Assembly: GCF_000419585.1 (NCBI RefSeq) | Contig: NZ_ATTH01000001.1 | Span: 642,005 to 706,004 of the forward strand | DNA length: 64,000 nt | Direction of reading: 5' to 3' | DNA from: Salisaeta longa DSM 21114 | Lineage (GTDB): Bacteria > Bacteroidota > Rhodothermia > Rhodothermales > Salinibacteraceae | Shown here: piece by piece, positions 1-64,000 of the stretch | How the letters are laid out: every line of letters starts with the position of its first letter | How positions within the stretch are numbered: position 1 is the first letter of the stretch | The notes under the pieces: generated by a model | The model's input: only the letters and a program-made list of their open reading frames with translations | Told to the model about the DNA's origin: nothing | Databases searched by the model: none | Made by a program: the position numbers and the translations under genes

Positions 1-815
<815 letters not shown>

Positions 816-860
816 TCACACATTCCATTCCATCTACTGCCCTACTTCCCTTGTCGATGT

Positions 861-1637
861 ATGTCTGAGCATGCGCACAGCCCGGCCGAGCGCCACGATT
901 TTATTCTGAAACGGCTCAAGAACGAGGGGTACGTGAAGGTTGCGGCGCTCAGTGAGGCCCTACACGTTTCGAAGGTCACCATCCGCAAAGACCTGCGGGA
1001 GTTGGAAGACCAGAACTTGTTGCATCGCACCTACGGCGGGGCAAACTTGCGGGCGCCGTATGTGGGCGAGCGGCCGCTGGGCGAGAAGGCAACGGAGTTT
1101 GCAGACGAGAAGGCCCGCATCGGGGAAACGGCGGCCGCGCTGGTGTCGGCGCGCGACTCCATCATCATTGGCTCGGGCACTACTACGTTGCAGGTGGCGC
1201 GTCATCTGCCGGAGACGAATGAGCTGACCGTCATCACCAATGCGATGAACGTGGCCCGCCTCATCGCCCAGCGTAAAGGCATCGAGATCCTGATGCTTGG
1301 CGGCATCGTGCGGCACAACGCCGAGTCGACGGTAGGCAGGCATGCCGAAGAGATGCTGACGGGCTACACCTGCGATACGATGTTTATGGGCGTTGACGGG
1401 TTTGACGTGGAGTACGGCCTAACGACAACGAATGCGCTGGAGGCCAGTCTCAACCAGGCCATGATGCACACGGCGCAGCGTACGGTGGTGGTTACGGATG
1501 CGAGCAAGTTTGGCCGGCGCGGCTTTCGTCGCATCTGCGGGCTCAACCACATCCACCGGGTCATCACGGACGATGCTGTGGAGCCGCGCGTGGTCGATGC
1601 GTTGGAGGGGCAAGGCATCACCGTCGACGTGGTGTAG
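861..1637 (+). CDS. DeoR/GlpR-family transcriptional repressor
   Basis: A 258-residue DeoR-type regulator. The N-terminal winged helix-turn-helix includes RHDFILKRLKNEGYVKVAAL and VSKVTIRKDLRELE, with the LHRTYGGA linker typical of the family. The C-terminal sugar-phosphate-binding (DeoRC) domain shows IIIGSGTTTLQVARHL, TVITNAMNVA and MFMGVDGFD. The family normally senses phosphorylated sugars or glycerol 3-phosphate. Its position, divergent from glpK and convergent with glpD, suggests a GlpR role controlling both. The ATG at 861 was chosen because the open frame upstream, back to 51, is antisense to glpK and the helix-turn-helix begins soon after 861. The exact ligand cannot be read from sequence. 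Confidence 0.9.
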   Translation: MSEHAHSPAERHDFILKRLKNEGYVKVAALSEALHVSKVTIRKDLRELEDQNLLHRTYGGANLRAPYVGERPLGEKATEFADEKARIGETAAALVSARDSIIIGSGTTTLQVARHLPETNELTVITNAMNVARLIAQRKGIEILMLGGIVRHNAESTVGRHAEEMLTGYTCDTMFMGVDGFDVEYGLTTTNALEASLNQAMMHTAQRTVVVTDASKFGRRGFRRICGLNHIHRVITDDAVEPRVVDALEGQGITVDVV

Positions 1638-1656
1638 GGGGCGACGTGATGTAGAT

Positions 1657-1688
1657 CAGGCACCGCCCTCGGAAGAAGACGGTGCCTG
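1657..1688. terminator. Hairpin between convergent glpR-like gene and glpD
   Basis: CAGGCACCG (1657-1665) pairs perfectly with CGGTGCCTG (1680-1688) around a 14-nt loop, in the 97-bp gap between two convergent genes. No clear T-run follows on either strand, so this is a candidate bidirectional or protein-assisted terminator rather than a textbook intrinsic one. Confidence 0.45.
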
Positions 1689-1734
1689 CTTGGGGGTATC
1701 GGACACGTGCGGTTGGAACGGCGCAGGATCGGTG

Positions 1735-3312
1735 CTACGTCAGGTTGCTGATGAGGTAGTTGGCGGCGAGCGCTTCGTATGCCTCCACCTGTGCGTGCTG
1801 CCAGGCCTCGTCGTGTCCGAGCGTTTCGGCCATTAAGCGGGCCACGGCGGGGGCACAGTCGATACTGGCCTGTGCATTGAGCAGGATCGAGCGCGTGCGC
1901 CGGGCCAGTACGTCCTCCACCGAACGGGCCATCTCGTGCTTCGCGGCCCACACCACCTGTACCGGACGCAGCGGGAGGCGATCGTCGAGGGGCTCGGCCC
2001 ATTCGGGATGGTCGCGCATGAGGGTGCGAAGCTTGGTGGCATCCGAGCCGTAGTGCGCCAGGTCGCCAAACTGCTCGGCATGCTCGTGCCAGCCGTGGAT
2101 GTGCAGGTCTTTCGTCACGCTCTCTTGCTCCTCAACGTCTGCCAGCACCGCCGCCCGGTCGATGGTATCCTCGGCCATCTTGCGGTACGTCGTCCACTTG
2201 CCGCCCGAGATGGTGACGAGGCCGTGCTTGGAAATGTGCACCACGTGCTCCCGCGAAATCTCGGACGTGTCGCTGGCCGGATGGCTGGGATCGGTGACGA
2301 GCGGACGGATGCCGGCAAACGTGCTCAATACGTCGTCGTGGGTCGGCGCTTTCACCAGATACCGCCCGGCGTGCTCCACGAGAAAGTCGATTTCTTGCTT
2401 CGTGGGCGTAGGCTCCAGGGAGGGCCCCTCCACTTCTTCGTCGGTTGTGCCGACCACCACGCGGTCGTGCCACGGGATGGCAAACAGGACGCGCCCGTCA
2501 TCGGTTTTCGGAATCATGATGGCGGCATCGCCGGGAAGGAACGAGCGATCCAGCACGATGTGCGTGCCCTGGCTGGGGCGCAGCGTATCGTGCGCCTCCG
2601 GGTCGTCCATCTTCCGGATGCTGTCTGTAAAGATGCCGGTGGCGTTAATCACGGCGCGCGCCTGTAGCCTGTGGGTGGTGCCGCTTTCCTGATCGGTGGC
2701 AACGACCCCATCCACAACGCCATCGTCCGACTTGGTGAGGTCGTCCACCTTGAAGTAGTTCAGCGCCGTGCCGCCCTGTTCGACAAACGTCTGGGCCATA
2801 TTTACCGCGAGGCGCGCGTCATCGAACTGCCCGTCGTAGTAGATAACACCACCGCGCAGCCCTTCCGGCGCAATGGTAGGCAAATGCTCGAGCGTTTTTT
2901 CCCGGCTTAGGTTTTTGGAGCGGCCGAAGTTTTGACGTCCGGCCAGCATGTCGTACACCTTCATGCCAATCCCGTAAAACGGCCCCTCCCACCAGTCGTA
3001 GTTGGGCACGATGAAGGCCAGGTTGTGCACCAGATGCGGCGCATTGCGCTGCAACAGGCCCCGCTCCTGAAGCGCTTCCAACACGAGCGATACGTTGCCC
3101 TGCTGCAGGTAGCGCACCCCGCCATGCACCAGCTTGGTGGAGCGGCTCGACGTGGCTTTCGCAAAGTCGTGCATCTCCAGGAGGAGGGTGTCGTAGCCGC
3201 GGGCGGCAGCTTCAATGGCGCAGCCGAGCCCGGTGGCGCCACCGCCGATGACGATAAAATCCCACGGCTCGTTGTGGGCTTCAAGGGTCTGCAGGGCTGC
3301 GTCGCGATCCAT
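1735..3312 (-). CDS. glpD: Aerobic glycerol-3-phosphate dehydrogenase
   Basis: FAD-dependent, membrane-associated enzyme oxidising sn-glycerol 3-phosphate to dihydroxyacetone phosphate and passing electrons to quinone. It is 525 residues, normal for GlpD. The N-terminal dinucleotide-binding motif is VIGGGATGLGCAIEAAARGY (about residues 21-40), followed by the family signature SSRSTKLVHGGVRYLQQGN. Later family motifs include ATGIFTDSIR and ISGGKWTTYRKMAED. It works downstream of glpK and delivers the same product as the dihydroxyacetone kinase upstream. Its own promoter lies in the 221-bp gap before dhaM's end, so it can be expressed separately from dhaKLM. Confidence 0.97.
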   Translation of the reverse strand: MDRDAALQTLEAHNEPWDFIVIGGGATGLGCAIEAAARGYDTLLLEMHDFAKATSSRSTKLVHGGVRYLQQGNVSLVLEALQERGLLQRNAPHLVHNLAFIVPNYDWWEGPFYGIGMKVYDMLAGRQNFGRSKNLSREKTLEHLPTIAPEGLRGGVIYYDGQFDDARLAVNMAQTFVEQGGTALNYFKVDDLTKSDDGVVDGVVATDQESGTTHRLQARAVINATGIFTDSIRKMDDPEAHDTLRPSQGTHIVLDRSFLPGDAAIMIPKTDDGRVLFAIPWHDRVVVGTTDEEVEGPSLEPTPTKQEIDFLVEHAGRYLVKAPTHDDVLSTFAGIRPLVTDPSHPASDTSEISREHVVHISKHGLVTISGGKWTTYRKMAEDTIDRAAVLADVEEQESVTKDLHIHGWHEHAEQFGDLAHYGSDATKLRTLMRDHPEWAEPLDDRLPLRPVQVVWAAKHEMARSVEDVLARRTRSILLNAQASIDCAPAVARLMAETLGHDEAWQHAQVEAYEALAANYLISNLT

Positions 3313-3437
3313 GGTGCTGTTAGGGTTAGGAAAGGAGGCGGGGCAACGGATGACGTGGGGCGCTATTGGAGGCGCCCGTTGTGGACGTCATCGCGCGCGA
3401 TCTTCACAAATGGCGGGCAATGGGTTCACCCGCAGGG

Positions 3438-3450
3438 TTTCGTTACGAAA
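3438..3450. promoter_or_regulatory. Palindrome at the glpD transcription start, candidate GlpR operator
   Basis: TTTCGTTACGAAA is an almost perfect 13-bp inverted repeat with TTTCG/CGAAA arms, just downstream of the glpD -10 box. TTCG-containing palindromes are typical of GlpR operators in enterobacteria. It would cover the start site and block transcription when bound. Binding is inferred. Confidence 0.5.
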
Positions 3451-3453
3451 GAT

Positions 3454-3482
3454 AGTATAGGTAAAACGAAGATTGAATGCAA
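3454..3482 (-). promoter_or_regulatory. Sigma70-like promoter of glpD
   Basis: On the minus strand TTGCAT (3477-3482) and TATACT (3454-3459) are separated by exactly 17 bp, about 140 bp upstream of the glpD ATG. This matches the organisation seen at glpK and supports an E. coli-like primary promoter grammar in this organism. Confidence 0.65.
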
Positions 3483-3533
3483 GCCAAAACGTAACCCAGG
3501 CGTTATGGAACGAGGGGTGGGACGCGAGAGGCT

Positions 3534-6119
3534 TCATGCGCGACGGGCCGTACCCCCGGGGCCCGCGTCAAGCCCCACGGTGTCTTCCAAGAACGCACGG
3601 CAGAGGGCGTGGACGTCGGCTGCGTCCCGGGCGGCCAATGCCTCGTGGGCGAGGGCGCGCGCCGGGTCGCGTGGGCAGTGGCGGACGATGGCCTTTACCA
3701 GCGGAACGGCCGGCGGAGCCACGCTGAGGCGCTCGATGCCCAATCCCAAAAGCAACGGAACGGCCGCGGGCTGCGCGGCGAGTTCCCCGCACACGCTCAC
3801 CGGAAGCGGCCCCGACGCTTCGCGCGCGGCGGTGGCCACCTGATCGATGAGCGATAGCACCGGCGGGTGCAAGGCATCCGACAAGCTCTGGAGGCCGTCG
3901 TGCTCGCGGTCGGCGGCCATGGTGTACTGCGTGAGGTCGTTTGTGCCAATCGAGAAGAAATCGACGTGGGCGGCGAAGCGTGCGGCGGCGAGTGCGCTGG
4001 CGGGCGTTTCGATCATCATGCCCAGTGGAAGCGCATCTGCGGCCGGTACGCCGGCGCGCTGCAGGTCATCGCGGGCCGCGTGGAGGGCCGCCCGCGTCTG
4101 CTCAATCTCGGATGGTACGGCAACCATCGGGAGCATCAGCGACACGTCGTGCGTGGCTGCAACGCGCAAAATGGCCCGAAGCTGGGACTGGAACAGCGAC
4201 GGCATCTGCAGCAGCACGCGAATGCCGCGCAGCCCCAGAAATGGATTCGCCTCCGGCGGGAGCGGCACGTAGGGCAGCGGCTTGTCGCCGCCCACGTCGA
4301 GGGCACGGACCACCACGGGCTTCCCGCCGAGGCGCGTGGCTACATCGTTGAGCGCGCCAACCTGCTCGTCTGCTGACGGCGGGTCGTTGCGGCCGGTAAA
4401 CAGAAACTCGGTACGCAGCAACCCAACGCCATCGGCGCCCATCGCGGCAGCGGTTGCGGCGTCGGCGGGACGGTTGACGTTGGCCGTTACGAACACCCGG
4501 GGCCCGTCGGGGGTGTGGGCCGGCGCGTGGGCCGCGGACACGCGCTCGGCGCGCGCCTCCTCCGCGGCAGACTGCTGGCCGCGCAGGTCTCGCTCAATTT
4601 CGGACGACGGATCGATCCACACGGCGCCCGTGTCGCCTCGAAGGGCCACGCGCGTGCCATCGGGGATCGCGAGCACGTCTGCGCCGGCGCCAAAAACGGC
4701 CGGGAGGCCCTGCGAGCGAAGCAGGATGGCGCTGTGCGAGGTGGCATTGCCCTGGGCGCAGAGGATACCCCGCACCGGTCGGTCTTGCAGTGCGGGGACG
4801 TCAGAAGGCGCGAGGCTGCGGGCCACAAGGATAAACGGCTCGCCAGGATCGATGGGGGCGGGCGCCTCGCCCAGGAGGTGCCGCACCACCCGATGGCCTA
4901 CGTCGCGTACGTCGTCGGCGCGCTGTTGCAGGTAGGCATCGTCCATCGCTGCGTACTCCTCTGCGAGTGCTGTTACGGCCTCCATCCAGGCGCGGGCGGC
5001 GGGGCGATGGGCCTCCACAATCGCGCGGCGCACCCGGCGGCGCAGGGCCTCGTCGGCAAGCAAGAGGGCCTGTGCGTCTAAGATAGCAGCGGCGTCGTGC
5101 ATCCCGGCAGCGGCCATCTCCGATTGTTCGGCGTCCATCTGTTTCGCTACCGTGTCGAGAGCGTCCTGGAGATCGCTCCAGGCAGCTTCGGGGGCATCGG
5201 GGGGCGTGTCGGGCAGGTCGGGACGCGTGGCGCGCTGTTGGTAGATCGGGCCAAGCGCAATGCCGCCGGCCACCGGCTGCCCCACAATGGTTGCCTCGGG
5301 GCCCGTGGCTGAAGCGGGCGCCGCGGGTTCTTCAGCAGTCGATGGATCGGGTGCTGCGTCGCGGGGCGCTTCAAGTTCTCCAAACCCCTCACGGATGAGA
5401 TCGGCAAGTGCGCTGAGCGCCGCCTCCGCCTGTGGACCCTCGGCCGAGAGGCGCAATCGATCGTTGTGCCCGGCCCCCAGCATCATAACCGACGACACGC
5501 TGCGGGCAGACACGGGGCCGCGGCGGGCGGTGCGGTTCTCGATGCGAATCGTTGCGTCAAACGTGCTGGCGGTGCGAATGAGTTGGGCCGCGGGGCGCGC
5601 GTGCAATCCGTGCGGGTTGGGCAGGGTAACCTCCACCGTACGCGTCGCATCGGTCGGTGCAGCCGCGGCAGCGTCCTCCGGCGCTGTATCATCGGGGACG
5701 GTGTCGCCGGTAGCCTCCGCAACGGCGGCCACTTTCTGCTGAAGGGCGCCCACGGCCTCGCGATACGCCGCGTCGAGATTGGCACCCACGCTGGCCTGCA
5801 CGGCGGCGCTGAGGGTGCCTTCTACAAACGGGGCGGGACACAGGCGCACGCGGGAACGCACCGCATCGGGCAGGAGGTCGAGGGCCAGTTCTGCGCTGAG
5901 TACGGCGCTGCCCACGTCAACCAGCAGGAGGGTTTCGGCGTCGGGCGGGCCGTCGGTGATGGCCGCTACGATAGCCGTCGCGTCGGTTCCAAACGCCACC
6001 CCGTCGTCGGTACCGGCCGCGATGGAGATGGGTACGTCGTCGCCCGCCATCTGCCGCACGAAGTCGACCAGGCGCTCGGCGAGGGGGCGGCTGTGGGAGA
6101 CAAGCACAAGGTGAAGCAT
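3534..6119 (-). CDS. dhaM: DhaM-type multiphosphoryl transfer protein (EIIA-HPr-Enzyme I fusion)
   Basis: Phosphoryl donor of a PTS-type dihydroxyacetone kinase, moving phosphate from phosphoenolpyruvate to ADP on DhaL. Three modules are visible in 861 residues. The EIIA-mannose-like domain starts MLHLVLVSHSRPLAERL with His9. HPr follows with NPHGLHARPA (active His about 173). A complete Enzyme I has GNATSHSAI (His about 462) and the C-terminal PEP-binding barrel with GIGTNDLTQYTMAADRE and SVCGELAAQP. The E. coli DhaM has only the N-terminal part of Enzyme I; here the barrel is present, so one chain could run the whole relay from PEP. It is the last gene of dhaK-dhaL-dhaM, 69 bp after dhaL. 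Confidence 0.93.
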   Translation of the reverse strand: MLHLVLVSHSRPLAERLVDFVRQMAGDDVPISIAAGTDDGVAFGTDATAIVAAITDGPPDAETLLLVDVGSAVLSAELALDLLPDAVRSRVRLCPAPFVEGTLSAAVQASVGANLDAAYREAVGALQQKVAAVAEATGDTVPDDTAPEDAAAAAPTDATRTVEVTLPNPHGLHARPAAQLIRTASTFDATIRIENRTARRGPVSARSVSSVMMLGAGHNDRLRLSAEGPQAEAALSALADLIREGFGELEAPRDAAPDPSTAEEPAAPASATGPEATIVGQPVAGGIALGPIYQQRATRPDLPDTPPDAPEAAWSDLQDALDTVAKQMDAEQSEMAAAGMHDAAAILDAQALLLADEALRRRVRRAIVEAHRPAARAWMEAVTALAEEYAAMDDAYLQQRADDVRDVGHRVVRHLLGEAPAPIDPGEPFILVARSLAPSDVPALQDRPVRGILCAQGNATSHSAILLRSQGLPAVFGAGADVLAIPDGTRVALRGDTGAVWIDPSSEIERDLRGQQSAAEEARAERVSAAHAPAHTPDGPRVFVTANVNRPADAATAAAMGADGVGLLRTEFLFTGRNDPPSADEQVGALNDVATRLGGKPVVVRALDVGGDKPLPYVPLPPEANPFLGLRGIRVLLQMPSLFQSQLRAILRVAATHDVSLMLPMVAVPSEIEQTRAALHAARDDLQRAGVPAADALPLGMMIETPASALAAARFAAHVDFFSIGTNDLTQYTMAADREHDGLQSLSDALHPPVLSLIDQVATAAREASGPLPVSVCGELAAQPAAVPLLLGLGIERLSVAPPAVPLVKAIVRHCPRDPARALAHEALAARDAADVHALCRAFLEDTVGLDAGPGGTARRA

Positions 6120-6188
6120 GCAAGCAGGGCGCTAAGGCCCGGTTAAAGAACGCGGAGGGCTGTACGGGCGGCATCCACGGGCTGGCGC

Positions 6189-6815
6189 TCACGCAGGACG
6201 TAGGGCCTCGGCTGCGGTGGCAAACAGGTAGTAGGTAGACGTGGCGCCGGGGTCTTGGTGTCCTTTGCTGCGCTCGCCGAGGTAACTTGCGCGTCCTTTG
6301 CGTGCAACGAGCGGGGTTGTTTCATTCATGCCATCTTTGGCGGCTGCGGCCGCCTGCTGCAGCGCAGCGCCAAACGCTTCGTCGTTGTCTGCCGCCGCGT
6401 GTAGGGCGCGCACGGCGGGCACAAGCGCATCGACCATGGTCTTGTCGCCCAGGTCGGCCTTGCCCCGGCGCTTCACCCCATCGAGGCCCGCCTGCATCAT
6501 GGCCGTCCACGCGGCAAGATCCACCGTATCGGCAGGGGCCGCCTTGGCCGCCTCCATAAAAAACGTCCCGTAGAGCGGTCCGCTGGCCCCGCCGGTTTTG
6601 GAGATGAGCGCCATCGCCACGCTTTTAAGGAGCGCAGGCGGTGTAGACGCCTCCTCAAGGTCCGCAGAGGCCGCACGCAGGCCACGGGTCATGTTTTGAC
6701 CGTGGTCGCCGTCTCCAATCGCTGAATCCAGCGTGGTGAGATACGTCTTGTGTTCGGCCACGTGGTCAGCGAAGGCCTGAATCCAGCGTGCGAGGTCGTT
6801 GGTGGTGAGCGCCAT
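6189..6815 (-). CDS. dhaL: Dihydroxyacetone kinase subunit L, ADP-binding
   Basis: A 208-residue DhaL subunit carrying the tightly bound ADP that DhaM rephosphorylates and that passes phosphate to dihydroxyacetone on DhaK. The magnesium/ADP motif DSAIGDGDHGQNM (about residues 30-42) has the three conserved aspartates. KTGGASGPLYGTFF and the C-terminal RASYLGERSKGHQDPGA are also typical. The ATG at 6815 was preferred over a TTG nine bases upstream because it gives the usual DhaL start. It lies 48 bp downstream of dhaK. Confidence 0.95.
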   Translation of the reverse strand: MALTTNDLARWIQAFADHVAEHKTYLTTLDSAIGDGDHGQNMTRGLRAASADLEEASTPPALLKSVAMALISKTGGASGPLYGTFFMEAAKAAPADTVDLAAWTAMMQAGLDGVKRRGKADLGDKTMVDALVPAVRALHAAADNDEAFGAALQQAAAAAKDGMNETTPLVARKGRASYLGERSKGHQDPGATSTYYLFATAAEALRPA

Positions 6816-6863
6816 GAAAGACAAAAGTCATTGGTGAAGCCAGTGAATGGGCAGCCGATACAG

Positions 6864-7865
6864 CTATACGCCCCACCGCAGCGCAGGCGTGTGCACGGGC
6901 GCATCCCACAAGCGGAGGCGCTCGTCATCCATTTGCAGCATCGTGATGGAGAGCCCCGCCATTTCGAGGCTCGTGATGTACGGCCCTACGAGGTTGCGCA
7001 CCACCCGCAGGCCGTGCTGTTCGGCGACAGCGGCTGCCCGGCGGTACGCCAGGTAGACCTCAATCAGCGGCGTTCCGCCCATGCTGTTAACGAAGAGGAG
7101 GACGTCGTCGCCCGCGGTAAACGGCAGATCCTTGATGATGGGCTCCATGAGCATGTCCACAATTTCATCGGCCGACGCCAGGGGTTTGCGCGCGCGCCCC
7201 GGTTCGCCGTGAATGCCAATCCCGATTTCCATCTCGTCGTCGCTCAGGTCGAAGGTTGGCGTGTCGGAGGTGGGCAGCTGGCACGACGTGAGGGCCATGC
7301 CCATGCTGCGCACGGTGTCGTTGCAGCGATCGGCCAAATCCGCAACGTCGTCGAGCGAATAGCCCGCGTCGGCCGCTGCGCCGCATAGCTTTTCGATCAG
7401 AACCGTGCCGCCCACGCCGCGCCGGCCGGCCGTGTAGGTGCTGTCTTCAACCGCCACGTCGTCGTTGATGACCACGCTGCGCACCTCGACGCCGCTGTCT
7501 GCTGCAAGGTCGGCGGCCATCTCGAAGTTCATCACGTCGCCTGTGTAATTTTTTACCAGGTGGAGCACGCCCGCGCCGCCGTCGATGGCCTCGGTGGCTG
7601 CTTGCATCTGATCGGGGGTGGGGCTGGTGAACACTTCGCCGGGGCAGGCCGCATCGAGCATGCCGCGGCCCACGAAGCCGTTGTGCATGGGCTCGTGTCC
7701 GCTCCCACCGCCCGACAGCAAACCCACCTTGCCCGTTTGGGCCCCGTCGGCGCGAACGACGTACGTGGGATCGGTGTGCACCGTGACGAGGTCAGGGTGG
7801 GCGGCGCCGAAGCCCTGAAGCGATTCGCGGACGACGGCTTCCGGGTCGTTGATGAGTTTTTTCAT
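6864..7865 (-). CDS. dhaK: Dihydroxyacetone kinase subunit K, substrate-binding
   Basis: DhaK binds dihydroxyacetone covalently and presents it for phosphorylation to dihydroxyacetone phosphate. The 333-residue protein has the substrate loop [20 protein letters not shown] (about residues 50-69). The catalytic histidine that forms the hemiaminal is at about residue 219 in [25 protein letters not shown] is a further family signature. The ATG at 7865 gives MKKLINDPE, the normal family start; the upstream in-frame extension looks like leader. First gene of dhaKLM. No DhaR-type activator is in view. Confidence 0.96.
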
Positions 7866-7917
7866 GGGCCGATAGGCAGATGGACGATGGACCGCGTGGA
7901 TTCTTGGAAGCCCTTCC

Positions 7918-7947
7918 AGCATAAGCCGTTGTGCACGAAGGGGGCAA
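7918..7947 (-). promoter_or_regulatory. Possible promoter of dhaKLM
   Basis: On the minus strand TTGCCC (7942-7947) and TATGCT (7918-7923) are 18 bp apart, about 50 bp before the dhaK start. The -35 is weak and no operator-like repeat was found next to it. Confidence 0.35.
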
Positions 7948-8070
7948 CAGGCGCTGTATGACTCCGGAGTGTTGAAGTAAGATGAACATTGGGGGCAGAA
8001 AACGCAACCGGCGGCGCCACTTTTCTTGCATGTGCGCTGCGGGTCCGCGCGCTGACGCTTCGGGGCGTGG

Positions 8071-10212
8071 TTACGGGCGGTAAGTCACAGACAGCGCCAC
8101 GGAGCGTCCGGCAAATCCGTACGGGGCCGCGCGGGGGTAGCGCGCCACGTCGTCGCCCTGATACGGAGCGGGCCACGCGGTGGGGTACTGGTCGAGCAGG
8201 TTGTTGACCCGCAAGCCCACGCGTAGCCGGTTGCCCCACATGGAGCGCCGGACGTGCAGGGCCACGCGCGTTTCGGGAGCAAAGCGCACGTCGTGGGCGG
8301 GCCGAACCCCGCGCCAATGAAAGGCCCCGGCATGCTGGACACGTACGCCCCACCGCCAGCGCGCCGTGGCATACGTGAGGGCCGCGCCGGTGAGGGCGCG
8401 GGGCTGCGCATCGACGAGGGCGCGGCGGGTGGCGCGTCCGAATCCGGGCTCGCGCGTGACGGTTTTGAGCACGCGGGGCGCGGTGTACAGCGCGGCCGCT
8501 TGCACGACGAGTTGCCGGTGGGCGCCGAGCGGGCGCCGGTACGCCGCCCGCGCTTGCACGCCGGGGACTGCCAGATCGAACGCATTGTCGAAGTGCCGGA
8601 TGTAGGGCGCCGATTGTGCGGACTGTCGAAACAGCCGGTCGGGCAGGGCCCGCGAGAGGGTAATGCGGTCGCGGATGAGCTGGTAAAAGAGGCGGCCGCT
8701 TAGGCGGAGCGACGACCCGCGGTACTGTCCGCCCAGGGCTGCTAGAAGCGTGGTTTCTTCGCGGAGCCGGTTGGCATCGCCGCTGCGCGCCAGCTGCGCC
8801 GACGCCACATGCGTGACGCGGGCGACGGTGCGCGGCGGTTGTGCAAGGTTTTGGTCGCCGGTTGTGCGGAGCGGGAGGACCCACGTGTCCAGCGTGGTGG
8901 TGGCGTAGCGCTGCATGAGCGTCGGCAGGCGCAAGCCCATGCGGCCGATCAGGAAGAAGCGGAGGCGCGGGGAAGCCGAAAGGCGAAGGCCCGTGAGGCC
9001 GTTGAGCGTAGCGCTGGAGTCGGAGGCAAAGGCAAAGCGGCCGCCAAAATCGAGCGTGAGGCGCGCCGCCAGCGGGATGGCCACGTCGACGGTTGCATCG
9101 ACCCGCGTGCGGCGCCCGTCGGGTGCGAGGGCGGGATCTAGCGGCTGCAGACCGGCCACCTGCGTCCCGGCCGGAGCCCCTGCCTGCTGCGTTAGCGTCT
9201 CGTGACTGACGCGCGCGCCGGCGTGGACGGCCAGCGGCCGCACGAAGCCGACATCTACTGTTCCGCTAAGCGTAGCCCGCAGCGCGCCGAGGCGTGCGAT
9301 GCGCGCCCCGACGCCCACATCGGGCCGCACGGGCGTGCCCAGCGGCAGAGCGGCCGTGGCGGTTGAGCGGAGGTGCACGGTGTGGTGCTGCGCGGCCAGC
9401 GAGAGGTCGTAGCGCCACGTAGGCGTCCATGGCCCACGCACCCCCGCCACCACAGCGCCGCTGTACACGTCGGTCTGGCTCCACGGTTGTACAGCGCGGG
9501 CCTCATCGGGCCTTGGCGTCCAGCGGAAGCGGGGCGTATCGGTTGCTTTCCACCGCAAACCGCCGGTCGCGTAGAGCGTGGGGCCATCGGCCAGCGGCCA
9601 TGCGCCGTCCACCCACGCGCCGGCCTGACGCACGGCACGCTGTCCCCACCAGCCGTGGGATGGCTGCACGGCGCGCTGCGTGACGGCCCGGTGTTGTCCG
9701 TGGGCATAGGCGTTGAGGAAGCCGTCGTTGGGCAGGCGCCAGCCGCGCGCGAGGGCCGCGGCATAGTGGGCGCCGTCGGAAGGAACGCGGGCCGGTCCGG
9801 TGCGCCCGGCGCGCAGCGTTGTGGTAAGCGGGAGCGGCGTGTTGGGCCAGCGGGTGCGCACCACGCCGCCCAGGACGTCAGTGCCGTAGCGCAGTGCGTT
9901 GTGCGGGGCGACGGCGTATGTTGAAGCGCGGGCCAGGGGCGGCGTCCACGACGCATCCAGCGGCTGTGCGCCAAGCCACCGCCCAGGGGCCGTGTGCAAA
10001 AGCAGCGGCGTGGGGAGTCCGCGGCGGCCCATGCGCAGGCGCAGGCTGCGGTCGGGCGCCAGTCCGTAGCGGGAGGGCGCAGCCACGTGCGCGAGGCCGC
10101 GGGGCATGGTGTAGCGGGGCGATAGCACAAGCGTATCGGCGGGTACCGGCTGGGCCGCTACGGGCCCCAATCCCCACACCATACCGAACACAGCAAGCCA
10201 AACGATGCGCAC
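8071..10212 (-). CDS. TonB-dependent receptor-like outer-membrane protein with reduced plug
   Basis: A 713-residue outer-membrane beta-barrel protein. The GTG at 10212 gives a clean signal peptide ending GLGPVAAQ; longer in-frame extensions run into repeat DNA. The early segment [20 protein letters not shown] matches the end of a TonB-receptor plug. The barrel ends with [17 protein letters not shown] and the strand [15 protein letters not shown], the usual receptor terminus. Only about 120 residues precede the barrel, and no carboxypeptidase-like N-terminal domain is visible, so the plug looks shortened. Its ligand is unknown. It is divergent from the levanase operon, which may hint at carbohydrate uptake, but this is only context. 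Confidence 0.72.
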
Positions 10213-10319
10213 GCGCCAGGTTCTCTGATGAATAAACCGCGGGGCCCGCTTCCCCCTGCGTTGCGCCGTGGGAAATGAGCCTCCCACACGTATCGCCTTT
10301 CGCACCTCGGAGTTGCAAC

Positions 10320-10700
10320 GGGGCCGCTTGGTCATCCTGGAAGGGAGGGCGCCACAGGTCATTCCGTAGGGGAAATCCCGGCAGTGAGGCAATTTACTGA
10401 GCGTGTTTTGCTTGTACACGGAGATCGCATCGTAGATATAACCTTCGGCCCCACCAGTGGCATGACCTCCGGCCCCCGCGTCGCCTTCGGCTCCTCGCGA
10501 TGACAAGAGAAGGGGCTGCTATTATGGTGTGTTGGGCGTGCAGTTGGGCAAACCAACCCGATTGGCCATTTGAACCATTTGGTGTTCATTTTCTCATCAA
10601 CCAATGATGTCATTGCGAGCGAACATAGTGAGCGCGGCAATCTCCACAACCGGGCAATCTCCACAACCGGGCAAACGCCACAAACAGACGATCCCGGCCG
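10320..10700. repeat. Intergenic modular repeat cluster A
   Basis: The 641-bp gap between the receptor and levanase starts is mostly repeat. It has GGTCAT-containing modules near 10333 and 10362, CTTCGGCCCC and ATGACCTCCGGCCCC blocks near 10444 and 10464, the block CTCGCGATGACAAG near 10494, GTTGGGCGTGCAGTTGG near 10532, and its inverted partner GTCATTGCGAGCGAAC near 10606. CAATCTCCACAACCGGG is duplicated in tandem at 10638-10671. The same modules recur near 38350-38550 and 51040-51440. No gene is supported here. Confidence 0.75.
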
Positions 10701-10853
10701 GCACGCCCTTCAGGGGCCACCACGTAAGGCTGTGATGGTGCCGTGGAAGCAGGCACCACGCGATTGCGCGCCGGGGGATGCATTCTTGATGACTCGTTTG
10801 TACGTTATCCCCCGATGTGCTCTGGTTCTGCCCGTCAGATTCTGCGATCTTCC

Positions 10854-12413
10854 ATGCGTTTGCCCTCACTTTCTCCCCTCGGTGTGCTCGCTGCGCTTGT
10901 TGTGCTCCTGGCCGCGCCTGCAGCCGCACAGCGCATCACGTACCGGCCCACGTACGTGGAGCCGCAGCGCCCGCAGTACCACTTCACGCCGGCCATCAAC
11001 TGGATGAATGACCCGAACGGGCTTGTGTACTACAACGGGGAATACCATCTTTTCTACCAGTACAATCCGTACGGCATCCAGTGGGGACACATGAGCTGGG
11101 GCCACGCCGTGAGTACGGATCTGGTGCATTGGACGCACCTGCCGGTGGCCATCCCCGAGCAGAACGGCGTCATGGCGTTTAGCGGAAGTGCGGTGGTGGA
11201 TCATCAAAACACGAGCGGATTCGGCACAACAGAACATCCGCCGATGGTGGCCATCTACACCGGCCATCAGCCCACGAAGCAGGCGCAGTACCTGGCCTAC
11301 AGCACCGACCGCGGCCGCACGTGGACGACCTACGAAGGCAACCCGGTGCTCGACATCGGGCGAAAGAATTTCCGTGATCCCAACGTCTTCTGGTATGCGC
11401 CCGAGCAGAAGTGGGTCATGCTTGTGGCGCTGCCGACGGAGTACAAGGTGCAGTTCTACGAATCGAAGAATTTGAAGGACTGGACCCTCATGAGCACCTT
11501 CGGGCCGCAGGGCGGCACGGGGGGCATCTGGGAATGCCCGGATCTCTTTCGGCTGCCGGTGGAAGGAACCAACGAAACGCGGTGGGTGCTGGAGGTAGAC
11601 ATGAATCCCGGCGCGCTGCACGGCGGCTCGGGCGGGCAGTACTTTGTGGGTTCGTTTGATGGCACGACGTTCACGCGGCTGCCCACGGCCGACACGAGCA
11701 CCGTCAACTGGGTCGACTATGGGAAGGATTTTTACGCGGCCATCGACTGGGCCAACCTGCCGGATGCGCAAAACCGGCACGTGTGGATCGGCTGGATGAA
11801 CAATTGGCAGTACGGCGAGCAGATTCCCACGCACCCGTGGCGCAGCGCGCAGAGCATCCCGCGGCGGCTCGCGCTGCGTCGCACCGATGACGGCTTTCGG
11901 CTCGTGCAGTATCCGGTGCAGGAGCTGCAGCAGCTGCGCGACATCCACCGGCACCTCACCGACCTTCCGGTGCCCGCGGGCACGCACAGCCTGCGCGATC
12001 ACGGCATCAGCGGGCGTGCGCTCGAAATTGTAGCAACCATCGACGTAGGCACGGCCGAAGAGGTGGGGCTGAAGGTGCGCCGCGGCGGCACCGAAGAGAC
12101 CCTGGTGGGCGTGGATGTGCGCGGCGAGCAGGTGTTTGTGGATCGGTCGCGCTCGGGCGTCACCGACTTCAGCGCGCACTTTGCCGGCCGCCACGAGGGA
12201 CCGCTGCCCATCACCGACGGCCGCGTCACCCTGCGCGTGTTCGTGGACTGGTCATCGGTAGAGGTGTTTGCCGACGAGGGCTACACCGTCATCACCGATC
12301 GCATCTTTCCGCAACCGCAACACCAGGGCGTGGCCGTGTACGCCGAGGGCGGCGACGCGCGCATCGTGTCAATGGATGTGTGGACGCTACGTTCGGCCTG
12401 GGCTGTTCGCTGA
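10854..12413 (+). CDS. Secreted levanase/inulinase-type fructan hydrolase (GH32)
   Basis: Glycoside hydrolase family 32 enzyme releasing fructose from fructan or sucrose-type substrates. The ATG at 10854 gives a signal peptide ending LLAAPAAAQ. All three GH32 catalytic signatures are present: NWMNDPNG (nucleophile Asp about 53), FRDPN (about 173-177) and WECPD (acid/base Glu about 227). The C-terminal beta-sandwich includes LRVFVDWSSVEVFADEG. The length of 519 residues fits exo-acting levanases. The fructokinase starts 19 bp after its stop and a sugar porter follows, so the three genes form a fructan operon. Whether levan, inulin or sucrose is preferred cannot be told. Confidence 0.93.
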   Translation: MRLPSLSPLGVLAALVVLLAAPAAAQRITYRPTYVEPQRPQYHFTPAINWMNDPNGLVYYNGEYHLFYQYNPYGIQWGHMSWGHAVSTDLVHWTHLPVAIPEQNGVMAFSGSAVVDHQNTSGFGTTEHPPMVAIYTGHQPTKQAQYLAYSTDRGRTWTTYEGNPVLDIGRKNFRDPNVFWYAPEQKWVMLVALPTEYKVQFYESKNLKDWTLMSTFGPQGGTGGIWECPDLFRLPVEGTNETRWVLEVDMNPGALHGGSGGQYFVGSFDGTTFTRLPTADTSTVNWVDYGKDFYAAIDWANLPDAQNRHVWIGWMNNWQYGEQIPTHPWRSAQSIPRRLALRRTDDGFRLVQYPVQELQQLRDIHRHLTDLPVPAGTHSLRDHGISGRALEIVATIDVGTAEEVGLKVRRGGTEETLVGVDVRGEQVFVDRSRSGVTDFSAHFAGRHEGPLPITDGRVTLRVFVDWSSVEVFADEGYTVITDRIFPQPQHQGVAVYAEGGDARIVSMDVWTLRSAWAVR

Positions 12414-12432
12414 CAATCGGTTCAACAAGACC

Positions 12433-13347
12433 ATGGCTATGTCAACGTCTGTGCTGTGCGTAGGGGAACTGTTGTGGGACGCGCTGCCGCGCGGCCTCTT
12501 TCTGGGCGGCGCGCCCTTCAACGTCGCGTGTCATGTGCATCAGCTGGGAACGAGCGCGCGCATCGCAAGCCGCGTGGGCGACGACGTGCTGGGGCACGAG
12601 GCGCTGCGGCGTGTGCGTGCGCGGGGGATGTCCGATGACTGCGTGCAGGTGGACGCCGCGCATCCCACCGGGTTTGTGGAGGTGGCGCTCGATGGCGGCG
12701 GCACGCCCGCGTACACGATCCGGGCCCCGGCGGCGTGGGACGTTATCGCGTCGTCGGAAGCGCTTACCGCTGCGGCGCGCGACGCCTCGGCGCTGGTGTT
12801 TGGGAGCCTGGCGCAACGCCACGACACCTCGCGGGCGACGATACGGGGGCTGTGGGCTACGGGCGCCCCGCTGGTGTTCGATGTGAACCTGCGCCCGCCG
12901 CACGTGGAGCGCGCGCACATCGAGGCGTCGTTGCACGCGGCAGCCATCGCCAAGATGAACGACGAGGAGCTCGCCCAGATGCAGGCGTGGTTCGGACTGC
13001 CGTCGGGCGACCGCGCGGCCATGCAGGCCCTCGCCGACCGCTTCCACCTGTCGATGGTATGCGTCACGCGGGGCGCGCACGGGGCGATGCTGTGGCACGA
13101 GGGCCGGTGGACGACGCATCCGGGGTATCGGGTGTCCGTCGCCGATACCGTAGGCGCGGGCGACGCTTTTCTGGCGGGCCTGCTCGTGGCGTACCTGCAC
13201 GACCGCTCCGATGCCGATCTGCTCGACCACGCGGCGCGCCTGGGGGCCTACGTGGCCTCGCAGCAAGGCGCCACGCCCCCGTACGACGGGTTTGCATCGC
13301 TGCCGGCGCTCACGCGCAACCCCGCGCCTGACGAATCGGCCGTTTAA
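12433..13347 (+). CDS. PfkB-family fructokinase
   Basis: ATP-dependent sugar kinase, most likely phosphorylating fructose released by the upstream levanase. The 304-residue chain begins VLCVGELLWDALP and has the PfkB N-terminal glycine motif FLGGAPFNVACHVHQLG. The C-terminal signature DTVGAGDAFLAGLLVAYL contains the catalytic Asp and the anion hole. The segment GELLWDALPRGLFLGGAPFN is typical of fructokinases rather than ribokinases. Start ATG at 12433. It lies between the levanase and the MFS porter. Confidence 0.9.
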   Translation: MAMSTSVLCVGELLWDALPRGLFLGGAPFNVACHVHQLGTSARIASRVGDDVLGHEALRRVRARGMSDDCVQVDAAHPTGFVEVALDGGGTPAYTIRAPAAWDVIASSEALTAAARDASALVFGSLAQRHDTSRATIRGLWATGAPLVFDVNLRPPHVERAHIEASLHAAAIAKMNDEELAQMQAWFGLPSGDRAAMQALADRFHLSMVCVTRGAHGAMLWHEGRWTTHPGYRVSVADTVGAGDAFLAGLLVAYLHDRSDADLLDHAARLGAYVASQQGATPPYDGFASLPALTRNPAPDESAV

Positions 13348-13396
13348 CGCACCGTTTGCCTCCGCTCCATCGCGCTCCTTGTCTTTCTGCCTCGCC

Positions 13397-14779
13397 ATGA
13401 AAAACTACGGTTCCGTCCTGCTCAGCACCATCGTGGCCTCGCTGGCCGGTTTTCTTTTCGGATTTGACACCATCGTGATCTCCGGGGCCGACCGGCCAAT
13501 CCAGCTGCTGTGGCAAACCAGCGACCTGTTCCACGGCATCTTTATCATGTCGATGGCGCTGTGGGGCACCGTTATTGGCGCGCTGCTGGGCGGCTGGCCG
13601 TGCGACTGGTACGGGCGGCGGCGCACCCTCTTCTGGATCGGCGTGCTGTATCTGGCTTCGGCGCTCGGCTCGGCGCTCGCGCCCGGGCCGTACCTGTTCT
13701 CGGCCGCGCGGTTCATCGGCGGGCTGGGCGTGGGGGCCTCGTCCGTCGCGGTGCCCATCTACATCTCGGAGATCACGCCGGCGCGCAACCGCGGCAAGCT
13801 CGTGGCGCTCTATCAGTTCAACATCGTCTTTGGCATCCTCGTCGCGTACTTCTCCAACTACCTGATCGGCGAAGCCTTTGGGGCCAATGCATGGCGCTGG
13901 ATGCTGGGGGCCGAGGCGCTACCGGCGGCCGTTTACGTTACGTTTGTGCTGGGCGTGCCCGAGAGTCCGCGTTGGCTGCTCCTGCGGAAGGGCGACGAAG
14001 CCACCGCGCGCACCCTGCTGAAGCAGCTCAACCCGTCGCACGACGTGGAGCAGATGGTTGCGTCCATTCGCGCGTCCGTATCGAAGCACGTGCCGCTGCG
14101 CGAGTTTTTCTCCGGCACCTTTCGCGTGCCCATTACGCTGGCCGTGCTGGTGGCCTTCTTCAACCAGATGTCGGGCATCAACTTCGTGTTGTACTACGCG
14201 CCGCGCATCTTTGCACAGGCCGGCATTGCCGCGGGCGACGTGTTGAGCGCCTCCATCCCGATTGGAGTGGTCAACCTCGTGTTTACGCTGTTGGGCATGT
14301 ACCTCATCGACCGCGCCGGGCGCACGCGCCTCATGTACATCGGCTCGGTGGGCTACATCGCGTCGCTGAGCGGCGTGGCGTGGGCGTTTGCCACGGGCGC
14401 CGAGGGGGCGGTGGTGGTAGCGTTTGTGTGCGCGTTTATCGCGGCCCACGCGGTGGGGCAGGGCGCCGTCATCTGGGTGTTCATCTCGGAAATTTTCCCG
14501 AACGCCGTGCGCGACTACGGCATGTCGCTGGGGTCGGGGACGCACTGGGTGTGCGCGGCAATCATCACGCTCGTCACGCCAACGGTGCTGGGCGCCTTCT
14601 CCGGCGCACAAATCTTTGCCTTCTTTGCTGGCATGATGGTGCTGCAACTGGCGTTTGTGTGGGCGCTCATGCCCGAAACGAAGGGCCGCACGCTCGAAGA
14701 ACTGGAGGACGACTTGGGCCTCTCGGTGGAAGCGGTGGAGGAGCTTGCCGAGACGTCCGAGCCGCCGGCGGCCTCCTGA
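13397..14779 (+). CDS. MFS sugar porter, probable fructose importer
   Basis: A 460-residue, twelve-helix major facilitator of the sugar porter family, inner membrane, probably proton-coupled. The N-terminal half shows [14 protein letters not shown] and [10 protein letters not shown] (loop 2-3 GRR motif). The second half shows [13 protein letters not shown] and the C-terminal family signature [12 protein letters not shown]. The ATG at 13397 begins [20 protein letters not shown] at the first helix. It lies 49 bp after the fructokinase, so fructose is the best-supported substrate by context. Confidence 0.9.
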
Positions 14780-14842
14780 GCGGCTCGCGCGCTGCGCTCT
14801 ACAGTCTTTCCACGCAACTACGCGGGGGCGCTGTGCATTTGT

Positions 14843-14858
14843 TTGGAAGCGCTTTGCC
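14843..14858. promoter_or_regulatory. Cre-like palindrome in the icmF leader
   Basis: TTGGAAGCGCTTTGCC lies about 35 bp before the icmF ATG in the 112-bp gap after the sugar porter. It shares the core TGGAAGCGCTTT with the glpK promoter site at 698. At this position it could act as an operator or roadblock. The regulator is not in the window. Confidence 0.5.
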
Positions 14859-14891
14859 TCCATCGCTTTCCCCAACTGCTTCTCCCTGCCC

Positions 14892-17800
14892 ATGGATACG
14901 TCGCCCTACACCCCCGACCATCCGGTGCGCTTCGTGACGGCTACCAGCCTGTTCGACGGCCACGATGCGGCCATCAACATCATGCGCCGCATCTTGCAGG
15001 CCACCGGGGTTGAGGTCATTCACCTGGGACACAACCGCGCGGTGCAAGAAATTGTGGACACGGCGATTCAGGAAGACGCGCAGGGCATTGCCGTGTCGAG
15101 CTACCAGGGCGGGCACATGGAGTACTTCACGTACATGTACGACCTGCTTCAGGAGCGCGACGCCGGCCACATTCAGATTTTTGGTGGCGGGGGCGGCGTG
15201 ATTGTGCCCGAGGAGATTGAGGAACTGGAGGCGTACGGCATCGCCAAAATCTTCTCGCCCGAAGACGGCATGGCGATGGGCCTGCAGGGCATGATTAACG
15301 CCATGGTGGAGGCGTGCGACTATCCGATCATCGAGAAGGGCTTTGCGCCCGATGCGTACGCGGGCCGCGATGCCCGCCGCATCGCCCGCCTGCTCTCGCG
15401 CCTTGAGCTGGCCCACGGGGCCGGCGAGGCGGTGCAGACCAAAGTGGCCGCGGGCGGCGAGGCCGAATCGGCGACCGGGGGCGACGGACTGCCAGAAGCC
15501 GCCGCCGTGGAGACCTCGGCGTCCGACCGGGCGACGGCTCCGGTCCTGGGCATCACCGGCACCGGCGGCGCGGGCAAGTCGACCCTTACCGACGAGCTCG
15601 TGCGGCACTTCCTGAACGACTTTGACGACCTGGAGCTTGCGATCCTGTCGGTGGACCCGACGCGGCGCCGCACGGGGGGCGCGCTCCTCGGCGACCGCAT
15701 CCGCATGAACGCGATCTACGGCGACGGCGCGGCCGACCGGGTGTACATGCGCTCGTTTGCCACGCGGCAGGCCCACCGCTCCACCAGCGAGGCCCTCAAG
15801 GAAGCCATTGGCGTGTGCCAGGCCGCGGGCTTCGATCTTATCCTCCTGGAGACCGCGGGCATCGGGCAGAGCGACACCGAGATTGTGGACCTCACCGACG
15901 CGTCGCTCTACGTGATGACGCACGACTTTGGCGCGCCGACGCAGCTCGAAAAGATCGGCATGCTCGACCTGGCCGACTTCGTGGCGCTCAACAAGTTCGA
16001 GAAGCGCGGCAGCCAAGACGCCCTGCGCGACGTGCGCAAGCAGGTGCAGCGCAACCGCCTGCGGTTCGACGAAGACCCAGCGGACATGCCCGTGTACCCA
16101 ACGATGGCCTCGCACTTTGGCGATCCGGGCGTCACGCGGCTCTACCAGGCGCTGCTCGAACATTTCAACGAGGCGTTCGACTTCGACCGCCGCTCGACGC
16201 TCTACGCCGACACGATCCCTGAGCCCGATCCGGCCGAGGTCGCCATCATCCCGCCCGATCGGCAGCGCTACCTGGGCGAAATTGTGGAAGCGTGCCAGGA
16301 CTACCGCGCATGGGCCGAGCAGCAAGTGACCTATGCCCGCAAATGGGGCGAGGCCAAGGGCGCCCGCGCGCAGGTTGACGACTGGGCCCCCGAAGACCGC
16401 GAGCACCTTGGCGCGCGCCTCGATGCGATGGTCGACCACTGGTGGGCCAAGCTCGACGCCCGCTGCCAAACAATCCTCTCGGAGTGGGACCAGCTGGCGG
16501 CGGACTATCAGCAGGACGAGTTTACCTACACCGTGCGCGGCCGCGACATCACCGTGCCGTTGTACAAAGAGAGCCTTAGCGGCACCAAAATTCCGCGCGT
16601 GGCGTTGCCCACCACCGAAGATCCCGGCGAGCGGTTGGCGTTTGCGTTGCTGGAGAATCTGCCGGGCTACTATCCGTTTACGGCCGGGGTGTATCCGTTT
16701 AAGCGCACCGGCGAAGATCCCACCCGCATGTTTGCCGGCGAGGGCTCGCCCGAGCGCACCAACCGGCGGTTTCACCTCGTCAGCGAAGGCACGCCCGCCA
16801 ACCGCCTCTCCACCGCCTTCGACAGCGTCACGCTCTACGGCTTCGACCCCGACGAGCGGCCCGACATCTACGGGAAGGTGGGCAACGCGGGCGTCTCGGT
16901 ATGCACGCTCGACGACATGAAGAAGCTCTACTCGGGCTTCGACCTGGCCGACCGCAAGACCAGCGTGTCGATGACCATCAACGGCCCGGCGCCGATGATT
17001 CTGGCGATGTTTCTGCAAACCGCCATCGACCAGCAGGTAGAGAAGCACCTGAAGGACGAAGGCCGCTGGGACGACGTGGATCGGCTCATTGACGAGAAGC
17101 TGGGCGACGAGCGGCCTTCCTACGTGCCGTACGGGCCCAACGGCCGCGAAGACGACCTGCCGCCCACGCACGACGGCAGCGGCCTGGGCCTGCTGGGCTG
17201 CACCGGCGCTGAGCTTGTAGAATGGGGCGCGCTGGACGCCGACACGTACGCGCGTATCCGCGACGAGACGCTGCATGTGGTACGCGGCACCGTGCAAGCC
17301 GACATCCTGAAGGAGGATCAGGCACAGAACACCTGCATCTTCTCAACGGATTTTGCACTGCGGATGATGGGCGACATCCAGCAGTCGTTCATCGACCACG
17401 ACGTGCGCAACTTCTACTCGGTGTCCATCTCCGGGTATCACATCGCCGAGGCCGGAGCAAACCCCATCACGCAGCTTGCCTTTACGCTGGCCAACGGCTT
17501 CACGTACGTGGAGTACTACTTGAGCCGGGGCATGGACATCGACGACTTTGCGCCGAACCTGTCGTTCTTCTTCTCGAACGGCATGGACCCCGAGTACAGC
17601 GTGATTGGGCGCGTGGCGCGGCGCATTTGGGCGGTGGCCATGCGCGAGAAGTACGGCGCCAACGAGCGGAGTCAGAAGCTCAAGTACCACATCCAGACCT
17701 CGGGCCGCAGCCTGCACGCGAAGGAGATCCAGTTCAACGACATTCGCACGACGCTGCAGGCGCTCTACGCGATTTATGACAACTGCAACAGCCTGCACAC

Positions 17801-18389
17801 CAACGCCTACGACGAGGCCATTACCACGCCCACGGAGGAGAGTGTGCGGCGGGCCATTGCCATCCAGATGATCATCAACAAGGAGCTGGGCACCACGATG
17901 AACGAGAATCCGCTGCAGGGCTCGTTTATCTTTGAGGAGCTCACGGACCTGGTGGAGGAGGCCGTGCTGCACGAATTTCAGCGCATCAACGAGCGGGGCG
18001 GCGTGCTGGGCGCCATGGAAAGCATGTACCAGCGCGGCAAGATCCAGCAGGAGTCGATGCACTACGAGGAGAAAAAGCACTCCGGCGAGCGGCCCATCAT
18101 TGGCGTGAACACGTTCACGCGCGACGAAGACAGCGAGCAGCCCGAGGACGAGCAGGTCGACCTTATGCGCTCCTCCGACGACGAGAAGCAGCATCAGCTG
18201 CGCAGCCTGCGGGCGTTTCAGCAGCGGTATGAAGACAAGGCCGCCGACGCCCTCGATGCGCTCCGTAGCACCGCGCGCGCCGGGGGGAATACCTTCGACG
18301 TGCTCATGGACGCCGTGAAGTACTGCTCGCTCGGGCAAATCACCGACGCGTTTTTCGAGGTGGGCGGCCGGTATCGGCGGAATATGTAA
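14892..18389 (+). CDS. icmF: Fused isobutyryl-CoA mutase with G-protein chaperone
   Basis: Adenosylcobalamin-dependent acyl-CoA mutase of the IcmF type, interconverting isobutyryl-CoA and n-butyryl-CoA or close relatives. The 1165 residues read B12-binding domain first ([11 protein letters not shown], His about 24, then [14 protein letters not shown]). A MeaB-like GTPase chaperone follows with Walker [17 protein letters not shown] at about 221-236. The catalytic mutase barrel comes last ([39 protein letters not shown]) and ends VGGRYRRNM. This domain order is specific to IcmF and differs from methylmalonyl-CoA mutase, whose B12 domain is C-terminal. Start ATG 14892. It is often annotated simply as methylmalonyl-CoA mutase family. 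Its 3' end is duplicated at 19154-19249. Confidence 0.92.
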
Positions 18390-18427
18390 TGTCGTGTGAG
18401 GATGTGAGATTGTGAGGGGCACCTGGC

Positions 18428-18898
18428 GTGAATCCTGTAGGCGATATGCCGTATGTTGAAAGCAGCCCCGTGCCGCAGATCGTCATCGATACGAATGTGC
18501 TCGTGTCTGGCCTTCGGTCGAGCCAAGGCTGGTCCCACCGCCTGTTGCAGCGGGTGGGTACCGGCCGTTTCGACATCAACCTTTCGGTGCCCCTCGTCCT
18601 TGAATATGAAGCCGTTTTGCTCGATATGGAGCCGGACCTGCCGGTTGACGAAGAGGTCATCCAGGCCGTGATTGACTTTCACTGCCGTGTGGCACGCAAG
18701 CATCGCATATTTTACCTGTGGCGACCGCGGCTGAAAGATCCGGACGACGGGATGGTGTTCGAGTTGGCCGTCCGCGCGAATTGCGATGTAATCGTCACAT
18801 TCAACCAAAGCGACTTTGTCGGCGTAGAAGAATTCGGCATAGAGGTACGCACGCCGGGAGAATTTCTGAAACAAATTGGAGCCGGTCCGGGGGTTTAG
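18428..18898 (+). CDS. PIN-domain toxin (putative toxin-antitoxin toxin)
   Basis: A 156-residue PIN-domain ribonuclease-like protein of the putative toxin-antitoxin PIN family (COG1569-like). Acidic-site motifs seen are IVIDTNVLVSGL near the N-terminus, SVPLVLEYEAVL, and KDPDDGMVFELAV with ANCDVIVTFNQSDF near the C-terminus. An alternative ATG lies at 18446. It precedes its antitoxin by 2 bp, the reverse of the usual antitoxin-first order. It starts 38 bp after icmF, and the pair is bracketed by two versions of the icmF 3' end. RNA cleavage is inferred from the family. Confidence 0.8.
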   Translation: MNPVGDMPYVESSPVPQIVIDTNVLVSGLRSSQGWSHRLLQRVGTGRFDINLSVPLVLEYEAVLLDMEPDLPVDEEVIQAVIDFHCRVARKHRIFYLWRPRLKDPDDGMVFELAVRANCDVIVTFNQSDFVGVEEFGIEVRTPGEFLKQIGAGPGV

Positions 18899-18900
18899 CC

Positions 18901-19140
18901 ATGAGCACGATCAATGTTACCCTTCCGAACTCGCTGGAGCGCCAACTGCGGGAGCTCGCCGAGCAAGAAGGCATTTCGGCCGATCAGTTCATCGCCACGG
19001 CGGTTGCCGAAAAGATGTCGGCACTTATGACAGAGGAATACCTTGAACGACGAGGGCGTCGTGGCAGCCGGGAGAAGTACGAGGCGGCGCTGTCGCGCGT
19101 CCCGGATATCGAGCCGGACGAGCGGGATCGTATCGAGTAG
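18901..19140 (+). CDS. Ribbon-helix-helix-type antitoxin
   Basis: A 79-residue antitoxin candidate, two bases after the PIN toxin stop. The N-terminus INVTLPNSLERQLRELAEQE followed by GISADQFIATAVAEKMSAL is a ribbon-helix-helix DNA-binding fold. The C-terminal stretch with RRGSREKYEAALSRVPDIEP would contact the toxin. Start ATG 18901 is certain from the compact layout. As usual for such pairs it probably represses its own operon, but no operator was identified. Confidence 0.78.
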   Translation: MSTINVTLPNSLERQLRELAEQEGISADQFIATAVAEKMSALMTEEYLERRGRRGSREKYEAALSRVPDIEPDERDRIE

Positions 19141-19153
19141 GTGTTCCCCGAGC

Positions 19154-19249
19154 GTCCTTGCGCTGATGACAGCCGTGAAGGGGTGTTCGCTCGTCCCGAT
19201 CACGCACGCCTTCTTCAACGTCGGCGGCCGGTACCGGCGGAATATGTAG
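19154..19249 (+). pseudogene. Diverged extra copy of the icmF 3' end
   Basis: Read in frame this encodes VLALMTAVKGCSLVPITHAF and then [11 protein letters not shown] followed by a stop. The true icmF terminus reads [18 protein letters not shown] and then [11 protein letters not shown]. Aligning 19161-19249 with 18301-18389 without gaps gives 67 of 89 identical bases by my count, and both copies end at a stop codon. The copy has no start and no upstream mutase sequence. It therefore looks like a donor gene's 3' end left beside the toxin-antitoxin segment. Confidence 0.8.
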
Positions 19250-19296
19250 GGGCGTAAAATATAATCCGTAGAGGAACGGGTATGTGGGGGCTTTCT

Positions 19297-19318
19297 GTAA
19301 GTGTTATACATCGCTTAC
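19297..19318. promoter_or_regulatory. Inverted repeat before the RHH-VapC pair
   Basis: GTAAG (19297-19301) and CTTAC (19314-19318) flank TGTTATACATCG, which contains a possible -10 box TATACA. It lies 22 bp before the antitoxin ATG, where an autoregulatory operator is expected. The arms are short, so this is tentative. Confidence 0.35.
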
Positions 19319-19340
19319 GTACATCACCTAGTGCGCACCC

Positions 19341-19619
19341 ATGATTCGCACACAGATTTATCTCATGGAAAAGGAGCGGGCGGCGCTGCAGCGGTTGGCG
19401 GCAGAGCGTGGTGCGTCGCAGAGTGCGCTAATACGCGAGGCGGTCGATCTGTATCTTGACGACCGTTCGCACGAAGAGCGATTAGCAAAGTTAAGAGCCG
19501 CTCGCGGGATGTGGAACGACCGCGCGAATGTCCACGCGACGTTTCGGGCCATTCGTGAGAGCATGGACCGTAATGTGCAGGGCCCGTCTGGCAAAGACCA
19601 TCCTGCTTCCGATGGCTGA
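19341..19619 (+). CDS. RHH (CopG-like) antitoxin of a VapBC-type pair
   Basis: A 92-residue ribbon-helix-helix protein. The N-terminal beta strand and helices read MIRTQIYLMEKERAALQRLA and then RGASQSALIREAVDLYL, a standard CopG/VapB fold. The rest is the toxin-binding tail. Its stop overlaps the start of the following VapC-like gene by 8 bp, the usual antitoxin-toxin coupling. Because that toxin is broken by an amber codon, the antitoxin is probably an orphan relic or now acts only as a DNA-binding protein. Confidence 0.8.
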   Translation: MIRTQIYLMEKERAALQRLAAERGASQSALIREAVDLYLDDRSHEERLAKLRAARGMWNDRANVHATFRAIRESMDRNVQGPSGKDHPASDG

Positions 19620-19995
19620 ACGCCCACTGTTCGATACCTCGGTTCTGGTCGATTATCTGCGGGGCAGAGACGATGCCATTCCATACATCGAGAGCCGTAC
19701 GGGCCCCCTGCTGCTACCGACGGTTGTCGTCGCGGAATTGTATGCGGGCGTACGAGACGGTAAGCGCGAAGCGTTGGCAACGACGCTCCGTGCTTTTGAC
19801 ATCTACCCCGTCACCGCGTCCATCGCGAAACGCGGCGGGCTGTTCAAGCGGGACTATTAGCCCTCGCACGGTACCGGGCTGGCCGATGCGCTCATTGCAG
19901 CCACCGCAGAGGTACACGGCGCGCATCTCGTAACCCTCAATGAGCGTTACGTCCCGATGCTGGAGGAAGTCACCGTCCCATATCGGGCGTTATAG
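19612..19995 (+). pseudogene. VapC-type PIN toxin interrupted by an in-frame amber codon
   Basis: The frame starts MAERPLFDTSVLVDYLRGRD with the first PIN aspartates. It continues LLLPTVVVAELYAGVRDGKR and stops at TAG 19858-19860 just after LFKRDY. Reading on in the same frame gives PSHGTGLADALIAATAEVHG and then AHLVTLNERYVPMLEE to a second stop at 19993-19995. This is exactly the missing PIN C-terminus with its catalytic aspartate. A single nonsense change therefore removes the last acidic residue. The residue normally at the stop is probably Gly or Trp. No frameshift is needed. Confidence 0.85.
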
Positions 19996-20034
19996 GGGAA
20001 GAAACGTGGAAATCAATGTCAGATTCCTTCGGCG

Positions 20035-20970
20035 ATGCCCATATTTCAAATCGAAGACCAAACGCTCTTCACAATCTCGCAGGATACCTTCGATCGCGAG
20101 AAAGAGCTTCAGACGCTGATTGAGAAGAATTTGGGACCGGTTTTTAATTGCCGGTTCGTGGCTTCGGAGTTCTCAACGGGTGCGGTTCATGCGGGTCGCA
20201 TCGACACGCTCGCGCTCTCCGAAGAGAATCATCCGGTGATTATCGAGTACAAGAAGGTCAAATCCTCGGAGCTGATCAACCAGAGTTTATTTTACCTGCA
20301 CTGGCTTCAGGATCATCAAGGCGATTTCGAGATTGCCGTGCAGCACGCAATCGGACCAGATGTAGAAGTGGATTGGGCCGATATACGCGTCATCTGCATT
20401 GCGCCCAACTACAAGCGATATGACATTCACGCCGTGCAGGTGATGGGAGCAAATATCGAGCTTTGGAAGTATCGCTTGTTCGAGAACTCGACCCTATACC
20501 TGGAAGAAGTCTATCAGGCATCAGTTGCCTCATCGCCATCAATGCGCCATGACGGCAAAAATCCTGTCATGGTGGAGGCAGGCAAGAAAGCAGCCATCAC
20601 CCGTGCAACGGCAACTTACACATTTGACGAACATCTAGAGGGTAAACCGGAGGAAATCCAGGATCTTACGTTGGCTGTCCAAGAGTTTGTTGTAAATCTC
20701 GATCCGTCCATCGAAGAGGTACCAAAAAAGCATTACATTGCTTATAAGGGATCGCAAAACATAATATGCGTTCAGGTGCAAAAACGGCGGGTTCTGCTTC
20801 ACTTAAAACTTGAACCTAAGACGCTGGGTCAACTGCCTGATACAGCGCGGGATGTCACTGATATTGGGCATTACGGCACCGGAGACCTTGAATTGTCCGT
20901 CAGCACGGAAGAAGAGCTTGCAGTAGCTAAGCCCTTTATCGAAAAGGCATATCAAAAAGTTGGTGGATAG
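20035..20970 (+). CDS. PD-(D/E)XK nuclease-like protein with C-terminal DUF5655
   Basis: A 311-residue protein. The N-terminal half has a PD-(D/E)XK-type core, GRIDTLALSEENHPVIIEYK (Asp about 57, Glu about 71, Lys about 73), like NucS/RecB-type nucleases. The C-terminal 110 residues, from about YTFDEHLEGKPEEIQDLTLA, match DUF5655, often found in restriction- or transposon-associated proteins. Catalysis is inferred from the motif. Base composition is clearly less GC-rich than flanking housekeeping genes, and it lies between toxin-antitoxin pairs and gene remnants, which suggests horizontal acquisition. Start ATG 20035. Confidence 0.75.
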   Translation: MPIFQIEDQTLFTISQDTFDREKELQTLIEKNLGPVFNCRFVASEFSTGAVHAGRIDTLALSEENHPVIIEYKKVKSSELINQSLFYLHWLQDHQGDFEIAVQHAIGPDVEVDWADIRVICIAPNYKRYDIHAVQVMGANIELWKYRLFENSTLYLEEVYQASVASSPSMRHDGKNPVMVEAGKKAAITRATATYTFDEHLEGKPEEIQDLTLAVQEFVVNLDPSIEEVPKKHYIAYKGSQNIICVQVQKRRVLLHLKLEPKTLGQLPDTARDVTDIGHYGTGDLELSVSTEEELAVAKPFIEKAYQKVGG

Positions 20971-20977
20971 GCAGCAC

Positions 20978-21145
20978 ATGACCGACTTCAGTCCCAACAT
21001 TTAACTCTACAAAGCTGAACTCCACGCGCTCTGCGGCGCATACGGCGTGGAGTGGCTCAAGCAGTTTGGGTCTGGTACCTCGGAGGCGTTCGGCGTTGCG
21101 TCGTGCGTTGCTGCGTTGCAGTTCCGGCGGTCGGTTGTGGCATAG
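20978..21145 (+). pseudogene. Degenerate nucleotidyltransferase (MntA-like) N-terminus
   Basis: From ATG 20978 the frame reads MTDFSPNI, an ochre stop at 21002-21004, then LYKAELHALCGAYGVEWLKQ and FGSGTSEAFG before losing similarity. The pattern resembles the start of MNT-type nucleotidyltransferases, where a 'CRRYGV..L..FGS' motif introduces the active site. The catalytic GSxxxxxxDxD element is not completed. The remaining 240 bp before alaS contain no gene I can support. Confidence 0.5.
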
Positions 21146-21386
21146 CCACGCTGCAACCATCGCCGCCCGCGCCCTGGGCGGGCCGCTGTGGAGGGTCGGC
21201 GAAAATGGCGGGCAGCTCGTGTATCGGTACGGCGTGGGCGTGGAGGCCGTTGAGCAATCGGCCGGCGGCGCGCAGCAGGCCCGTCGCGGCATCCATCCAA
21301 AATAAAAGAAACCGGGCGCGGGCCGCGCAATACGAACGATACCCCCAGGCATTCATCGTTCCTTGCACCTGCACCGGCTTCTGCCC

Positions 21387-24233
21387 ATGCCCGACGCGCC
21401 GTCGTCCGAAACCATTCGCCAGCAATTCCTCGACTTCTTTGCCGCGAAAGACCATGAGATCGTGCCCAGCGCCTCGCTCGTGCCCACGGGCGACAGCACG
21501 CTGCTCTTCACCAACGCGGGCATGAACCAGTTCAAAGACGTGTTTTTGGGCGAAGGCACGCGGCCGTACGACCGCGCCGTCGACACCCAAAAGTGCCTGC
21601 GCGTGTCGGGCAAGCATAACGACCTAGAGGAGGTGGGCCACGACACCTACCATCACACCTTCTTCGAGATGCTGGGCAACTGGAGCTTCGGCGACTACTT
21701 CAAGGTGGAGGCCATCCGGTGGGCGTGGGAGCTGCTGACCGACGTGTGGGGCCTCGATCCGGAGCGGCTCTACGCCACGGTTCACGAAGGCGACGATGCC
21801 CTGTGGCTCGACGCGGACACCGAAGCGGCCGACCTGTGGCGCAGCGAAACCGCCATTCCCCCCAAGCACATCCTGTTTGAGCCCTCAAAAGAAAACTTCT
21901 GGATGATGGGCGACACCGGGCCGTGCGGGCCGTGCTCCGAGATTCACGTCGACCTGCGCTCCGATGCCGAGCGGGCCCACACGCCGGGCCACTCGCTCGT
22001 CAATGCGGATCATCCGCAGGTGATGGAAATCTGGAACCTGGTGTTTATCCAATACAACGCGCAGCCCGATGGAAGCCTCCAGAAGCTGGCGCAGCAGCAC
22101 GTCGATACCGGCATGGGCTTTGAGCGCATCTGTGCGGTGCTGCAGGGGCGGTCGTCGACGTACGACACCGATCTGTTTGCGCCGCTCTTGCAAGCCGCTG
22201 CCGACCGCTCGCCCCGCGCGGACGTGCCCGGCTACGATGCCCTGGGCGATCTCTCGCCCGACGCCCGCGAGAAAGTGCGGGTGGCGCTGCGCGTGGTGGC
22301 CGATCACATCCGCACGATCGCCTTCGCCATTGCCGACGGCGTGATGCCGGGCAACGTGGGGCGCGGCTACGTCATTCGGCGGATCCTGCGGCGGGCCGTG
22401 CGCTACGGCTACCAAACGCTGGCGCTGCGTGAGCCGTTCTTGCACACGCTCGTCGACCCGCTCGTGCAGAAGATGGGCGATGCGTTTGAGGAGCTCGCCG
22501 GGCAGCAAGACTACATCGCGCAGGTGATCCGCTCGGAGGAGGAAAGCTTCTTGCAGACGCTGGGCACCGGCCTGTCGTTCTTTGAGCGCCTCACGCCGTA
22601 CGTGCATGCCGCGGCCGACGGGTCGGCCGATGCCGTGCGCGATGAGCTGGCCGATGATGCGGCCGCGGTCGATTTGCTGGAGAAGGCCTACGTAGATACC
22701 GACGACCGCGCGGCCATCCTCGATTCGTTTGTGGCAACCGCCGCCGCGGGGCGCCTGTCGGGTGAGATCGCGTTCCTCCTGCACGACACGTACGGCTTTC
22801 CCATCGACCTTACACAGCTGATGGCCCGCGAGGAGGGGCTGGCGGTGGACATGGACCGCTACGAGACGCTGATGGACCGCCAGAAGGCGCGGGCGCGCTC
22901 GGCTTCCACGTTCAGCATCGACCAGAGCAGCGCCGACACGTGGCACGAGGTGTCCAGCGGCGAGGCCTCGGTGTTTGTGGGCTACGACCGGCTGGCCGTT
23001 ACCGACAGCGCCGTGCGGGCGGTGCGCACCGTGACGCGCGACGCGGATGATCGCTTTGAGCTGGAGCTGAGCGTGACGCCGTTTTACGCCGAGAGCGGCG
23101 GTCAGGTGGGCGATACGGGTGTGCTGCGTGTGGGCGACGAGGAGGTGAAGGTGCTGGATACGCAGCGCCGCGGCGCGCGCATCGTACACACCGTCGATGC
23201 CTTGCCAGACGCGCTCGATGCCCCGGTGGAGGCCATGGTGGATGCCGAGCGGCGGCGGCACACGGCGCGGCACCACACCGCCACGCACCTCTTGCACGCG
23301 GCCCTGCGCAACACCCTGGGCGACCACGTGCAGCAGAAGGGATCGCTCGTGGCCCCCGACCGGCTGCGGTTCGACTTCAGCCACTTCGAGGGCCTCACCG
23401 CCGACGAGCTGGCGGCCATCGAGCAGCACGTGAACGACGCCATCTTGCGCAACATTCCGAAGCAAGAAGATCGGAACGTGCCCATCGACGACGCGCTCGA
23501 ACGCGGCGCGATGGCCCTCTTTGGCGAGAAGTATGGCGAGGAGGTGCGCGTCATCACCTTCGACCCGGACCACTCGGTTGAGCTGTGCGGCGGTACGCAC
23601 GTGGAGGCCACCGGCGAGATTGGGCTGTTCAAGTTCCTGTCGGAAGGCTCGGTGGCCGCGGGCGTACGGCGCGTGGAAGCCGTTGCGGGCGTCCCGGCCC
23701 AACTGCACGTCGACAAGCAGTTGGCCGCCTACCGGCAGGCGCAGCAGCAGTTCAAGTCGCTCCAGCAGCCCTTGCCCGACGCCATCGCCGCGTTGCAGGA
23801 GGAACGCGACGCGCTGGCCGAGCAGGTGGAGACGCTGCACCGCGAGCAGCTGGCCGGCCGCCTGGATGCCATCATCGATAATGCCCAGACCGTCGACGGC
23901 ATCCGCGTGGCTACGGGCCGCGTCGACGGTGCCGACATGGACGACTTGCAGGCGCTGGGCCAACAGCTGCGGGATCGGTTGGGCGCGGGCGCCGTGGGCG
24001 TGCTCGGAAGCGATCCGGGCGCGGACGGTAAGGTGTACGTGGTGGCCACCGTGGCCGACGACCTCATCCAGGACGGCCTAAAGGCGGGCGACCTCGTGGG
24101 CACGCTGGGGCAGCACCTGGGCGGTGGCGGCGGCGGGCGCCCCACGTTGGCCGCGGCCGGCGGGCGGAAGCCGGAGGCGCTGGACGATGTGCTCGCCGAC
24201 GTACCGGCGCTCGTCCAAAAACAACGCGCGTAG
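21387..24233 (+). CDS. alaS: Alanyl-tRNA synthetase
   Basis: Charges tRNA-Ala with alanine and clears mischarged serine or glycine. At 948 residues it has the full bacterial layout. The class II catalytic core begins with FLDFFAAKDHEIVPSASLVP and TGDSTLLFTNAGMNQFKDVF. The editing domain has HHTATHLLHAALRNTLGDHV, and its zinc-site partner is CGGTHVEATGEIG. The C-terminal oligomerisation domain includes a coiled coil (about 765-835) and a terminal glycine-rich stretch. The ATG at 21387 was chosen over an upstream TTG because MPDAPSSETIRQQFLDFF is the family start. pyrF follows 40 bp later. Confidence 0.98.
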   Translation: MPDAPSSETIRQQFLDFFAAKDHEIVPSASLVPTGDSTLLFTNAGMNQFKDVFLGEGTRPYDRAVDTQKCLRVSGKHNDLEEVGHDTYHHTFFEMLGNWSFGDYFKVEAIRWAWELLTDVWGLDPERLYATVHEGDDALWLDADTEAADLWRSETAIPPKHILFEPSKENFWMMGDTGPCGPCSEIHVDLRSDAERAHTPGHSLVNADHPQVMEIWNLVFIQYNAQPDGSLQKLAQQHVDTGMGFERICAVLQGRSSTYDTDLFAPLLQAAADRSPRADVPGYDALGDLSPDAREKVRVALRVVADHIRTIAFAIADGVMPGNVGRGYVIRRILRRAVRYGYQTLALREPFLHTLVDPLVQKMGDAFEELAGQQDYIAQVIRSEEESFLQTLGTGLSFFERLTPYVHAAADGSADAVRDELADDAAAVDLLEKAYVDTDDRAAILDSFVATAAAGRLSGEIAFLLHDTYGFPIDLTQLMAREEGLAVDMDRYETLMDRQKARARSASTFSIDQSSADTWHEVSSGEASVFVGYDRLAVTDSAVRAVRTVTRDADDRFELELSVTPFYAESGGQVGDTGVLRVGDEEVKVLDTQRRGARIVHTVDALPDALDAPVEAMVDAERRRHTARHHTATHLLHAALRNTLGDHVQQKGSLVAPDRLRFDFSHFEGLTADELAAIEQHVNDAILRNIPKQEDRNVPIDDALERGAMALFGEKYGEEVRVITFDPDHSVELCGGTHVEATGEIGLFKFLSEGSVAAGVRRVEAVAGVPAQLHVDKQLAAYRQAQQQFKSLQQPLPDAIAALQEERDALAEQVETLHREQLAGRLDAIIDNAQTVDGIRVATGRVDGADMDDLQALGQQLRDRLGAGAVGVLGSDPGADGKVYVVATVADDLIQDGLKAGDLVGTLGQHLGGGGGGRPTLAAAGGRKPEALDDVLADVPALVQKQRA

Positions 24234-24273
24234 GTCCCTCCGCTCGCATCCTGCCCCCACAACCGTTCGGCCC

Positions 24274-25137
24274 ATGCCTGCTTCGTTCAACGACCGCCTG
24301 CGCGCCATCCAAACCCAAAAGGAAACGGCGGCCTGCGTCGGTCTCGATCCCGATCCCGCGCGGCTGCCCGCGCACCTGCGGGCGGCGCACGACACGCCCG
24401 AGGCCGTACGGCGCTTCTGCCGGGCCATCATCGAGGCCACGGCCCCGTTTGCGTGCGCCTTCAAGCCCAACCTTGCGTTCTTCGAGGCGCTGGGCCGCGA
24501 CGGTCGCGCCGTGCTCGAAGACGTGGTGGCGGCCCTGCCGTCGGATGTTCTCGTCATTGCCGATGCCAAGCGGGGCGACATTGGCAACTCGGCGCGCTTC
24601 TATGCGCAATCGCTGTTCGACGATCTCGGCGCCGATGCCGTCACCGTAGCGCCCTACATGGGCCACGACAGCGTGACGCCGTTTCTGCAGCACCCCGGCA
24701 CGGCGGCCTTCGTGCTGGCCCGCACCTCCAACCCCGGCGCGTCCGATTTCCAGGAAGCCTGCCAGTGTAATGGCACGCCCCTGCACCAACAGGTGGCGGA
24801 AGCGGTGCAGGCCTGGGCGCGCGCGACCCCCGGCACCGGGGGGCTGGTGGTGGGCGCCACCGCGCCAGACGCGCTGCGCACGGTGCGTACCGCGTGCCCC
24901 ACGGCGCCCTTCCTCATTCCGGGCGTCGGCGCGCAAGGCGGCACGCCCGCTGCGGTGATGGCCGCCGCAGCAACAGCCGACGGTCCGGTGCTCGTCAACA
25001 GCAGCCGGAGCATCCTCTACGCCAGCGCGGGGCGCGACTTTGCCGACGCCGCTGCTGCTGCTGCGCAAGCGCTGCGCGATGCCCTCCGCGCGACGCCCGC
25101 GAAGGGCTCGGACCCGGCCGACGCCGCCGTCGACTAA
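24274..25137 (+). CDS. pyrF: Orotidine 5'-phosphate decarboxylase
   Basis: Last step of de novo UMP synthesis, decarboxylating OMP. The 287-residue length and sequence fit the longer 'type 2' PyrF found in Bacteroidota and actinobacteria. CVGLDPDPARLPAHL opens the barrel. The catalytic Lys-Asp network lies in VIADAKRGDIGNSARFY. The phosphate site is LIPGVGAQGG followed by VNSSRSILYAS. Start ATG 24274. It is grouped with purN and purH, so nucleotide synthesis genes cluster after alaS. Confidence 0.96.
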   Translation: MPASFNDRLRAIQTQKETAACVGLDPDPARLPAHLRAAHDTPEAVRRFCRAIIEATAPFACAFKPNLAFFEALGRDGRAVLEDVVAALPSDVLVIADAKRGDIGNSARFYAQSLFDDLGADAVTVAPYMGHDSVTPFLQHPGTAAFVLARTSNPGASDFQEACQCNGTPLHQQVAEAVQAWARATPGTGGLVVGATAPDALRTVRTACPTAPFLIPGVGAQGGTPAAVMAAAATADGPVLVNSSRSILYASAGRDFADAAAAAAQALRDALRATPAKGSDPADAAVD

Positions 25138-25161
25138 AATCCGGCGAATCAGCAAAACGCG

Positions 25162-25872
25162 GTGGCCTTTCCGCCGAATAACCCGGATGTTAAGCGCGTA
25201 CCGAGCCGCTCCCAAGCCCCGGATGCCGTGTCTGCTGCCGATTTCCGACTGGCCGTCTTTGCCTCCGGCGGAGGCACCAACTTTCAAGCCATCCTGGATG
25301 CCATGGCGGCGGGCGACCTCCCCGCGACGCCCGCGCTGTGCCTGAGCGACCGCGATACCGCCGGTGCGCTTGACCGGGCCCGCGCGCACGATGTGCCCAC
25401 GGCCGTCTGCACCCCCGACGCCTACGATACGCCGGCCGCCTATGGCGCGGCGCTGCTCCAAACGCTCGCCACGCACGACGTCACCTTCGTGGCGCTGGCC
25501 GGTTTTCTCCGCAAGATTCCGCCGAACGTGGTGGCGGCGTATGCCGGGCGCATGACCAATATCCATCCGTCCCTGCTTCCTGCCTTTGGTGGGCGCGGCA
25601 TGTACGGCATGCGCGTGCACCGCGCCGTGGTGGACTACGGCGTGCACTGGACGGGCGCTACCGTCCACCTGGTGGACGATGCGTACGATCAGGGGCCGAT
25701 TGTGCTGCAAGAACCCGTGCCGGTGCGGCCCGGCGACGCGCCCGACGACGTCGCGGCCCGCGTGCTGGCGGTCGAGCATCGCCTGTACCCACGCGCGCTG
25801 CGGCTTTTTGCGCAGGGCCGGATAGCGGTGGACGGCCGCACGGTACGCATCGACGATCCTTCCTCCCGTTAA
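25162..25872 (+). CDS. purN: Phosphoribosylglycinamide formyltransferase
   Basis: Transfers a formyl group from 10-formyltetrahydrofolate to GAR in purine synthesis. The N-terminal motif FASGGGTNFQAILDAM binds the ribose phosphate. The catalytic core has NIHPSLLPAFGGRGMYG (Asn and His of the active site) and the Asp-containing HLVDDAYDQGPIV. The family usually starts only a few residues before the glycine motif. The GTG at 25228 would therefore give a tighter start than the GTG at 25162, which adds 22 hydrophilic residues; the choice is open. It lies between pyrF and purH, the latter 13 bp downstream. Confidence 0.93.
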   Translation: MAFPPNNPDVKRVPSRSQAPDAVSAADFRLAVFASGGGTNFQAILDAMAAGDLPATPALCLSDRDTAGALDRARAHDVPTAVCTPDAYDTPAAYGAALLQTLATHDVTFVALAGFLRKIPPNVVAAYAGRMTNIHPSLLPAFGGRGMYGMRVHRAVVDYGVHWTGATVHLVDDAYDQGPIVLQEPVPVRPGDAPDDVAARVLAVEHRLYPRALRLFAQGRIAVDGRTVRIDDPSSR

Positions 25873-25885
25873 CCGCCTCCTGCTT

Positions 25886-27517
25886 ATGATTCCCGCGAAA
25901 GACCTGCCGCCGCCCGACGATCATGTGCGCGTGCAGCGTGCGCTCCTTTCGGTCTACGACAAGACCGGCATCGCAGCGCTCGGGGCGCAGCTCCACGCCC
26001 ACGGCATCGAGCTCCTCTCAACCGGCGGCACCGCCCAGGCCCTTCGCGACGCCGACCTGCCGGTCACCGACGTGGCCGACGTCACCGGCTCGCCCGAGCT
26101 CCTCGACGGCCGCGTCAAGTCGCTGCATCCAGCCATTCACGCCGGGCTGCTGGCGCGCCGCACCGACCCGTCGGACATGGACGATCTGGCAGCGCACGGC
26201 ATCGCGCCCATCGACCTGGTGGTGGGGAACCTGTATCCGTTCGACGAGGCGGTGACCCCCGCTACCGGCGCGGCCCGCGCGATGGAAAACGTGGATATTG
26301 GCGGGCCCACCATGCTGCGCGCGGCCGCCAAGAACTACTTCTTCGTGGGCGTCGTGACCGCGCCCAGCCTGTACGAGGCGCTCGTCGAAGAACTGAACGC
26401 CACCGAGGGGCACCTGACGCTCGACACCCGGCGCGCGCTTGCCGAGCAAGCGTTTGCGCACACCGCGGCCTACGATCGGCACATCCACCGGTACTTTGCG
26501 GCCCAGCACGCCCAGGCGACGGACGCGGCATCGGCAGGCGAGGCAAACGACACGACGGATGCGCTGCCTTCGGAGCTGGCCTTGCACGAGCCGCACGTAC
26601 AAACGCTGCGCTACGGCGAAAATCCGCACCAGCAGGCCGCCCTCTACGGCACGCCCACGCAGCAGTACACCAAGCTGCACGGCAAGGACCTGTCGTTCAA
26701 CAACCTGATGGATCTGAGTGCGGCGCTGCGGCTCATCGACGAATTCCGCGACGCGCCGCCCACGTGCGCCATCCTGAAGCACACCAACCCGTGCGGCGTC
26801 GCCACGGCCGACACGCTCGAAGAAGCCCACGCCCAAGCGTTTGCCACCGACCGGCAGTCGCCGTTTGGAGGCATCGTGGTGGTCAACCGCACGCTCGACC
26901 GTGCCACCGCCGAAGCCATCGACGCCATCTTTACGGAAATCATCATCGCGCCCGACTTTGCCGACGGCGTGCTGGGCTTTCTGCAAGAGAAAAAGCGCCG
27001 CCGGATCGTACGGGCCACCGCCCCGGCGCGTACCGACGCGCGCCTCGACGTGCGCTCGGCCCTGGGCGGCGTGCTCGCCCAAACCCCCGATGCGGCGTTG
27101 CCCCCGGCGGAGGACACGCGCAACGACTGGACCGTGGTCACCGAGCGCGCCCCTACCGACGCGGAGTGGGCCGACATCGACTTTGCCTGGCGCGTTGCGA
27201 AGCACGTAAAAAGCAACGCCATCGTGTACGCCAAAGACCGGCACACGCTCGGCATTGGCGCCGGACAGATGAGCCGCATCGACGCCTCGGAGCTGGCCGT
27301 CATGAAAAGCCAGAAGTCGGAGCTCGACCTGGACGGCTCGGTCGTCGCCTCGGATGCCTTCTTTCCCTTTGCCGATGGCCTCGAAGCGGCGGCCCGCGCC
27401 GGCGCCCGCGTGGCCGTGCAACCGGGCGGCTCCATCCGCGACGACGAAGTGATTGAAGCCGCCAACGCGCACGACATGGCCATGGTCATGACCGGTCAGC
27501 GCCATTTCCGCCACTAA
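25886..27517 (+). CDS. purH: Bifunctional AICAR formyltransferase/IMP cyclohydrolase
   Basis: Catalyses the last two steps to IMP. At 543 residues, the N-terminal IMP cyclohydrolase domain shows ALLSVYDKTGIAAL, ELLSTGGTAQALRDA and DGRVKSLHPAIHAGLLARR. The C-terminal transformylase contains the Lys-His pair of AILKHTNPCGVATA and the terminal QPGGSIRDDEVI. A variable acidic linker (about 205-225) separates them, consistent with halophilic composition. Start ATG 25886. It is probably cotranscribed with purN. Confidence 0.97.
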   Translation: MIPAKDLPPPDDHVRVQRALLSVYDKTGIAALGAQLHAHGIELLSTGGTAQALRDADLPVTDVADVTGSPELLDGRVKSLHPAIHAGLLARRTDPSDMDDLAAHGIAPIDLVVGNLYPFDEAVTPATGAARAMENVDIGGPTMLRAAAKNYFFVGVVTAPSLYEALVEELNATEGHLTLDTRRALAEQAFAHTAAYDRHIHRYFAAQHAQATDAASAGEANDTTDALPSELALHEPHVQTLRYGENPHQQAALYGTPTQQYTKLHGKDLSFNNLMDLSAALRLIDEFRDAPPTCAILKHTNPCGVATADTLEEAHAQAFATDRQSPFGGIVVVNRTLDRATAEAIDAIFTEIIIAPDFADGVLGFLQEKKRRRIVRATAPARTDARLDVRSALGGVLAQTPDAALPPAEDTRNDWTVVTERAPTDAEWADIDFAWRVAKHVKSNAIVYAKDRHTLGIGAGQMSRIDASELAVMKSQKSELDLDGSVVASDAFFPFADGLEAAARAGARVAVQPGGSIRDDEVIEAANAHDMAMVMTGQRHFRH

Positions 27518-27662
27518 TCCCCTTTGCCGTGGCTCACGGCGCCGCGCGCCGCGCAATTTTTCAGGGAACGACTTTGTAACGCATCAGGTCACAGTATCCC
27601 TGTCGCGTCCGGCGTTTCCCCGTGTACGGACTGTTTTGCACTGATCCTTCGACCCGCCCTCA

Positions 27663-28670
27663 ATGCTGTTCAACTTTTCGCAAGACGTCGCTATCGACCT
27701 CGGCACGGCCAATACGCTCATCTACATCCGAGGCGAGGGGATCGTATTAAATGAACCCAGCATCGTAGCCGTCGAGCGCTCCACGCACGAGGTCCGCGAG
27801 ATTGGGTACGAGGCCCTCCAGATGCACGAGCGCACCCACCAGGATCTGGAAACGATCTGGCCGCTCAAGGACGGCGTCATTGCCGACTTTAAGGTGGCCG
27901 AGCAGATGCTGCGCGGCATGATGCAGAAGGTGAAGAAGAACTGGCTCACCAGCATCCGCAACATGGTGGTGTGCGTGCCCAGCGGCATCACCGAGGTCGA
28001 AAAGCGCGCCGTGCGCGACTCCGCCGAGCGCGCCGGGGCCCGAAAGGTGCGCCTCATCTCCGAGCCGATGGCGGCTGCGGTGGGCATTGGGCTGGACGTC
28101 AGCGAAGCGGTGGGCAACATGGTGGTAGACATTGGCGGCGGCACCACCGAGATTGCCGTCATTGCGCTGTCGGGCATCGTGATCGACGAGTCGATTCGCG
28201 TGGGCGGCACCGAGTTCGACGAGGCCATTGTGCAGTACTTCAAGCGCAACCACAACCTCCTGATTGGCTCCCGCACGGCCGAGCGCATCAAGTGCGAGAT
28301 TGGAAGTGCCGTGGAGCTGGACCCGGAGATGGAGCTTTCGGTGAAGGGGCGCGACCTGGTGGGTGGCATCCCGAAGCTGCGCACGGTCTCCTCGGTAAAC
28401 GTGCGCGAGGCGCTGCGCGACCAGCTCGATCAGATTGGGACGGCCGTCTTGCAGTGCCTGGAGCGCACGCCGCCCGAGCTGGGCGCCGACGTGCTGGAGC
28501 GCGGCATCATGCTCACCGGCGGCGGGGCCATGCTGAAAGGGCTCGACGAGATGCTGCGCAACCGCGTGGAGCTGCCGGTGTACGTGGCCGAGGACCCGCT
28601 GACGGCCGTGGTGCGTGGTACGGGCAATGTGCTGGAGAATTTGGAGAAGTACACCCGCGTGCTCACGTAA
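27663..28670 (+). CDS. mreB: Rod-shape actin MreB
   Basis: Bacterial actin organising lateral cell-wall synthesis under the inner membrane. The 335-residue protein starts MLFNFSQDVAIDLGTANTLI with the phosphate-1 motif. It also contains MVVDIGGGTTEIAVIALSGI (phosphate 2) and ITGGGAML-type adenosine contacts in MLTGGGAMLKGLDEML. Its partner mreC starts 77 bp downstream. The cell is therefore expected to be a rod or filament. Start ATG 27663. Confidence 0.98.
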   Translation: MLFNFSQDVAIDLGTANTLIYIRGEGIVLNEPSIVAVERSTHEVREIGYEALQMHERTHQDLETIWPLKDGVIADFKVAEQMLRGMMQKVKKNWLTSIRNMVVCVPSGITEVEKRAVRDSAERAGARKVRLISEPMAAAVGIGLDVSEAVGNMVVDIGGGTTEIAVIALSGIVIDESIRVGGTEFDEAIVQYFKRNHNLLIGSRTAERIKCEIGSAVELDPEMELSVKGRDLVGGIPKLRTVSSVNVREALRDQLDQIGTAVLQCLERTPPELGADVLERGIMLTGGGAMLKGLDEMLRNRVELPVYVAEDPLTAVVRGTGNVLENLEKYTRVLT

Positions 28671-28747
28671 GCCCGCCCCGCCGGGGCCCTCTCGCCCACC
28701 GAATCACCCCATGCGCCGTATCTTTCGGCTGAACACCGCGCCGCGTT

Positions 28748-29569
28748 ATGAAACTGTGGGAGCAACTTCGGGACTGGGTGCTGCTCTTTGGGCTCCTCTT
28801 GGCGGCGCTGCTGCTCATGATTGGCCAAAACCAGCCGTTGGTGCGCGGGCTGCGCGCCGAGTTGCTGAGTGCTACGGCGCGGGTGGAGCACGGATTTGCC
28901 TGGATGGGCCGCTACTTCCAGGCGCTGCAACAGAACGAAGCGCTGCGTCGCGAAAACATCCGGCTCTCTAGCCTCGTGGCCCGCACGCGTGCCGTGCGCC
29001 AGCAAAACCGCGAGCTCACGCGCCTGCTGAACCTGCGCGATACGCTCGAGGTGCCGCTGGTGCCGGCGCGCATCGTATCGAAAGACCTGACCCGGCAGCG
29101 CAACTACTTCACGATCAATGTGGGCCGCGCGGATAGCATTGCCGTGGGCATGCCGGTGGTGAACAGCGATGGCATCTTGGGGACGGTGGTTCTGGTGAGC
29201 GCGCACTACGCCCGCGTCATGTCGTACCTCAACACCGATTTCCGCGTGCCTGCGGTGATCCAGCCGCTGCAGGCCGAAGGCATCGTGCGGTGGGACGGCG
29301 AACAACTCAACCGGCTGACCCTGCAGCACATCGTAAAAACCGAGCCGGTGCGTCCGGGGCAACCGGTCGTTACCGATGGACTGAGCGGCGTCTTTCCGGC
29401 GGGCTACCCGGTGGGAACCGTCGACTCGGTCGCGGTGCGCCCGGGCCGCAACGCGTTGCGCATTTACCTGCGGCCGGCTGCGCCGCTCTACAAAACCGGG
29501 TTTGCGGTGGTGCTGCGCACGCAGCCCGCGCCGGAGCGAACGGCGCTGGAGCAGCGCACCCCAACGTAA
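28748..29569 (+). CDS. mreC: Rod-shape-determining protein MreC
   Basis: Single-pass inner-membrane protein linking MreB to peptidoglycan synthases. The 273 residues show a membrane helix (WVLLFGLLLAALLLMIGQ, about 10-27), a coiled coil (about 60-100, LQQNEALRRENIRLSSLVAR) and a periplasmic two-barrel region with NVGRADSIAVGMPVVNSDGI and GLSGVFPAGYPVGTV, both family signatures. It follows mreB. mreD is not next to it; a carboxypeptidase gene follows instead. Confidence 0.95.
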   Translation: MKLWEQLRDWVLLFGLLLAALLLMIGQNQPLVRGLRAELLSATARVEHGFAWMGRYFQALQQNEALRRENIRLSSLVARTRAVRQQNRELTRLLNLRDTLEVPLVPARIVSKDLTRQRNYFTINVGRADSIAVGMPVVNSDGILGTVVLVSAHYARVMSYLNTDFRVPAVIQPLQAEGIVRWDGEQLNRLTLQHIVKTEPVRPGQPVVTDGLSGVFPAGYPVGTVDSVAVRPGRNALRIYLRPAAPLYKTGFAVVLRTQPAPERTALEQRTPT

Positions 29570-29624
29570 TCCCGCGTGGCACCGCTCGTGCTCATTTGCT
29601 TCACTGCTCCGTTCCCGATTGCTT

Positions 29625-31100
29625 ATGAAACGTCGTTGGTTTGTGGTGTGCGCCGTACTGCTGATGGGATGGGCCGTAGACAGCGGCCATGCCCAAGACC
29701 GAGCGCTTGCGCGTCAGCTAGATGCCGTGCTTGAAGCCGCGGCGCCGGGCGCGCTGTGGGGCGTTTTGGTGGTGGATGCGGCGACCGGCGACACGCTGTA
29801 TGCCCGCAACGCGCAGGCGCGCTTCGTGCCGGCATCCAACATCAAGCTGTTCACCACGGCCGCGGCCCTGCAGGTCCTCCCGCCCGACTTCCGCTACGAG
29901 ACGACCCTGTACTCGACGGGCCGCGTGAAAGACGGCGTGCTGCACGGCGACCTGTACGTCCGCGGCAGCGGCGATCCGTCGTTTGGGAGCCAGGCGAGCG
30001 GCGCGCCGCTGCATCCGCTGCGCACGTGGGCCGCGGCGCTCAAGGCGCAGGGCATTCGGCAGGTGGCGGGCGACGTGATCGGCGACGACAACGTGTTTAC
30101 CGACGAGACGCTGGGCCGGGCGTGGGCCTGGAGCGATCTGTTGTACTACTATGCCGCAGAGACGAGCGGGCTGTCGTTTTATGACAACATCGTGGATCTG
30201 ACGGTGGCCGGGCAGCAGGTGCACGCGCCGGGCCGGTTGTCGTGGGCGCCCCTGCAAACCGATTACGTTTCGTTTGTCAACCGGTCGCTTACCACTGCTG
30301 GAACGTTTGACGAGGACTACGCGCGGCACGGCCGGGGCAACCGCTTTGTGGTGCGCTCAAAGGTCCCCGCGGGCCGCGTAGAACGCGAGGAGCTGGCCGT
30401 GCGCAACGCCACGCGCTACACCGCCCACGTCTTCCGCGAGGTGCTGCTCAGCGAAGGCATAAGCGTGCAAGGCCGCGCGCTGGACGTTGATAGGCTGCCG
30501 CAACCGCCGGCGTACGACACGATGCAGGTGGTGGACCGTTGGCCGTCGCCGCCGCTGCCCGCGCTCGTTCGGGAGATCAACCACGAGAGCAACAACCTCT
30601 ACGCCGAGCACCTGCTGCGCACGGTGGGGCGCTACGTCGCATCCGACACGCTGGAAGCGCCCCGTGGATCGGACGCGCGCGGCATTGCCGTGGTCGAGCA
30701 CGCGCTGCGCACCCTGGGCGTGCGTCCGGGGGCCGTGCGTATGGCCGATGGGTCGGGCCTCTCGCGGCAGAACCTGGCCACGCCGGCCGCCTTCGTAACG
30801 CTGCTTGCGGCCATGCGCGCCGCGGCCCCGCCGGTACAAACCGCCTTCTTCAGCTCGCTGCCCGCGGGCGGTCGGTCGGGCACGCTGGCCTACCGGCTGC
30901 AGGCCCCGATGGTAGCGGGCAACGTGCGGGCGAAAACCGGATCACTGACCGGCGTATCGGCGCTTAGCGGCTACATCGAACGGTCGTCGCGCGCGCCCAT
31001 TCTCTTCTCCATTCTGGCCAACCATTACACCGTAGACGGCTCGCGCGTGCGGGCCGCACAAGACGCGCTGCTGCGCCGGATCGCGATGGCAACGCAATAG
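29625..31100 (+). CDS. dacB: D-alanyl-D-alanine carboxypeptidase/endopeptidase (PBP4, peptidase S13)
   Basis: Periplasmic low-mass penicillin-binding protein trimming or opening peptidoglycan crosslinks. The ATG at 29625 gives a signal peptide (VVCAVLLMGWAVDSGHAQ) in a 491-residue protein. The serine triads are visible: SNIK with Ser about 71 and Lys about 74, INHESNN as the SxN motif, and RAKTGSLTGV as the KTG motif. The length and the large insertion between the first two motifs are typical of S13/DacB. It follows mreBC, in keeping with a cell-wall group. Confidence 0.94.
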   Translation: MKRRWFVVCAVLLMGWAVDSGHAQDRALARQLDAVLEAAAPGALWGVLVVDAATGDTLYARNAQARFVPASNIKLFTTAAALQVLPPDFRYETTLYSTGRVKDGVLHGDLYVRGSGDPSFGSQASGAPLHPLRTWAAALKAQGIRQVAGDVIGDDNVFTDETLGRAWAWSDLLYYYAAETSGLSFYDNIVDLTVAGQQVHAPGRLSWAPLQTDYVSFVNRSLTTAGTFDEDYARHGRGNRFVVRSKVPAGRVEREELAVRNATRYTAHVFREVLLSEGISVQGRALDVDRLPQPPAYDTMQVVDRWPSPPLPALVREINHESNNLYAEHLLRTVGRYVASDTLEAPRGSDARGIAVVEHALRTLGVRPGAVRMADGSGLSRQNLATPAAFVTLLAAMRAAAPPVQTAFFSSLPAGGRSGTLAYRLQAPMVAGNVRAKTGSLTGVSALSGYIERSSRAPILFSILANHYTVDGSRVRAAQDALLRRIAMATQ

Positions 31101-31128
31101 AAACGGCGCGAACTCTCATGACGCGCCA

Positions 31129-31144
31129 CGGTATACACATACCG
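31129..31144. promoter_or_regulatory. Perfect inverted repeat before hslV
   Basis: CGGTAT-ACAC-ATACCG is a perfect 6-bp inverted repeat with a 4-base spacer, directly followed by the A/T-rich GATAATATAG that could hold a -10 element. It lies 47 bp before the hslV ATG in an otherwise GC-rich gap. It does not resemble CIRCE. It is a candidate operator for the proteolysis operon. Confidence 0.4.
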
Positions 31145-31190
31145 ATAATATAGCATTCCCTCGAGCTGCCGCAACCCAACCGTTTCCTGC

Positions 31191-31760
31191 ATGAACACAG
31201 CTGCTTCAACCGACGCGCTTCACGCAACCACCGTGCTTGGCGTGCGCCACAACGGACGCATCGCCCTCGGCTCCGACGGCCAAGCCACCATGGGAGACAC
31301 GGTCATGAAGCACACGGCCGAAAAGGTGCGCAACCTGTACGATGGAGAAATCCTTGCCGGTTTTGCAGGCTCTACCGCCGACGCCTTTACGCTCTTTGAG
31401 CGGTTTGAAGAAAAGTTGCAAGAATACGGCGGAAATGTGACCCGGGGCGCGGTAGAACTCGCCAAGGAATGGCGCACCGACCGCTATTTACGGCGGCTGG
31501 AAGCGCTACTGGCTGTCGCCTCTCCCAAGCGGCTGCTTCTCATTAGCGGAAGCGGCGATGTGATTGAACCCGACGACGATATTTTGGCTATCGGATCGGG
31601 CGGTGCGTTTGCGCTGGCTGCAACGCGGGCCCTAAAAAATCATGCCCCCGAGCTCAGTGCGCGCGACATGGTGGATGAAGGCCTGTCCATCGCCGCCGAT
31701 ATTTGCATCTACACGAACCACCATCGGACGATCCTCGATCTTGAAAGCGCCGAGGACTGA
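31191..31760 (+). CDS. hslV: ATP-dependent protease peptidase subunit HslV
   Basis: Proteasome-like threonine peptidase forming a double ring capped by HslU. The 189-residue chain has a short propeptide (12 residues) before the catalytic Thr in [40 protein letters not shown] and [19 protein letters not shown] follow the family closely. [13 protein letters not shown] is also conserved. Start ATG 31191. Its ATPase partner hslU is not adjacent: a NYN-domain gene sits between them. Confidence 0.97.
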
Positions 31761-31840
31761 TGGGGCTGGCATGCGCGGCGCCTTCTGCCCACCAGCGGCG
31801 CATGCGCCTACATTCTAATGATACAACAAAGACCAAGCAT

Positions 31841-32965
31841 ATGACCTACGTATCCTCCCCCAGCACGCAGGCCGCTCAGCACGCCGGCGTGTTTGTCGAT
31901 TACGAAAACCTCCTGGCGGTCCTGCAGGCCCAGAGTCCGCCGGACGCCCTGCCCCGCGTGTTTGCAGAGCATATCCTGCGCGAAGCCCAGCGCTACCTGG
32001 CCGACCTCGACGACGTGCCGACGGTGATGGGCCGCGCCTACGCCGACTTTACCGCGATGGAAGAGGCCAACGGCCCGCGCATCCAGCGCGAGTTGCACCG
32101 CATGGGCATCGACCCGGTGGTGACGCTCCGCGACATCCAGAGCAACGCCTCCGAGCAGCAGTTGTGCATTGACGTAACCGAGGTGCTGCACACGCGCGGC
32201 GACCTCCAAACCATCCTCATCGTGACGGGCAATCGTCCGTTCTTGCCGCTGGTGCGCACCATTCGCGCTGCCGGCCGCCGCGTGCTGGTGACGGCCCTCA
32301 ATCCGCCGGAGGTGTACGACACCTCGTTTGCCGAAGAAGACGTGTACCTCGACGCCCGCAACTTCCTCGACGAGGATACGCGCAACGACCTGCGTGCCGG
32401 CGCGGCCCGCTCGGCCCGGTCGTCCAGCGGGGCATCGTTCGCCCCGCCCGAACACCAGGCCCCCATCGAAGATTCGATCCTGCGGCGCGCCGTTGAGGTG
32501 ACCGAAGAGTTCTTTGGCCAGTACGACGAGGTGTACCTCACCCCGCTGCTGCGCAAGCTCTCCGAAGAGCTGGGCGAAGAGTACGATCCGAAGGCCATCG
32601 TGAGCGACCTGGAGGCGGTGGGCGCGGCCGTCCTGGAGAAGCGCGACGGCTACCCGTACGACTACACCGTGCTCATCGTGAACGACCAGCACCCCGACGT
32701 GCAAGAGATCCACGATGCCTACTACAGCCGCATCAACCAGATGAGCAACGGTTATTACGCGACACGTGGGGGCGAGGCGTCCGGTGCCACGCCCGCGGAG
32801 GAAACCGCCGCCGATTCGCCTGAAGGTGCGCCGCGCACGACTGAGACTTCAGAGCGCTCGCAGGCTGCGGAGGGCCCGGACGACGCGCCGGATGAATCTC
32901 CGGAAGAGACCTCTTCGCCACGTACATCCCGCGAACCCTCTTGGCCGTCTGCCGACGTTTCATAA
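31841..32965 (+). CDS. NYN-domain protein (limkain-type PIN-like nuclease)
   Basis: A 374-residue protein. The NYN domain (about 15-180) starts GVFVDYENLLAVLQ with the acidic VDYEN motif. It contains QLCIDVTEVLHTRGDLQTIL and IVTGNRPFLPLVRTIRAAGR, the conserved second and third acidic segments of this PIN-like RNase fold. Next comes a winged-helix-like region (about 208-295, ILRRAVEVTEEFFGQYDEVY). Last is a roughly 70-residue acidic, disordered tail. RNA cleavage is predicted from the family only. It is tightly embedded between hslV (80-bp gap) and hslU (36-bp gap), so it is probably cotranscribed with the protease. Confidence 0.85.
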   Translation: MTYVSSPSTQAAQHAGVFVDYENLLAVLQAQSPPDALPRVFAEHILREAQRYLADLDDVPTVMGRAYADFTAMEEANGPRIQRELHRMGIDPVVTLRDIQSNASEQQLCIDVTEVLHTRGDLQTILIVTGNRPFLPLVRTIRAAGRRVLVTALNPPEVYDTSFAEEDVYLDARNFLDEDTRNDLRAGAARSARSSSGASFAPPEHQAPIEDSILRRAVEVTEEFFGQYDEVYLTPLLRKLSEELGEEYDPKAIVSDLEAVGAAVLEKRDGYPYDYTVLIVNDQHPDVQEIHDAYYSRINQMSNGYYATRGGEASGATPAEETAADSPEGAPRTTETSERSQAAEGPDDAPDESPEETSSPRTSREPSWPSADVS

Positions 32966-33001
32966 AGTCCACCACTCTTTCCTGCTTCTAGTTGATTCAT
33001 T

Positions 33002-34435
33002 ATGGACCCGACCCCTCCGACGATAGACGAGCTTACGCCCCGCCAAATTGTGGCCGAGCTCGATAATTACATCATTGGGCAAGAGAACGCCAAAAAGAAC
33101 GTGGCCATTGCGCTGCGCAACCGGTGGCGGCGCCAGCATGCGCCCGAGGCGATGCGCGACGAGATCATGCCCAACAACATCATCATGATTGGGCCCACCG
33201 GCGTGGGCAAAACCGAAATTGCCCGCCGCCTGGCGAAGCTGGCCCGCGCGCCCTTCCTGAAGGTTGAAGCCTCGAAGTTTACCGAGGTGGGCTACGTGGG
33301 GCGCGACGTGGACAGCATGATCCGCGACCTTACCGACATCGCGGTGAACATGGTGCGCGATGAGCACAAGGCCGAGGTGCAAGAGCGGGCCGCCGAGCGG
33401 GCCGAGGAGCGTATCCTTGACTTGCTGGTGCCGCCGGCCGATGACGGATCGAGCGACACGGGCTCCGGCGGATTCTTCGTCATGGAGGATGCCCCCGCAG
33501 CCAACGACACGTCTGGCGACGCGTCGGCCACTGCCACCCGCCGCGCGCGCACTCGTGAGAAATTTCGCGAGAAGCTGGAGCGGGGCGAGCTGGACGACCG
33601 CGAGGTCGAGATTGAGGTGTCGTCGGATGCGTCGTCGCCCATGATGCAGGTCTTCGGCCCGATGGGCATGGAAGAGATGGGCGTAAACCTCCAAGAGCTG
33701 TTTGGCAACATGGGCCAGCAGCGCAAGAAGCGCCGGGTGCCCATCGAAGAGGCCCGCGAGCTCCTGACGCAAGAAGAGGCGCAGAAGCTCATCGACATGG
33801 AGCAGGTGAAGGAAGACGCCCTGGAGCGGGTCCAGAACGCTGGGATCGTCTTCATCGACGAGATTGACAAAGTGGCCGCCGGGCACAGCCGCAAGGAAGA
33901 AGGTGCCGGCGTGTCGCGGCAGGGCGTACAGCGCGATCTGCTGCCCATCGTGGAAGGGTCTACCGTCACCACCAAGCACGGCATGGTGCAAACCGACCAC
34001 ATCCTGTTTGTGGCCAGCGGCGCCTTTCACGTGTCAAAGCCCAGCGACCTGATTCCTGAGCTGCAAGGCCGCTTCCCGATCCGCGTGGAGCTTAACAACC
34101 TCGACGAGGAGGACTTCTACAAGATCCTCACGCAGCCCAAAAATGCGCTCATCAAGCAGTACAAGGCGCTACTGGCGGCAGAAGACGTGACGATTGAGTT
34201 CACGGATGGCGGCGTGCGCAAGCTTGCATCCATCGCGGCCCACGTAAACAGCGAGGTGGAAAACATCGGCGCGCGGCGCCTGCACACCGTCCTCACGACG
34301 CTGCTAGAGGACATCCTGTTCGACGTGCCCGAAGAGCTCCCGCCCGGCGCGCACGTCGAGGTCGATGACGCCATGGTCGAGGAGCGACTCGACTCGATTG
34401 TGTCGAACCGCGACCTGAGCCAGTACATCCTGTAA
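33002..34435 (+). CDS. hslU: ATP-dependent protease ATPase subunit HslU
   Basis: AAA+ unfoldase feeding HslV. The 477 residues include the start [20 protein letters not shown], Walker [20 protein letters not shown] and the pore-region signature [21 protein letters not shown] long intermediate domain follows, then Walker [13 protein letters not shown]. The C-terminus RDLSQYIL is the conserved tail that docks into HslV. Start ATG 33002. A strong intrinsic terminator follows 37 bp after its stop. Confidence 0.97.
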
Positions 34436-34472
34436 CCTGCACGCAGCCGGCCCAAACGACGGAGCATAAACC

Positions 34473-34512
34473 AGCGAGCGGAGCGCCCGATGGGAGGCTC
34501 CGCTCGCTTTTT
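34473..34512 (+). terminator. Intrinsic terminator after hslU
   Basis: AGCGAGCGGAGC (34473-34484) pairs perfectly with GCTCCGCTCGCT (34497-34508) around a 12-nt loop, followed immediately by a T-run. This is a textbook rho-independent terminator closing the hslV-NYN-hslU operon. It lies between convergent genes. Confidence 0.92.
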
Positions 34513-34546
34513 GTTGCAGCCTAGGGGTCAGCGCCTGCGGGTGCAG

Positions 34547-37163
<2,617 letters not shown>

Positions 37164-37260
37164 CCAGCCGCCTCACGGAATGGCGTGCGGCCGTGCCCCG
37201 CGCCGGCCGCGCCATCCGCGGGGGCTTCCGTATGTCTCCTCTCGTTCTGCCGTCTCTCCT

Positions 37261-38316
37261 ATGCCAACCCTCACGTTTGATCGCCACACCCTCGAATCGG
37301 GGGCCGTGCTGCGCGACGTTCCCGTGACGTACCGCACCTGGGGCCAGCTCAACGCCGCCGGAACCAACGCCCTGGTGGTGTGCCATGCCCTCACAGGCAC
37401 CTGCGACGTTGCCGACTGGTGGGGCCCGCTGCTCGGCCCGGGGCGCGCGCTGGATACCGACCGCTACTTTGTGGTGTGCGCCAACGCGCTGGGGTCGCCT
37501 TACGGCACCGCATCGCCGCTGACCCCCAACCCTGCCACCGGCCGCCCGTACGGCCCCGATTTTCCCGCCGTCACCATCCGCGATACCGTGCGGCTGCACC
37601 ACCGGCTGGTGCGCCGGCTGGGCGTGCGGCACGTCGCGGCCGTCGTGGGGGGGTCGATGGGCGGGATGCAGGCGCTGGAATGGGCCTTTACCGGATCGTT
37701 TGTGCAGGCCCTCGTGCCCATCGCCGTAGGCGGACGCCACACCGCCTGGCAGATTGGGTGGAGCGCAGCGCAGCGGGCCGCCATCGCCGCCGATCCGGCG
37801 TACAACGACGGGCAGTACACAGACGAGCAGCCGCCCGCCGCCGGCCTGGCGGTAGCCCGGCAGATGGCGATGGTCAGCTACCGGTCGCAGCCGTCGTTTG
37901 ACGCGCGCTTTGGGCGGTCGCTGCAGCATCCGGGCGGTGATGGCGCGGCCGGCGCCGCGGCGCCGTATGCGGTGGAAAGTTATCTGCAGTACCAGGGCGA
38001 CAAGCTAGCCGACCGCTTCGATGCCAACTGCTACATGGCCCTCACGCGCCAAATGGACACGCACGACGTGGCGCGCGGCCGGGGCGCGTACGACGAGGTG
38101 CTCGCCTCCATCGCGCAACCCGCCCTCGTGGTGGGCATTCCCTCCGACGTGCTCTATCCGCTGCGCGAGCAAGAGGAGCTGGCCCGGCACATGCCGCGGG
38201 CCACGCTGGAGACGCTCCACACGCCGCACGGGCACGATGGCTTCCTGATTGCGCTGGACGCGCTGAACGACCTGCTGCGTCCGTGGCTGCAAACGCACGT
38301 GCCGGCGGCCGCGTGA
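37261..38316 (+). CDS. metX: Homoserine O-acetyltransferase
   Basis: Acetyl-CoA-dependent activation of homoserine, supplying MetY. The 351-residue alpha/beta hydrolase starts MPTLTFDRHTLESGAVLRDV. It has the nucleophile elbow VVGGSMGGMQALEWA (catalytic Ser). ALTGTCDVADWWGPLLGPGR and ANALGSPYGTASPL are family signatures. The catalytic Asp and His lie in IPSDVLYPLREQEELA and HTPHGHDGFLI. It is the second gene of the S-box operon. The ATG at 37261 is preferred over the longer frame from 37180 on family length. Confidence 0.95.
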   Translation: MPTLTFDRHTLESGAVLRDVPVTYRTWGQLNAAGTNALVVCHALTGTCDVADWWGPLLGPGRALDTDRYFVVCANALGSPYGTASPLTPNPATGRPYGPDFPAVTIRDTVRLHHRLVRRLGVRHVAAVVGGSMGGMQALEWAFTGSFVQALVPIAVGGRHTAWQIGWSAAQRAAIAADPAYNDGQYTDEQPPAAGLAVARQMAMVSYRSQPSFDARFGRSLQHPGGDGAAGAAAPYAVESYLQYQGDKLADRFDANCYMALTRQMDTHDVARGRGAYDEVLASIAQPALVVGIPSDVLYPLREQEELARHMPRATLETLHTPHGHDGFLIALDALNDLLRPWLQTHVPAAA

Positions 38317-38329
38317 TGGGCGCTGGGGC

Positions 38330-38560
38330 CTGCTCGTTCGGGACGGGAGCGTGGGGGCCTTTAGGTCATCCCGCAGGGGAGGCCGAAGGTCATGCCTGTG
38401 GTGCAATCTCCGCAGACGAGCAGGAACGCACCATGCAATGAAAACGAGGTTTGGGCCTTTAGGTCATGCTGGAAGTGAGGCCTTTAGGTCATGCCGCAGG
38501 GGGGGGCCGAAGGTCATCCCTGTGGTGCAATCTCCACGAACGAGCAAACCCTGCTGCGGG
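38330..38560. repeat. Intergenic modular repeat cluster B
   Basis: The 389-bp gap between metX and the next gene carries a 66-67-bp unit twice, at about 38357-38423 and 38480-38545. Each unit reads GCCTTTAGGTCAT, then a CCGCAGGGG box, GGCCGAAGGTCAT, TGTGGTGCAATCTCC and a CGAGCA end. A third GCCTTTAGGTCATGC starts near 38456. The modules are the same as in clusters at 10320 and 51040. No gene is supported here. Confidence 0.75.
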
Positions 38561-38705
38561 TACACGCAAAACTTGCATCTTTTCTCGTCGATGGGCTAGA
38601 TTATGTTGTGAATAAAATCCCCGGCGCACGTGAGTTCACGCACCGTGGATCATCCATTGCATCGGTCGAATCAGTTCTAACGCGCACACACAGAGCCAGC
38701 ACAGC

Positions 38706-39713
38706 ATGTCGTATTTCCGCACGTCGCATCACCGAAGGCCACAGGGCAGCTCGCGCAGATTCCGGGCGCTCGCGCGTGTCGTGGCGTGGATGGCCCTGCT
38801 GGGCGCGGGCCTGCTGGGCGTCGCCACCACCCGCGCGCAGACGTTCGACACCAACGTGGCGAAGAACGCCCTTCCGGGCACCGCAACCAACACCGTCGTC
38901 GCCCCCCCCGCGTTCTACAACCCCAGCGGCGCAGACGGCACCCTCGGGACCCTCGACGACGACTTCCGTGGCGACAAAACACAGGGCAGCCCCCTCCTGG
39001 ATGCCGCCGAACCGGCGTACACGGCGCTTCCGGTGGCGCTCAACGAGCAACCCTTCGTCGATAGCTCGACCCTGCAAGAAACCGGCGACCCTGCCGACCG
39101 CGACCTTGGAGCCTTCGAGTCGCACAGCGACGCGCTGCCCGTTGAGCTTGCGTCGTTTAGCGTGCGCTATGCCCCCAACGCGCCGGGCCCCGGCGACGAC
39201 GAAGTCCGCGTGGCGTGGCGCACCCTCAGCGAAACGAACAACGCGTACTTTGCCATCCAACGCAAAACAAAGGAGGGCTGGGAGCGCCTGAAGCGCGTGC
39301 CCGGCGCCGGGTCTACCAACCAGCCCCAGTCCTACCGCGCGGTGCTTCGCGTTTCTCCGGGCGCGGCCCCCCTCCGCTACCGGCTCCGCCAGGTGGATGC
39401 CGACGGCGCAGCGACGTATACCGAGGCCATCACGCTGGAGCGCGTCGCGGCCGGCAACACCGTCACCGCCTATCCCAACCCGAGCACGGGGCGCGTGACG
39501 CTCGCCATCGAGGCGCTGCGACAGGGCACGGCGGATCTCACCATCTACAACCTGCTCGGGCAGCGCGTGCATCGTGTGGACGATGTGCGCATCGCGGAAG
39601 GACAAACGCAACAAACGGTGCATCTGCCAGCGGTAAGCAGCGGGCAGTACTTCCTCCACCTCACCTACGAAGACGGGCGCACGGCCACCGAACGACTGAC
39701 GATAGTGCAATGA
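38706..39713 (+). CDS. Exported protein with beta-helix tail remnant and T9SS sorting domain
   Basis: A 335-residue exported protein. A signal peptide (ALARVVAWMALLGAGLLGVA) ends at about residue 45. The next roughly 95 residues, with GADGTLGTLDDDFRGDKTQG, SPLLDAAE and PADRDLGAFE, match the very end of 'choice-of-anchor Q' right-handed beta-helix proteins, with no helix before it. A linker domain (VRVAWRTLSETNNAYFAIQR) follows. The C-terminus is a type A type IX secretion domain (VTAYPNPSTGRVTLAI, YNLLGQRV, SGQYFLHLTYEDGRTATERL). It is probably surface-anchored or secreted. Its stop overlaps the next start as ATGA. Confidence 0.8.
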   Translation: MSYFRTSHHRRPQGSSRRFRALARVVAWMALLGAGLLGVATTRAQTFDTNVAKNALPGTATNTVVAPPAFYNPSGADGTLGTLDDDFRGDKTQGSPLLDAAEPAYTALPVALNEQPFVDSSTLQETGDPADRDLGAFESHSDALPVELASFSVRYAPNAPGPGDDEVRVAWRTLSETNNAYFAIQRKTKEGWERLKRVPGAGSTNQPQSYRAVLRVSPGAAPLRYRLRQVDADGAATYTEAITLERVAAGNTVTAYPNPSTGRVTLAIEALRQGTADLTIYNLLGQRVHRVDDVRIAEGQTQQTVHLPAVSSGQYFLHLTYEDGRTATERLTIVQ

Positions 39714-41590
39714 ACAAAGCAAACACCCCCCTCACCTACCTCCTCGCAGGCATCACCGCCCTCACCACGCTCGGAGGCACACAGCAACCACAACAACACA
39801 GACAACAAACAAACGCGCAACACACGCACTACGTCGACGAAGACGCACAAGGCGCAAACAACGGAAACAACTGGGGAGACGCATACACCTCGCTCCAAGA
39901 CGCGCTCAGCGAAGCAGAACAAACCAATGGGACCGACGCAATCTACGTCGCAGAAGGCACATACACCCCAGACGAAGGAAACAACGTCGAACTCGGCGAC
40001 CGCACCGCAACGTTCACCGTGCCAAGCGGCGTCTCCATCCACGGACGATTCACCGGAACCGAAACCAACCCTGAAGACCGCCTCCTCGCACGCGGCGCAA
40101 ACCCCACCACGCTCAGCGGAGAAATCGGAGGGGTCGGAGCAGCAGACAACAGCTACACCGTCGTCACACTCAACGGCGGAACACTCGACAACGTCCGCGT
40201 CGCACACGGAAACGCAGACGGACCCGACGAGCTCAGACGCGGCGGCGGCATAGACGTGGAAAGCGGCCACCTCCACAACGTATGGGTGCAACAAAACCAA
40301 GCAGAACAAGGCGGCGGGCTCTATATCGACGGCACCGCAACCCTCGAAAACGTCGTCGTCAACGAAAACCAGGCGCCGGAAGCAAGCGGCGTACTCGTCA
40401 CCGACGGCTCAAGCACGATCTCACACCTCACCCTCCGAGACGACATGACCATCGTCGACAACGACCCCATGCGGACAACGGACAACACCGTCGTCGCAAA
40501 CAGCGTCCTCGACGGAAACGTCGACGTCCTCACACCGAAACAAAACGTGATCGACTTCTCCCTACACGAAGTCGGAGAAGACCTCTACGACACCGGGGAC
40601 GCCCCCGGAACACTCGAAGAACTACGCGTCACCGTCGGAGACGACACGTACACGACGGATATGACAGACGGCTCCGGAACCGTCACCGTTCCCACGACTC
40701 GACTCACAGACTCCCTGCGCGTCACGATGAGCGACGACGACTACATCAGCACGTGGATGCTCAACCGCACTGGGAGTGAAGACGCACCGGACCTCACCAT
40801 CACAGGGGCAGCCCGAACGGAGTTCGCGCCCGAACCCGACTACCAGAGCAACTACGACAAAAACACGCGGAGTCCAGATTTTAAGAACGGAACGGCTGGG
40901 AACGCGACGAATGGGAACGAGAACATCGAGTTCCCCGCAGACAACATCGACACGAGCTACGAAGTCCGCGTCATCCCCAAGACAAGCCCTGAAGGATACA
41001 GCGTCTACGGCGAGTACTTCCCCCACCTCAACGGAGGGAGGACGAAACGGTGGACGAGCCTGGAAGGCCTCGACGAAGACAAAGTCTACCTCTACGACGC
41101 CGGGCAGAGCCAAGCATTCTTCGACCGCGCACGAAAAGCATACGCAGACATACGAAAAATCATACCAGTCCCAACGAGCGACGCGAAACGACTGACGTTC
41201 GACCCACTCGAACAAATCTACGAGGACCGGAATAACGCACTCATAACCCGTATAGAAGAAGGGCCACCAGGAAACGGGGTTAGACCACGAGGACGGTTCA
41301 TCGAAAACTCAACTGCAAGCTTTAGTACATCAAGTGGTCAAGCTACGTTTTTATCTGAGATTTACAGTTCATTCACTGGGTATGACACTGCGTTTAGAAA
41401 CGGAGTGCAGTACGAGCCTAACGACACGCTGTTTGAGTTCACACCGCAAGGAGAACCATATTTCAACAACGACGCGGAGTTCATGGTACGCATCACGTAC
41501 AGCACGTTCTCCGCCAGCAAGTTAGGTAGACGAAGCGAATCTCCTTTTTTCTTCCGTTCCTCTGGTTCCGCTCATCCGGTTCGTCGCTAA
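39710..41590 (+). CDS. Beta-helix-head exported protein with A/C-biased coding strand
   Basis: A 626-residue protein of unknown function. After a weak signal-like segment (TYLLAGITALTTLGG) it has the start of a right-handed beta-helix: HYVDEDAQGANNGNNWGDAY, IYVAEGTYTPDEG, VPSGVSIHGRFTGTETNPED, then repeats such as RRGGGIDVESGHLHNVWVQQ. From about residue 270 nothing familiar remains. No T9SS domain is present and the C-terminus is basic (SKLGRRSESPFF onward). The coding strand is extremely rich in A and C; 39781-39840 has only two T and eight G. From about 41230 it changes to AT-rich DNA. It looks like a mosaic acquired gene, coupled by ATGA overlap to the gene before. Confidence 0.65.
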   Translation: MNKANTPLTYLLAGITALTTLGGTQQPQQHRQQTNAQHTHYVDEDAQGANNGNNWGDAYTSLQDALSEAEQTNGTDAIYVAEGTYTPDEGNNVELGDRTATFTVPSGVSIHGRFTGTETNPEDRLLARGANPTTLSGEIGGVGAADNSYTVVTLNGGTLDNVRVAHGNADGPDELRRGGGIDVESGHLHNVWVQQNQAEQGGGLYIDGTATLENVVVNENQAPEASGVLVTDGSSTISHLTLRDDMTIVDNDPMRTTDNTVVANSVLDGNVDVLTPKQNVIDFSLHEVGEDLYDTGDAPGTLEELRVTVGDDTYTTDMTDGSGTVTVPTTRLTDSLRVTMSDDDYISTWMLNRTGSEDAPDLTITGAARTEFAPEPDYQSNYDKNTRSPDFKNGTAGNATNGNENIEFPADNIDTSYEVRVIPKTSPEGYSVYGEYFPHLNGGRTKRWTSLEGLDEDKVYLYDAGQSQAFFDRARKAYADIRKIIPVPTSDAKRLTFDPLEQIYEDRNNALITRIEEGPPGNGVRPRGRFIENSTASFSTSSGQATFLSEIYSSFTGYDTAFRNGVQYEPNDTLFEFTPQGEPYFNNDAEFMVRITYSTFSASKLGRRSESPFFFRSSGSAHPVRR

Positions 41591-41727
41591 ACCGCCCACC
41601 GCCTACGGGCTGTGCCACAGCGTTCAAGCTTGAGCCAACGGCCCCGGGACATGCCGTTGCTTGACGTCCGGCGCGATGCGCGCTATACTACGGGTGTTCG
41701 ATGTTGTGTCCCCCGCCCCGCCCCCTT

Positions 41728-43707
41728 ATGCGCACGCTCCTCACGCTTCTTCTTGCCTGCTGTACCCTCGCGCCCGCGACCGGCCAACCGGCCGCGCAGT
41801 GGACGCCCGCCCTCTCGATGCGGTATCAGAGCATCGCGGGCACCGATGTGTCGCCCCAGGGGAAGCATGTGGCCTATGTCGTGCGTTCGGCCATCATGGA
41901 CGACAACACGTCGACGTTCCGCTCGCAGATTCACGTCGCCGCCGCCGACGGCTCGTCCGCCGTGCAGTACACGTACGGCACCGCATCGGCGTATGCCCCG
42001 GCGTTCTCGCCCGACGGCTCGCACCTGGCGTTCCTCTCCGCTCACGAGGACAAGCCGCAGGTGTGGGTGATGCGCGTGCAGGGCGGCGCATCCTACCGCG
42101 TAACCGACCGGCCGACCGGCGTGCAGGCCTTTCAGTGGAGCCCATCCGGCGATCGCATCGCGTACACCGCGCAAGACGAAAAGTCGGAGGCCGAGAAGGC
42201 GCGCGAGAGCGCAAAACGCGACGTGACCGTGGTGGGCGAGGAGTTTCGGTACACGCACCTCTACACCACCACCGTAGCGCCCCACGACGACTCCACGCGC
42301 GCCGTGCAGCGCCTCACGGGCGGCACGTTCAGCGTGAACAGCTTCGATTGGATGCCGGACGGGGCGGCGCTGGTCTTTGCGCACCAGGCCGATCCGCGGA
42401 TCAACACCGGCTTTGTGGAACAGGACATCTCGCAGGTGCCGGCCGACAGCGGCGCGGTAACGCCGCTCGTTACGCGCCCCGGGGTGGATACCGATCCGCA
42501 CGTGGCGCCCAATGGGCAGGCGCTGGCGTTTGTATCGAACGGCGGGCAGCCCGAGCCGGTGGGGCTGCAGGATGTGTACGTGCTGCCGCTGGCGGGGTCT
42601 GGCGAGCCGCGCAAGCTGGCCGACACGCCCGACCGCAACGCCAATCTCATCGCCTGGGATGGCACCGATGCGGTGTTTATCCAGGAGGCGGTGGAGCTGA
42701 ATGTGCACGTGCTGCGGCTTCCCACCAACGGCGCGGCGCCCACGCCCGTGACCACCGCTAACGGCGTGTTCGGCGACGTGTCATTCAGCGCCGACGGCAC
42801 GCAGATGGCGTTCAGCTTTCAGGATTCCGATACGCCGCCCGAGGTGTACGCGCGCGCCGTGGGGGGAACCGAGCGGCGACAGCTCTCGCGCATCAACGCC
42901 GAGGTGCCGCAGCCGCCCATGGGCCGCACCGAGGCCCTCTCGTGGACGGGCCCCGGCGACATGCCCATCGAGGGACTGCTCACCTACCCCGTCGGCTACA
43001 CGCCGGGCGAGCGCGTGCCGCTCGTGGTGCAGGTGCACGGCGGCCCCGCGGGCGTGCACAGCCGCTCGTTCACCGGCGGCCCCGACATCTACATGACGCA
43101 GGTGTTTGCGCAGCACGGCTACGCGGTCCTTCGGCCCAACCCGCGCGGCAGCACGGGCTACGGCAAGGCGTTTCGGTACGCCAACATCAAGGACTGGGGC
43201 TACGGCGACTTCGACGACATCATGGCGGGCGCCGACGCGGTCATCGAACAGGGCGTGGCGCACCCCGACAGCCTTGCGCTGATGGGCTGGAGCTACGGCG
43301 GCTACATGACGAGCTTCGCGATCACCCGCACCAACCGCTTCAAGGCCGCCAGCATGGGCGCGGGCCTGCCCAACCTGATCAGCATGGTGGGCACGACGGA
43401 CATCCCGCAATACCTGAAGGCCCACATGGGCGGTCCGTTTTGGGAGGATTATGCGACGTATGAGAAGCACTCGGCGCTCTACCGGATCGATCAGGCCGAG
43501 ACGCCCACACAAATCATCCACGGCATGGAAGACGACCGCGTGCCGACCAGTCAGGGCATCGAGATGTACCGTGCGCTGAAGGGCGTGGGCGTGCCCACCG
43601 AGCTCATCTTGCTGCCGCGTACGCCGCACGGCCCGCGCGAGCCCAAGCTGCTGATGGGCGTGACGCCGCGCATCCTGGACTGGTTTGACACGCACCTGAG
43701 CCGGTAG
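41728..43707 (+). CDS. S9-family prolyl oligopeptidase-like peptidase
   Basis: Exported serine peptidase of 659 residues with signal peptide LLTLLLACCTLAPATGQ. The N-terminal beta-propeller has TolB-like blades (AFSPDGSHLAFLSAHEDKPQ, SPSGDRIAYTAQDEKSEA). The C-terminal alpha/beta hydrolase has VQVHGGPAGVHSRSF, NPRGSTGYGKAFR, the nucleophile GWSYGGYMTSF, DDRVPTSQG (Asp) and RTPHGPREP (His). Family members cleave short peptides, often after proline or from acylated N-termini. The ATG at 41728 gives the signal peptide; an upstream ATG at 41701 adds nine residues. Confidence 0.92.
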   Translation: MRTLLTLLLACCTLAPATGQPAAQWTPALSMRYQSIAGTDVSPQGKHVAYVVRSAIMDDNTSTFRSQIHVAAADGSSAVQYTYGTASAYAPAFSPDGSHLAFLSAHEDKPQVWVMRVQGGASYRVTDRPTGVQAFQWSPSGDRIAYTAQDEKSEAEKARESAKRDVTVVGEEFRYTHLYTTTVAPHDDSTRAVQRLTGGTFSVNSFDWMPDGAALVFAHQADPRINTGFVEQDISQVPADSGAVTPLVTRPGVDTDPHVAPNGQALAFVSNGGQPEPVGLQDVYVLPLAGSGEPRKLADTPDRNANLIAWDGTDAVFIQEAVELNVHVLRLPTNGAAPTPVTTANGVFGDVSFSADGTQMAFSFQDSDTPPEVYARAVGGTERRQLSRINAEVPQPPMGRTEALSWTGPGDMPIEGLLTYPVGYTPGERVPLVVQVHGGPAGVHSRSFTGGPDIYMTQVFAQHGYAVLRPNPRGSTGYGKAFRYANIKDWGYGDFDDIMAGADAVIEQGVAHPDSLALMGWSYGGYMTSFAITRTNRFKAASMGAGLPNLISMVGTTDIPQYLKAHMGGPFWEDYATYEKHSALYRIDQAETPTQIIHGMEDDRVPTSQGIEMYRALKGVGVPTELILLPRTPHGPREPKLLMGVTPRILDWFDTHLSR

Positions 43708-43710
43708 CGT

Positions 43711-44883
43711 ATGCACGTTTTGCTGGTGCCGTCGTGGTATCCAACGGCCGAGCTGCCGCACGACGGGTTGTACTTTGTCGATCAGGCGCAGGCGCTGCAG
43801 CGCGCCGGGCACCGCGTGGGGGTGGTGTACCCGGAGCAACAGAGCCTGCGTCGCTGGACGCCGGCCGCGTTCTATCGGCACCACTTTCAGACGGTGGTGC
43901 GCGTCGAGGAGGGGCTGCCCACGGTGCGCTACCACGGCTGGAACGTCTGGTGGCGCTACGACCGCCGGCACGACGTACGCATCGCCCACGCGCGGCGTCT
44001 GGCCCGCCGGTACGTGCGTCGCTTCGGCCGCCCCGACGTGCTGCATGCCCACAGCGCACGCTGGGCCGCTGCCGCCGCTGCCGACATCGGGGCCCGCCTG
44101 GAGGTGCCGCACGTGGTGACGGAGCACTTCACCAAGTTCTTGCCGTCTGCCCATGTCTCCAAGCGGGCCGCCGCGCGGGCTGCGTACGGCCTACAGACGG
44201 CCGCGCAGGCCTTTGCCGTGAGCTCCGCGCTGCGCGATGCGATCGTGGCGCGCGGCTGGGTGGCACCGGAGGCGGTGGACGTGCTGCCCAACATGGTCGA
44301 CACCTCGTTCTTCACGCGCCCGCCGACGCCGCGCCCCTCCGGCCCCTTCACGTTTTTTGCGCTGGGGCACCTCCACGAGCGCAAGGGCATGCACGACCTG
44401 TTGGATGCGTTTGCGCGCGCCTTTGGCACCCGCCGCGATACCCGTCTGGTGATAGGCGGCGACGGGCCCGAGGCGCAGGCCCTAAAAGCGCAAGCGCGCA
44501 GGTTGGGCATTGAACATCACGTGGCGTTTCCCGGTGCCCTCACCCGGGGCGCCGTGCGCGATGGGCTGTGGCGCGCCCACGCGTTTGTGCTGCCCAGCCA
44601 CAGCGAGACCTTTGGCGTGGTGCTCATCGAAGCCCTGGCGACGGGTATGCCCGTTATTGCAACAACCTGCGGCGGCCCCGAGGACATCGTAACAGACGCC
44701 AACGGGCTCCTCGTACCGCCCCAGCAGCCGGAGGCGCTGGCTGCGGCACTGCAAGAGATGCGCACCACCGCCGCATCGTACGACCCCGCAGCGATTCGTC
44801 GGGCAGCCGCGGACACGTACGGAGCCTCCGCCATCGCCCGACGGCTCACGGACTGCTACCGGCGCGTGAGCACGGCGTCGTAA
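43711..44883 (+). CDS. Glycosyltransferase family 4 (GT-B)
   Basis: A 390-residue GT-B glycosyltransferase. It starts MHVLLVPSWYPTAELPHDGL with the acceptor-side Rossmann fold. The C-terminal donor domain has ALGHLHERKGMHDLLDAFAR, RLVIGGDGPEAQALKAQARR and the E-x7-E motif SHSETFGVVLIEALATGMPV, as in GT4 retaining enzymes. Its acceptor and sugar are unknown. It begins 3 bp after the S9 peptidase stop, so the two are probably cotranscribed. Its 3' end overlaps the convergent glycosyltransferase by 28 bp. Confidence 0.9.
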   Translation: MHVLLVPSWYPTAELPHDGLYFVDQAQALQRAGHRVGVVYPEQQSLRRWTPAAFYRHHFQTVVRVEEGLPTVRYHGWNVWWRYDRRHDVRIAHARRLARRYVRRFGRPDVLHAHSARWAAAAAADIGARLEVPHVVTEHFTKFLPSAHVSKRAAARAAYGLQTAAQAFAVSSALRDAIVARGWVAPEAVDVLPNMVDTSFFTRPPTPRPSGPFTFFALGHLHERKGMHDLLDAFARAFGTRRDTRLVIGGDGPEAQALKAQARRLGIEHHVAFPGALTRGAVRDGLWRAHAFVLPSHSETFGVVLIEALATGMPVIATTCGGPEDIVTDANGLLVPPQQPEALAAALQEMRTTAASYDPAAIRRAAADTYGASAIARRLTDCYRRVSTAS

Positions 44884-45965
44884 GCTGTCAGCAGGCGCTC
44901 GCCCATCTGCTCCCAGTAGAAAGAGGGGGCGGCGTGCCGCGCGGCTTCGGACAGCTTGGCCCACCGATCGGGCGACGCCTGCCACCGCTGCACGGCGGCT
45001 AGCAGCGCGTCTATGTCGCCCACCGGCACCGCCACGCCGCAGCCATGCCGTTCCATGAACGTGCGCCAAAGCGGCAAGTCGCTGTACAAGATGGGCAGGC
45101 CATAGTGCATGTACTCGTAGAACTTGGTTGGGTATGAGCAGGCAAAGTTGGGATGATTGTCGTACAGCGCAAGGCCCGCATCGGCCCAGCGCAACTGCTC
45201 CTGAATCGTGCGATGGTTCACGTACCGGCCGCGCCCGATCCACGCGATCGGCCACTCGGAATGCGCGTCCAATTGGCGCAACGCCGCTGTGCGCTCCGCT
45301 GCGATGGGCGCCCATCCCACGAGGCGAATCTGGCAGTCCGTGCCGGTTGCGGCGCATCGCTGGACGAGCTCCAACAGCTCAAACAGGCCGCGCCGCGCGG
45401 TGAGGACGCCCGAGCACACCAGCCGTAGCGGGCGGTCGGCGGTGTACGGATGCGGCGGCGGGGGCGTGGCGGTTGGCGGCTGAAAATAGTTTTCGACCAC
45501 GGTGTGTGGCGTTGGGGTGCCGGACAGGATGGGCCGGTAGCCGCGTTCGGCGAGAAGGACGTGATCGACCCAGCGGAAGCACCAGCGCTCCAGTCCGCGT
45601 ACGAGGCGGCCCTCGGCCCCGCCCTTCGTGCGGTAATTTTCGTGCATGTCGTAGATGACGGCCGCGCCTGTCACGTGTTTGAGGATATACGCGAGCGGGA
45701 TGAGCTCGGGGTCGTGGATGTGGTAGACGTCGGCGTTTTCTGCGCGGGCCGCGCGGAAGGCCGGCGCTTGCAGTACGAGGCGTCGGTAGCGGCCCGACGT
45801 CCGCGGCAACGCCCGCACCGGCACGCCGTCAATCCGCTCGTGGCGCTCGTGCGGGCCCACCAGCACCACCCGATGCCCGGCCGCTTGTAACGTCTTGAGT
45901 TCGCGGTGCAGGATGCGGGGGTCGTGCACGTGGTGCACGGTGGTAAGGTGGACGACGTGGGCCAT
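44856..45965 (-). CDS. GT-B glycosyltransferase
   Basis: A 369-residue glycosyltransferase starting MAHVVHLTTVHHVHDPRILH. ENADVYHIHDPELIPLAYIL and VIYDMHENYRTKG are typical of cell-envelope polysaccharide GT4-like enzymes in Bacteroidota. The donor half has RLVCSGVLTARRGLFELLEL and PTKFYEYMHYGLPILYSDLP. Upstream in-frame ATGs (45992, 46049) give basic extensions and seem less likely. It converges on the preceding glycosyltransferase with a 28-bp overlap, and together they suggest an exopolysaccharide or glycan function. Confidence 0.87.
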   Translation of the reverse strand: MAHVVHLTTVHHVHDPRILHRELKTLQAAGHRVVLVGPHERHERIDGVPVRALPRTSGRYRRLVLQAPAFRAARAENADVYHIHDPELIPLAYILKHVTGAAVIYDMHENYRTKGGAEGRLVRGLERWCFRWVDHVLLAERGYRPILSGTPTPHTVVENYFQPPTATPPPPHPYTADRPLRLVCSGVLTARRGLFELLELVQRCAATGTDCQIRLVGWAPIAAERTAALRQLDAHSEWPIAWIGRGRYVNHRTIQEQLRWADAGLALYDNHPNFACSYPTKFYEYMHYGLPILYSDLPLWRTFMERHGCGVAVPVGDIDALLAAVQRWQASPDRWAKLSEAARHAAPSFYWEQMGERLLTAYDAVLTRR

Positions 45966-46120
45966 GCGTGCCGTGGGGTGGATGGGGACCATGCGCCGGT
46001 CCGAACGATTCGTGCGCGCCGGTGGTTCTGTGGGCGTCGTTTCCCCCAAACCTTCCCGAACACCCGCCCGCAGCGCGCTTGTAAACGTACGCTGTATCTC
46101 GTTCCTGACCTTGTGCTGCC

Positions 46121-48034
46121 ATGCCGCTTCTCACCCTCCGCGACATTCGTCACCGCTTTGGCGGCGACCATCCGTTGCTCGACGGCCTCTCGCTCACCAT
46201 CGACCGGGGCGAGCGCATCGGGCTGCTGGGTCGCAACGGCTGCGGCAAGTCGACCCTCCTCAAAATCATCAGCGGACAGCTCACGCCCGACGAGGGCACC
46301 ATCGAAACAAGCGGTGCGGTGCGCGTGGCCTACCTGGAGCAGCGCGTGCCCGATGCCGAAGGCTCCGTGTTTGACGTCGTCGCGGGCGGGCTCGATCGGG
46401 AGGGCACGTTGCTGCAACGCTACCACCGGGCGAGCCGCAACGTGGCCGAAGATCCCACCGAGGCCCACATCAACGCGCTGGGGGAGCTGCAAAGTCAGCT
46501 GGATGCTGCCGATGCGTGGCAGCTGCAAACGCAGGTCGAGAAGACCCTGTCGCGCATGGACCTCGCGGCCGATGCGCCCTTTGCGCCGCTCTCGGGCGGA
46601 CAAAAGCGGCGCGTGCTGCTGGCCCGTGCCCTCGTGCAGCGCCCCGACCTGCTGTTGCTGGACGAGCCCACCAACCACCTCGACTTCAACGCCATCCGGT
46701 GGCTGGAGGACTTCTTCGCCCGTTTTGAGGGCGCGCTCCTGTTTGTAACCCACGACCGGCGCTTTCTGCAACGCACGGCGCAGCGCGTGGTGGAAATTGA
46801 GCAGGGGCGCTTGCTCGACTTCAACTGCGGCTACGAGGAATTCCGCGAGCGCAAAGAGCACCTGCTGCATGTGGAGGCACGCGAACAAGAACAGTTCGAG
46901 AAAGAGCTGGCCAAGGAAGAAGAATGGATTCGGCAGGGCGTAAAAGCCCGGCGCACGCGCAACATGGGCCGGGTGCGGCGCCTGCAGGAGATGCGCGCGA
47001 AGGCCCGCAACCGCCGATCGGAAACGGGCACCGTCGACTTTTCGGTGAGCACCGCGCAGCGCTCCGGCGAAAAGGTGATCGAGGTGGAGGGGCTCTCGTT
47101 TGCGTACGACGCCGACACCCCCATCGTGGATGACTTCGATACGATCATTGAGCGCGGCGAGCGCATCGGGCTGCTGGGCCCCAACGGATCCGGCAAGACA
47201 ACCCTCATCGAACTTCTGCTGAAAGAGCGCGCCCCGGATGCCGGATCGGTGCGCCACGGCACCAAGTTGCAGGTGGCCTACTTCGATCAGCACCGCGCGC
47301 AGCTCGACCCCGATGCCACGGTGCGCGACAACATCACGCAGGGGCTGGGCGATCAGGTAACGATCAACGGCCAGGAGCGGCACATCATCAGCTACCTGCA
47401 GGACTTCCTGTTTACGCCCGAGCGTGCCCGCACCGAGGTGCGCTACCTGTCGGGCGGCGAGCGGAACCGCCTGCTGCTAGCGCGCCTGTTTACGCGGCCC
47501 TCGAACCTGCTGGTGCTTGACGAGCCCACCAACGACCTCGACATCGAGACGCTGGAGCTACTGGAGGACGTGCTGACGAACTATCCGGGCACGCTCCTGC
47601 TGGTTAGCCACGACCGCACGTTCATCAACAACGTGGTGACCCGCACGCTGGCGCTGGAAGGCGACGGGCAGGTGGGGCAGTACCCCGGCGGCTACGACGA
47701 TTACCTGCGGCAGCGTCCGGACCCCACGCCTGCAGGCGATGGGGGCGATGGATCGTCGGCCGCGGCCCGCACCGCTTCCGCACCGGCCAAGCCCAAGAAG
47801 CAAACGAAGAGCTTGCATTACAACGAGAGCAAGGAGCTGGCGGCCCTGCCGGAAAAGATTGAGGCGCTGGAGGACGAAAAAGCCGCGCTGGAGGAGGAGA
47901 TGGCCGATCCGGCGTTTTATGACCAGGAGGCGGCGGCCATCACCGACGCCTCGAAGCGTCTGGATGCGTTGGCGCAGGCCATTGAGGACGCCTACGACCG
48001 CTGGGCGACGCTCGAAGACAAGCGGGCGTCGTGA
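46121..48034 (+). CDS. uup: ABC-F ATPase, Uup type
   Basis: Soluble ABC-F protein with two ATPase domains and no membrane part, acting on ribosomes or DNA-structure maintenance. The 637 residues show Walker A GLLGRNGCGKSTLLKIISGQ with signature LSGGQKRRVLLARAL in domain 1. Domain 2 has GLLGPNGSGKTTLIELLLKE with LSGGERNRLLLARLF. A linker of charged helices (HLLHVEAREQEQFEKELAKE) lies between. The C-terminal coiled coil (LPEKIEALEDEKAALEEEMA) is diagnostic of Uup. Start ATG 46121, divergent from the glycosyltransferase. Confidence 0.93.
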   Translation: MPLLTLRDIRHRFGGDHPLLDGLSLTIDRGERIGLLGRNGCGKSTLLKIISGQLTPDEGTIETSGAVRVAYLEQRVPDAEGSVFDVVAGGLDREGTLLQRYHRASRNVAEDPTEAHINALGELQSQLDAADAWQLQTQVEKTLSRMDLAADAPFAPLSGGQKRRVLLARALVQRPDLLLLDEPTNHLDFNAIRWLEDFFARFEGALLFVTHDRRFLQRTAQRVVEIEQGRLLDFNCGYEEFRERKEHLLHVEAREQEQFEKELAKEEEWIRQGVKARRTRNMGRVRRLQEMRAKARNRRSETGTVDFSVSTAQRSGEKVIEVEGLSFAYDADTPIVDDFDTIIERGERIGLLGPNGSGKTTLIELLLKERAPDAGSVRHGTKLQVAYFDQHRAQLDPDATVRDNITQGLGDQVTINGQERHIISYLQDFLFTPERARTEVRYLSGGERNRLLLARLFTRPSNLLVLDEPTNDLDIETLELLEDVLTNYPGTLLLVSHDRTFINNVVTRTLALEGDGQVGQYPGGYDDYLRQRPDPTPAGDGGDGSSAAARTASAPAKPKKQTKSLHYNESKELAALPEKIEALEDEKAALEEEMADPAFYDQEAAAITDASKRLDALAQAIEDAYDRWATLEDKRAS

Positions 48035-48072
48035 GCCGGGTTCGATTCACCAACTGATATTCCGCTACGCCT

Positions 48073-48786
48073 ATGGCCGATCTTCTACTGGAAGCGAAGG
48101 ACCTCGTGAAGCAGTACGACACCGGCGGCGATGAGCCGCTGGAGGTGCTTTCGGGCGTATCGCTGCAGGTGCGCACCGGCGAAATTGTGTCGATTGTTGG
48201 CGAGAGCGGATCGGGGAAGTCGACCCTGCTGCACCTGCTGGGCGCGCTGGACCGGCCGACCAGCGGCACGGTTACCTTCCGCGGCAACGACCTCTTTACG
48301 AAAGATGACGAGGCGCTGGCGGCCTTCCGCAATCGGTCGATTGGATTTGTTTTTCAGTTTCACCACTTGCTGCCGGAATTTACCGCGCTGGAGAACGTGG
48401 CCATGCCGGCGCTCATCCAGCAGCGGGCGTTGGCGTCGGTGGAAGGGCGGGCGCGCGAGCTGCTCGATCTGCTGGGGTTATCCGAGCGGGCGTCGCACCG
48501 GCCGCAGCAGCTGTCGGGCGGCGAAAAGCAGCGTGTGGCCGTGGCGCGTGCCCTCATGAACGCGCCGGATGTGGTGCTCATGGACGAACCCACCGGCAAC
48601 CTGGACGCCCGCACGGCCGAGCCGCTGCATGCCGAAATTCAGCGGCTGCGCCGCGAGCTCGATCAAACGTTCGTCATTGTGACGCATAACGCGAGCCTGG
48701 CGGGCATCGCGGGGCGCACGCTGCATCTTGTGTACGGCACCTTGCACCGCAACGCTCCCGCATCTTCGGCCTCGGCCGGCGCGTAG
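48073..48786 (+). CDS. lolD: LolD-like ABC transporter ATP-binding protein
   Basis: A 237-residue ATPase of the MacB/LolD group. [20 protein letters not shown] leads into Walker [41 protein letters not shown] is the LolD-type Q-loop region, the signature is [15 protein letters not shown], and Walker B is [12 protein letters not shown]. With LolCE it would extract lipoproteins from the inner membrane. No permease gene is adjacent, so LolD rather than another MacB-like role is a sequence-based preference. It follows uup by 38 bp. Confidence 0.83.
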
Positions 48787-48858
48787 CCGGCTGCAACATC
48801 GGCCCGGGGCGGGCATATCACACAACGATTCAGTCCATCGGTACTTTTGCTCCCTCTT

Positions 48859-49851
48859 ATGCCTGCAACAGCTACGCTTGATCCGGCCCTTGGCTTTGTC
48901 GACGAGCCGGTTGACCCTACGCTGAACCTCGTTGACGCCATCCAGGACCTCAAAGCGGAGAAAAACGCCCTCCTGCTGGCGCATTACTATCAGGAGGCGG
49001 CCATCCAAGACCTGGCCGACTACGTGGGCGACTCGCTGGGTCTCGCGCGCGAGGCGGCCGCCACTGATGCCGAGATCATCGTCTTCTCGGGCGTGCACTT
49101 CATGGCCGAGTCAGCCAAGATCTTGAATCCGGAGAAGAAGGTGCTGCTGCCCGACCTAAACGCCGGGTGCTCGCTGGCCGACACGTGTCCGCCCGAGGCG
49201 TTTGCCGACTTCTGCGCGCAGTACCCCGATCACACGGTCATCACGTACGTCAACAGCTCGGCGGCGGTGAAGGCGCTCTCCGACATCATCTGCACGTCGT
49301 CCAGCGCGGCGCACATCATCAACCAGGTGCCGGACGATCAGCCGATCCTGTTTGCCCCCGATCGCAACCTGGGCGAGTACCTGATCAAGGAGACGGGCCG
49401 CGACATGGTGCTGTGGGACGGCGTATGCATCGTACACGAGACGTTTAGCGAAAAGCGGATCCTGCGCCTCAAGACGCGACACCCCGATGCCGAGGTGCTC
49501 GCGCATCCGGAGTGCCGCGACGCGGTGTTGCAGCACGCCGACTTTGTGGGGTCCACGAGCCAGATCCGGCGCTACGCCCGCGAGAACGGTCCGGCCGCGT
49601 TCATAGTGGCCACCGAGGAGGGCATCTTGCACCAGATGGCGAAAGACTGCCCGGACAACAATCTCATTCCGGCGCCGCCCGAGAGCGGATGCAACTGCAG
49701 CCAGTGCCCGCACATGCGCCTGAATACGCTGGAGAAGCTGTACCTGTGCCTGAAGCATGAGCAGCCGGAAATTACGATGGAGGAGCAGTTGCGCCGCGAG
49801 GCGCTACAGCCCATCGAGCGGATGCTGGAGTTGAGCCAGGGGGTGAAATAG
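48859..49851 (+). CDS. nadA: Quinolinate synthase
   Basis: [4Fe-4S] enzyme condensing iminoaspartate with dihydroxyacetone phosphate to quinolinate for NAD synthesis. The 330 residues contain [53 protein letters not shown] (first cluster Cys), [11 protein letters not shown] (second) and [20 protein letters not shown] (third). The ATG at 48859 is preferred to a TTG 12 bases upstream. nadB and nadC are not adjacent. Confidence 0.96.
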
Positions 49852-49980
49852 GCCGGTCGTCCCCGCGGTGGCACGTCATTGCTCCGTTCAGATCATGGCC
49901 CATTCGAAGGCTCGCGCACGCAACTGGTGAGAGCGGCGTAGGCGCCATGACACGTTGCACGGAGCTCCTATGGCCCGCTG

Positions 49981-50895
49981 CTACGCCGCCGTTTTGTTGG
50001 GGCGCAGGCGGCGCATGAGCACGAGGCCCACAATAATCAGGACGCCGCCGCCAATTTGCAGCGCGTGGATGGGCTCTTCCAGAAAGACCGCGCCGCCGAT
50101 GAGCGCCACAAACGGCACGAGGTTGTTGTAGACCGCAGTGTTGGACGCCCCCACGTTGCGCACGGCGGTCGTCCAGATGGCAAACGCCAACCCGATGGAG
50201 AGCGCGCCCGAGTACACCACCGCAGCCCACGTCCACGGCCCCACGGCGGCCCACTCCACGGCCGGCAGGTACGGCACGCCCACCGCCACCAGGAACGGCA
50301 GCGCCACGACAATGCCCCAAAACGCCGTGGCCACGGGCGAGACGTCGTCGACCACGGACTTGTTGAGGCCCGTGTAGCTGCCCCAGAGCATGGCCCCGGC
50401 GAGCATCATGAGGTTGCCGTAGAGGCTGCCCGCCCCGAGGCCCACATCGTTTGCGCCCGCAATGATGACGAGCGCCGTGCCGACCAGCGAGCACACCAGC
50501 CCGATCCACTGCCCCGGACGGAGCGTCTCGTACCCGAACACGCGCCCCACGAGGGCCGTCCACAGCGGCGCCGAGGCCAGGATGAGGGCCGCGCTACCGG
50601 CCGTGGTGTTGTGTACGCCAATGATGAAGAAAACCTGATACACCACGTAGCCCAGCAGGCCCAACCCGGCAATGCGGTAGCCGTGCGACCGGAGCGGCGC
50701 CGTAAACGACTCGTCGGCCGGGCGCTTCCACACGTACAGCGCGCCCAGCACGACCGCCGCAATGAGGAAGCGGAAGACGTTGATGGCGTGCGGGTGCATC
50801 ACCGCGAGGGCCGCCTTCAAGATGGGAAAGTTTGCGCCCCAGATGCACACGGTGGCAAGAAGCGACGCGTCCGAGAGCCAATCCGTGCGTTTCAT
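49981..50895 (-). CDS. EamA/DMT-family transporter
   Basis: A 304-residue inner-membrane protein with ten predicted helices in two EamA repeats. The first repeat begins SLLATVCIWGANFPILKAAL and has RFLIAAVVLGALYVW. The second begins GNLMMLAGAMLWGSYTGLNK and ends PFVALIGGAVFLEEPIHALQ, the typical DMT loop. Family members export amino acids or metabolites; the substrate is not predictable. The ATG at 50895 begins MKRTDWLSDASLLA; the longer open frame is repeat-derived. Confidence 0.88.
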   Translation of the reverse strand: MKRTDWLSDASLLATVCIWGANFPILKAALAVMHPHAINVFRFLIAAVVLGALYVWKRPADESFTAPLRSHGYRIAGLGLLGYVVYQVFFIIGVHNTTAGSAALILASAPLWTALVGRVFGYETLRPGQWIGLVCSLVGTALVIIAGANDVGLGAGSLYGNLMMLAGAMLWGSYTGLNKSVVDDVSPVATAFWGIVVALPFLVAVGVPYLPAVEWAAVGPWTWAAVVYSGALSIGLAFAIWTTAVRNVGASNTAVYNNLVPFVALIGGAVFLEEPIHALQIGGGVLIIVGLVLMRRLRPNKTAA

Positions 50896-51039
50896 AAGGA
50901 GCGATCGTTGCCGTTGGATGCGTGGGGATGCGCAGCAATAGGCTGCCCCGGCAATGTAGGAAGCGGCCAGCTGCCATGCCGCATGCCGCATGTCAAACAA
51001 GCAGGAAAACGCTCATTGATTCGCCCCTGCGCGCACATG

Positions 51040-51440
51040 GAGATCTCACCAGGGGCATGACCTCCGGCCCCATCATAGATATGACCTTCGGCCCCCACGT
51101 CATTCACGTGCGTTCATTCCTCGCGATGACAAGAAGCGTATTGCTTTTTTGTGCGTTGGGCGTGCAGTTGGTGAAACCCGTCCGAACAGCCACTTGAACC
51201 ATCAACGTATCGTTTCTGCATTTCCCCCTCTTGTCATTGCGAGCGAACGAAGTGAGCGTGGGGGCTTTAGGTCATGCCGTAGGTGGGGCCTTTAGGTCAT
51301 GCTGGAAGCGCAATCTCCGCAATGGGGCGCCTTTGCCCGTACATGGAGTCCGGCCCCCGCGTCCTTCGCGTCCGCTCATTCCTCGCGATGACAAGAAAGG
51401 AATTGCTTTTCCGGACGTTGAGCGTGCAGATGCCCGAATG
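51040..51440. repeat. Intergenic modular repeat cluster C
   Basis: The 831-bp gap between the transporter and aldehyde dehydrogenase starts contains the repeat modules again. Near 51056 and 51081 are ATGACCTCCGGCCCC and ATGACCTTCGGCCCC, then CTCGCGATGACAAGAA near 51120 and 51383. Also present are GTTGGGCGTGCAGTTGG near 51157, GTCATTGCGAGCGAAC near 51234, and GGGGCCTTTAGGTCATGC near 51286. No gene is supported; the part from 51450 to the promoter holds nothing recognisable. Confidence 0.75.
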
Positions 51441-51663
51441 AATCCGAACAACCATCTGAACCCCCGGCGGCTCTTGCTGCCGAGGCATGTCGTCACCCCT
51501 TTACAAATCACCCCTGAGCGGCGTCGGCGCGAGCCGGCACGATTGATGCGATTGCCCGGGGACAACGCCGTCCGAAGGGCGGTTCGAACCGTCGGCGTGT
51601 ACGCAGACTCGACAGAGGATTTCAGACAGCTCCTGAGTTTTGACAGACCTTCGTTCGGGGGGC

Positions 51664-51707
51664 TTGCAAAGCGGCGCGCCTGTCGGCTACTTTGAAAGCG
51701 CTTTTAC
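51664..51707 (+). promoter_or_regulatory. Promoter with cre-like palindrome before the aldehyde dehydrogenase
   Basis: TTGCAA (51664-51669) and TACTTT (51688-51693) are 18 bp apart and could be -35 and -10 boxes. TTGAAAGCGCTTTTAC (51692-51707) overlaps the -10 edge and the expected start site. Its core matches the sites at glpK (698) and icmF (14843), implying a common LacI-family regulator. Confidence 0.5.
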
Positions 51708-51726
51708 GTCACGCCCACGTTCACAA

Positions 51727-53229
51727 ATGTCTCCTGCTTGTATGTCTACGTTTCAGAACTGTATCGACGGTGCTTGGGTAGATGCCGCCACCGGCGACAC
51801 CTTTACGAGCACAAATCCGGCCGACACCACCGATACCATTGGCACGTTTCCGGCCTCTGGCGCAGCAGACGTAGACCGCGCGGTGGCGGCCGCGCGGGCG
51901 GCACTGCCGGATTGGCGCGCAACGCCCGCGCCCCAGCGGGGCACGATCTTGCGGCGCATCGGCGACCTGCTCACCGAGCGGAAGGCCGCGTTGGCCCAGG
52001 CCATGACGCGCGAGATGGGCAAAACCGTGGCCGAGACGAAGGGCGACGTGCAGGAAGCCATCGACACGGCGTACTACGCGGCCAGCGAGACGCGCCGCCT
52101 CTTTGGGCACACCGTGCCGAGCGAGCTGCCGGACAAGTTTAACATGGCCATTCGGCGGCCCGTGGGCGTGTGTGGCATCATCACGGCGTGGAACTTTCCG
52201 GTGGCCGTGCCCACGTGGAAGATCTTCCCGGCGCTCGCGGCCGGCAACACGATGGTGTACAAGCCCAGCGAAGAGTCGCCCCACTGCGGCGTGCTGCTCG
52301 TGGAGATTTTGCACGACGCCGGCGTGCCGGACGGCGTCATCAACCTGGTGCATGGCGGGGGCCCGGCCGGGCAACACCTCGTGGCGCACGACGACGTCGA
52401 CGCCATCTCGTTCACCGGCTCCTCGGAAACGGGCAAGGCCATCGGCGAAGTGTGCGGGCGCACCAACAAGCGCGTATCGCTGGAGATGGGCGGCAAGAAC
52501 CCGATGATCGTCATGGACGACGCCGACCTCGACCTGGCCCTGGAGGGCGTGCTGTGGGGCGCCTTTGGCACCACCGGCCAGCGCTGCACGGCCACGAGCC
52601 GGCTCATCCTGCACGAGGCCATCCACGACACGTTCGTCGACATGCTTACCGAAGCAGCACAGGCGCTCACGCTGGGCGACGGCCGCACCGACGGCATCGA
52701 CGTCGGCCCGCTCATCAACGAGGGGGCGCTGCAAAAGGTGCAGCACTATGTGGCCGTCGGGCAGGAAGAAGGCGCAACGCTCGCCCTGGGCGGATCGCGG
52801 GTGACGGGCGACGGCCGCGACAACGGTTTCTTCTTTGCGCCCACGGTGTTCACCGACGTGACGCCAGCGATGACCATCGCGCAAGAAGAAATCTTCGGCC
52901 CGGTGCTCTCCGTCTTTAAGGTGTCGTCCTATGAAGAGGCCGTCGACGTGGCGAACAACACGCGCTACGGGTTGTCGTCGAGCATCTACACCGAGAACGT
53001 GCGGCACAGCTTCCGGGCCATGCACGACCTGGAGGCCGGCATCACGTACGTCAACGGCCCGACCATCGGGGCCGAGGCGCACATGCCCTTCGGCGGCGTG
53101 AAGGAGACGGGCAACGGGCACCGCGACGGCGGCTGGACGGTGTTCGACTTCTTCACCGAATGGAAAACCGTGTACGTCGACTTCTCGGGCGAGCTCCAAA
53201 AAGCCCAGATGGACAACGTAGACGACTGA
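51727..53229 (+). CDS. NAD(P)-dependent aldehyde dehydrogenase
   Basis: A 500-residue aldehyde dehydrogenase oxidising a carbonyl substrate to the acid. Cofactor and catalytic motifs are clear: ITAWNFPVAVPTWKIFPALA, YKPSEESPHCG, ISFTGSSETGKAIGE, the general-base Glu in SLEMGGKNPMIV and the nucleophile Cys in GTTGQRCTATSRL. The C-terminal HMPFGGVKETGNGHRDGG resembles ketoglutaric-semialdehyde or aminoadipic-semialdehyde dehydrogenases, but the substrate is not certain. Start ATG 51727, with an alternative at 51742. The cre-like site at its promoter suggests a carbon-catabolic role. Confidence 0.9.
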   Translation: MSPACMSTFQNCIDGAWVDAATGDTFTSTNPADTTDTIGTFPASGAADVDRAVAAARAALPDWRATPAPQRGTILRRIGDLLTERKAALAQAMTREMGKTVAETKGDVQEAIDTAYYAASETRRLFGHTVPSELPDKFNMAIRRPVGVCGIITAWNFPVAVPTWKIFPALAAGNTMVYKPSEESPHCGVLLVEILHDAGVPDGVINLVHGGGPAGQHLVAHDDVDAISFTGSSETGKAIGEVCGRTNKRVSLEMGGKNPMIVMDDADLDLALEGVLWGAFGTTGQRCTATSRLILHEAIHDTFVDMLTEAAQALTLGDGRTDGIDVGPLINEGALQKVQHYVAVGQEEGATLALGGSRVTGDGRDNGFFFAPTVFTDVTPAMTIAQEEIFGPVLSVFKVSSYEEAVDVANNTRYGLSSSIYTENVRHSFRAMHDLEAGITYVNGPTIGAEAHMPFGGVKETGNGHRDGGWTVFDFFTEWKTVYVDFSGELQKAQMDNVDD

Positions 53230-53400
53230 TTCGGGCAGGGCGGCACGGGTAGCGCGCGGGCGGTCGGGGGAGCCGATGGCCCGCGTGTACCGTTTCTGCT
53301 CTATCCTCTAGCGAGCTGCGGAAAGCCCGGAATTGTCGTTGCATCGAGGATTTCACAGAAGCAGTACAGCACAACCCACAAGAGGACGGGGTTGAAAACC

Positions 53401-54156
53401 TCAGGTTACTGAGGAAGTGGCCACATGACCAGCCAATCCGCTGACCAGGCGCTTAAGGCCGGTCGGTGGACCCAACTCGGTGTAGATGCCACTCGGCCCT
53501 TCTTCTTTAGACGATAGGAGAAGCGTGCCGGCATCATACAGGCGTTCCTGCATAAGATGCCGAAGCATAACATCATAGCGCTTAGCATAGCTTGCATTCT
53601 CGAACACTTCGAGGGTATCAAAGTGTTCGGAACGAATCGATACCGGTCGGCGCGAACCCTCATCATCCTCCAGTAGCATGATGTATCCCAAAAACGGCCG
53701 CGGAATGTCTCCGAATGTGCCCTCGCGGTATGCTACCCATAAATCAGAGGCCATACCGATTGCCTCTTCGCATCGATTGTTAAAGTTGTTGCCAAAAGAG
53801 GGGCCAATCTGTGATTTGAATTCCAGGGCGGCCACCAGCTGGTTCTTGTGGATTACCAGGAAATCCCAGTCTTTTACGGGTCGATAGAATCCAGGCAAGG
53901 TCACATGACGATGGGCCGTCTCAGTCTCAGCGCCGCTGTAAATAGCCCCTGGGCCAAGGCCATTGGCTATTACGATCTGCTTGATCAGGCCAATAAAGCC
54001 ATCCATGTTCTTGCCAGCAGTGACAGCCGCACGGTTGCCCCGATCGGAAACCGTTCTTCGTTCCTCCTGCGCTGCACGCGCCTTTCCACGCGTCTCCCAG
54101 AAAAGACGGACGGCTTCCTCCGCACGAGCTTCGTAATTAGCTAGGTCCAATGCCAT
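53401..54156 (-). CDS. PaeR7I/XhoI-type type II restriction endonuclease
   Basis: A 251-residue endonuclease of the PaeR7I family, whose members cut CTCGAG. PVKDWDFLVIHKNQLVAALE and FKSQIGPSFGNNFNNRCEEA carry the PD-(D/E)XK site (Asp about 98, Glu about 112, Lys about 114) and the family-specific SFGNNFNNR segment. EEAIGMASDLWVAYREG follows the same family. It lies 69 bp downstream of a matching adenine methylase on the same strand. GC content is lower than its neighbours. CTCGAG is rare across the window, in keeping with this specificity. Confidence 0.88.
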   Translation of the reverse strand: MALDLANYEARAEEAVRLFWETRGKARAAQEERRTVSDRGNRAAVTAGKNMDGFIGLIKQIVIANGLGPGAIYSGAETETAHRHVTLPGFYRPVKDWDFLVIHKNQLVAALEFKSQIGPSFGNNFNNRCEEAIGMASDLWVAYREGTFGDIPRPFLGYIMLLEDDEGSRRPVSIRSEHFDTLEVFENASYAKRYDVMLRHLMQERLYDAGTLLLSSKEEGPSGIYTELGPPTGLKRLVSGLAGHVATSSVT

Positions 54157-54225
54157 AAGCGATGTAATTTTCAGACGTGCTATAAAGTGCCGTGCCAGTC
54201 ATTCAGAAATAGCCAAGACAATCGA

Positions 54226-55908
54226 CTACGACTTTACGTCGCCCACTGCAGCACGAATAACCGCTGCCTCGCGATCAGAGAGTCCAAATAAGTCAAACGT
54301 GACCGTATCGCAGGCCGATTGATCTTGCCGAGCGGCCTCACGCAGACGGTCACGCATCGTACGCGACACGTCGTCCCAACGGGGCACGCGAATGCGGCGC
54401 AGATACTGGGCCTGAAAACGCAAGTAATTGCCCCGCATCCAGACCGAATAGATGGCAATGAAGAACTCGGCAATCGTCGATCGAAGCACAGCTTGCAGTG
54501 CCTGCAGATCCCAGTCGTCCGAGACCACATAATAGACATTGTGATGCGGATAGAGAGAGCCCGGATCATAGGCCACAGCGGCTTCTCCCTTGATGTCGGG
54601 GATGAGCAGCTTGGGTCGCTTCAGAAGTGCTGTGTGGATCTTGTCAATCGTACGATACCATTGGTCGGGATATTTTCGGGCGATGTAGCGATTACGAATC
54701 CGCTCCTCGTGCTTCTTGAGATATACCGCCAACTTCGGATACTCGGAAAGGTCTACCAGGCTGCCATCTGTGTTGAATAAGTTGAGGACATGATAGCCCC
54801 CCCAATCAAGCTTCCCCTCTTGGATGTCAGCAGTCTTCACCACGGGCAGTTGACGGGACCCTTCCACGGGTAGTGATTGGCGAACAAAAATATCATCTGC
54901 TCCGGTGGCAACCCCTATCCCAACCTTGCATCCGATGTCTTCAATTGTCGGAAACCGCTCCTCGATTCCACGCAGAATCGCCACCTCCTCTGGACGATCC
55001 AACAGCCACGGTTGGTCGTCATCGGTCACACGAGGAAGGACGTGGACCCGGGCGTTCTTTTTTTGCTGACGCAACGGTGCCACCAAAGCGGTCAAGTCAT
55101 CGATCGCGGGGCGGCGAACAATGCTTGTTGATGCAGAGGACGACCGCGCCCGTTCGATCAGGAAAATGCTGGGATAGGCTGTGGCTTTTTGTGCAAAGGC
55201 CGCGGTGCCCGTCATATCCACAAAGGCTGAGACATGAAATGCTCGGTCGATGCGTCGGCGCAGGCCTTTGCCATATGCGTTTTTGACCCATCGATCCGGG
55301 CAGATGTAAGCAAGCTGGCCATCGGCGCTTAACAGGTCTAGCCCGCGTTCAATAAATGGGACATAGAGGTCCGCCCGGCCCTGAATGCAATCGTAGCGCT
55401 GCTTGTACGCCGCCGTCAGGACGTCTGGGATCTGCTCATGGCGAATGTAGGGCGGATTGCCGACCACGTGGGTAAAAGGCCCTTCGATATCGGCAAGCAA
55501 GAAGTCGTCTTGAGTCACCCAAGCGTCAAGCAGATGGTCTATGCCCGCCGGATCGATGTCCGCATTTGAAAGCAAGTCGTGAAGACGTTTGCGCGTGCGC
55601 CGGTACGACGCATCGTTCAGCTCAACTGCACGAATTGCGCCTTCAATCTGCTCAACGGCAGGTTGTCCCGAGGTGAGGAGGCGGCTCACAGCCTCGCACA
55701 CGAACGCACCATGGCCACACGACGGATCCAGCAGCCGAAACGAGCACAGATTTTGGTCGGTGGTGTATCCGGCCAAGTCCAAAATGAACCGTACCACTTC
55801 GGGGCGCGTCAAAATCGCACCTCGGTCTTCATTACTCGCTGTAGCCAAGTCATTGACCGCCTGCTGGACGATGCGCGGTCGTTTCAAGCCGAGGCGTGCC
55901 TGAGCCAT
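54226..55908 (-). CDS. N6-adenine DNA methyltransferase of the PaeR7I/XhoI-type system
   Basis: A 560-residue gamma-type adenine methylase. SAM-binding motif I is LLDPSCGHGAFVCEAV (about 59-74). The catalytic motif NPPYIRHEQI lies at about 151-160, with GRADLYVPFIERGLDLLSAD following. The C-terminal half is the target-recognition region (KIHTALLKRPKLLIPDIKGE, RGNYLRFQAQYLRRI), as in TaqI- and Eco57I-like enzymes. It is upstream of the endonuclease, so protection is made first. Recognition of CTCGAG is inferred from the partner. Its lower GC content suggests transfer. Start ATG 55908. Confidence 0.88.
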   Translation of the reverse strand: MAQARLGLKRPRIVQQAVNDLATASNEDRGAILTRPEVVRFILDLAGYTTDQNLCSFRLLDPSCGHGAFVCEAVSRLLTSGQPAVEQIEGAIRAVELNDASYRRTRKRLHDLLSNADIDPAGIDHLLDAWVTQDDFLLADIEGPFTHVVGNPPYIRHEQIPDVLTAAYKQRYDCIQGRADLYVPFIERGLDLLSADGQLAYICPDRWVKNAYGKGLRRRIDRAFHVSAFVDMTGTAAFAQKATAYPSIFLIERARSSSASTSIVRRPAIDDLTALVAPLRQQKKNARVHVLPRVTDDDQPWLLDRPEEVAILRGIEERFPTIEDIGCKVGIGVATGADDIFVRQSLPVEGSRQLPVVKTADIQEGKLDWGGYHVLNLFNTDGSLVDLSEYPKLAVYLKKHEERIRNRYIARKYPDQWYRTIDKIHTALLKRPKLLIPDIKGEAAVAYDPGSLYPHHNVYYVVSDDWDLQALQAVLRSTIAEFFIAIYSVWMRGNYLRFQAQYLRRIRVPRWDDVSRTMRDRLREAARQDQSACDTVTFDLFGLSDREAAVIRAAVGDVKS

Positions 55909-56184
55909 GCGTTGTCAGATGATTGCTTCCCTAAAGCATTTCACAGTATGCCACATCTTGGATCGTTTTACAAGTACCCACCTCTGATGCGGCTCGGCAA
56001 GGATTGGTGCGATGGCCCTGCAGCCCGCGGCGCCCGCTTGAAAAAGTGATGGCGCGCGCTCTATCTTGACGGCTGTCCGCGCTTGGGGAGGGACCCAGGA
56101 CCGGTTGCGGGGGGCGACGGTATAGCGTACACCCCGTTCACCCTGCCGGCTGCATTTATTCACGTTTAGTTTCACTTCGTACCG

Positions 56185-57603
56185 ATGCGTACTGCCACGA
56201 CGACGTCCGAACTGGAGACGCACGTCGTGCGGTACATCGACGCGCACCAGCTCATCCCCGACGGCGCGCGCGTGGTCGTGGGCGTTAGCGGCGGGGTCGA
56301 CTCCATGGTCCTCGCCCATGTCCTGCTGCACCTGGGCTACAGCATCGTGGTGGCGCACGTCAACTACGGCCTGCGCGACGGCGCCGATGGCGACGAAACG
56401 TTCGTGCGCAACTGGTGCGCGAGCCAAACGCCCGCGGTGCCGTGCCACGTCACGCGCTCCAACGTCAAGCAGTGGGCCAAACACCAAGACACCAGCATTC
56501 AGGACGCCGCCCGCGACATCCGCTACGCGTTCATGACGGATCTGGCCCAGCAGACGGACGCCCCGGTGGTGGCGGTGGCGCATCATCGCTTCGATCAAGC
56601 CGAAACCTTTCTGTTGCAGCTGTTTCGGGGCGCGGGCGTAGAGGGCCTCGCGGGCATGCCGCCCCGCCGCCCACTCAAGCACGATGCCGAACGCCACCTG
56701 GTGCGCCCGCTCCTGGAGCTCTCGCGGGAAGACATCGAGGCGTATGCCACGTCGCAAGGCATCAACTGGCGCACCGACCCCTCCAACGAGACCACGAAGT
56801 ATGCCCGCGGCACCGTGCGCAATCAGCTGCTGCCGCGCATCCAACAGTCGTTTCCCGGTGCCCGCGGCCACATCGCCCACGCGGCCGAGCTGCTGCGCGA
56901 CTACCTGGTCGAGACGCTGCAGCCGGCGCTGCGCGCCCGCTTCCAGAAGCATTACGACGATCGCCCCGATGGCGGCTGGCTGGCCCTAGAGGCCCTGCGC
57001 GGACAGCCCACGGTGTGGCGTCATCGTCTCATCCTGGAGGCGCTCCGCACGGCGCTTCCGCAGGCCCCGTACGCCACCGAAACCGCAGAAACGATCGAGG
57101 AACTGGTTGATGCGCAGGTGGGGCGCCACGTCGACTTTGGGGCGGGGATGGTGTGGCGCGAGCGCGAAGGGCTCTACTTTGTGCCGCACGATGCGGTGCC
57201 CGCGCGCCTCTCAGCCCGCCCGGTGCCCTTCGATACGGCCATCGAGCTTCCGCACGGCCGTCTGCTGGTGGAAGAACGCGGCGCGCCGCCCGACACGCTC
57301 CAAATGACCACGCCCCTCATCGCGCATGCCGATGCCGATGCCCTCAGCGGGGCGCTCACCGTGCGCACGTGGCAAGAGGGCGATCGGCTGCAGCCGCTGG
57401 GCATGGCCGACGGGCATAAGCGCGTCAGCGACCTGTTAACAGACATGAAGGTGCCGTCGCACCGGCGCGACGGGGTGCTCGTGCTGTGCGATGAAGAAAA
57501 AATTGTGTGGGTGGTGGGCTATCGCCTGAACCATGCCGTGCGCGTCCGCCCACACACCCGCCGCTGCGTGCGCATCACGTTCCACCCCGATGAAAAACGA
57601 TAG
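56185..57603 (+). CDS. tilS: tRNA(Ile)-lysidine synthase
   Basis: Modifies C34 of the CAU-anticodon tRNA-Ile to lysidine so that AUA is read as isoleucine. The PP-loop ATP site VVGVSGGVDSMVLAHVLLHL lies at residues 31-50 of 472. VAVAHHRFDQAETFLLQLFR and RGAGVEGLAGMPPRR are family signatures. C-terminal substrate-binding domains follow (LTVRTWQEGDRLQPLGMADG). Start ATG 56185. hpt follows 71 bp later, a pairing common in Bacteroidota. Confidence 0.95.
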   Translation: MRTATTTSELETHVVRYIDAHQLIPDGARVVVGVSGGVDSMVLAHVLLHLGYSIVVAHVNYGLRDGADGDETFVRNWCASQTPAVPCHVTRSNVKQWAKHQDTSIQDAARDIRYAFMTDLAQQTDAPVVAVAHHRFDQAETFLLQLFRGAGVEGLAGMPPRRPLKHDAERHLVRPLLELSREDIEAYATSQGINWRTDPSNETTKYARGTVRNQLLPRIQQSFPGARGHIAHAAELLRDYLVETLQPALRARFQKHYDDRPDGGWLALEALRGQPTVWRHRLILEALRTALPQAPYATETAETIEELVDAQVGRHVDFGAGMVWREREGLYFVPHDAVPARLSARPVPFDTAIELPHGRLLVEERGAPPDTLQMTTPLIAHADADALSGALTVRTWQEGDRLQPLGMADGHKRVSDLLTDMKVPSHRRDGVLVLCDEEKIVWVVGYRLNHAVRVRPHTRRCVRITFHPDEKR

Positions 57604-57674
57604 GACGACGTGCATTCCTCCGGGCATCGCCCTACGTTGTTGGTCCACGGCTTCGAGTTTCTCTCATTAGCAGC

Positions 57675-58268
57675 ATGCCCCCTTCCATGCCCGCCCACGA
57701 TCTTACCGACGTCACGGCTTCTTCCGACGAGCACACCATCCAATGCCGCGGCGAGCGGTTTCGGCGTTACCTTACCGCGCAGGATATTCAGGCCCGCACT
57801 GCCGAACTTGGGGCCACCATCAGCAGCGATTACCGCAATACGACGCCCATTCTGGTGAGCGTGCTGAACGGCGCGTTCATGTTTACCGCCGACCTGATGC
57901 GGGGCATCACCATCGACTGCGAGGTCGATTTCCTGAAGCTCTCGTCCTACGGCGATGCCAAGGTGTCGAGCGGCGAGGTGACCGAGCTGAAGCGCATCGA
58001 TGCCAACATTGAAGGGCGCGACGTGATTATCGTGGAAGACATTGTCGACACGGGCCTTTCCATGGAGTACATCATAGAGAAGCTGCGCCCCTTAAAGCCC
58101 AACTCGCTGCGGGTGTGCACGCTGCTCCATAAACCGGCGTCTACACAACACAACGTGCCCCTCGACTACGTGGGGTTTCAGATTCCCGACCTGTTCGTGA
58201 TCGGGTACGGGCTGGACTACGGCCAGATCGCGCGCAATCTGCCCGACATCTACATCTTGGATAAATGA
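57675..58268 (+). CDS. hpt: Hypoxanthine phosphoribosyltransferase
   Basis: Purine salvage enzyme converting hypoxanthine (or guanine) and PRPP to nucleotide. The 197 residues contain PILVSVLNGAFMFTADLMRG, VDFLKLSSYGDAKVSSGEV and the PRPP motif GRDVIIVEDIVDTGLSMEYI. The C-terminal base-binding segment is DYVGFQIPDLFVIGYGLDYG. ATGs at 57675 and 57687 are both possible. It lies downstream of tilS. Confidence 0.95.
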   Translation: MPPSMPAHDLTDVTASSDEHTIQCRGERFRRYLTAQDIQARTAELGATISSDYRNTTPILVSVLNGAFMFTADLMRGITIDCEVDFLKLSSYGDAKVSSGEVTELKRIDANIEGRDVIIVEDIVDTGLSMEYIIEKLRPLKPNSLRVCTLLHKPASTQHNVPLDYVGFQIPDLFVIGYGLDYGQIARNLPDIYILDK

Positions 58269-58341
58269 CCGCGGGCAGCTACAACGTGCAGCAGCTGCAC
58301 CTCCGCCAAGCGCTGTTTGTAATCTGGCGCGTGGGGGGCGT

Positions 58342-59304
58342 TTAATTAGCGCTTAAAAAGGCGCAGGCGTCGGATATGGCTGGGGCGTCGAACGTGGGCC
58401 GGTGGACGTGGCCCGGTGGCTGGATGGTGGCATAATCGCTGGTGGGAAGCGACAAGTCGGTGCGCGCCACCACATGCGCGCCGGCCGTTTCCACGTCATT
58501 GAGCGACGCGTATTCCACCCAGCGGATGTGCCCGGGCGACTGAACCTCGGGCGCGCCGCGGCTGATCAAGAAGGTGAGGGCGTCGTCGTAGGCGTGCGGC
58601 TGATCGGTGGCTTCCAGGAAGGCCTGTTGCATCTGCAGCGCGCCGGGGGTGGCGTCGTGCCCCGGAAACAGCCCGCGCAGCTGCGCCAGGGCATCGAAGT
58701 AGGGATCGGGCGAGCAGCCGGCCGGCGCCCACACAAGCGTGACGCGCCGCGGGCCGGTGTTGTCAAACAGGAGCACATCCTCGGCCCATTGCAGCCGCTC
58801 GTCGTCTGTCTCGTGGCCGTCGAGCACCGCGATGTGGGGCGTGTCGGGCACGCGATGCACCAGCGAATCGTCGGGGAGGACATTGGGATCGGCGGTGGTG
58901 CCGGCGCCCAGCACCACCCGATCGGCGCCCGTGAGTGCCCCGCGCGTCCACGATTCAGCCGCGAGGTCGTCCAAAAACGCGGGCAGAAGGGGGGAGGGCG
59001 CGACGCTGCGCACCGTGTAGCCCATCACCCAGGCCGCCGCGGCGACGCGCAGAGTTTGCAGCGGATACGCCGTTCCATGGAGCACGGCCGCCGTGGGGGC
59101 ACCCTCAATGGGCGGAAACCGCTCAGCGAAGCCTTCCGTCCGCAATTCCTCCATTACCTGATTGATGGCAAAGGCCACGCTGGCTTCGGTCCAGCGCGCG
59201 TCGCCGTCTAAGGCCGCATGCACCGCCGCGTGACGGCGCTCGTCGTCGGGTTCGCGCCACCGGGTGGCCGTTGCACGGAGAGCCTTGATGCGGTCAGTAA
59301 TCAC
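58342..59304 (-). CDS. LuxC/acyl-CoA reductase-like protein, catalytic cysteine apparently missing
   Basis: A 320-residue protein similar in layout to acyl-CoA reductases of the LuxC/aldehyde dehydrogenase fold. VLHGTAYPLQTLRVAAAAWV corresponds to the cofactor-side segment. HIAVLDGHETDDERLQWAED followed by VLLFDNTGPRRVTLVWAPAG matches the region that in active members reads roughly 'FGLGCRNVSKLYVP'. Here the cysteine position is Pro (NTGPRRVT). If the alignment is right, thioester catalysis is lost. Start taken as GTG 59304, since no ATG precedes the conserved region. The role is unknown. Confidence 0.6.
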   Translation of the reverse strand: MITDRIKALRATATRWREPDDERRHAAVHAALDGDARWTEASVAFAINQVMEELRTEGFAERFPPIEGAPTAAVLHGTAYPLQTLRVAAAAWVMGYTVRSVAPSPLLPAFLDDLAAESWTRGALTGADRVVLGAGTTADPNVLPDDSLVHRVPDTPHIAVLDGHETDDERLQWAEDVLLFDNTGPRRVTLVWAPAGCSPDPYFDALAQLRGLFPGHDATPGALQMQQAFLEATDQPHAYDDALTFLISRGAPEVQSPGHIRWVEYASLNDVETAGAHVVARTDLSLPTSDYATIQPPGHVHRPTFDAPAISDACAFLSAN

Positions 59305-59407
59305 AGAAGAGCGGTGGTTCGTGGATAGCGAAGAACGGCGGGCGCCGGCGCGGGCCCAGCGATGAAGCGGCCGCGCAGGGCATTGGTGTGCAGCGGCAGC
59401 GACAAAA

Positions 59408-61633
59408 TCATGGGTGTGAAGCCGTCGCCGGGAGCGGGTGTTCCATCTGGAAGCGCGTACGGGCATGTTCCAGCGCAAGGAACGCAGTCCGCGGTCGGTC
59501 GCCCCAGAACTGCGCCTCGCGGCGCGCCTGCGTCCACAGCGGCAGCGCCGCGGGTGCGCGCCCCGCCCCTCGGAGCGCCCGCGCCTGCCACACGGTCCAC
59601 TGATGACGGATGACAGCGCGCAGGGCCGGCGGGGCCGAAGGCGCAAGAAATGGCGGGCTGAGTCCCTCCCAGGCGGCCAGGGCGCGTGCGGGATGGCCTG
59701 CGTCGAGCGCCCCCAACCCGGCCCACAGGCGCCCCAGGGCTTCGGTGGTATCGCGCGGCGGGACGCGCCCCGGTCGTTGCAGGGCGCGCAGCAACGCCGG
59801 GCGGTGGGCCAGGGCACGGCGCAATGCGATGCGGCTGCGGAGGGCATAGGCGTAGCGCGGCACGCGCTGGAGGGCGGCGGTGTAGTGGGCGCGTGCCGTA
59901 TCGGGCTGTTGCCGAAGCGCCGTTGCATCGCCCAGCAGGTAACGCGTTGCCAGGGTATGGTGCGCCGTAGCGATGGTGTCGAGCGCGGCGTAAACCGGTG
60001 CCACCTGGCCGTCGTGCAGCAACAGGCGGGCCCAGAGCGTGCGCGCGGGCAGGAAGCGAGGGGCGAGGCGGAGCGAAGCGTTTAGGGCGCGCCGGGCCTG
60101 CGTCGTGTCGCCGCGGTCTAGCGCCGCGGTGGCGTCCTGGTAGCGGCGCCGGTAGGGCGGCACGTAATGCGGACAGGGCGTCTCAAACAGCGAGGGCCGC
60201 GCGAAGCGGCGCGTCACGAGGTCATGGGCCGCGCGCGTCACCAGCCGGCGCTGGGCCAAGAACTGCGCCCACTCTTGCGCAAGGGCCGTGGCGGGCTGCC
60301 CGTACACCGCGGCAACGTTGGCCCGCGCGTACACCCGCTTCAGCCGCGCTGCGCCGTAACGCTGCAAAAGAAAGGCCACAAACGAGCCCGTGGCCGTGTA
60401 CGACACCGCCCCGCGGCCCGTCCAAAAGCCCCACGGCGACAAGCGGGCCGCGACGTCGGCGGCCCAGGCCTCGGGGGAGCGTTCCGCGAGCTGCGCCACC
60501 ATCTGGTCGTGCACCGAGGGACGGCCGCTGGGCGGCTCCAGGGCCACGGCCCATCCCTCCACCAGCCCCACGGCCCACGTGGCCTTTAGCAAAGGCAACC
60601 CAAACGGACGAGCCACCACGTGCGCCAGCTCGTGCCCCAGCGTTGCATCCACGTAGGCATCCAGCACGTGAATCTGCGGCTGCGCCAGCCACACCGGGGC
60701 CACGCTGGTGTAGCGGGCGCCCACGAGTTGGGCTTTGGCTGCAGGGCTGGGGTAGATGTAGCTCTGGATGCGATGGGCGCCCTGCCAGCGGTCGAGTGAC
60801 AGGTTGAGCCGACGGCCCAGGCGGGCCAGTTGGAACGCATGTTCGCGGGCCAGCCGCTGCGCCGCGGGCCGCGACAGATCGGCGGGGTCGTAGTACAGGT
60901 CGATGTGGCGCGTTTGGACGTGGCCGCCGAGCGCGTTTCGGAGCACCGCGGGCGTCGTGTTGATGCCCAGCGCCGGGGCCGCGTAGTACACCGCCCCAAT
61001 GCAGAGGGCCAACGCCGGAACGCACGCGCGCCGCCAGCCGCCGAGGCGTCCGCGAAGCCGCAGGCCCACGCCCACAAGAAGCGCCGCCCACAGCATCGTG
61101 AGACCGCGAAAGAAGAAAAGTCCCGCGCGGATGGCCAGTTGCTCGTCGTAGATGGGGCCCAGCACGCCGCCAAACACGTGGTTGTAGGTGTAAAACTGCG
61201 GATGAAAGCCGAGGTCGTACACCGGTCCAGCCACCATGAGCCCCACGCCCAAGCCCCCAAGCATCCGCAGCGGATGCTGCCAGGTTGTACCGCCAAGGGC
61301 AAAGCCCAACGCCACGCCCAGCAGCACCGACGGGATGGTGAACACAGCGTACAGCAGAAGCCCTTCGAGATAGCCACAGTTTGGCGCCCAGGCCATCGAA
61401 ACGGTGAGGAGCAACGCCGGAAGCGCCAGTAGAGCGAGCTGTTGTGCTGCAACATGCGCCACCGACGTGCCATGCGCGCACTCCCGGAGCGCCGCCCATC
61501 CCCCTGCAAAAAACCCAACCGTAGCCACGACGGCCGCCGATTCGACGTGCAGGACCTGCACGAGGGGCAGCGGCCACAGCAGCACGGCCGTAAGGCCGTA
61601 CGTGAGCGCAACGCGTCGGGTGGTAGAGCGCAC
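59408..61633 (-). CDS. Membrane protein with MA-clan metallopeptidase domain and TPR tail
   Basis: A 741-residue protein. The N-terminal 215 residues hold about six membrane helices (ALTYGLTAVLLWPLPLVQVL and LLALPALLLTVSMAWAP among them). A peptidase MA-like domain follows with the zinc motif TLGHELAHVVARPF (HELAH at 334-338) and a downstream VEGWAVALEPPSG that may supply the third ligand. The C-terminal 240 residues are alanine-, arginine- and leucine-rich TPR-like helices. Activity on proteins in or outside the inner membrane is inferred. Substrate unknown. It is 8 bp upstream of where the DUF3078 gene ends, same strand. Confidence 0.78.
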   Translation of the reverse strand: MRSTTRRVALTYGLTAVLLWPLPLVQVLHVESAAVVATVGFFAGGWAALRECAHGTSVAHVAAQQLALLALPALLLTVSMAWAPNCGYLEGLLLYAVFTIPSVLLGVALGFALGGTTWQHPLRMLGGLGVGLMVAGPVYDLGFHPQFYTYNHVFGGVLGPIYDEQLAIRAGLFFFRGLTMLWAALLVGVGLRLRGRLGGWRRACVPALALCIGAVYYAAPALGINTTPAVLRNALGGHVQTRHIDLYYDPADLSRPAAQRLAREHAFQLARLGRRLNLSLDRWQGAHRIQSYIYPSPAAKAQLVGARYTSVAPVWLAQPQIHVLDAYVDATLGHELAHVVARPFGLPLLKATWAVGLVEGWAVALEPPSGRPSVHDQMVAQLAERSPEAWAADVAARLSPWGFWTGRGAVSYTATGSFVAFLLQRYGAARLKRVYARANVAAVYGQPATALAQEWAQFLAQRRLVTRAAHDLVTRRFARPSLFETPCPHYVPPYRRRYQDATAALDRGDTTQARRALNASLRLAPRFLPARTLWARLLLHDGQVAPVYAALDTIATAHHTLATRYLLGDATALRQQPDTARAHYTAALQRVPRYAYALRSRIALRRALAHRPALLRALQRPGRVPPRDTTEALGRLWAGLGALDAGHPARALAAWEGLSPPFLAPSAPPALRAVIRHQWTVWQARALRGAGRAPAALPLWTQARREAQFWGDRPRTAFLALEHARTRFQMEHPLPATASHP

Positions 61634-61641
61634 GATTGACG

Positions 61642-62559
61642 TCAGATAATATCGAAAGAGACCGCCACCGAGAGGCGTTGTTTGAGCTGCAGCGCGCGGC
61701 TGGTGTCACGGTCAAACAGCGCCACAAAGAGGACGTTGGTGTGCATCCAATCGTTCACGGTGAGCTTCAGCGTATGCTCCCAGCTCATGTCGGGCGGCGT
61801 ATCCGACTGGTTGAACGCGAAGAAGAGATCCAGGGCGCTGTTGTAGCGAATGTTTGATGTGATGCCGTACTGGAGCTTCGAGGACACCTCGGCGCCCGCC
61901 TCAAAGCGTACGGCCTGCGACGTTTGCAGGTTGTACAGCACGCGCACGCTATCATCGAGCACCATCGTCTGTTTTGCAGCGCCGCCCACACGCACCTCCA
62001 GCACCGGCGCGTAGCTGTACGTAAGCCCGACCGATTGCGTGAAATACGCAGGCGATAGAAACCGCGATATTACGACGGGGAGGTCGGCATCGGCCCGCGG
62101 ATGACCGGCCGGATAGGGATTTTGGGAGAAGTTGAACCCTTTGGCGAACTGCGTGCGCGCGCTGGCTCCGAGCGTCGGGTTGAGGAGGTCGTCGATCGAG
62201 TCGTTGGTGCGGTAATCGGACAGCACCTGAACGTGGATCACGTCATCGGCGGTTTGCAGCCGCTCCTCGTCGCGCCGCAGGACGCCAAATGCCAGGTGGC
62301 TCTTGATGGTGGTGTGCCAGGGCTGCCCCGCATGCACCGCGCGGGCATCGAGGGCGCCTTTTAACATGAGGGAGCTTGTGCTTCCGCTCTGCCAGTTCCG
62401 GTACGCCGCCTGCGAGCCCGCCACCTCGCCCGATAGACCAAACGACCAGGTAGTATCAGCGGGCATCGCGTAGAGCGGGCTGCTCAGAAAGCCACCGGCG
62501 GCTAAGAGGAGCAGCCACAGGCGAACCAGCAAAGCGGTGCGAGGACGTGTGGGCACCAT
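61642..62559 (-). CDS. DUF3078 outer-membrane protein
   Basis: A 305-residue exported protein with signal peptide LVRLWLLLLAAGGFLSSPLY. Its beta-strand-rich body begins TWSFGLSGEVAGSQAAYRNW, where the AAYRNWQSG segment is the DUF3078 hallmark. It also has alternating strands such as YGITSNIRYNSALDLFFAFN and ends LKQRLSVAVSFDII with a terminal aromatic-type strand pattern. The family is restricted to Bacteroidota-like phyla and is predicted to form outer-membrane barrels; function is unknown. The ATG at 62559 is preferred over a TTG nine bases upstream. Confidence 0.83.
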   Translation of the reverse strand: MVPTRPRTALLVRLWLLLLAAGGFLSSPLYAMPADTTWSFGLSGEVAGSQAAYRNWQSGSTSSLMLKGALDARAVHAGQPWHTTIKSHLAFGVLRRDEERLQTADDVIHVQVLSDYRTNDSIDDLLNPTLGASARTQFAKGFNFSQNPYPAGHPRADADLPVVISRFLSPAYFTQSVGLTYSYAPVLEVRVGGAAKQTMVLDDSVRVLYNLQTSQAVRFEAGAEVSSKLQYGITSNIRYNSALDLFFAFNQSDTPPDMSWEHTLKLTVNDWMHTNVLFVALFDRDTSRALQLKQRLSVAVSFDII

Positions 62560-62665
62560 ACGTAGCAACGGTAGGGAGGAGAAGATACGCCAAGGGGCCG
62601 TGCCGATATGCTCGGCACAGCCCCCGGATCAAAACGCAGAGATGCCGAAGCATCCCGATACAAGC

Positions 62666-62857
62666 TTAAAGCTCGTTGTTTTTGATGTCTTGGATCTCTT
62701 GGCGAATCTCGTGGGCCAGCTTCTTGAGGGCCATCATGCTCTTACGGGCACGGGTCCCGGCAGCCTTGTTGCCCTTCTCGTAGAACTTCATGAGGTCCTC
62801 TTCGGCCTCTTCTACGGTGTCTGTCAGCTCTGCGTAACGCTCTTCAAATTTGCTCAT
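62666..62857 (-). CDS. Histone H1-like (Hc1-type) protein
   Basis: A 63-residue helical protein matching the bacterial Hc1/histone H1-like family. DLMKFYEKGNKAAGTRARKS followed by MMALKKLAHEIRQEIQDIKN shows the conserved KGNKAAGTR core. Family members in Bacteroidota are small, abundant DNA-associated proteins, though this one has an acidic first third and lacks the lysine-rich tail of chlamydial Hc1. A good ribosome-binding site (GGAGG) lies 11 bp before the ATG. Nucleoid binding is inferred. Confidence 0.85.
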   Translation of the reverse strand: MSKFEERYAELTDTVEEAEEDLMKFYEKGNKAAGTRARKSMMALKKLAHEIRQEIQDIKNNEL

Positions 62858-63002
62858 ATGCGAGTCGCCTCCGGTAGTATGAATGGTTCGTTGGCTTGTG
62901 AAAACGATAGAACGAACCTAAGTGCGGGCTGAGCGGCTGTCAAGGGGCATTGCCGCTTTTGGCGGCTATTTTCCAGGATTCGGGGGGTTCTTAGGCAAAG
63001 GT

Positions 63003-63716
63003 TCACTCCCCCACCGGCGTTTGAGACGCTGAATCGCCGTTCAGGAGGGCTTCGAGGCGTGTGAGGCGGATGGGCGCCGCGTGGAGGCACGACCGAACGA
63101 CGGCGGGCTCGCTGTATGCCGAGGCGTCGAGCGCATCGGCCGAGAGCCCATCGGGGACGGCGCTCCAGTCTGCCCGCTGAATGAAGGTGAGGACGGGCGC
63201 GTAGCGGTCGCTCCAGCCTTTGGCCAGCGCCTGCAGCACCTGCGCGGGGGCGGCCTCCTCGGCAGTGGACTGGTTGGCTTGGGGCGGCGCGAGCGTGGAC
63301 ATGACGGGCAACACATGCTGCGAGAGGAGCGCTTCCACCCAGCCGAGCGGGCCGGTGGTGAGGCCGCCGTCGTCGGTGCGCCGCAGCACCCCGCGGTCGG
63401 TGCCCTGGATGCCCACCGCGGGCACTACCTCATCGGCGAGGGCGCTCAAAATTTGTTTATTCGTCTCCCGCACGGCGCGCTCGACCAGTTGACGGTCGGC
63501 AGGGTCGGTTACGGGCAGGGTGCCGGCATCCGTGCGCTCGACGAGGCGGCCGTCGGCTTCAAGCGTGCGCTCTACCTTCTCGCCCGATCCATGCACGAGC
63601 ACCATGGGCGTGCGCTGGGCCGGGGGCACCTTCGCAAACGTTTGGGCCAAGGTGTTCAGAAACACCGGGTCGCTCAGGTGGTCGCGGTCGAGGTACACAA
63701 GGTGAAGCGTAGGCAT
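63003..63716 (-). CDS. Acetylglutamate kinase-like (amino-acid kinase fold) protein, diverged
   Basis: A 237-residue protein resembling ArgB. MVLVHGSGEKVERTLEADGR aligns with the 'VLVHGGGPxVN' motif of acetylglutamate kinase. ADRQLVERAVRETNKQILSA and VPAVGIQGTDRGVLRRTDDG match the 'GKVNKxIV' and 'AVGLSGKDGGLIRA' segments. However, the first strand's glycine-rich KxGGSAL motif is replaced by LHLVYLDRDHLSD, so phosphate binding looks altered. It may be a divergent ArgB for arginine synthesis or an inactive paralogue; no other arg genes are in the window. Start ATG 63716. Confidence 0.6.
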   Translation of the reverse strand: MPTLHLVYLDRDHLSDPVFLNTLAQTFAKVPPAQRTPMVLVHGSGEKVERTLEADGRLVERTDAGTLPVTDPADRQLVERAVRETNKQILSALADEVVPAVGIQGTDRGVLRRTDDGGLTTGPLGWVEALLSQHVLPVMSTLAPPQANQSTAEEAAPAQVLQALAKGWSDRYAPVLTFIQRADWSAVPDGLSADALDASAYSEPAVVRSCLHAAPIRLTRLEALLNGDSASQTPVGE

Positions 63717-63970
63717 AGGCGTGTGTAACGATTGACGTAAAGAGGGCAAGCCGCACAGCATCCTCCAACCGCAGCCGCAGTGCAGTGTGTCCGAGGGGCG
63801 ATGCGAACAATCTACGGAAAATGAGACCGGGCGTGCGCATCGGCGCCCACAAAAGAACAATCCGCCAGAGCGCGGGTAGGGCGGTTGTGCATTGAATGCA
63901 ACGAGCATGCAAACATGCGCACACGTGGCGCATGGTCGTCGTCCGCTTAATTTAGTAGAACGGTTTTCTC

Positions 63971-64000
63971 ATGGGTGTAATGATGCGGCTCCGGAAGAAC
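63971..64000 (+). CDS. Start of a possible PpiD-like peptidyl-prolyl isomerase (cut by window edge)
   Basis: Only ten codons, MGVMMRLRKN, are visible from ATG 63971. The beginning resembles the short positively charged leader of SurA/PpiD-type membrane-anchored isomerases, which often start MGxMxxMRxxT before the membrane helix. It is divergent from the ArgB-like gene. The call rests on very little sequence. Confidence 0.3.
   Translation, partial: MGVMMRLRKN

Follow-up and report, generated by a model that had tools for sequence, protein, structure and literature searches.

A possible mobile two-gene cassette for a T9SS surface protein, a split choice-of-anchor Q beta-helix, in Salisaeta longa

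Two overlapping genes in a 64,000-nucleotide stretch of the genome of Salisaeta longa DSM 21114 (the window) raise the question of why the parts of one choice-of-anchor Q beta-helix protein should lie on two genes and in reverse order. An earlier note, made from the sequence alone, assigned a signal, the tail and a T9SS domain to the first gene and the head, some repeats and an unfamiliar C-terminus to the second, and offered two interpretations, variant-generating recombination within a surface-protein cassette and a two-part complex. Both reading frames are present in this reverse order, and their parts were confirmed by TIGR04183, PF18962 and profiles of the tail and the head. The anatomy of the pair and its conservation are solid. 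The pair looks like a working two-part machine rather than a broken gene, since the same odd pair occurs at unrelated places in two relatives.

Gene 1 (38706..39713, 335 aa), which like gene 2 lies on the + strand, encodes a signal peptide, the last beta-helix coil or tail, a linker domain and a T9SS type A sorting domain. The signal peptide (38706..38840) was recognized by eye, with cleavage at about A-Q (residues 44-45), and A44 and Q45 are invariant in an alignment of gene 1 across three genomes. The tail (PAFYNPSGADGTLGTLDDD...SPLLDA...DLGAFE; 38889..39119; also A4 profile) was detected at 23.1 bits (E 1.1e-5) by a profile built for this work from 14 intact tails collected by motif search, and the best of 2,100 shuffled sequences reached 8.9 bits. 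The sorting domain (residues 256-332; 39471..39701) scored 43.7 bits with TIGR04183 against a cut-off of 23, which identifies gene 1 as T9SS type A cargo, and 40.9 bits with PF18962. Gene 1 of two relatives scored 31.0 and 36.5 bits with TIGR04183. The same tail profile matched both gene 1 copies of one relative, G210 (33-33.6 and 31 bits), and did not match gene 1 of the other, G020, so that three of the four gene 1 copies are matched; this and the shortness of the tail count against the explanation preferred below. With the NCBI curated choice-of-anchor Q model, NF041518, gene 1 had no match at E<=1 in any of the three genomes.

Gene 2 (39710..41590, 626 aa) begins within an ATGA overlap (39710..39713), which is real because the stop codon of gene 1 occupies 39711-39713 and the ATG of gene 2 occupies 39710-39712. 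It encodes a signal-like start, the head, helix rungs and a unique C-terminus. The head (YVDEDAQGANNGNNWGDAYTSLQDAL...; 39821..40110) scored 122 bits with the head profile, and the gene 2 proteins of the two relatives scored 128 and 115 bits, which marks the three heads as homologous; identity of the window head to heads within long frames of the same genome reaches 51%. The helix rungs (RRGGGIDVESGHLHNVWVQQNQ...; 40115..40495) align across the three genomes at 32-40% identity. The C-terminus of about 340 residues contains a part (40547..40834; 34-39% identity across the three genomes) that is guessed to be a beta-sandwich with an Ig-like fold, and a C-terminal domain (40835..41530) with an SExYS motif that is invariant in the three pair-bearing genomes and reads LSEIYSSFTG in the window. 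The last strand of the C-terminus is similar among these genomes, reading AxFxVxIxY in two of them and AFPVNMEY in the other.

The earlier description of this C-terminus as unfamiliar and free of a sorting domain held up. TIGR04183, PF18962 and CHU_C did not match gene 2 of the three genomes, so that gene 2 is not recognized as T9SS type A cargo by these models, and the tail profile found nothing in gene 2. No family was assigned to gene 2 of the three genomes by Pfam, where PF03211 appeared below threshold, or by NCBIfam, nor to gene 2 by PHROGs or by PADLOC, with which the window proteins were searched. The C-terminal pieces gave no Pfam match above threshold (PF22532 and PF13648 appeared below it), and profile comparison with solved structures gave no match. 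Single-sequence AlphaFold models had a pLDDT of 38.5 for gene 2 and 30.8 for the C-terminal domain, values too poor for a fold search. A decayed metzincin, with SExYS in place of HExxH, was considered and set aside as a motif reading that no tool supported.

The normal order of these parts, given in the earlier note as head, tail and T9SS domain, is borne out by intact relatives. An intact paralogue is encoded in the window genome itself (G000:C1:522241-525942; 1667 aa; head-tail-head-tail-T9SS), and it scored 38.8 bits with NF041518 against a cut-off of 25. The case in which no intact paralogue exists and profiles lend no support therefore does not apply. Outside the pairs, 19 head-bearing frames were counted at the loci examined, as distinct closed frames, with frames cut by a locus end, same-place duplicates and the pair genes left out. 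Sixteen of these carry head, tail and T9SS domain on one chain, some with tandem modules, and one carries head and tail with no T9SS domain detected. The remaining two (L030 and L057) are head-only, with a T9SS frame downstream in another reading frame; these splits keep the normal order and are probably frameshifts. At L057 (3812-6301; G000:C2), a head frame of 233 aa is followed by a T9SS frame of 569 aa. A tail-T9SS gene ahead of a head gene was found for none of the 19 frames. Because head, tail and T9SS domain share one chain in the intact relatives, the pair jointly supplies exactly one set, which in all three pairs is split and reversed.

The distribution of the pair was determined in a class sample comprising all 244 species genomes obtained. 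The gene 2 C-terminus was clearly matched in three of them, the window genome (G000), G020 and G210; matches at E 0.007-0.1 in five other genomes were marginal and were set aside as likely chance. In a phylum sample of 394 genomes it was found in G000 and was absent from the other 393. Run against the 244 genomes, a gene 1 tail profile listed 22 matches, spread over 16 genomes. Frames shorter than 400 aa hold four of the 22 listed matches, one each in G000 and G020 and two in G210, of which one is at a contig end; the other 18 lie in frames of at least 559 aa. The short, tail-only frames are thus confined to the three genomes with a clear gene 2 C-terminus. In all three pair-bearing genomes gene 1 directly precedes gene 2, both genes sharing one strand, and the sites are unrelated. 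The reversed pair is no local accident, since it recurs adjacent and in the same order at unrelated sites in three genomes. The ATGA overlap is not conserved, the genes being separated by about 157 bases in G020 and about 142 bases in G210; this, and the small number of genomes carrying the pair (just three), count against the preferred explanation.

Region by region and signals aside, protein identity among the three pairs is 0.29-0.53. G020 and G210 belong to the same genus, yet the resemblance between their pairs scarcely exceeds that of either to the window pair. Within that genus, uvrC genes match that of G020 over nearly their full length at 83-95% DNA identity, and uvrC of G210 matches it at 86% over 148 bases only. 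Set beside uvrC, the divergence of the pairs fits horizontal spread or fast change in which the two genes stayed together.

Selection on gene 1 was estimated from the two G210 copies, compared over 113 codons; about 5% contamination is listed for this assembly, so the two copies may stem from two strains. Over 80 mature codons dN was 0.045 and dS 0.487 (dN/dS about 0.09), with eight changes at codon positions 1 and 2 and 21 at position 3, whereas the 33-codon signal gave a dN of 0.31 and a dS of 0.61. As judged from this one pair of sequences, the gene 1 tail is conserved as protein and under purifying selection.

The G020 pair is flanked by msrA and uvrC (gene names read from translations) and sits in a block of about 4.5 kb (L055, about 6638-11118) that contains both genes. 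The sister species G007, G012 and G015 lack the block; the sequence on either side of it aligns, and 142 to 413 unmatched bases take its place. In a fourth sister species (G021) about 180 bases separate the aligned msrA and uvrC regions, and in a fifth (G017) uvrC alone aligned. The block also holds a LamG frame (PF13385, 74.5 bits; L055 9621-11084) that is convergent with gene 2, lies 5 bases from its stop and is apparently 5'-truncated. One G210 pair adjoins a tyrosine recombinase (PF00589, 51.2 bits), and an inverted att-like site (TTATAACAACCGATAA) with a 7-base spacer lies between the two. A similar site precedes the second G210 gene 1 by about 150 bases, and such sites recur elsewhere in genomes of genus g8. 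No att-like site was found in the window with up to three mismatches allowed, or on the G020 contig bearing the pair, and the window genome has a single occurrence outside the window, with two mismatches. The integrase link is therefore limited to one genome. At the window no empty site was available for comparison, because in seven other genomes of the family the surroundings of the S9 neighbour, out to about 1.5 kb, contain neither metX nor the pair. Mobility of the pair is solid for one genome and suggested for another.

The recurrence in three genomes, the G020 block, the integrase neighbour and the purifying selection on the tail together point to a conserved, horizontally moving two-gene cassette. 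The explanation preferred here, tentatively and at somewhat less than an even chance, is that the pair forms a mobile cassette whose two genes each encode one piece of a T9SS surface protein related to the choice-of-anchor Q beta-helix proteins. Gene 1 would be a small exported adaptor composed of the last helix coil or tail, a linker and the T9SS signal, and gene 2, with no recognized sorting signal, would contribute the cap at the front, the body of the helix and an additional C-terminal domain. The signal peptides would bring both proteins into the periplasm, where the tail coil of gene 1 would complete the open end of the gene 2 helix, capping or docking onto it. The T9SS would then carry the folded pair out on the gene 1 signal, supplied in trans, and leave the C-terminal domain of gene 2 displayed on the surface. 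Formation of a physical complex and export in trans are inferred here; that a small protein of tail and sorting domain completes the beta-helix of a signal-less partner and brings it across the outer membrane as a folded complex, and that both move as a single cassette with the C-terminal domain as a new displayed module, is possible, with the chances leaning against it.

T9SS cargo crosses the outer membrane via the large SprA pore. A 2024 translocon paper describes the CTD bound in the SprA pore with PorV (PMC10994853). The choice-of-anchor Q proteins with T9SS type A domains (NF041518 and TIGR04183) are the closest known system in module content, since each of their modules (head, helix, tail and T9SS) is found in one or the other gene of the pair and intact single-chain members are encoded in the same genome. 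The pair differs from them in that its modules lie on two genes in reversed order, the gene 1 tail falls below NF041518 detection and gene 2 has an extra, unique C-terminus. Hitchhiker or piggyback export, described for Tat and for peroxisomes (PMC9251779), would offer an analogy in which one subunit carries the signal for a signal-less partner, as proposed for the pair. No precedent for a T9SS hitchhiker was recognized in the literature searched on co-secretion and piggyback export, which counts against the proposal. Should the two proteins form a complex, the T9SS would here naturally export a folded protein that lacks a signal of its own, and a beta-helix would have been divided in nature at its last coil.

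The two genes may instead encode secreted proteins that are independent of one another, a small surface protein of the T9SS (gene 1) and a periplasmic or otherwise sorted protein (gene 2), and that move jointly solely through their neighbouring positions on a mobile block. The block insertion in G020 and the integrase beside one copy agree with co-transfer, and the gene 2 C-terminus, with a last strand that is alike in three genomes, could hide an unrecognized sorting signal. However, both genes are complementary fragments of one protein family in constant order, and chance adjacency predicts neither complementary parts nor tail-only frames limited to genomes with gene 2. Co-transfer is a real possibility that falls well short of probable; even then the pair would be a new mobile surface-protein cassette with an uncharacterized domain. 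Of the two interpretations in the earlier note, the two-part complex gains support, as the genes keep their adjacency and order in each of the three genomes at 29-53% protein identity and the tail is under purifying selection. Variant-generating recombination is not supported in the form proposed, no partial or silent copies, shared breakpoint or variable repertoire being found around the window pair; the history is instead one of whole-pair block insertion in G020 and of an integrase with an att-like site in G210. In-place recombination or a phase-variation cassette that reshuffles surface-protein parts could draw on the inverted sites and tyrosine recombinase beside one G210 copy, the site upstream of the second gene 1 and a composition of gene 2 that shifts along its length, but it is very unlikely given the near absence of such sites from the window genome and the G020 contig and the lack of donor fragments around the pair.

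Decay is rated marginally lower still. A deletion or fusion between two tandem intact genes would leave gene 1 without head and helix and gene 2 without tail and sorting domain, both of them decaying. In favour of this, the window genome often has modules in tandem and paralogues side by side. A near-repeat (15 of 16 bases; 38888-38903 and 40483-40498) lies at the would-be break points, and a third copy exists. The architecture is nevertheless the same in three divergent genomes with full-length open frames in each, and the low dN/dS of the tail weakens decay. Of the two copies at these points, one falls where the gene 1 tail starts and the other where the gene 2 helix ends, and both encode NTVVA, which may be chance.

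Only slightly more credible, and still unlikely, is an origin of gene 2 or its C-terminus in a foreign, possibly archaeal, halophile, gene 1 being the residue of a host surface gene after insertion. Third positions of gene 2 codons 1-180 (A.32, C.59, G.08, T.01) depart from those of the host metX (A.05, C.44, G.41, T.10). Codon use at 39710-41250 (Ala GCA 26/37, Leu CTC 31/36) is extremely biased and unlike that of every other gene sampled from the genome, and the frame holding gene 2, ranked with a spurious upstream extension, had the highest A3+C3 among 155 greedy frames (about 290 kb of the window genome). Gene 2 of G020 resembles its host in composition up to about codon 270, beyond which it shows the same bias, and it abuts the LamG frame of other composition, in which one short 27-residue stretch with CYDGKDND matches a Pacearchaeota MAG. 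Against a foreign source, the nearest relatives of the head belong to the same order, and no relatives of gene 2 were found in IMG/VR or phages, nor of its C-terminus in plasmids.

In all three genomes GC drops to.43-.50 within the last 100-150 codons of gene 2. Polymorphic toxins have swappable AT-rich C-termini, and gene 2 resembles them in its conserved front and compositionally odd, AT-rich end. It differs from them in that its C-terminus is homologous in all three genomes. An immunity-like gene was not found downstream of the pair, which is followed instead by an S9 peptidase in the window, the convergent LamG frame in G020 and the integrase in G210.

Several minor observations were made near the pairs. 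Att-like inverted sites (TTATAACARCCGATAA) with 7-base spacers lie at L058 6048-6091 and L091 508-523, one of them beside a tyrosine recombinase. Next to the second G210 gene 1 (L091 598-5745), genes for AAA_13 (PDC-S06-like, a defence candidate) and an SMC-like ATPase are present and possibly form a defence island. Directly upstream of the window gene 1 (38355-38546), local direct repeats of 30 nt (three copies) and 47 nt (two copies) share 83-89% identity, and a 24-base core occurs just twice within the window.

Follow-up and report, generated by a model that had tools for sequence, protein, structure and literature searches.

The scarcity of the hexamer CTCGAG in Salisaeta longa DSM 21114 is probably a lineage-wide footprint of XhoI-family restriction-modification (R-M) systems that have resided in this lineage repeatedly, with the foreign R-M pair present today as the latest occupant. 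This scarcity is shared with related genomes, a pattern consistent with CTCGAG-cutting systems having entered and left the lineage over a long time.

The window, i.e. the whole stretch of 64 kb of chromosome that was analysed, harbours two R-M genes on the reverse strand, in the order methyltransferase (MTase) then restriction endonuclease (REase). The first gene of the pair encodes a PaeR7I/XhoI-type N6-adenine MTase of 560 amino acids (54226-55908; Pfam Eco57I methylase 8.6e-23, TaqI_C 1.7e-7), which also matches the PADLOC type II MTase model (1.3e-201). The second encodes an REase of 251 amino acids of the XhoI/PaeR7I family (53401-54156; Pfam XhoI PF04555, 1.5e-74), a full-length member covering profile positions 3-190 of 191. 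The REase is 49.8% identical to annotated paeR7IR over 249 amino acids, and the MTase is 49% identical to annotated paeR7IM, with the NPPY motif and the C-terminal specificity region aligned. The original prediction thus had the gene coordinates right, as well as the membership in a family that cuts CTCGAG. REase residues D98, E112 and K114, which follow the PD-ExK pattern, align with PaeR7I, are conserved in essentially all aligned homologues, and are by this pattern the predicted catalytic residues. The isoelectric point of the REase is 5.9, below that of 83 of the 86 relatives compared. A sequence search of solved structures gave no match to the REase, and neither did a search of phage records.

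Judged from sequence, the pair is an intact orthodox Type II R-M system of the PaeR7I/XhoI kind, and it is apparently functional. PaeR7I recognises CTCGAG and cuts it as C^TCGAG, and its MTase converts the fifth base to N6-methyladenine (PMC3031569). Homology and site scarcity together suggest that the S. longa REase recognises and cuts CTCGAG, and the host MTase is likewise predicted to introduce m6A at this site. Similar to PaeR7I, the relatives of the window pair are spread over many phyla and occur on plasmids. However, the window pair is chromosomal and its specificity is predicted only, and it lacks the DNA-invertase-like gene that is annotated in front of PaeR7I on pRSB105.

The pair sits in a low-GC island (53250-56150; GC about 0.51-0.58 in the composition profile, versus about 0.65 for the host) between an aldehyde dehydrogenase gene and tilS-hpt. 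The two genes have a GC content of 0.54 and 0.56 and a GC3 of 0.56 and 0.62, versus 0.66-0.68 and 0.84-0.85 in the flanking genes, in agreement with the earlier impression that they were acquired. The tilS-hpt genes, to the right of the pair, are kept together in 12 relatives. An aldehyde dehydrogenase gene was not detected next to them in these relatives within the flanks, which reach up to 1.5 kb and comprise only about 350 bases upstream of tilS in genome G002. The pair was absent upstream of tilS in every relative examined, and the XhoI-family genes of relatives are located elsewhere.

CTCGAG occurs three times in the window, at 2887-2892, 29045-29050 and 31160-31165 (forward strand), with no other copies in the 64 kb. 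The expected number is 17.2 +/- 3.8 from dinucleotide shuffles, 18.9 from a maximum-order Markov model and 21.9 from base composition, and the deficit has a Poisson P(<=3) of 8e-6, or about 5e-4 when corrected for 64 palindromes. Both the three positions and the figure of roughly twenty sites from composition given in the original prediction were therefore confirmed. The genome of S. longa (3,399,024 bp) consists of a 3.19 Mb chromosome, which includes the window, and two replicons of 151 and 55 kb, presumably plasmids given their size. The whole genome contains 147 CTCGAG sites, and 380 kb of chromosome outside the window, sampled as 19 evenly spaced stretches of 20 kb, contain 15 against 119.3 expected (P about 2e-33); the scarcity in the window is thus not a local quirk. 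Both small replicons are depleted as well, with 4 observed against 32.7 expected sites and 0 against 9.7. The genome-wide comparison with a Markov model that had been proposed revealed a strong depletion, with 18 sites against 138 expected (0.13 of expectation) in the 444 kb formed by the stretches and the window. With expectations computed on sampled stretches, as for all genomes compared here, samples and genome-wide counts give an observed/expected ratio of 0.13-0.14 for the host. About 87% of the expected CTCGAG sites have been lost from the whole genome.

The deficit is specific to the exact site. In the 444 kb of host sequence, CTCGAG ranks lowest among the 1,977 hexamers that are expected 20 or more times over both strands, and the next lowest word stands at 0.42. 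Single-letter variants of CTCGAG occur at normal or raised frequency, including CTCGAC (512 observed, 400 expected on both strands), CTCGAA (249 and 195) and CTCGAT (382 and 307), which bears out the statement that TCGAG and CTCGA with other outer bases are common. Under a codon-aware null model, in which amino-acid sequence and codon usage were fixed and genes were called with a simple home-made codon model, the called genes contain 15 CTCGAG against about 144 expected. CCTAGG is marginally lower than CTCGAG in the ranking by this model (0.09 vs 0.10). The surviving sites are not marked by low GC, as none of the 18 in the evenly sampled stretches fell below the 10th percentile of the background.

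Four CTCGAG sites were found within 3.8 kb at positions 1,629,019-1,632,786 of the host chromosome (positions 9019-12786 of the extracted locus L273). This stretch has a GC content of 0.52-0.55 and contains an open reading frame of 1262 amino acids. The cluster looks like newly arrived DNA in which the purge is yet to come.

Genes of the XhoI family were present in five of the 27 family genomes and in eight of the 244 class genomes. In a combined protein tree obtained by a quick search, S. longa and genus g5 are joined as sisters (SH-aLRT 99). The observed/expected ratios of relatives come from samples and genome-wide counts, and those from small samples are rough, above all for G026, G025 and G004. 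The ratio is 0.06-0.10 in G005 and 0.05-0.07 in G006, both of the sister genus, and 0.12-0.16 in G002, where an XhoI gene was not found; G002, G006 and others are incomplete genomes, from whose assemblies such a gene could be missing. It reaches about 0.2-0.45 in the Salinibacter-like genus g8, 0.4-0.57 in genus g9, and 0.44-0.48 in G001, which carries an XhoI gene. Other relatives without XhoI genes are also depleted, namely G015 (0.33-0.34), G013 (0.38) and G016 (0.45), and Salinibacter-like relatives lacking the gene stand at 0.3-0.45 overall. Genus g4 of the same family is nearer expectation, at about 0.57-0.9. In the contrast between CTCGAG and CTCGAC, the genomes sampled from families f6 and f13 come out close to parity, as do several from f3, although the all-genome contrast with CTCGAC and GTCGAC is confounded by a general scarcity of palindromes. 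GAGCTC was dropped as the main yardstick for CTCGAG, as it varies by itself between genomes.

Across the family, carrying an XhoI gene says little about depletion: G001 and G014 carry one and are more weakly depleted, whereas depletion is strong in G002 and G006, where no such gene was found. The marker tree does not separate genomes G013 and G014, and only G014 has the gene, yet their CTCGAG densities are equal (730 sites in 3.4 Mb and 783 in 3.6 Mb). Acquisition of an XhoI gene therefore does not quickly lower the CTCGAG count, and the sister genus suggests that loss of a system does not quickly restore it. The original prediction tied the scarcity to the pair in the window. This did not hold, since relatives that lack an intact copy (G006, as well as G005, whose genes are broken) are equally or more depleted, an outcome that the prediction itself had named as counting against it, and the present copy is thus not a sufficient cause. 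The genome-wide depletion of the exact site, beyond both the Markov and the codon-aware expectation, did support the prediction in part, and the pattern is compatible with the long selection on the host lineage that it invoked, with the reservation that the present pair is not its sole cause. In the methylome of Salinibacter ruber M31, only GATANNNNNCTC and CAGCAG were reported (PMC12613981). If G016 is Salinibacter ruber, its ratio would reflect avoidance without CTCGAG methylation today.

Further deficits were observed in other genomes. Genome G176, from another family in the order (loci L205-L208), has one CTCGAG against 12.6 expected and 124 sites in 4.2 Mb; a search for XhoI-family genes in G176 gave no match, though it is equally depleted in CTCGAG. 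The XhoI-bearing genome G237 (L096, L209-L212) has no ACGCGT, ATCGAT or CCGCGG in 100 kb, and only 10 GTCGAC in 4.4 Mb, with 15 and 8 in its siblings G235 and G236. In G172 (L197-L200), TCCGGA occurs once in 29 kb where 14.8 copies are expected, suggesting that this site is avoided too.

The XhoI genes of the family split into two lineages in the tree. The window REase forms a lone long branch, so its residence time is uncertain. The other subfamily is represented by G014, G018 and G001, and both of the R-M genes found in G005 of the sister genus match it best, in the order REase then MTase. These two genes are broken. The REase gene is interrupted by a repeat of about 180 bp (locus L091, 10823-11003), and the MTase frame shifts near position 9320 of the same locus. 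A draft error may account for the single frameshift, but less readily for the inserted repeat. The ends of the repeat look like imperfect inverted repeats (MITE-like), and related copies or pieces were found on several contigs of G006. G006 retains the genes that flank the syntenic place; the interval between them measures 2.0 kb versus 4.4 kb in G005, and no recognisable R-M remnant was detected in it. The subfamily of G014, G018 and G001 probably shares its site with the window pair, as its REases belong to the same Pfam family. It differs from the window pair in gene order and in forming a separate clade, with REases 37-45% and MTases about 27% identical.

The present pair could itself be old, if the common ancestor of S. 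longa and the sister genus carried it and purged its sites, and the sister genus then lost it. Such a history would account for the very strong depletion in both genera, and the long branch and low isoelectric point of the REase may reflect a long stay in a halophile lineage. Nonetheless, we regard it as unlikely: PaeR7I as annotated is close in isoelectric point (6.1), the sister genus holds a remnant of the other subfamily, the window genes retain a foreign GC3, and the place upstream of tilS lacks the pair in all relatives examined.

Causes other than an XhoI-family system appear far less probable still. A codon-pair, mutational or structural bias of high-GC genomes would agree with a scarcity that extends over most of the family regardless of the gene. 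Most of the expected sites are indeed a single Leu-Glu codon pair, CTC-GAG. However, the deficit is found in codon phase 2 (1 of 23 expected) as well as in phase 0 (14 of 120), which places it at the level of DNA and not of one codon pair. The pairs CTC-GAC, CTC-GAA and CTG-GAG are in excess, the one-letter neighbours are normal, and neither genus g4 nor the genomes near parity in f6, f13 and f3 show the scarcity to the same degree; such a bias is very improbable. No more credit can be given to avoidance caused by a different enzyme whose site overlaps CTCGAG (CYCGRG, CTYRAG, TCGA or a flank-extended CTCGAG), although the specificity of the window REase is a prediction and further R-M genes exist in the family. 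CYCGRG and CTYRAG are not depleted as sets, and CTCGGG (376 observed, 393 expected) and CTTGAG (152 and 168) occur about as often as expected. Other NTCGAN words show only a mild to moderate shortage, and the sequences flanking the surviving CTCGAG sites agree with expectation.

Repeated residence of XhoI-family systems in the lineage remains the preferred explanation. The MTase would methylate CTCGAG at the adenine, and copies left unmethylated would be cut by the free-standing REase. As the two enzymes would act independently, a lapse in methylation would expose sites of the host, leading to a slow purge on chromosome and plasmids. The ancestor of S. longa and the sister genus, and probably much of the family, would have hosted CTCGAG-specific systems repeatedly, and the depth of purging would have been built mainly before, or independently of, the present copy. 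From this pattern we infer that self-cutting was the selective force, and in which order systems were gained and lost. In about half of cases an orthodox Type II system brings about avoidance, with a higher share for long-resident systems, and a site avoided in a genome without the system can be a relic of its loss (Rusinov et al. 2015, PMC4687349). The footprint in S. longa is a new example of this known phenomenon, similar to those traces in that a palindromic Type II site is depleted both in the host and in relatives without the system. It differs in that an older isospecific wreck is visible in the sister genus and that the host carries a different subfamily from that wreck.

Site counts in this family record an R-M history that gene content has lost, as one footprint is common to a live system, the wreck of another subfamily and gene-free relatives. 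A scarce site beside an R-M gene need not be the effect of that gene, which calls for caution. We tentatively suggest, as a possibility that falls well short of the footprint itself in confidence, that avoidance was kept up by the serial replacement of separately descended isospecific XhoI-family systems, with an emptied genome as a safer landing place that favours re-acquisition. If depleted genomes do re-attract isospecific systems, this family makes the idea testable by counting.
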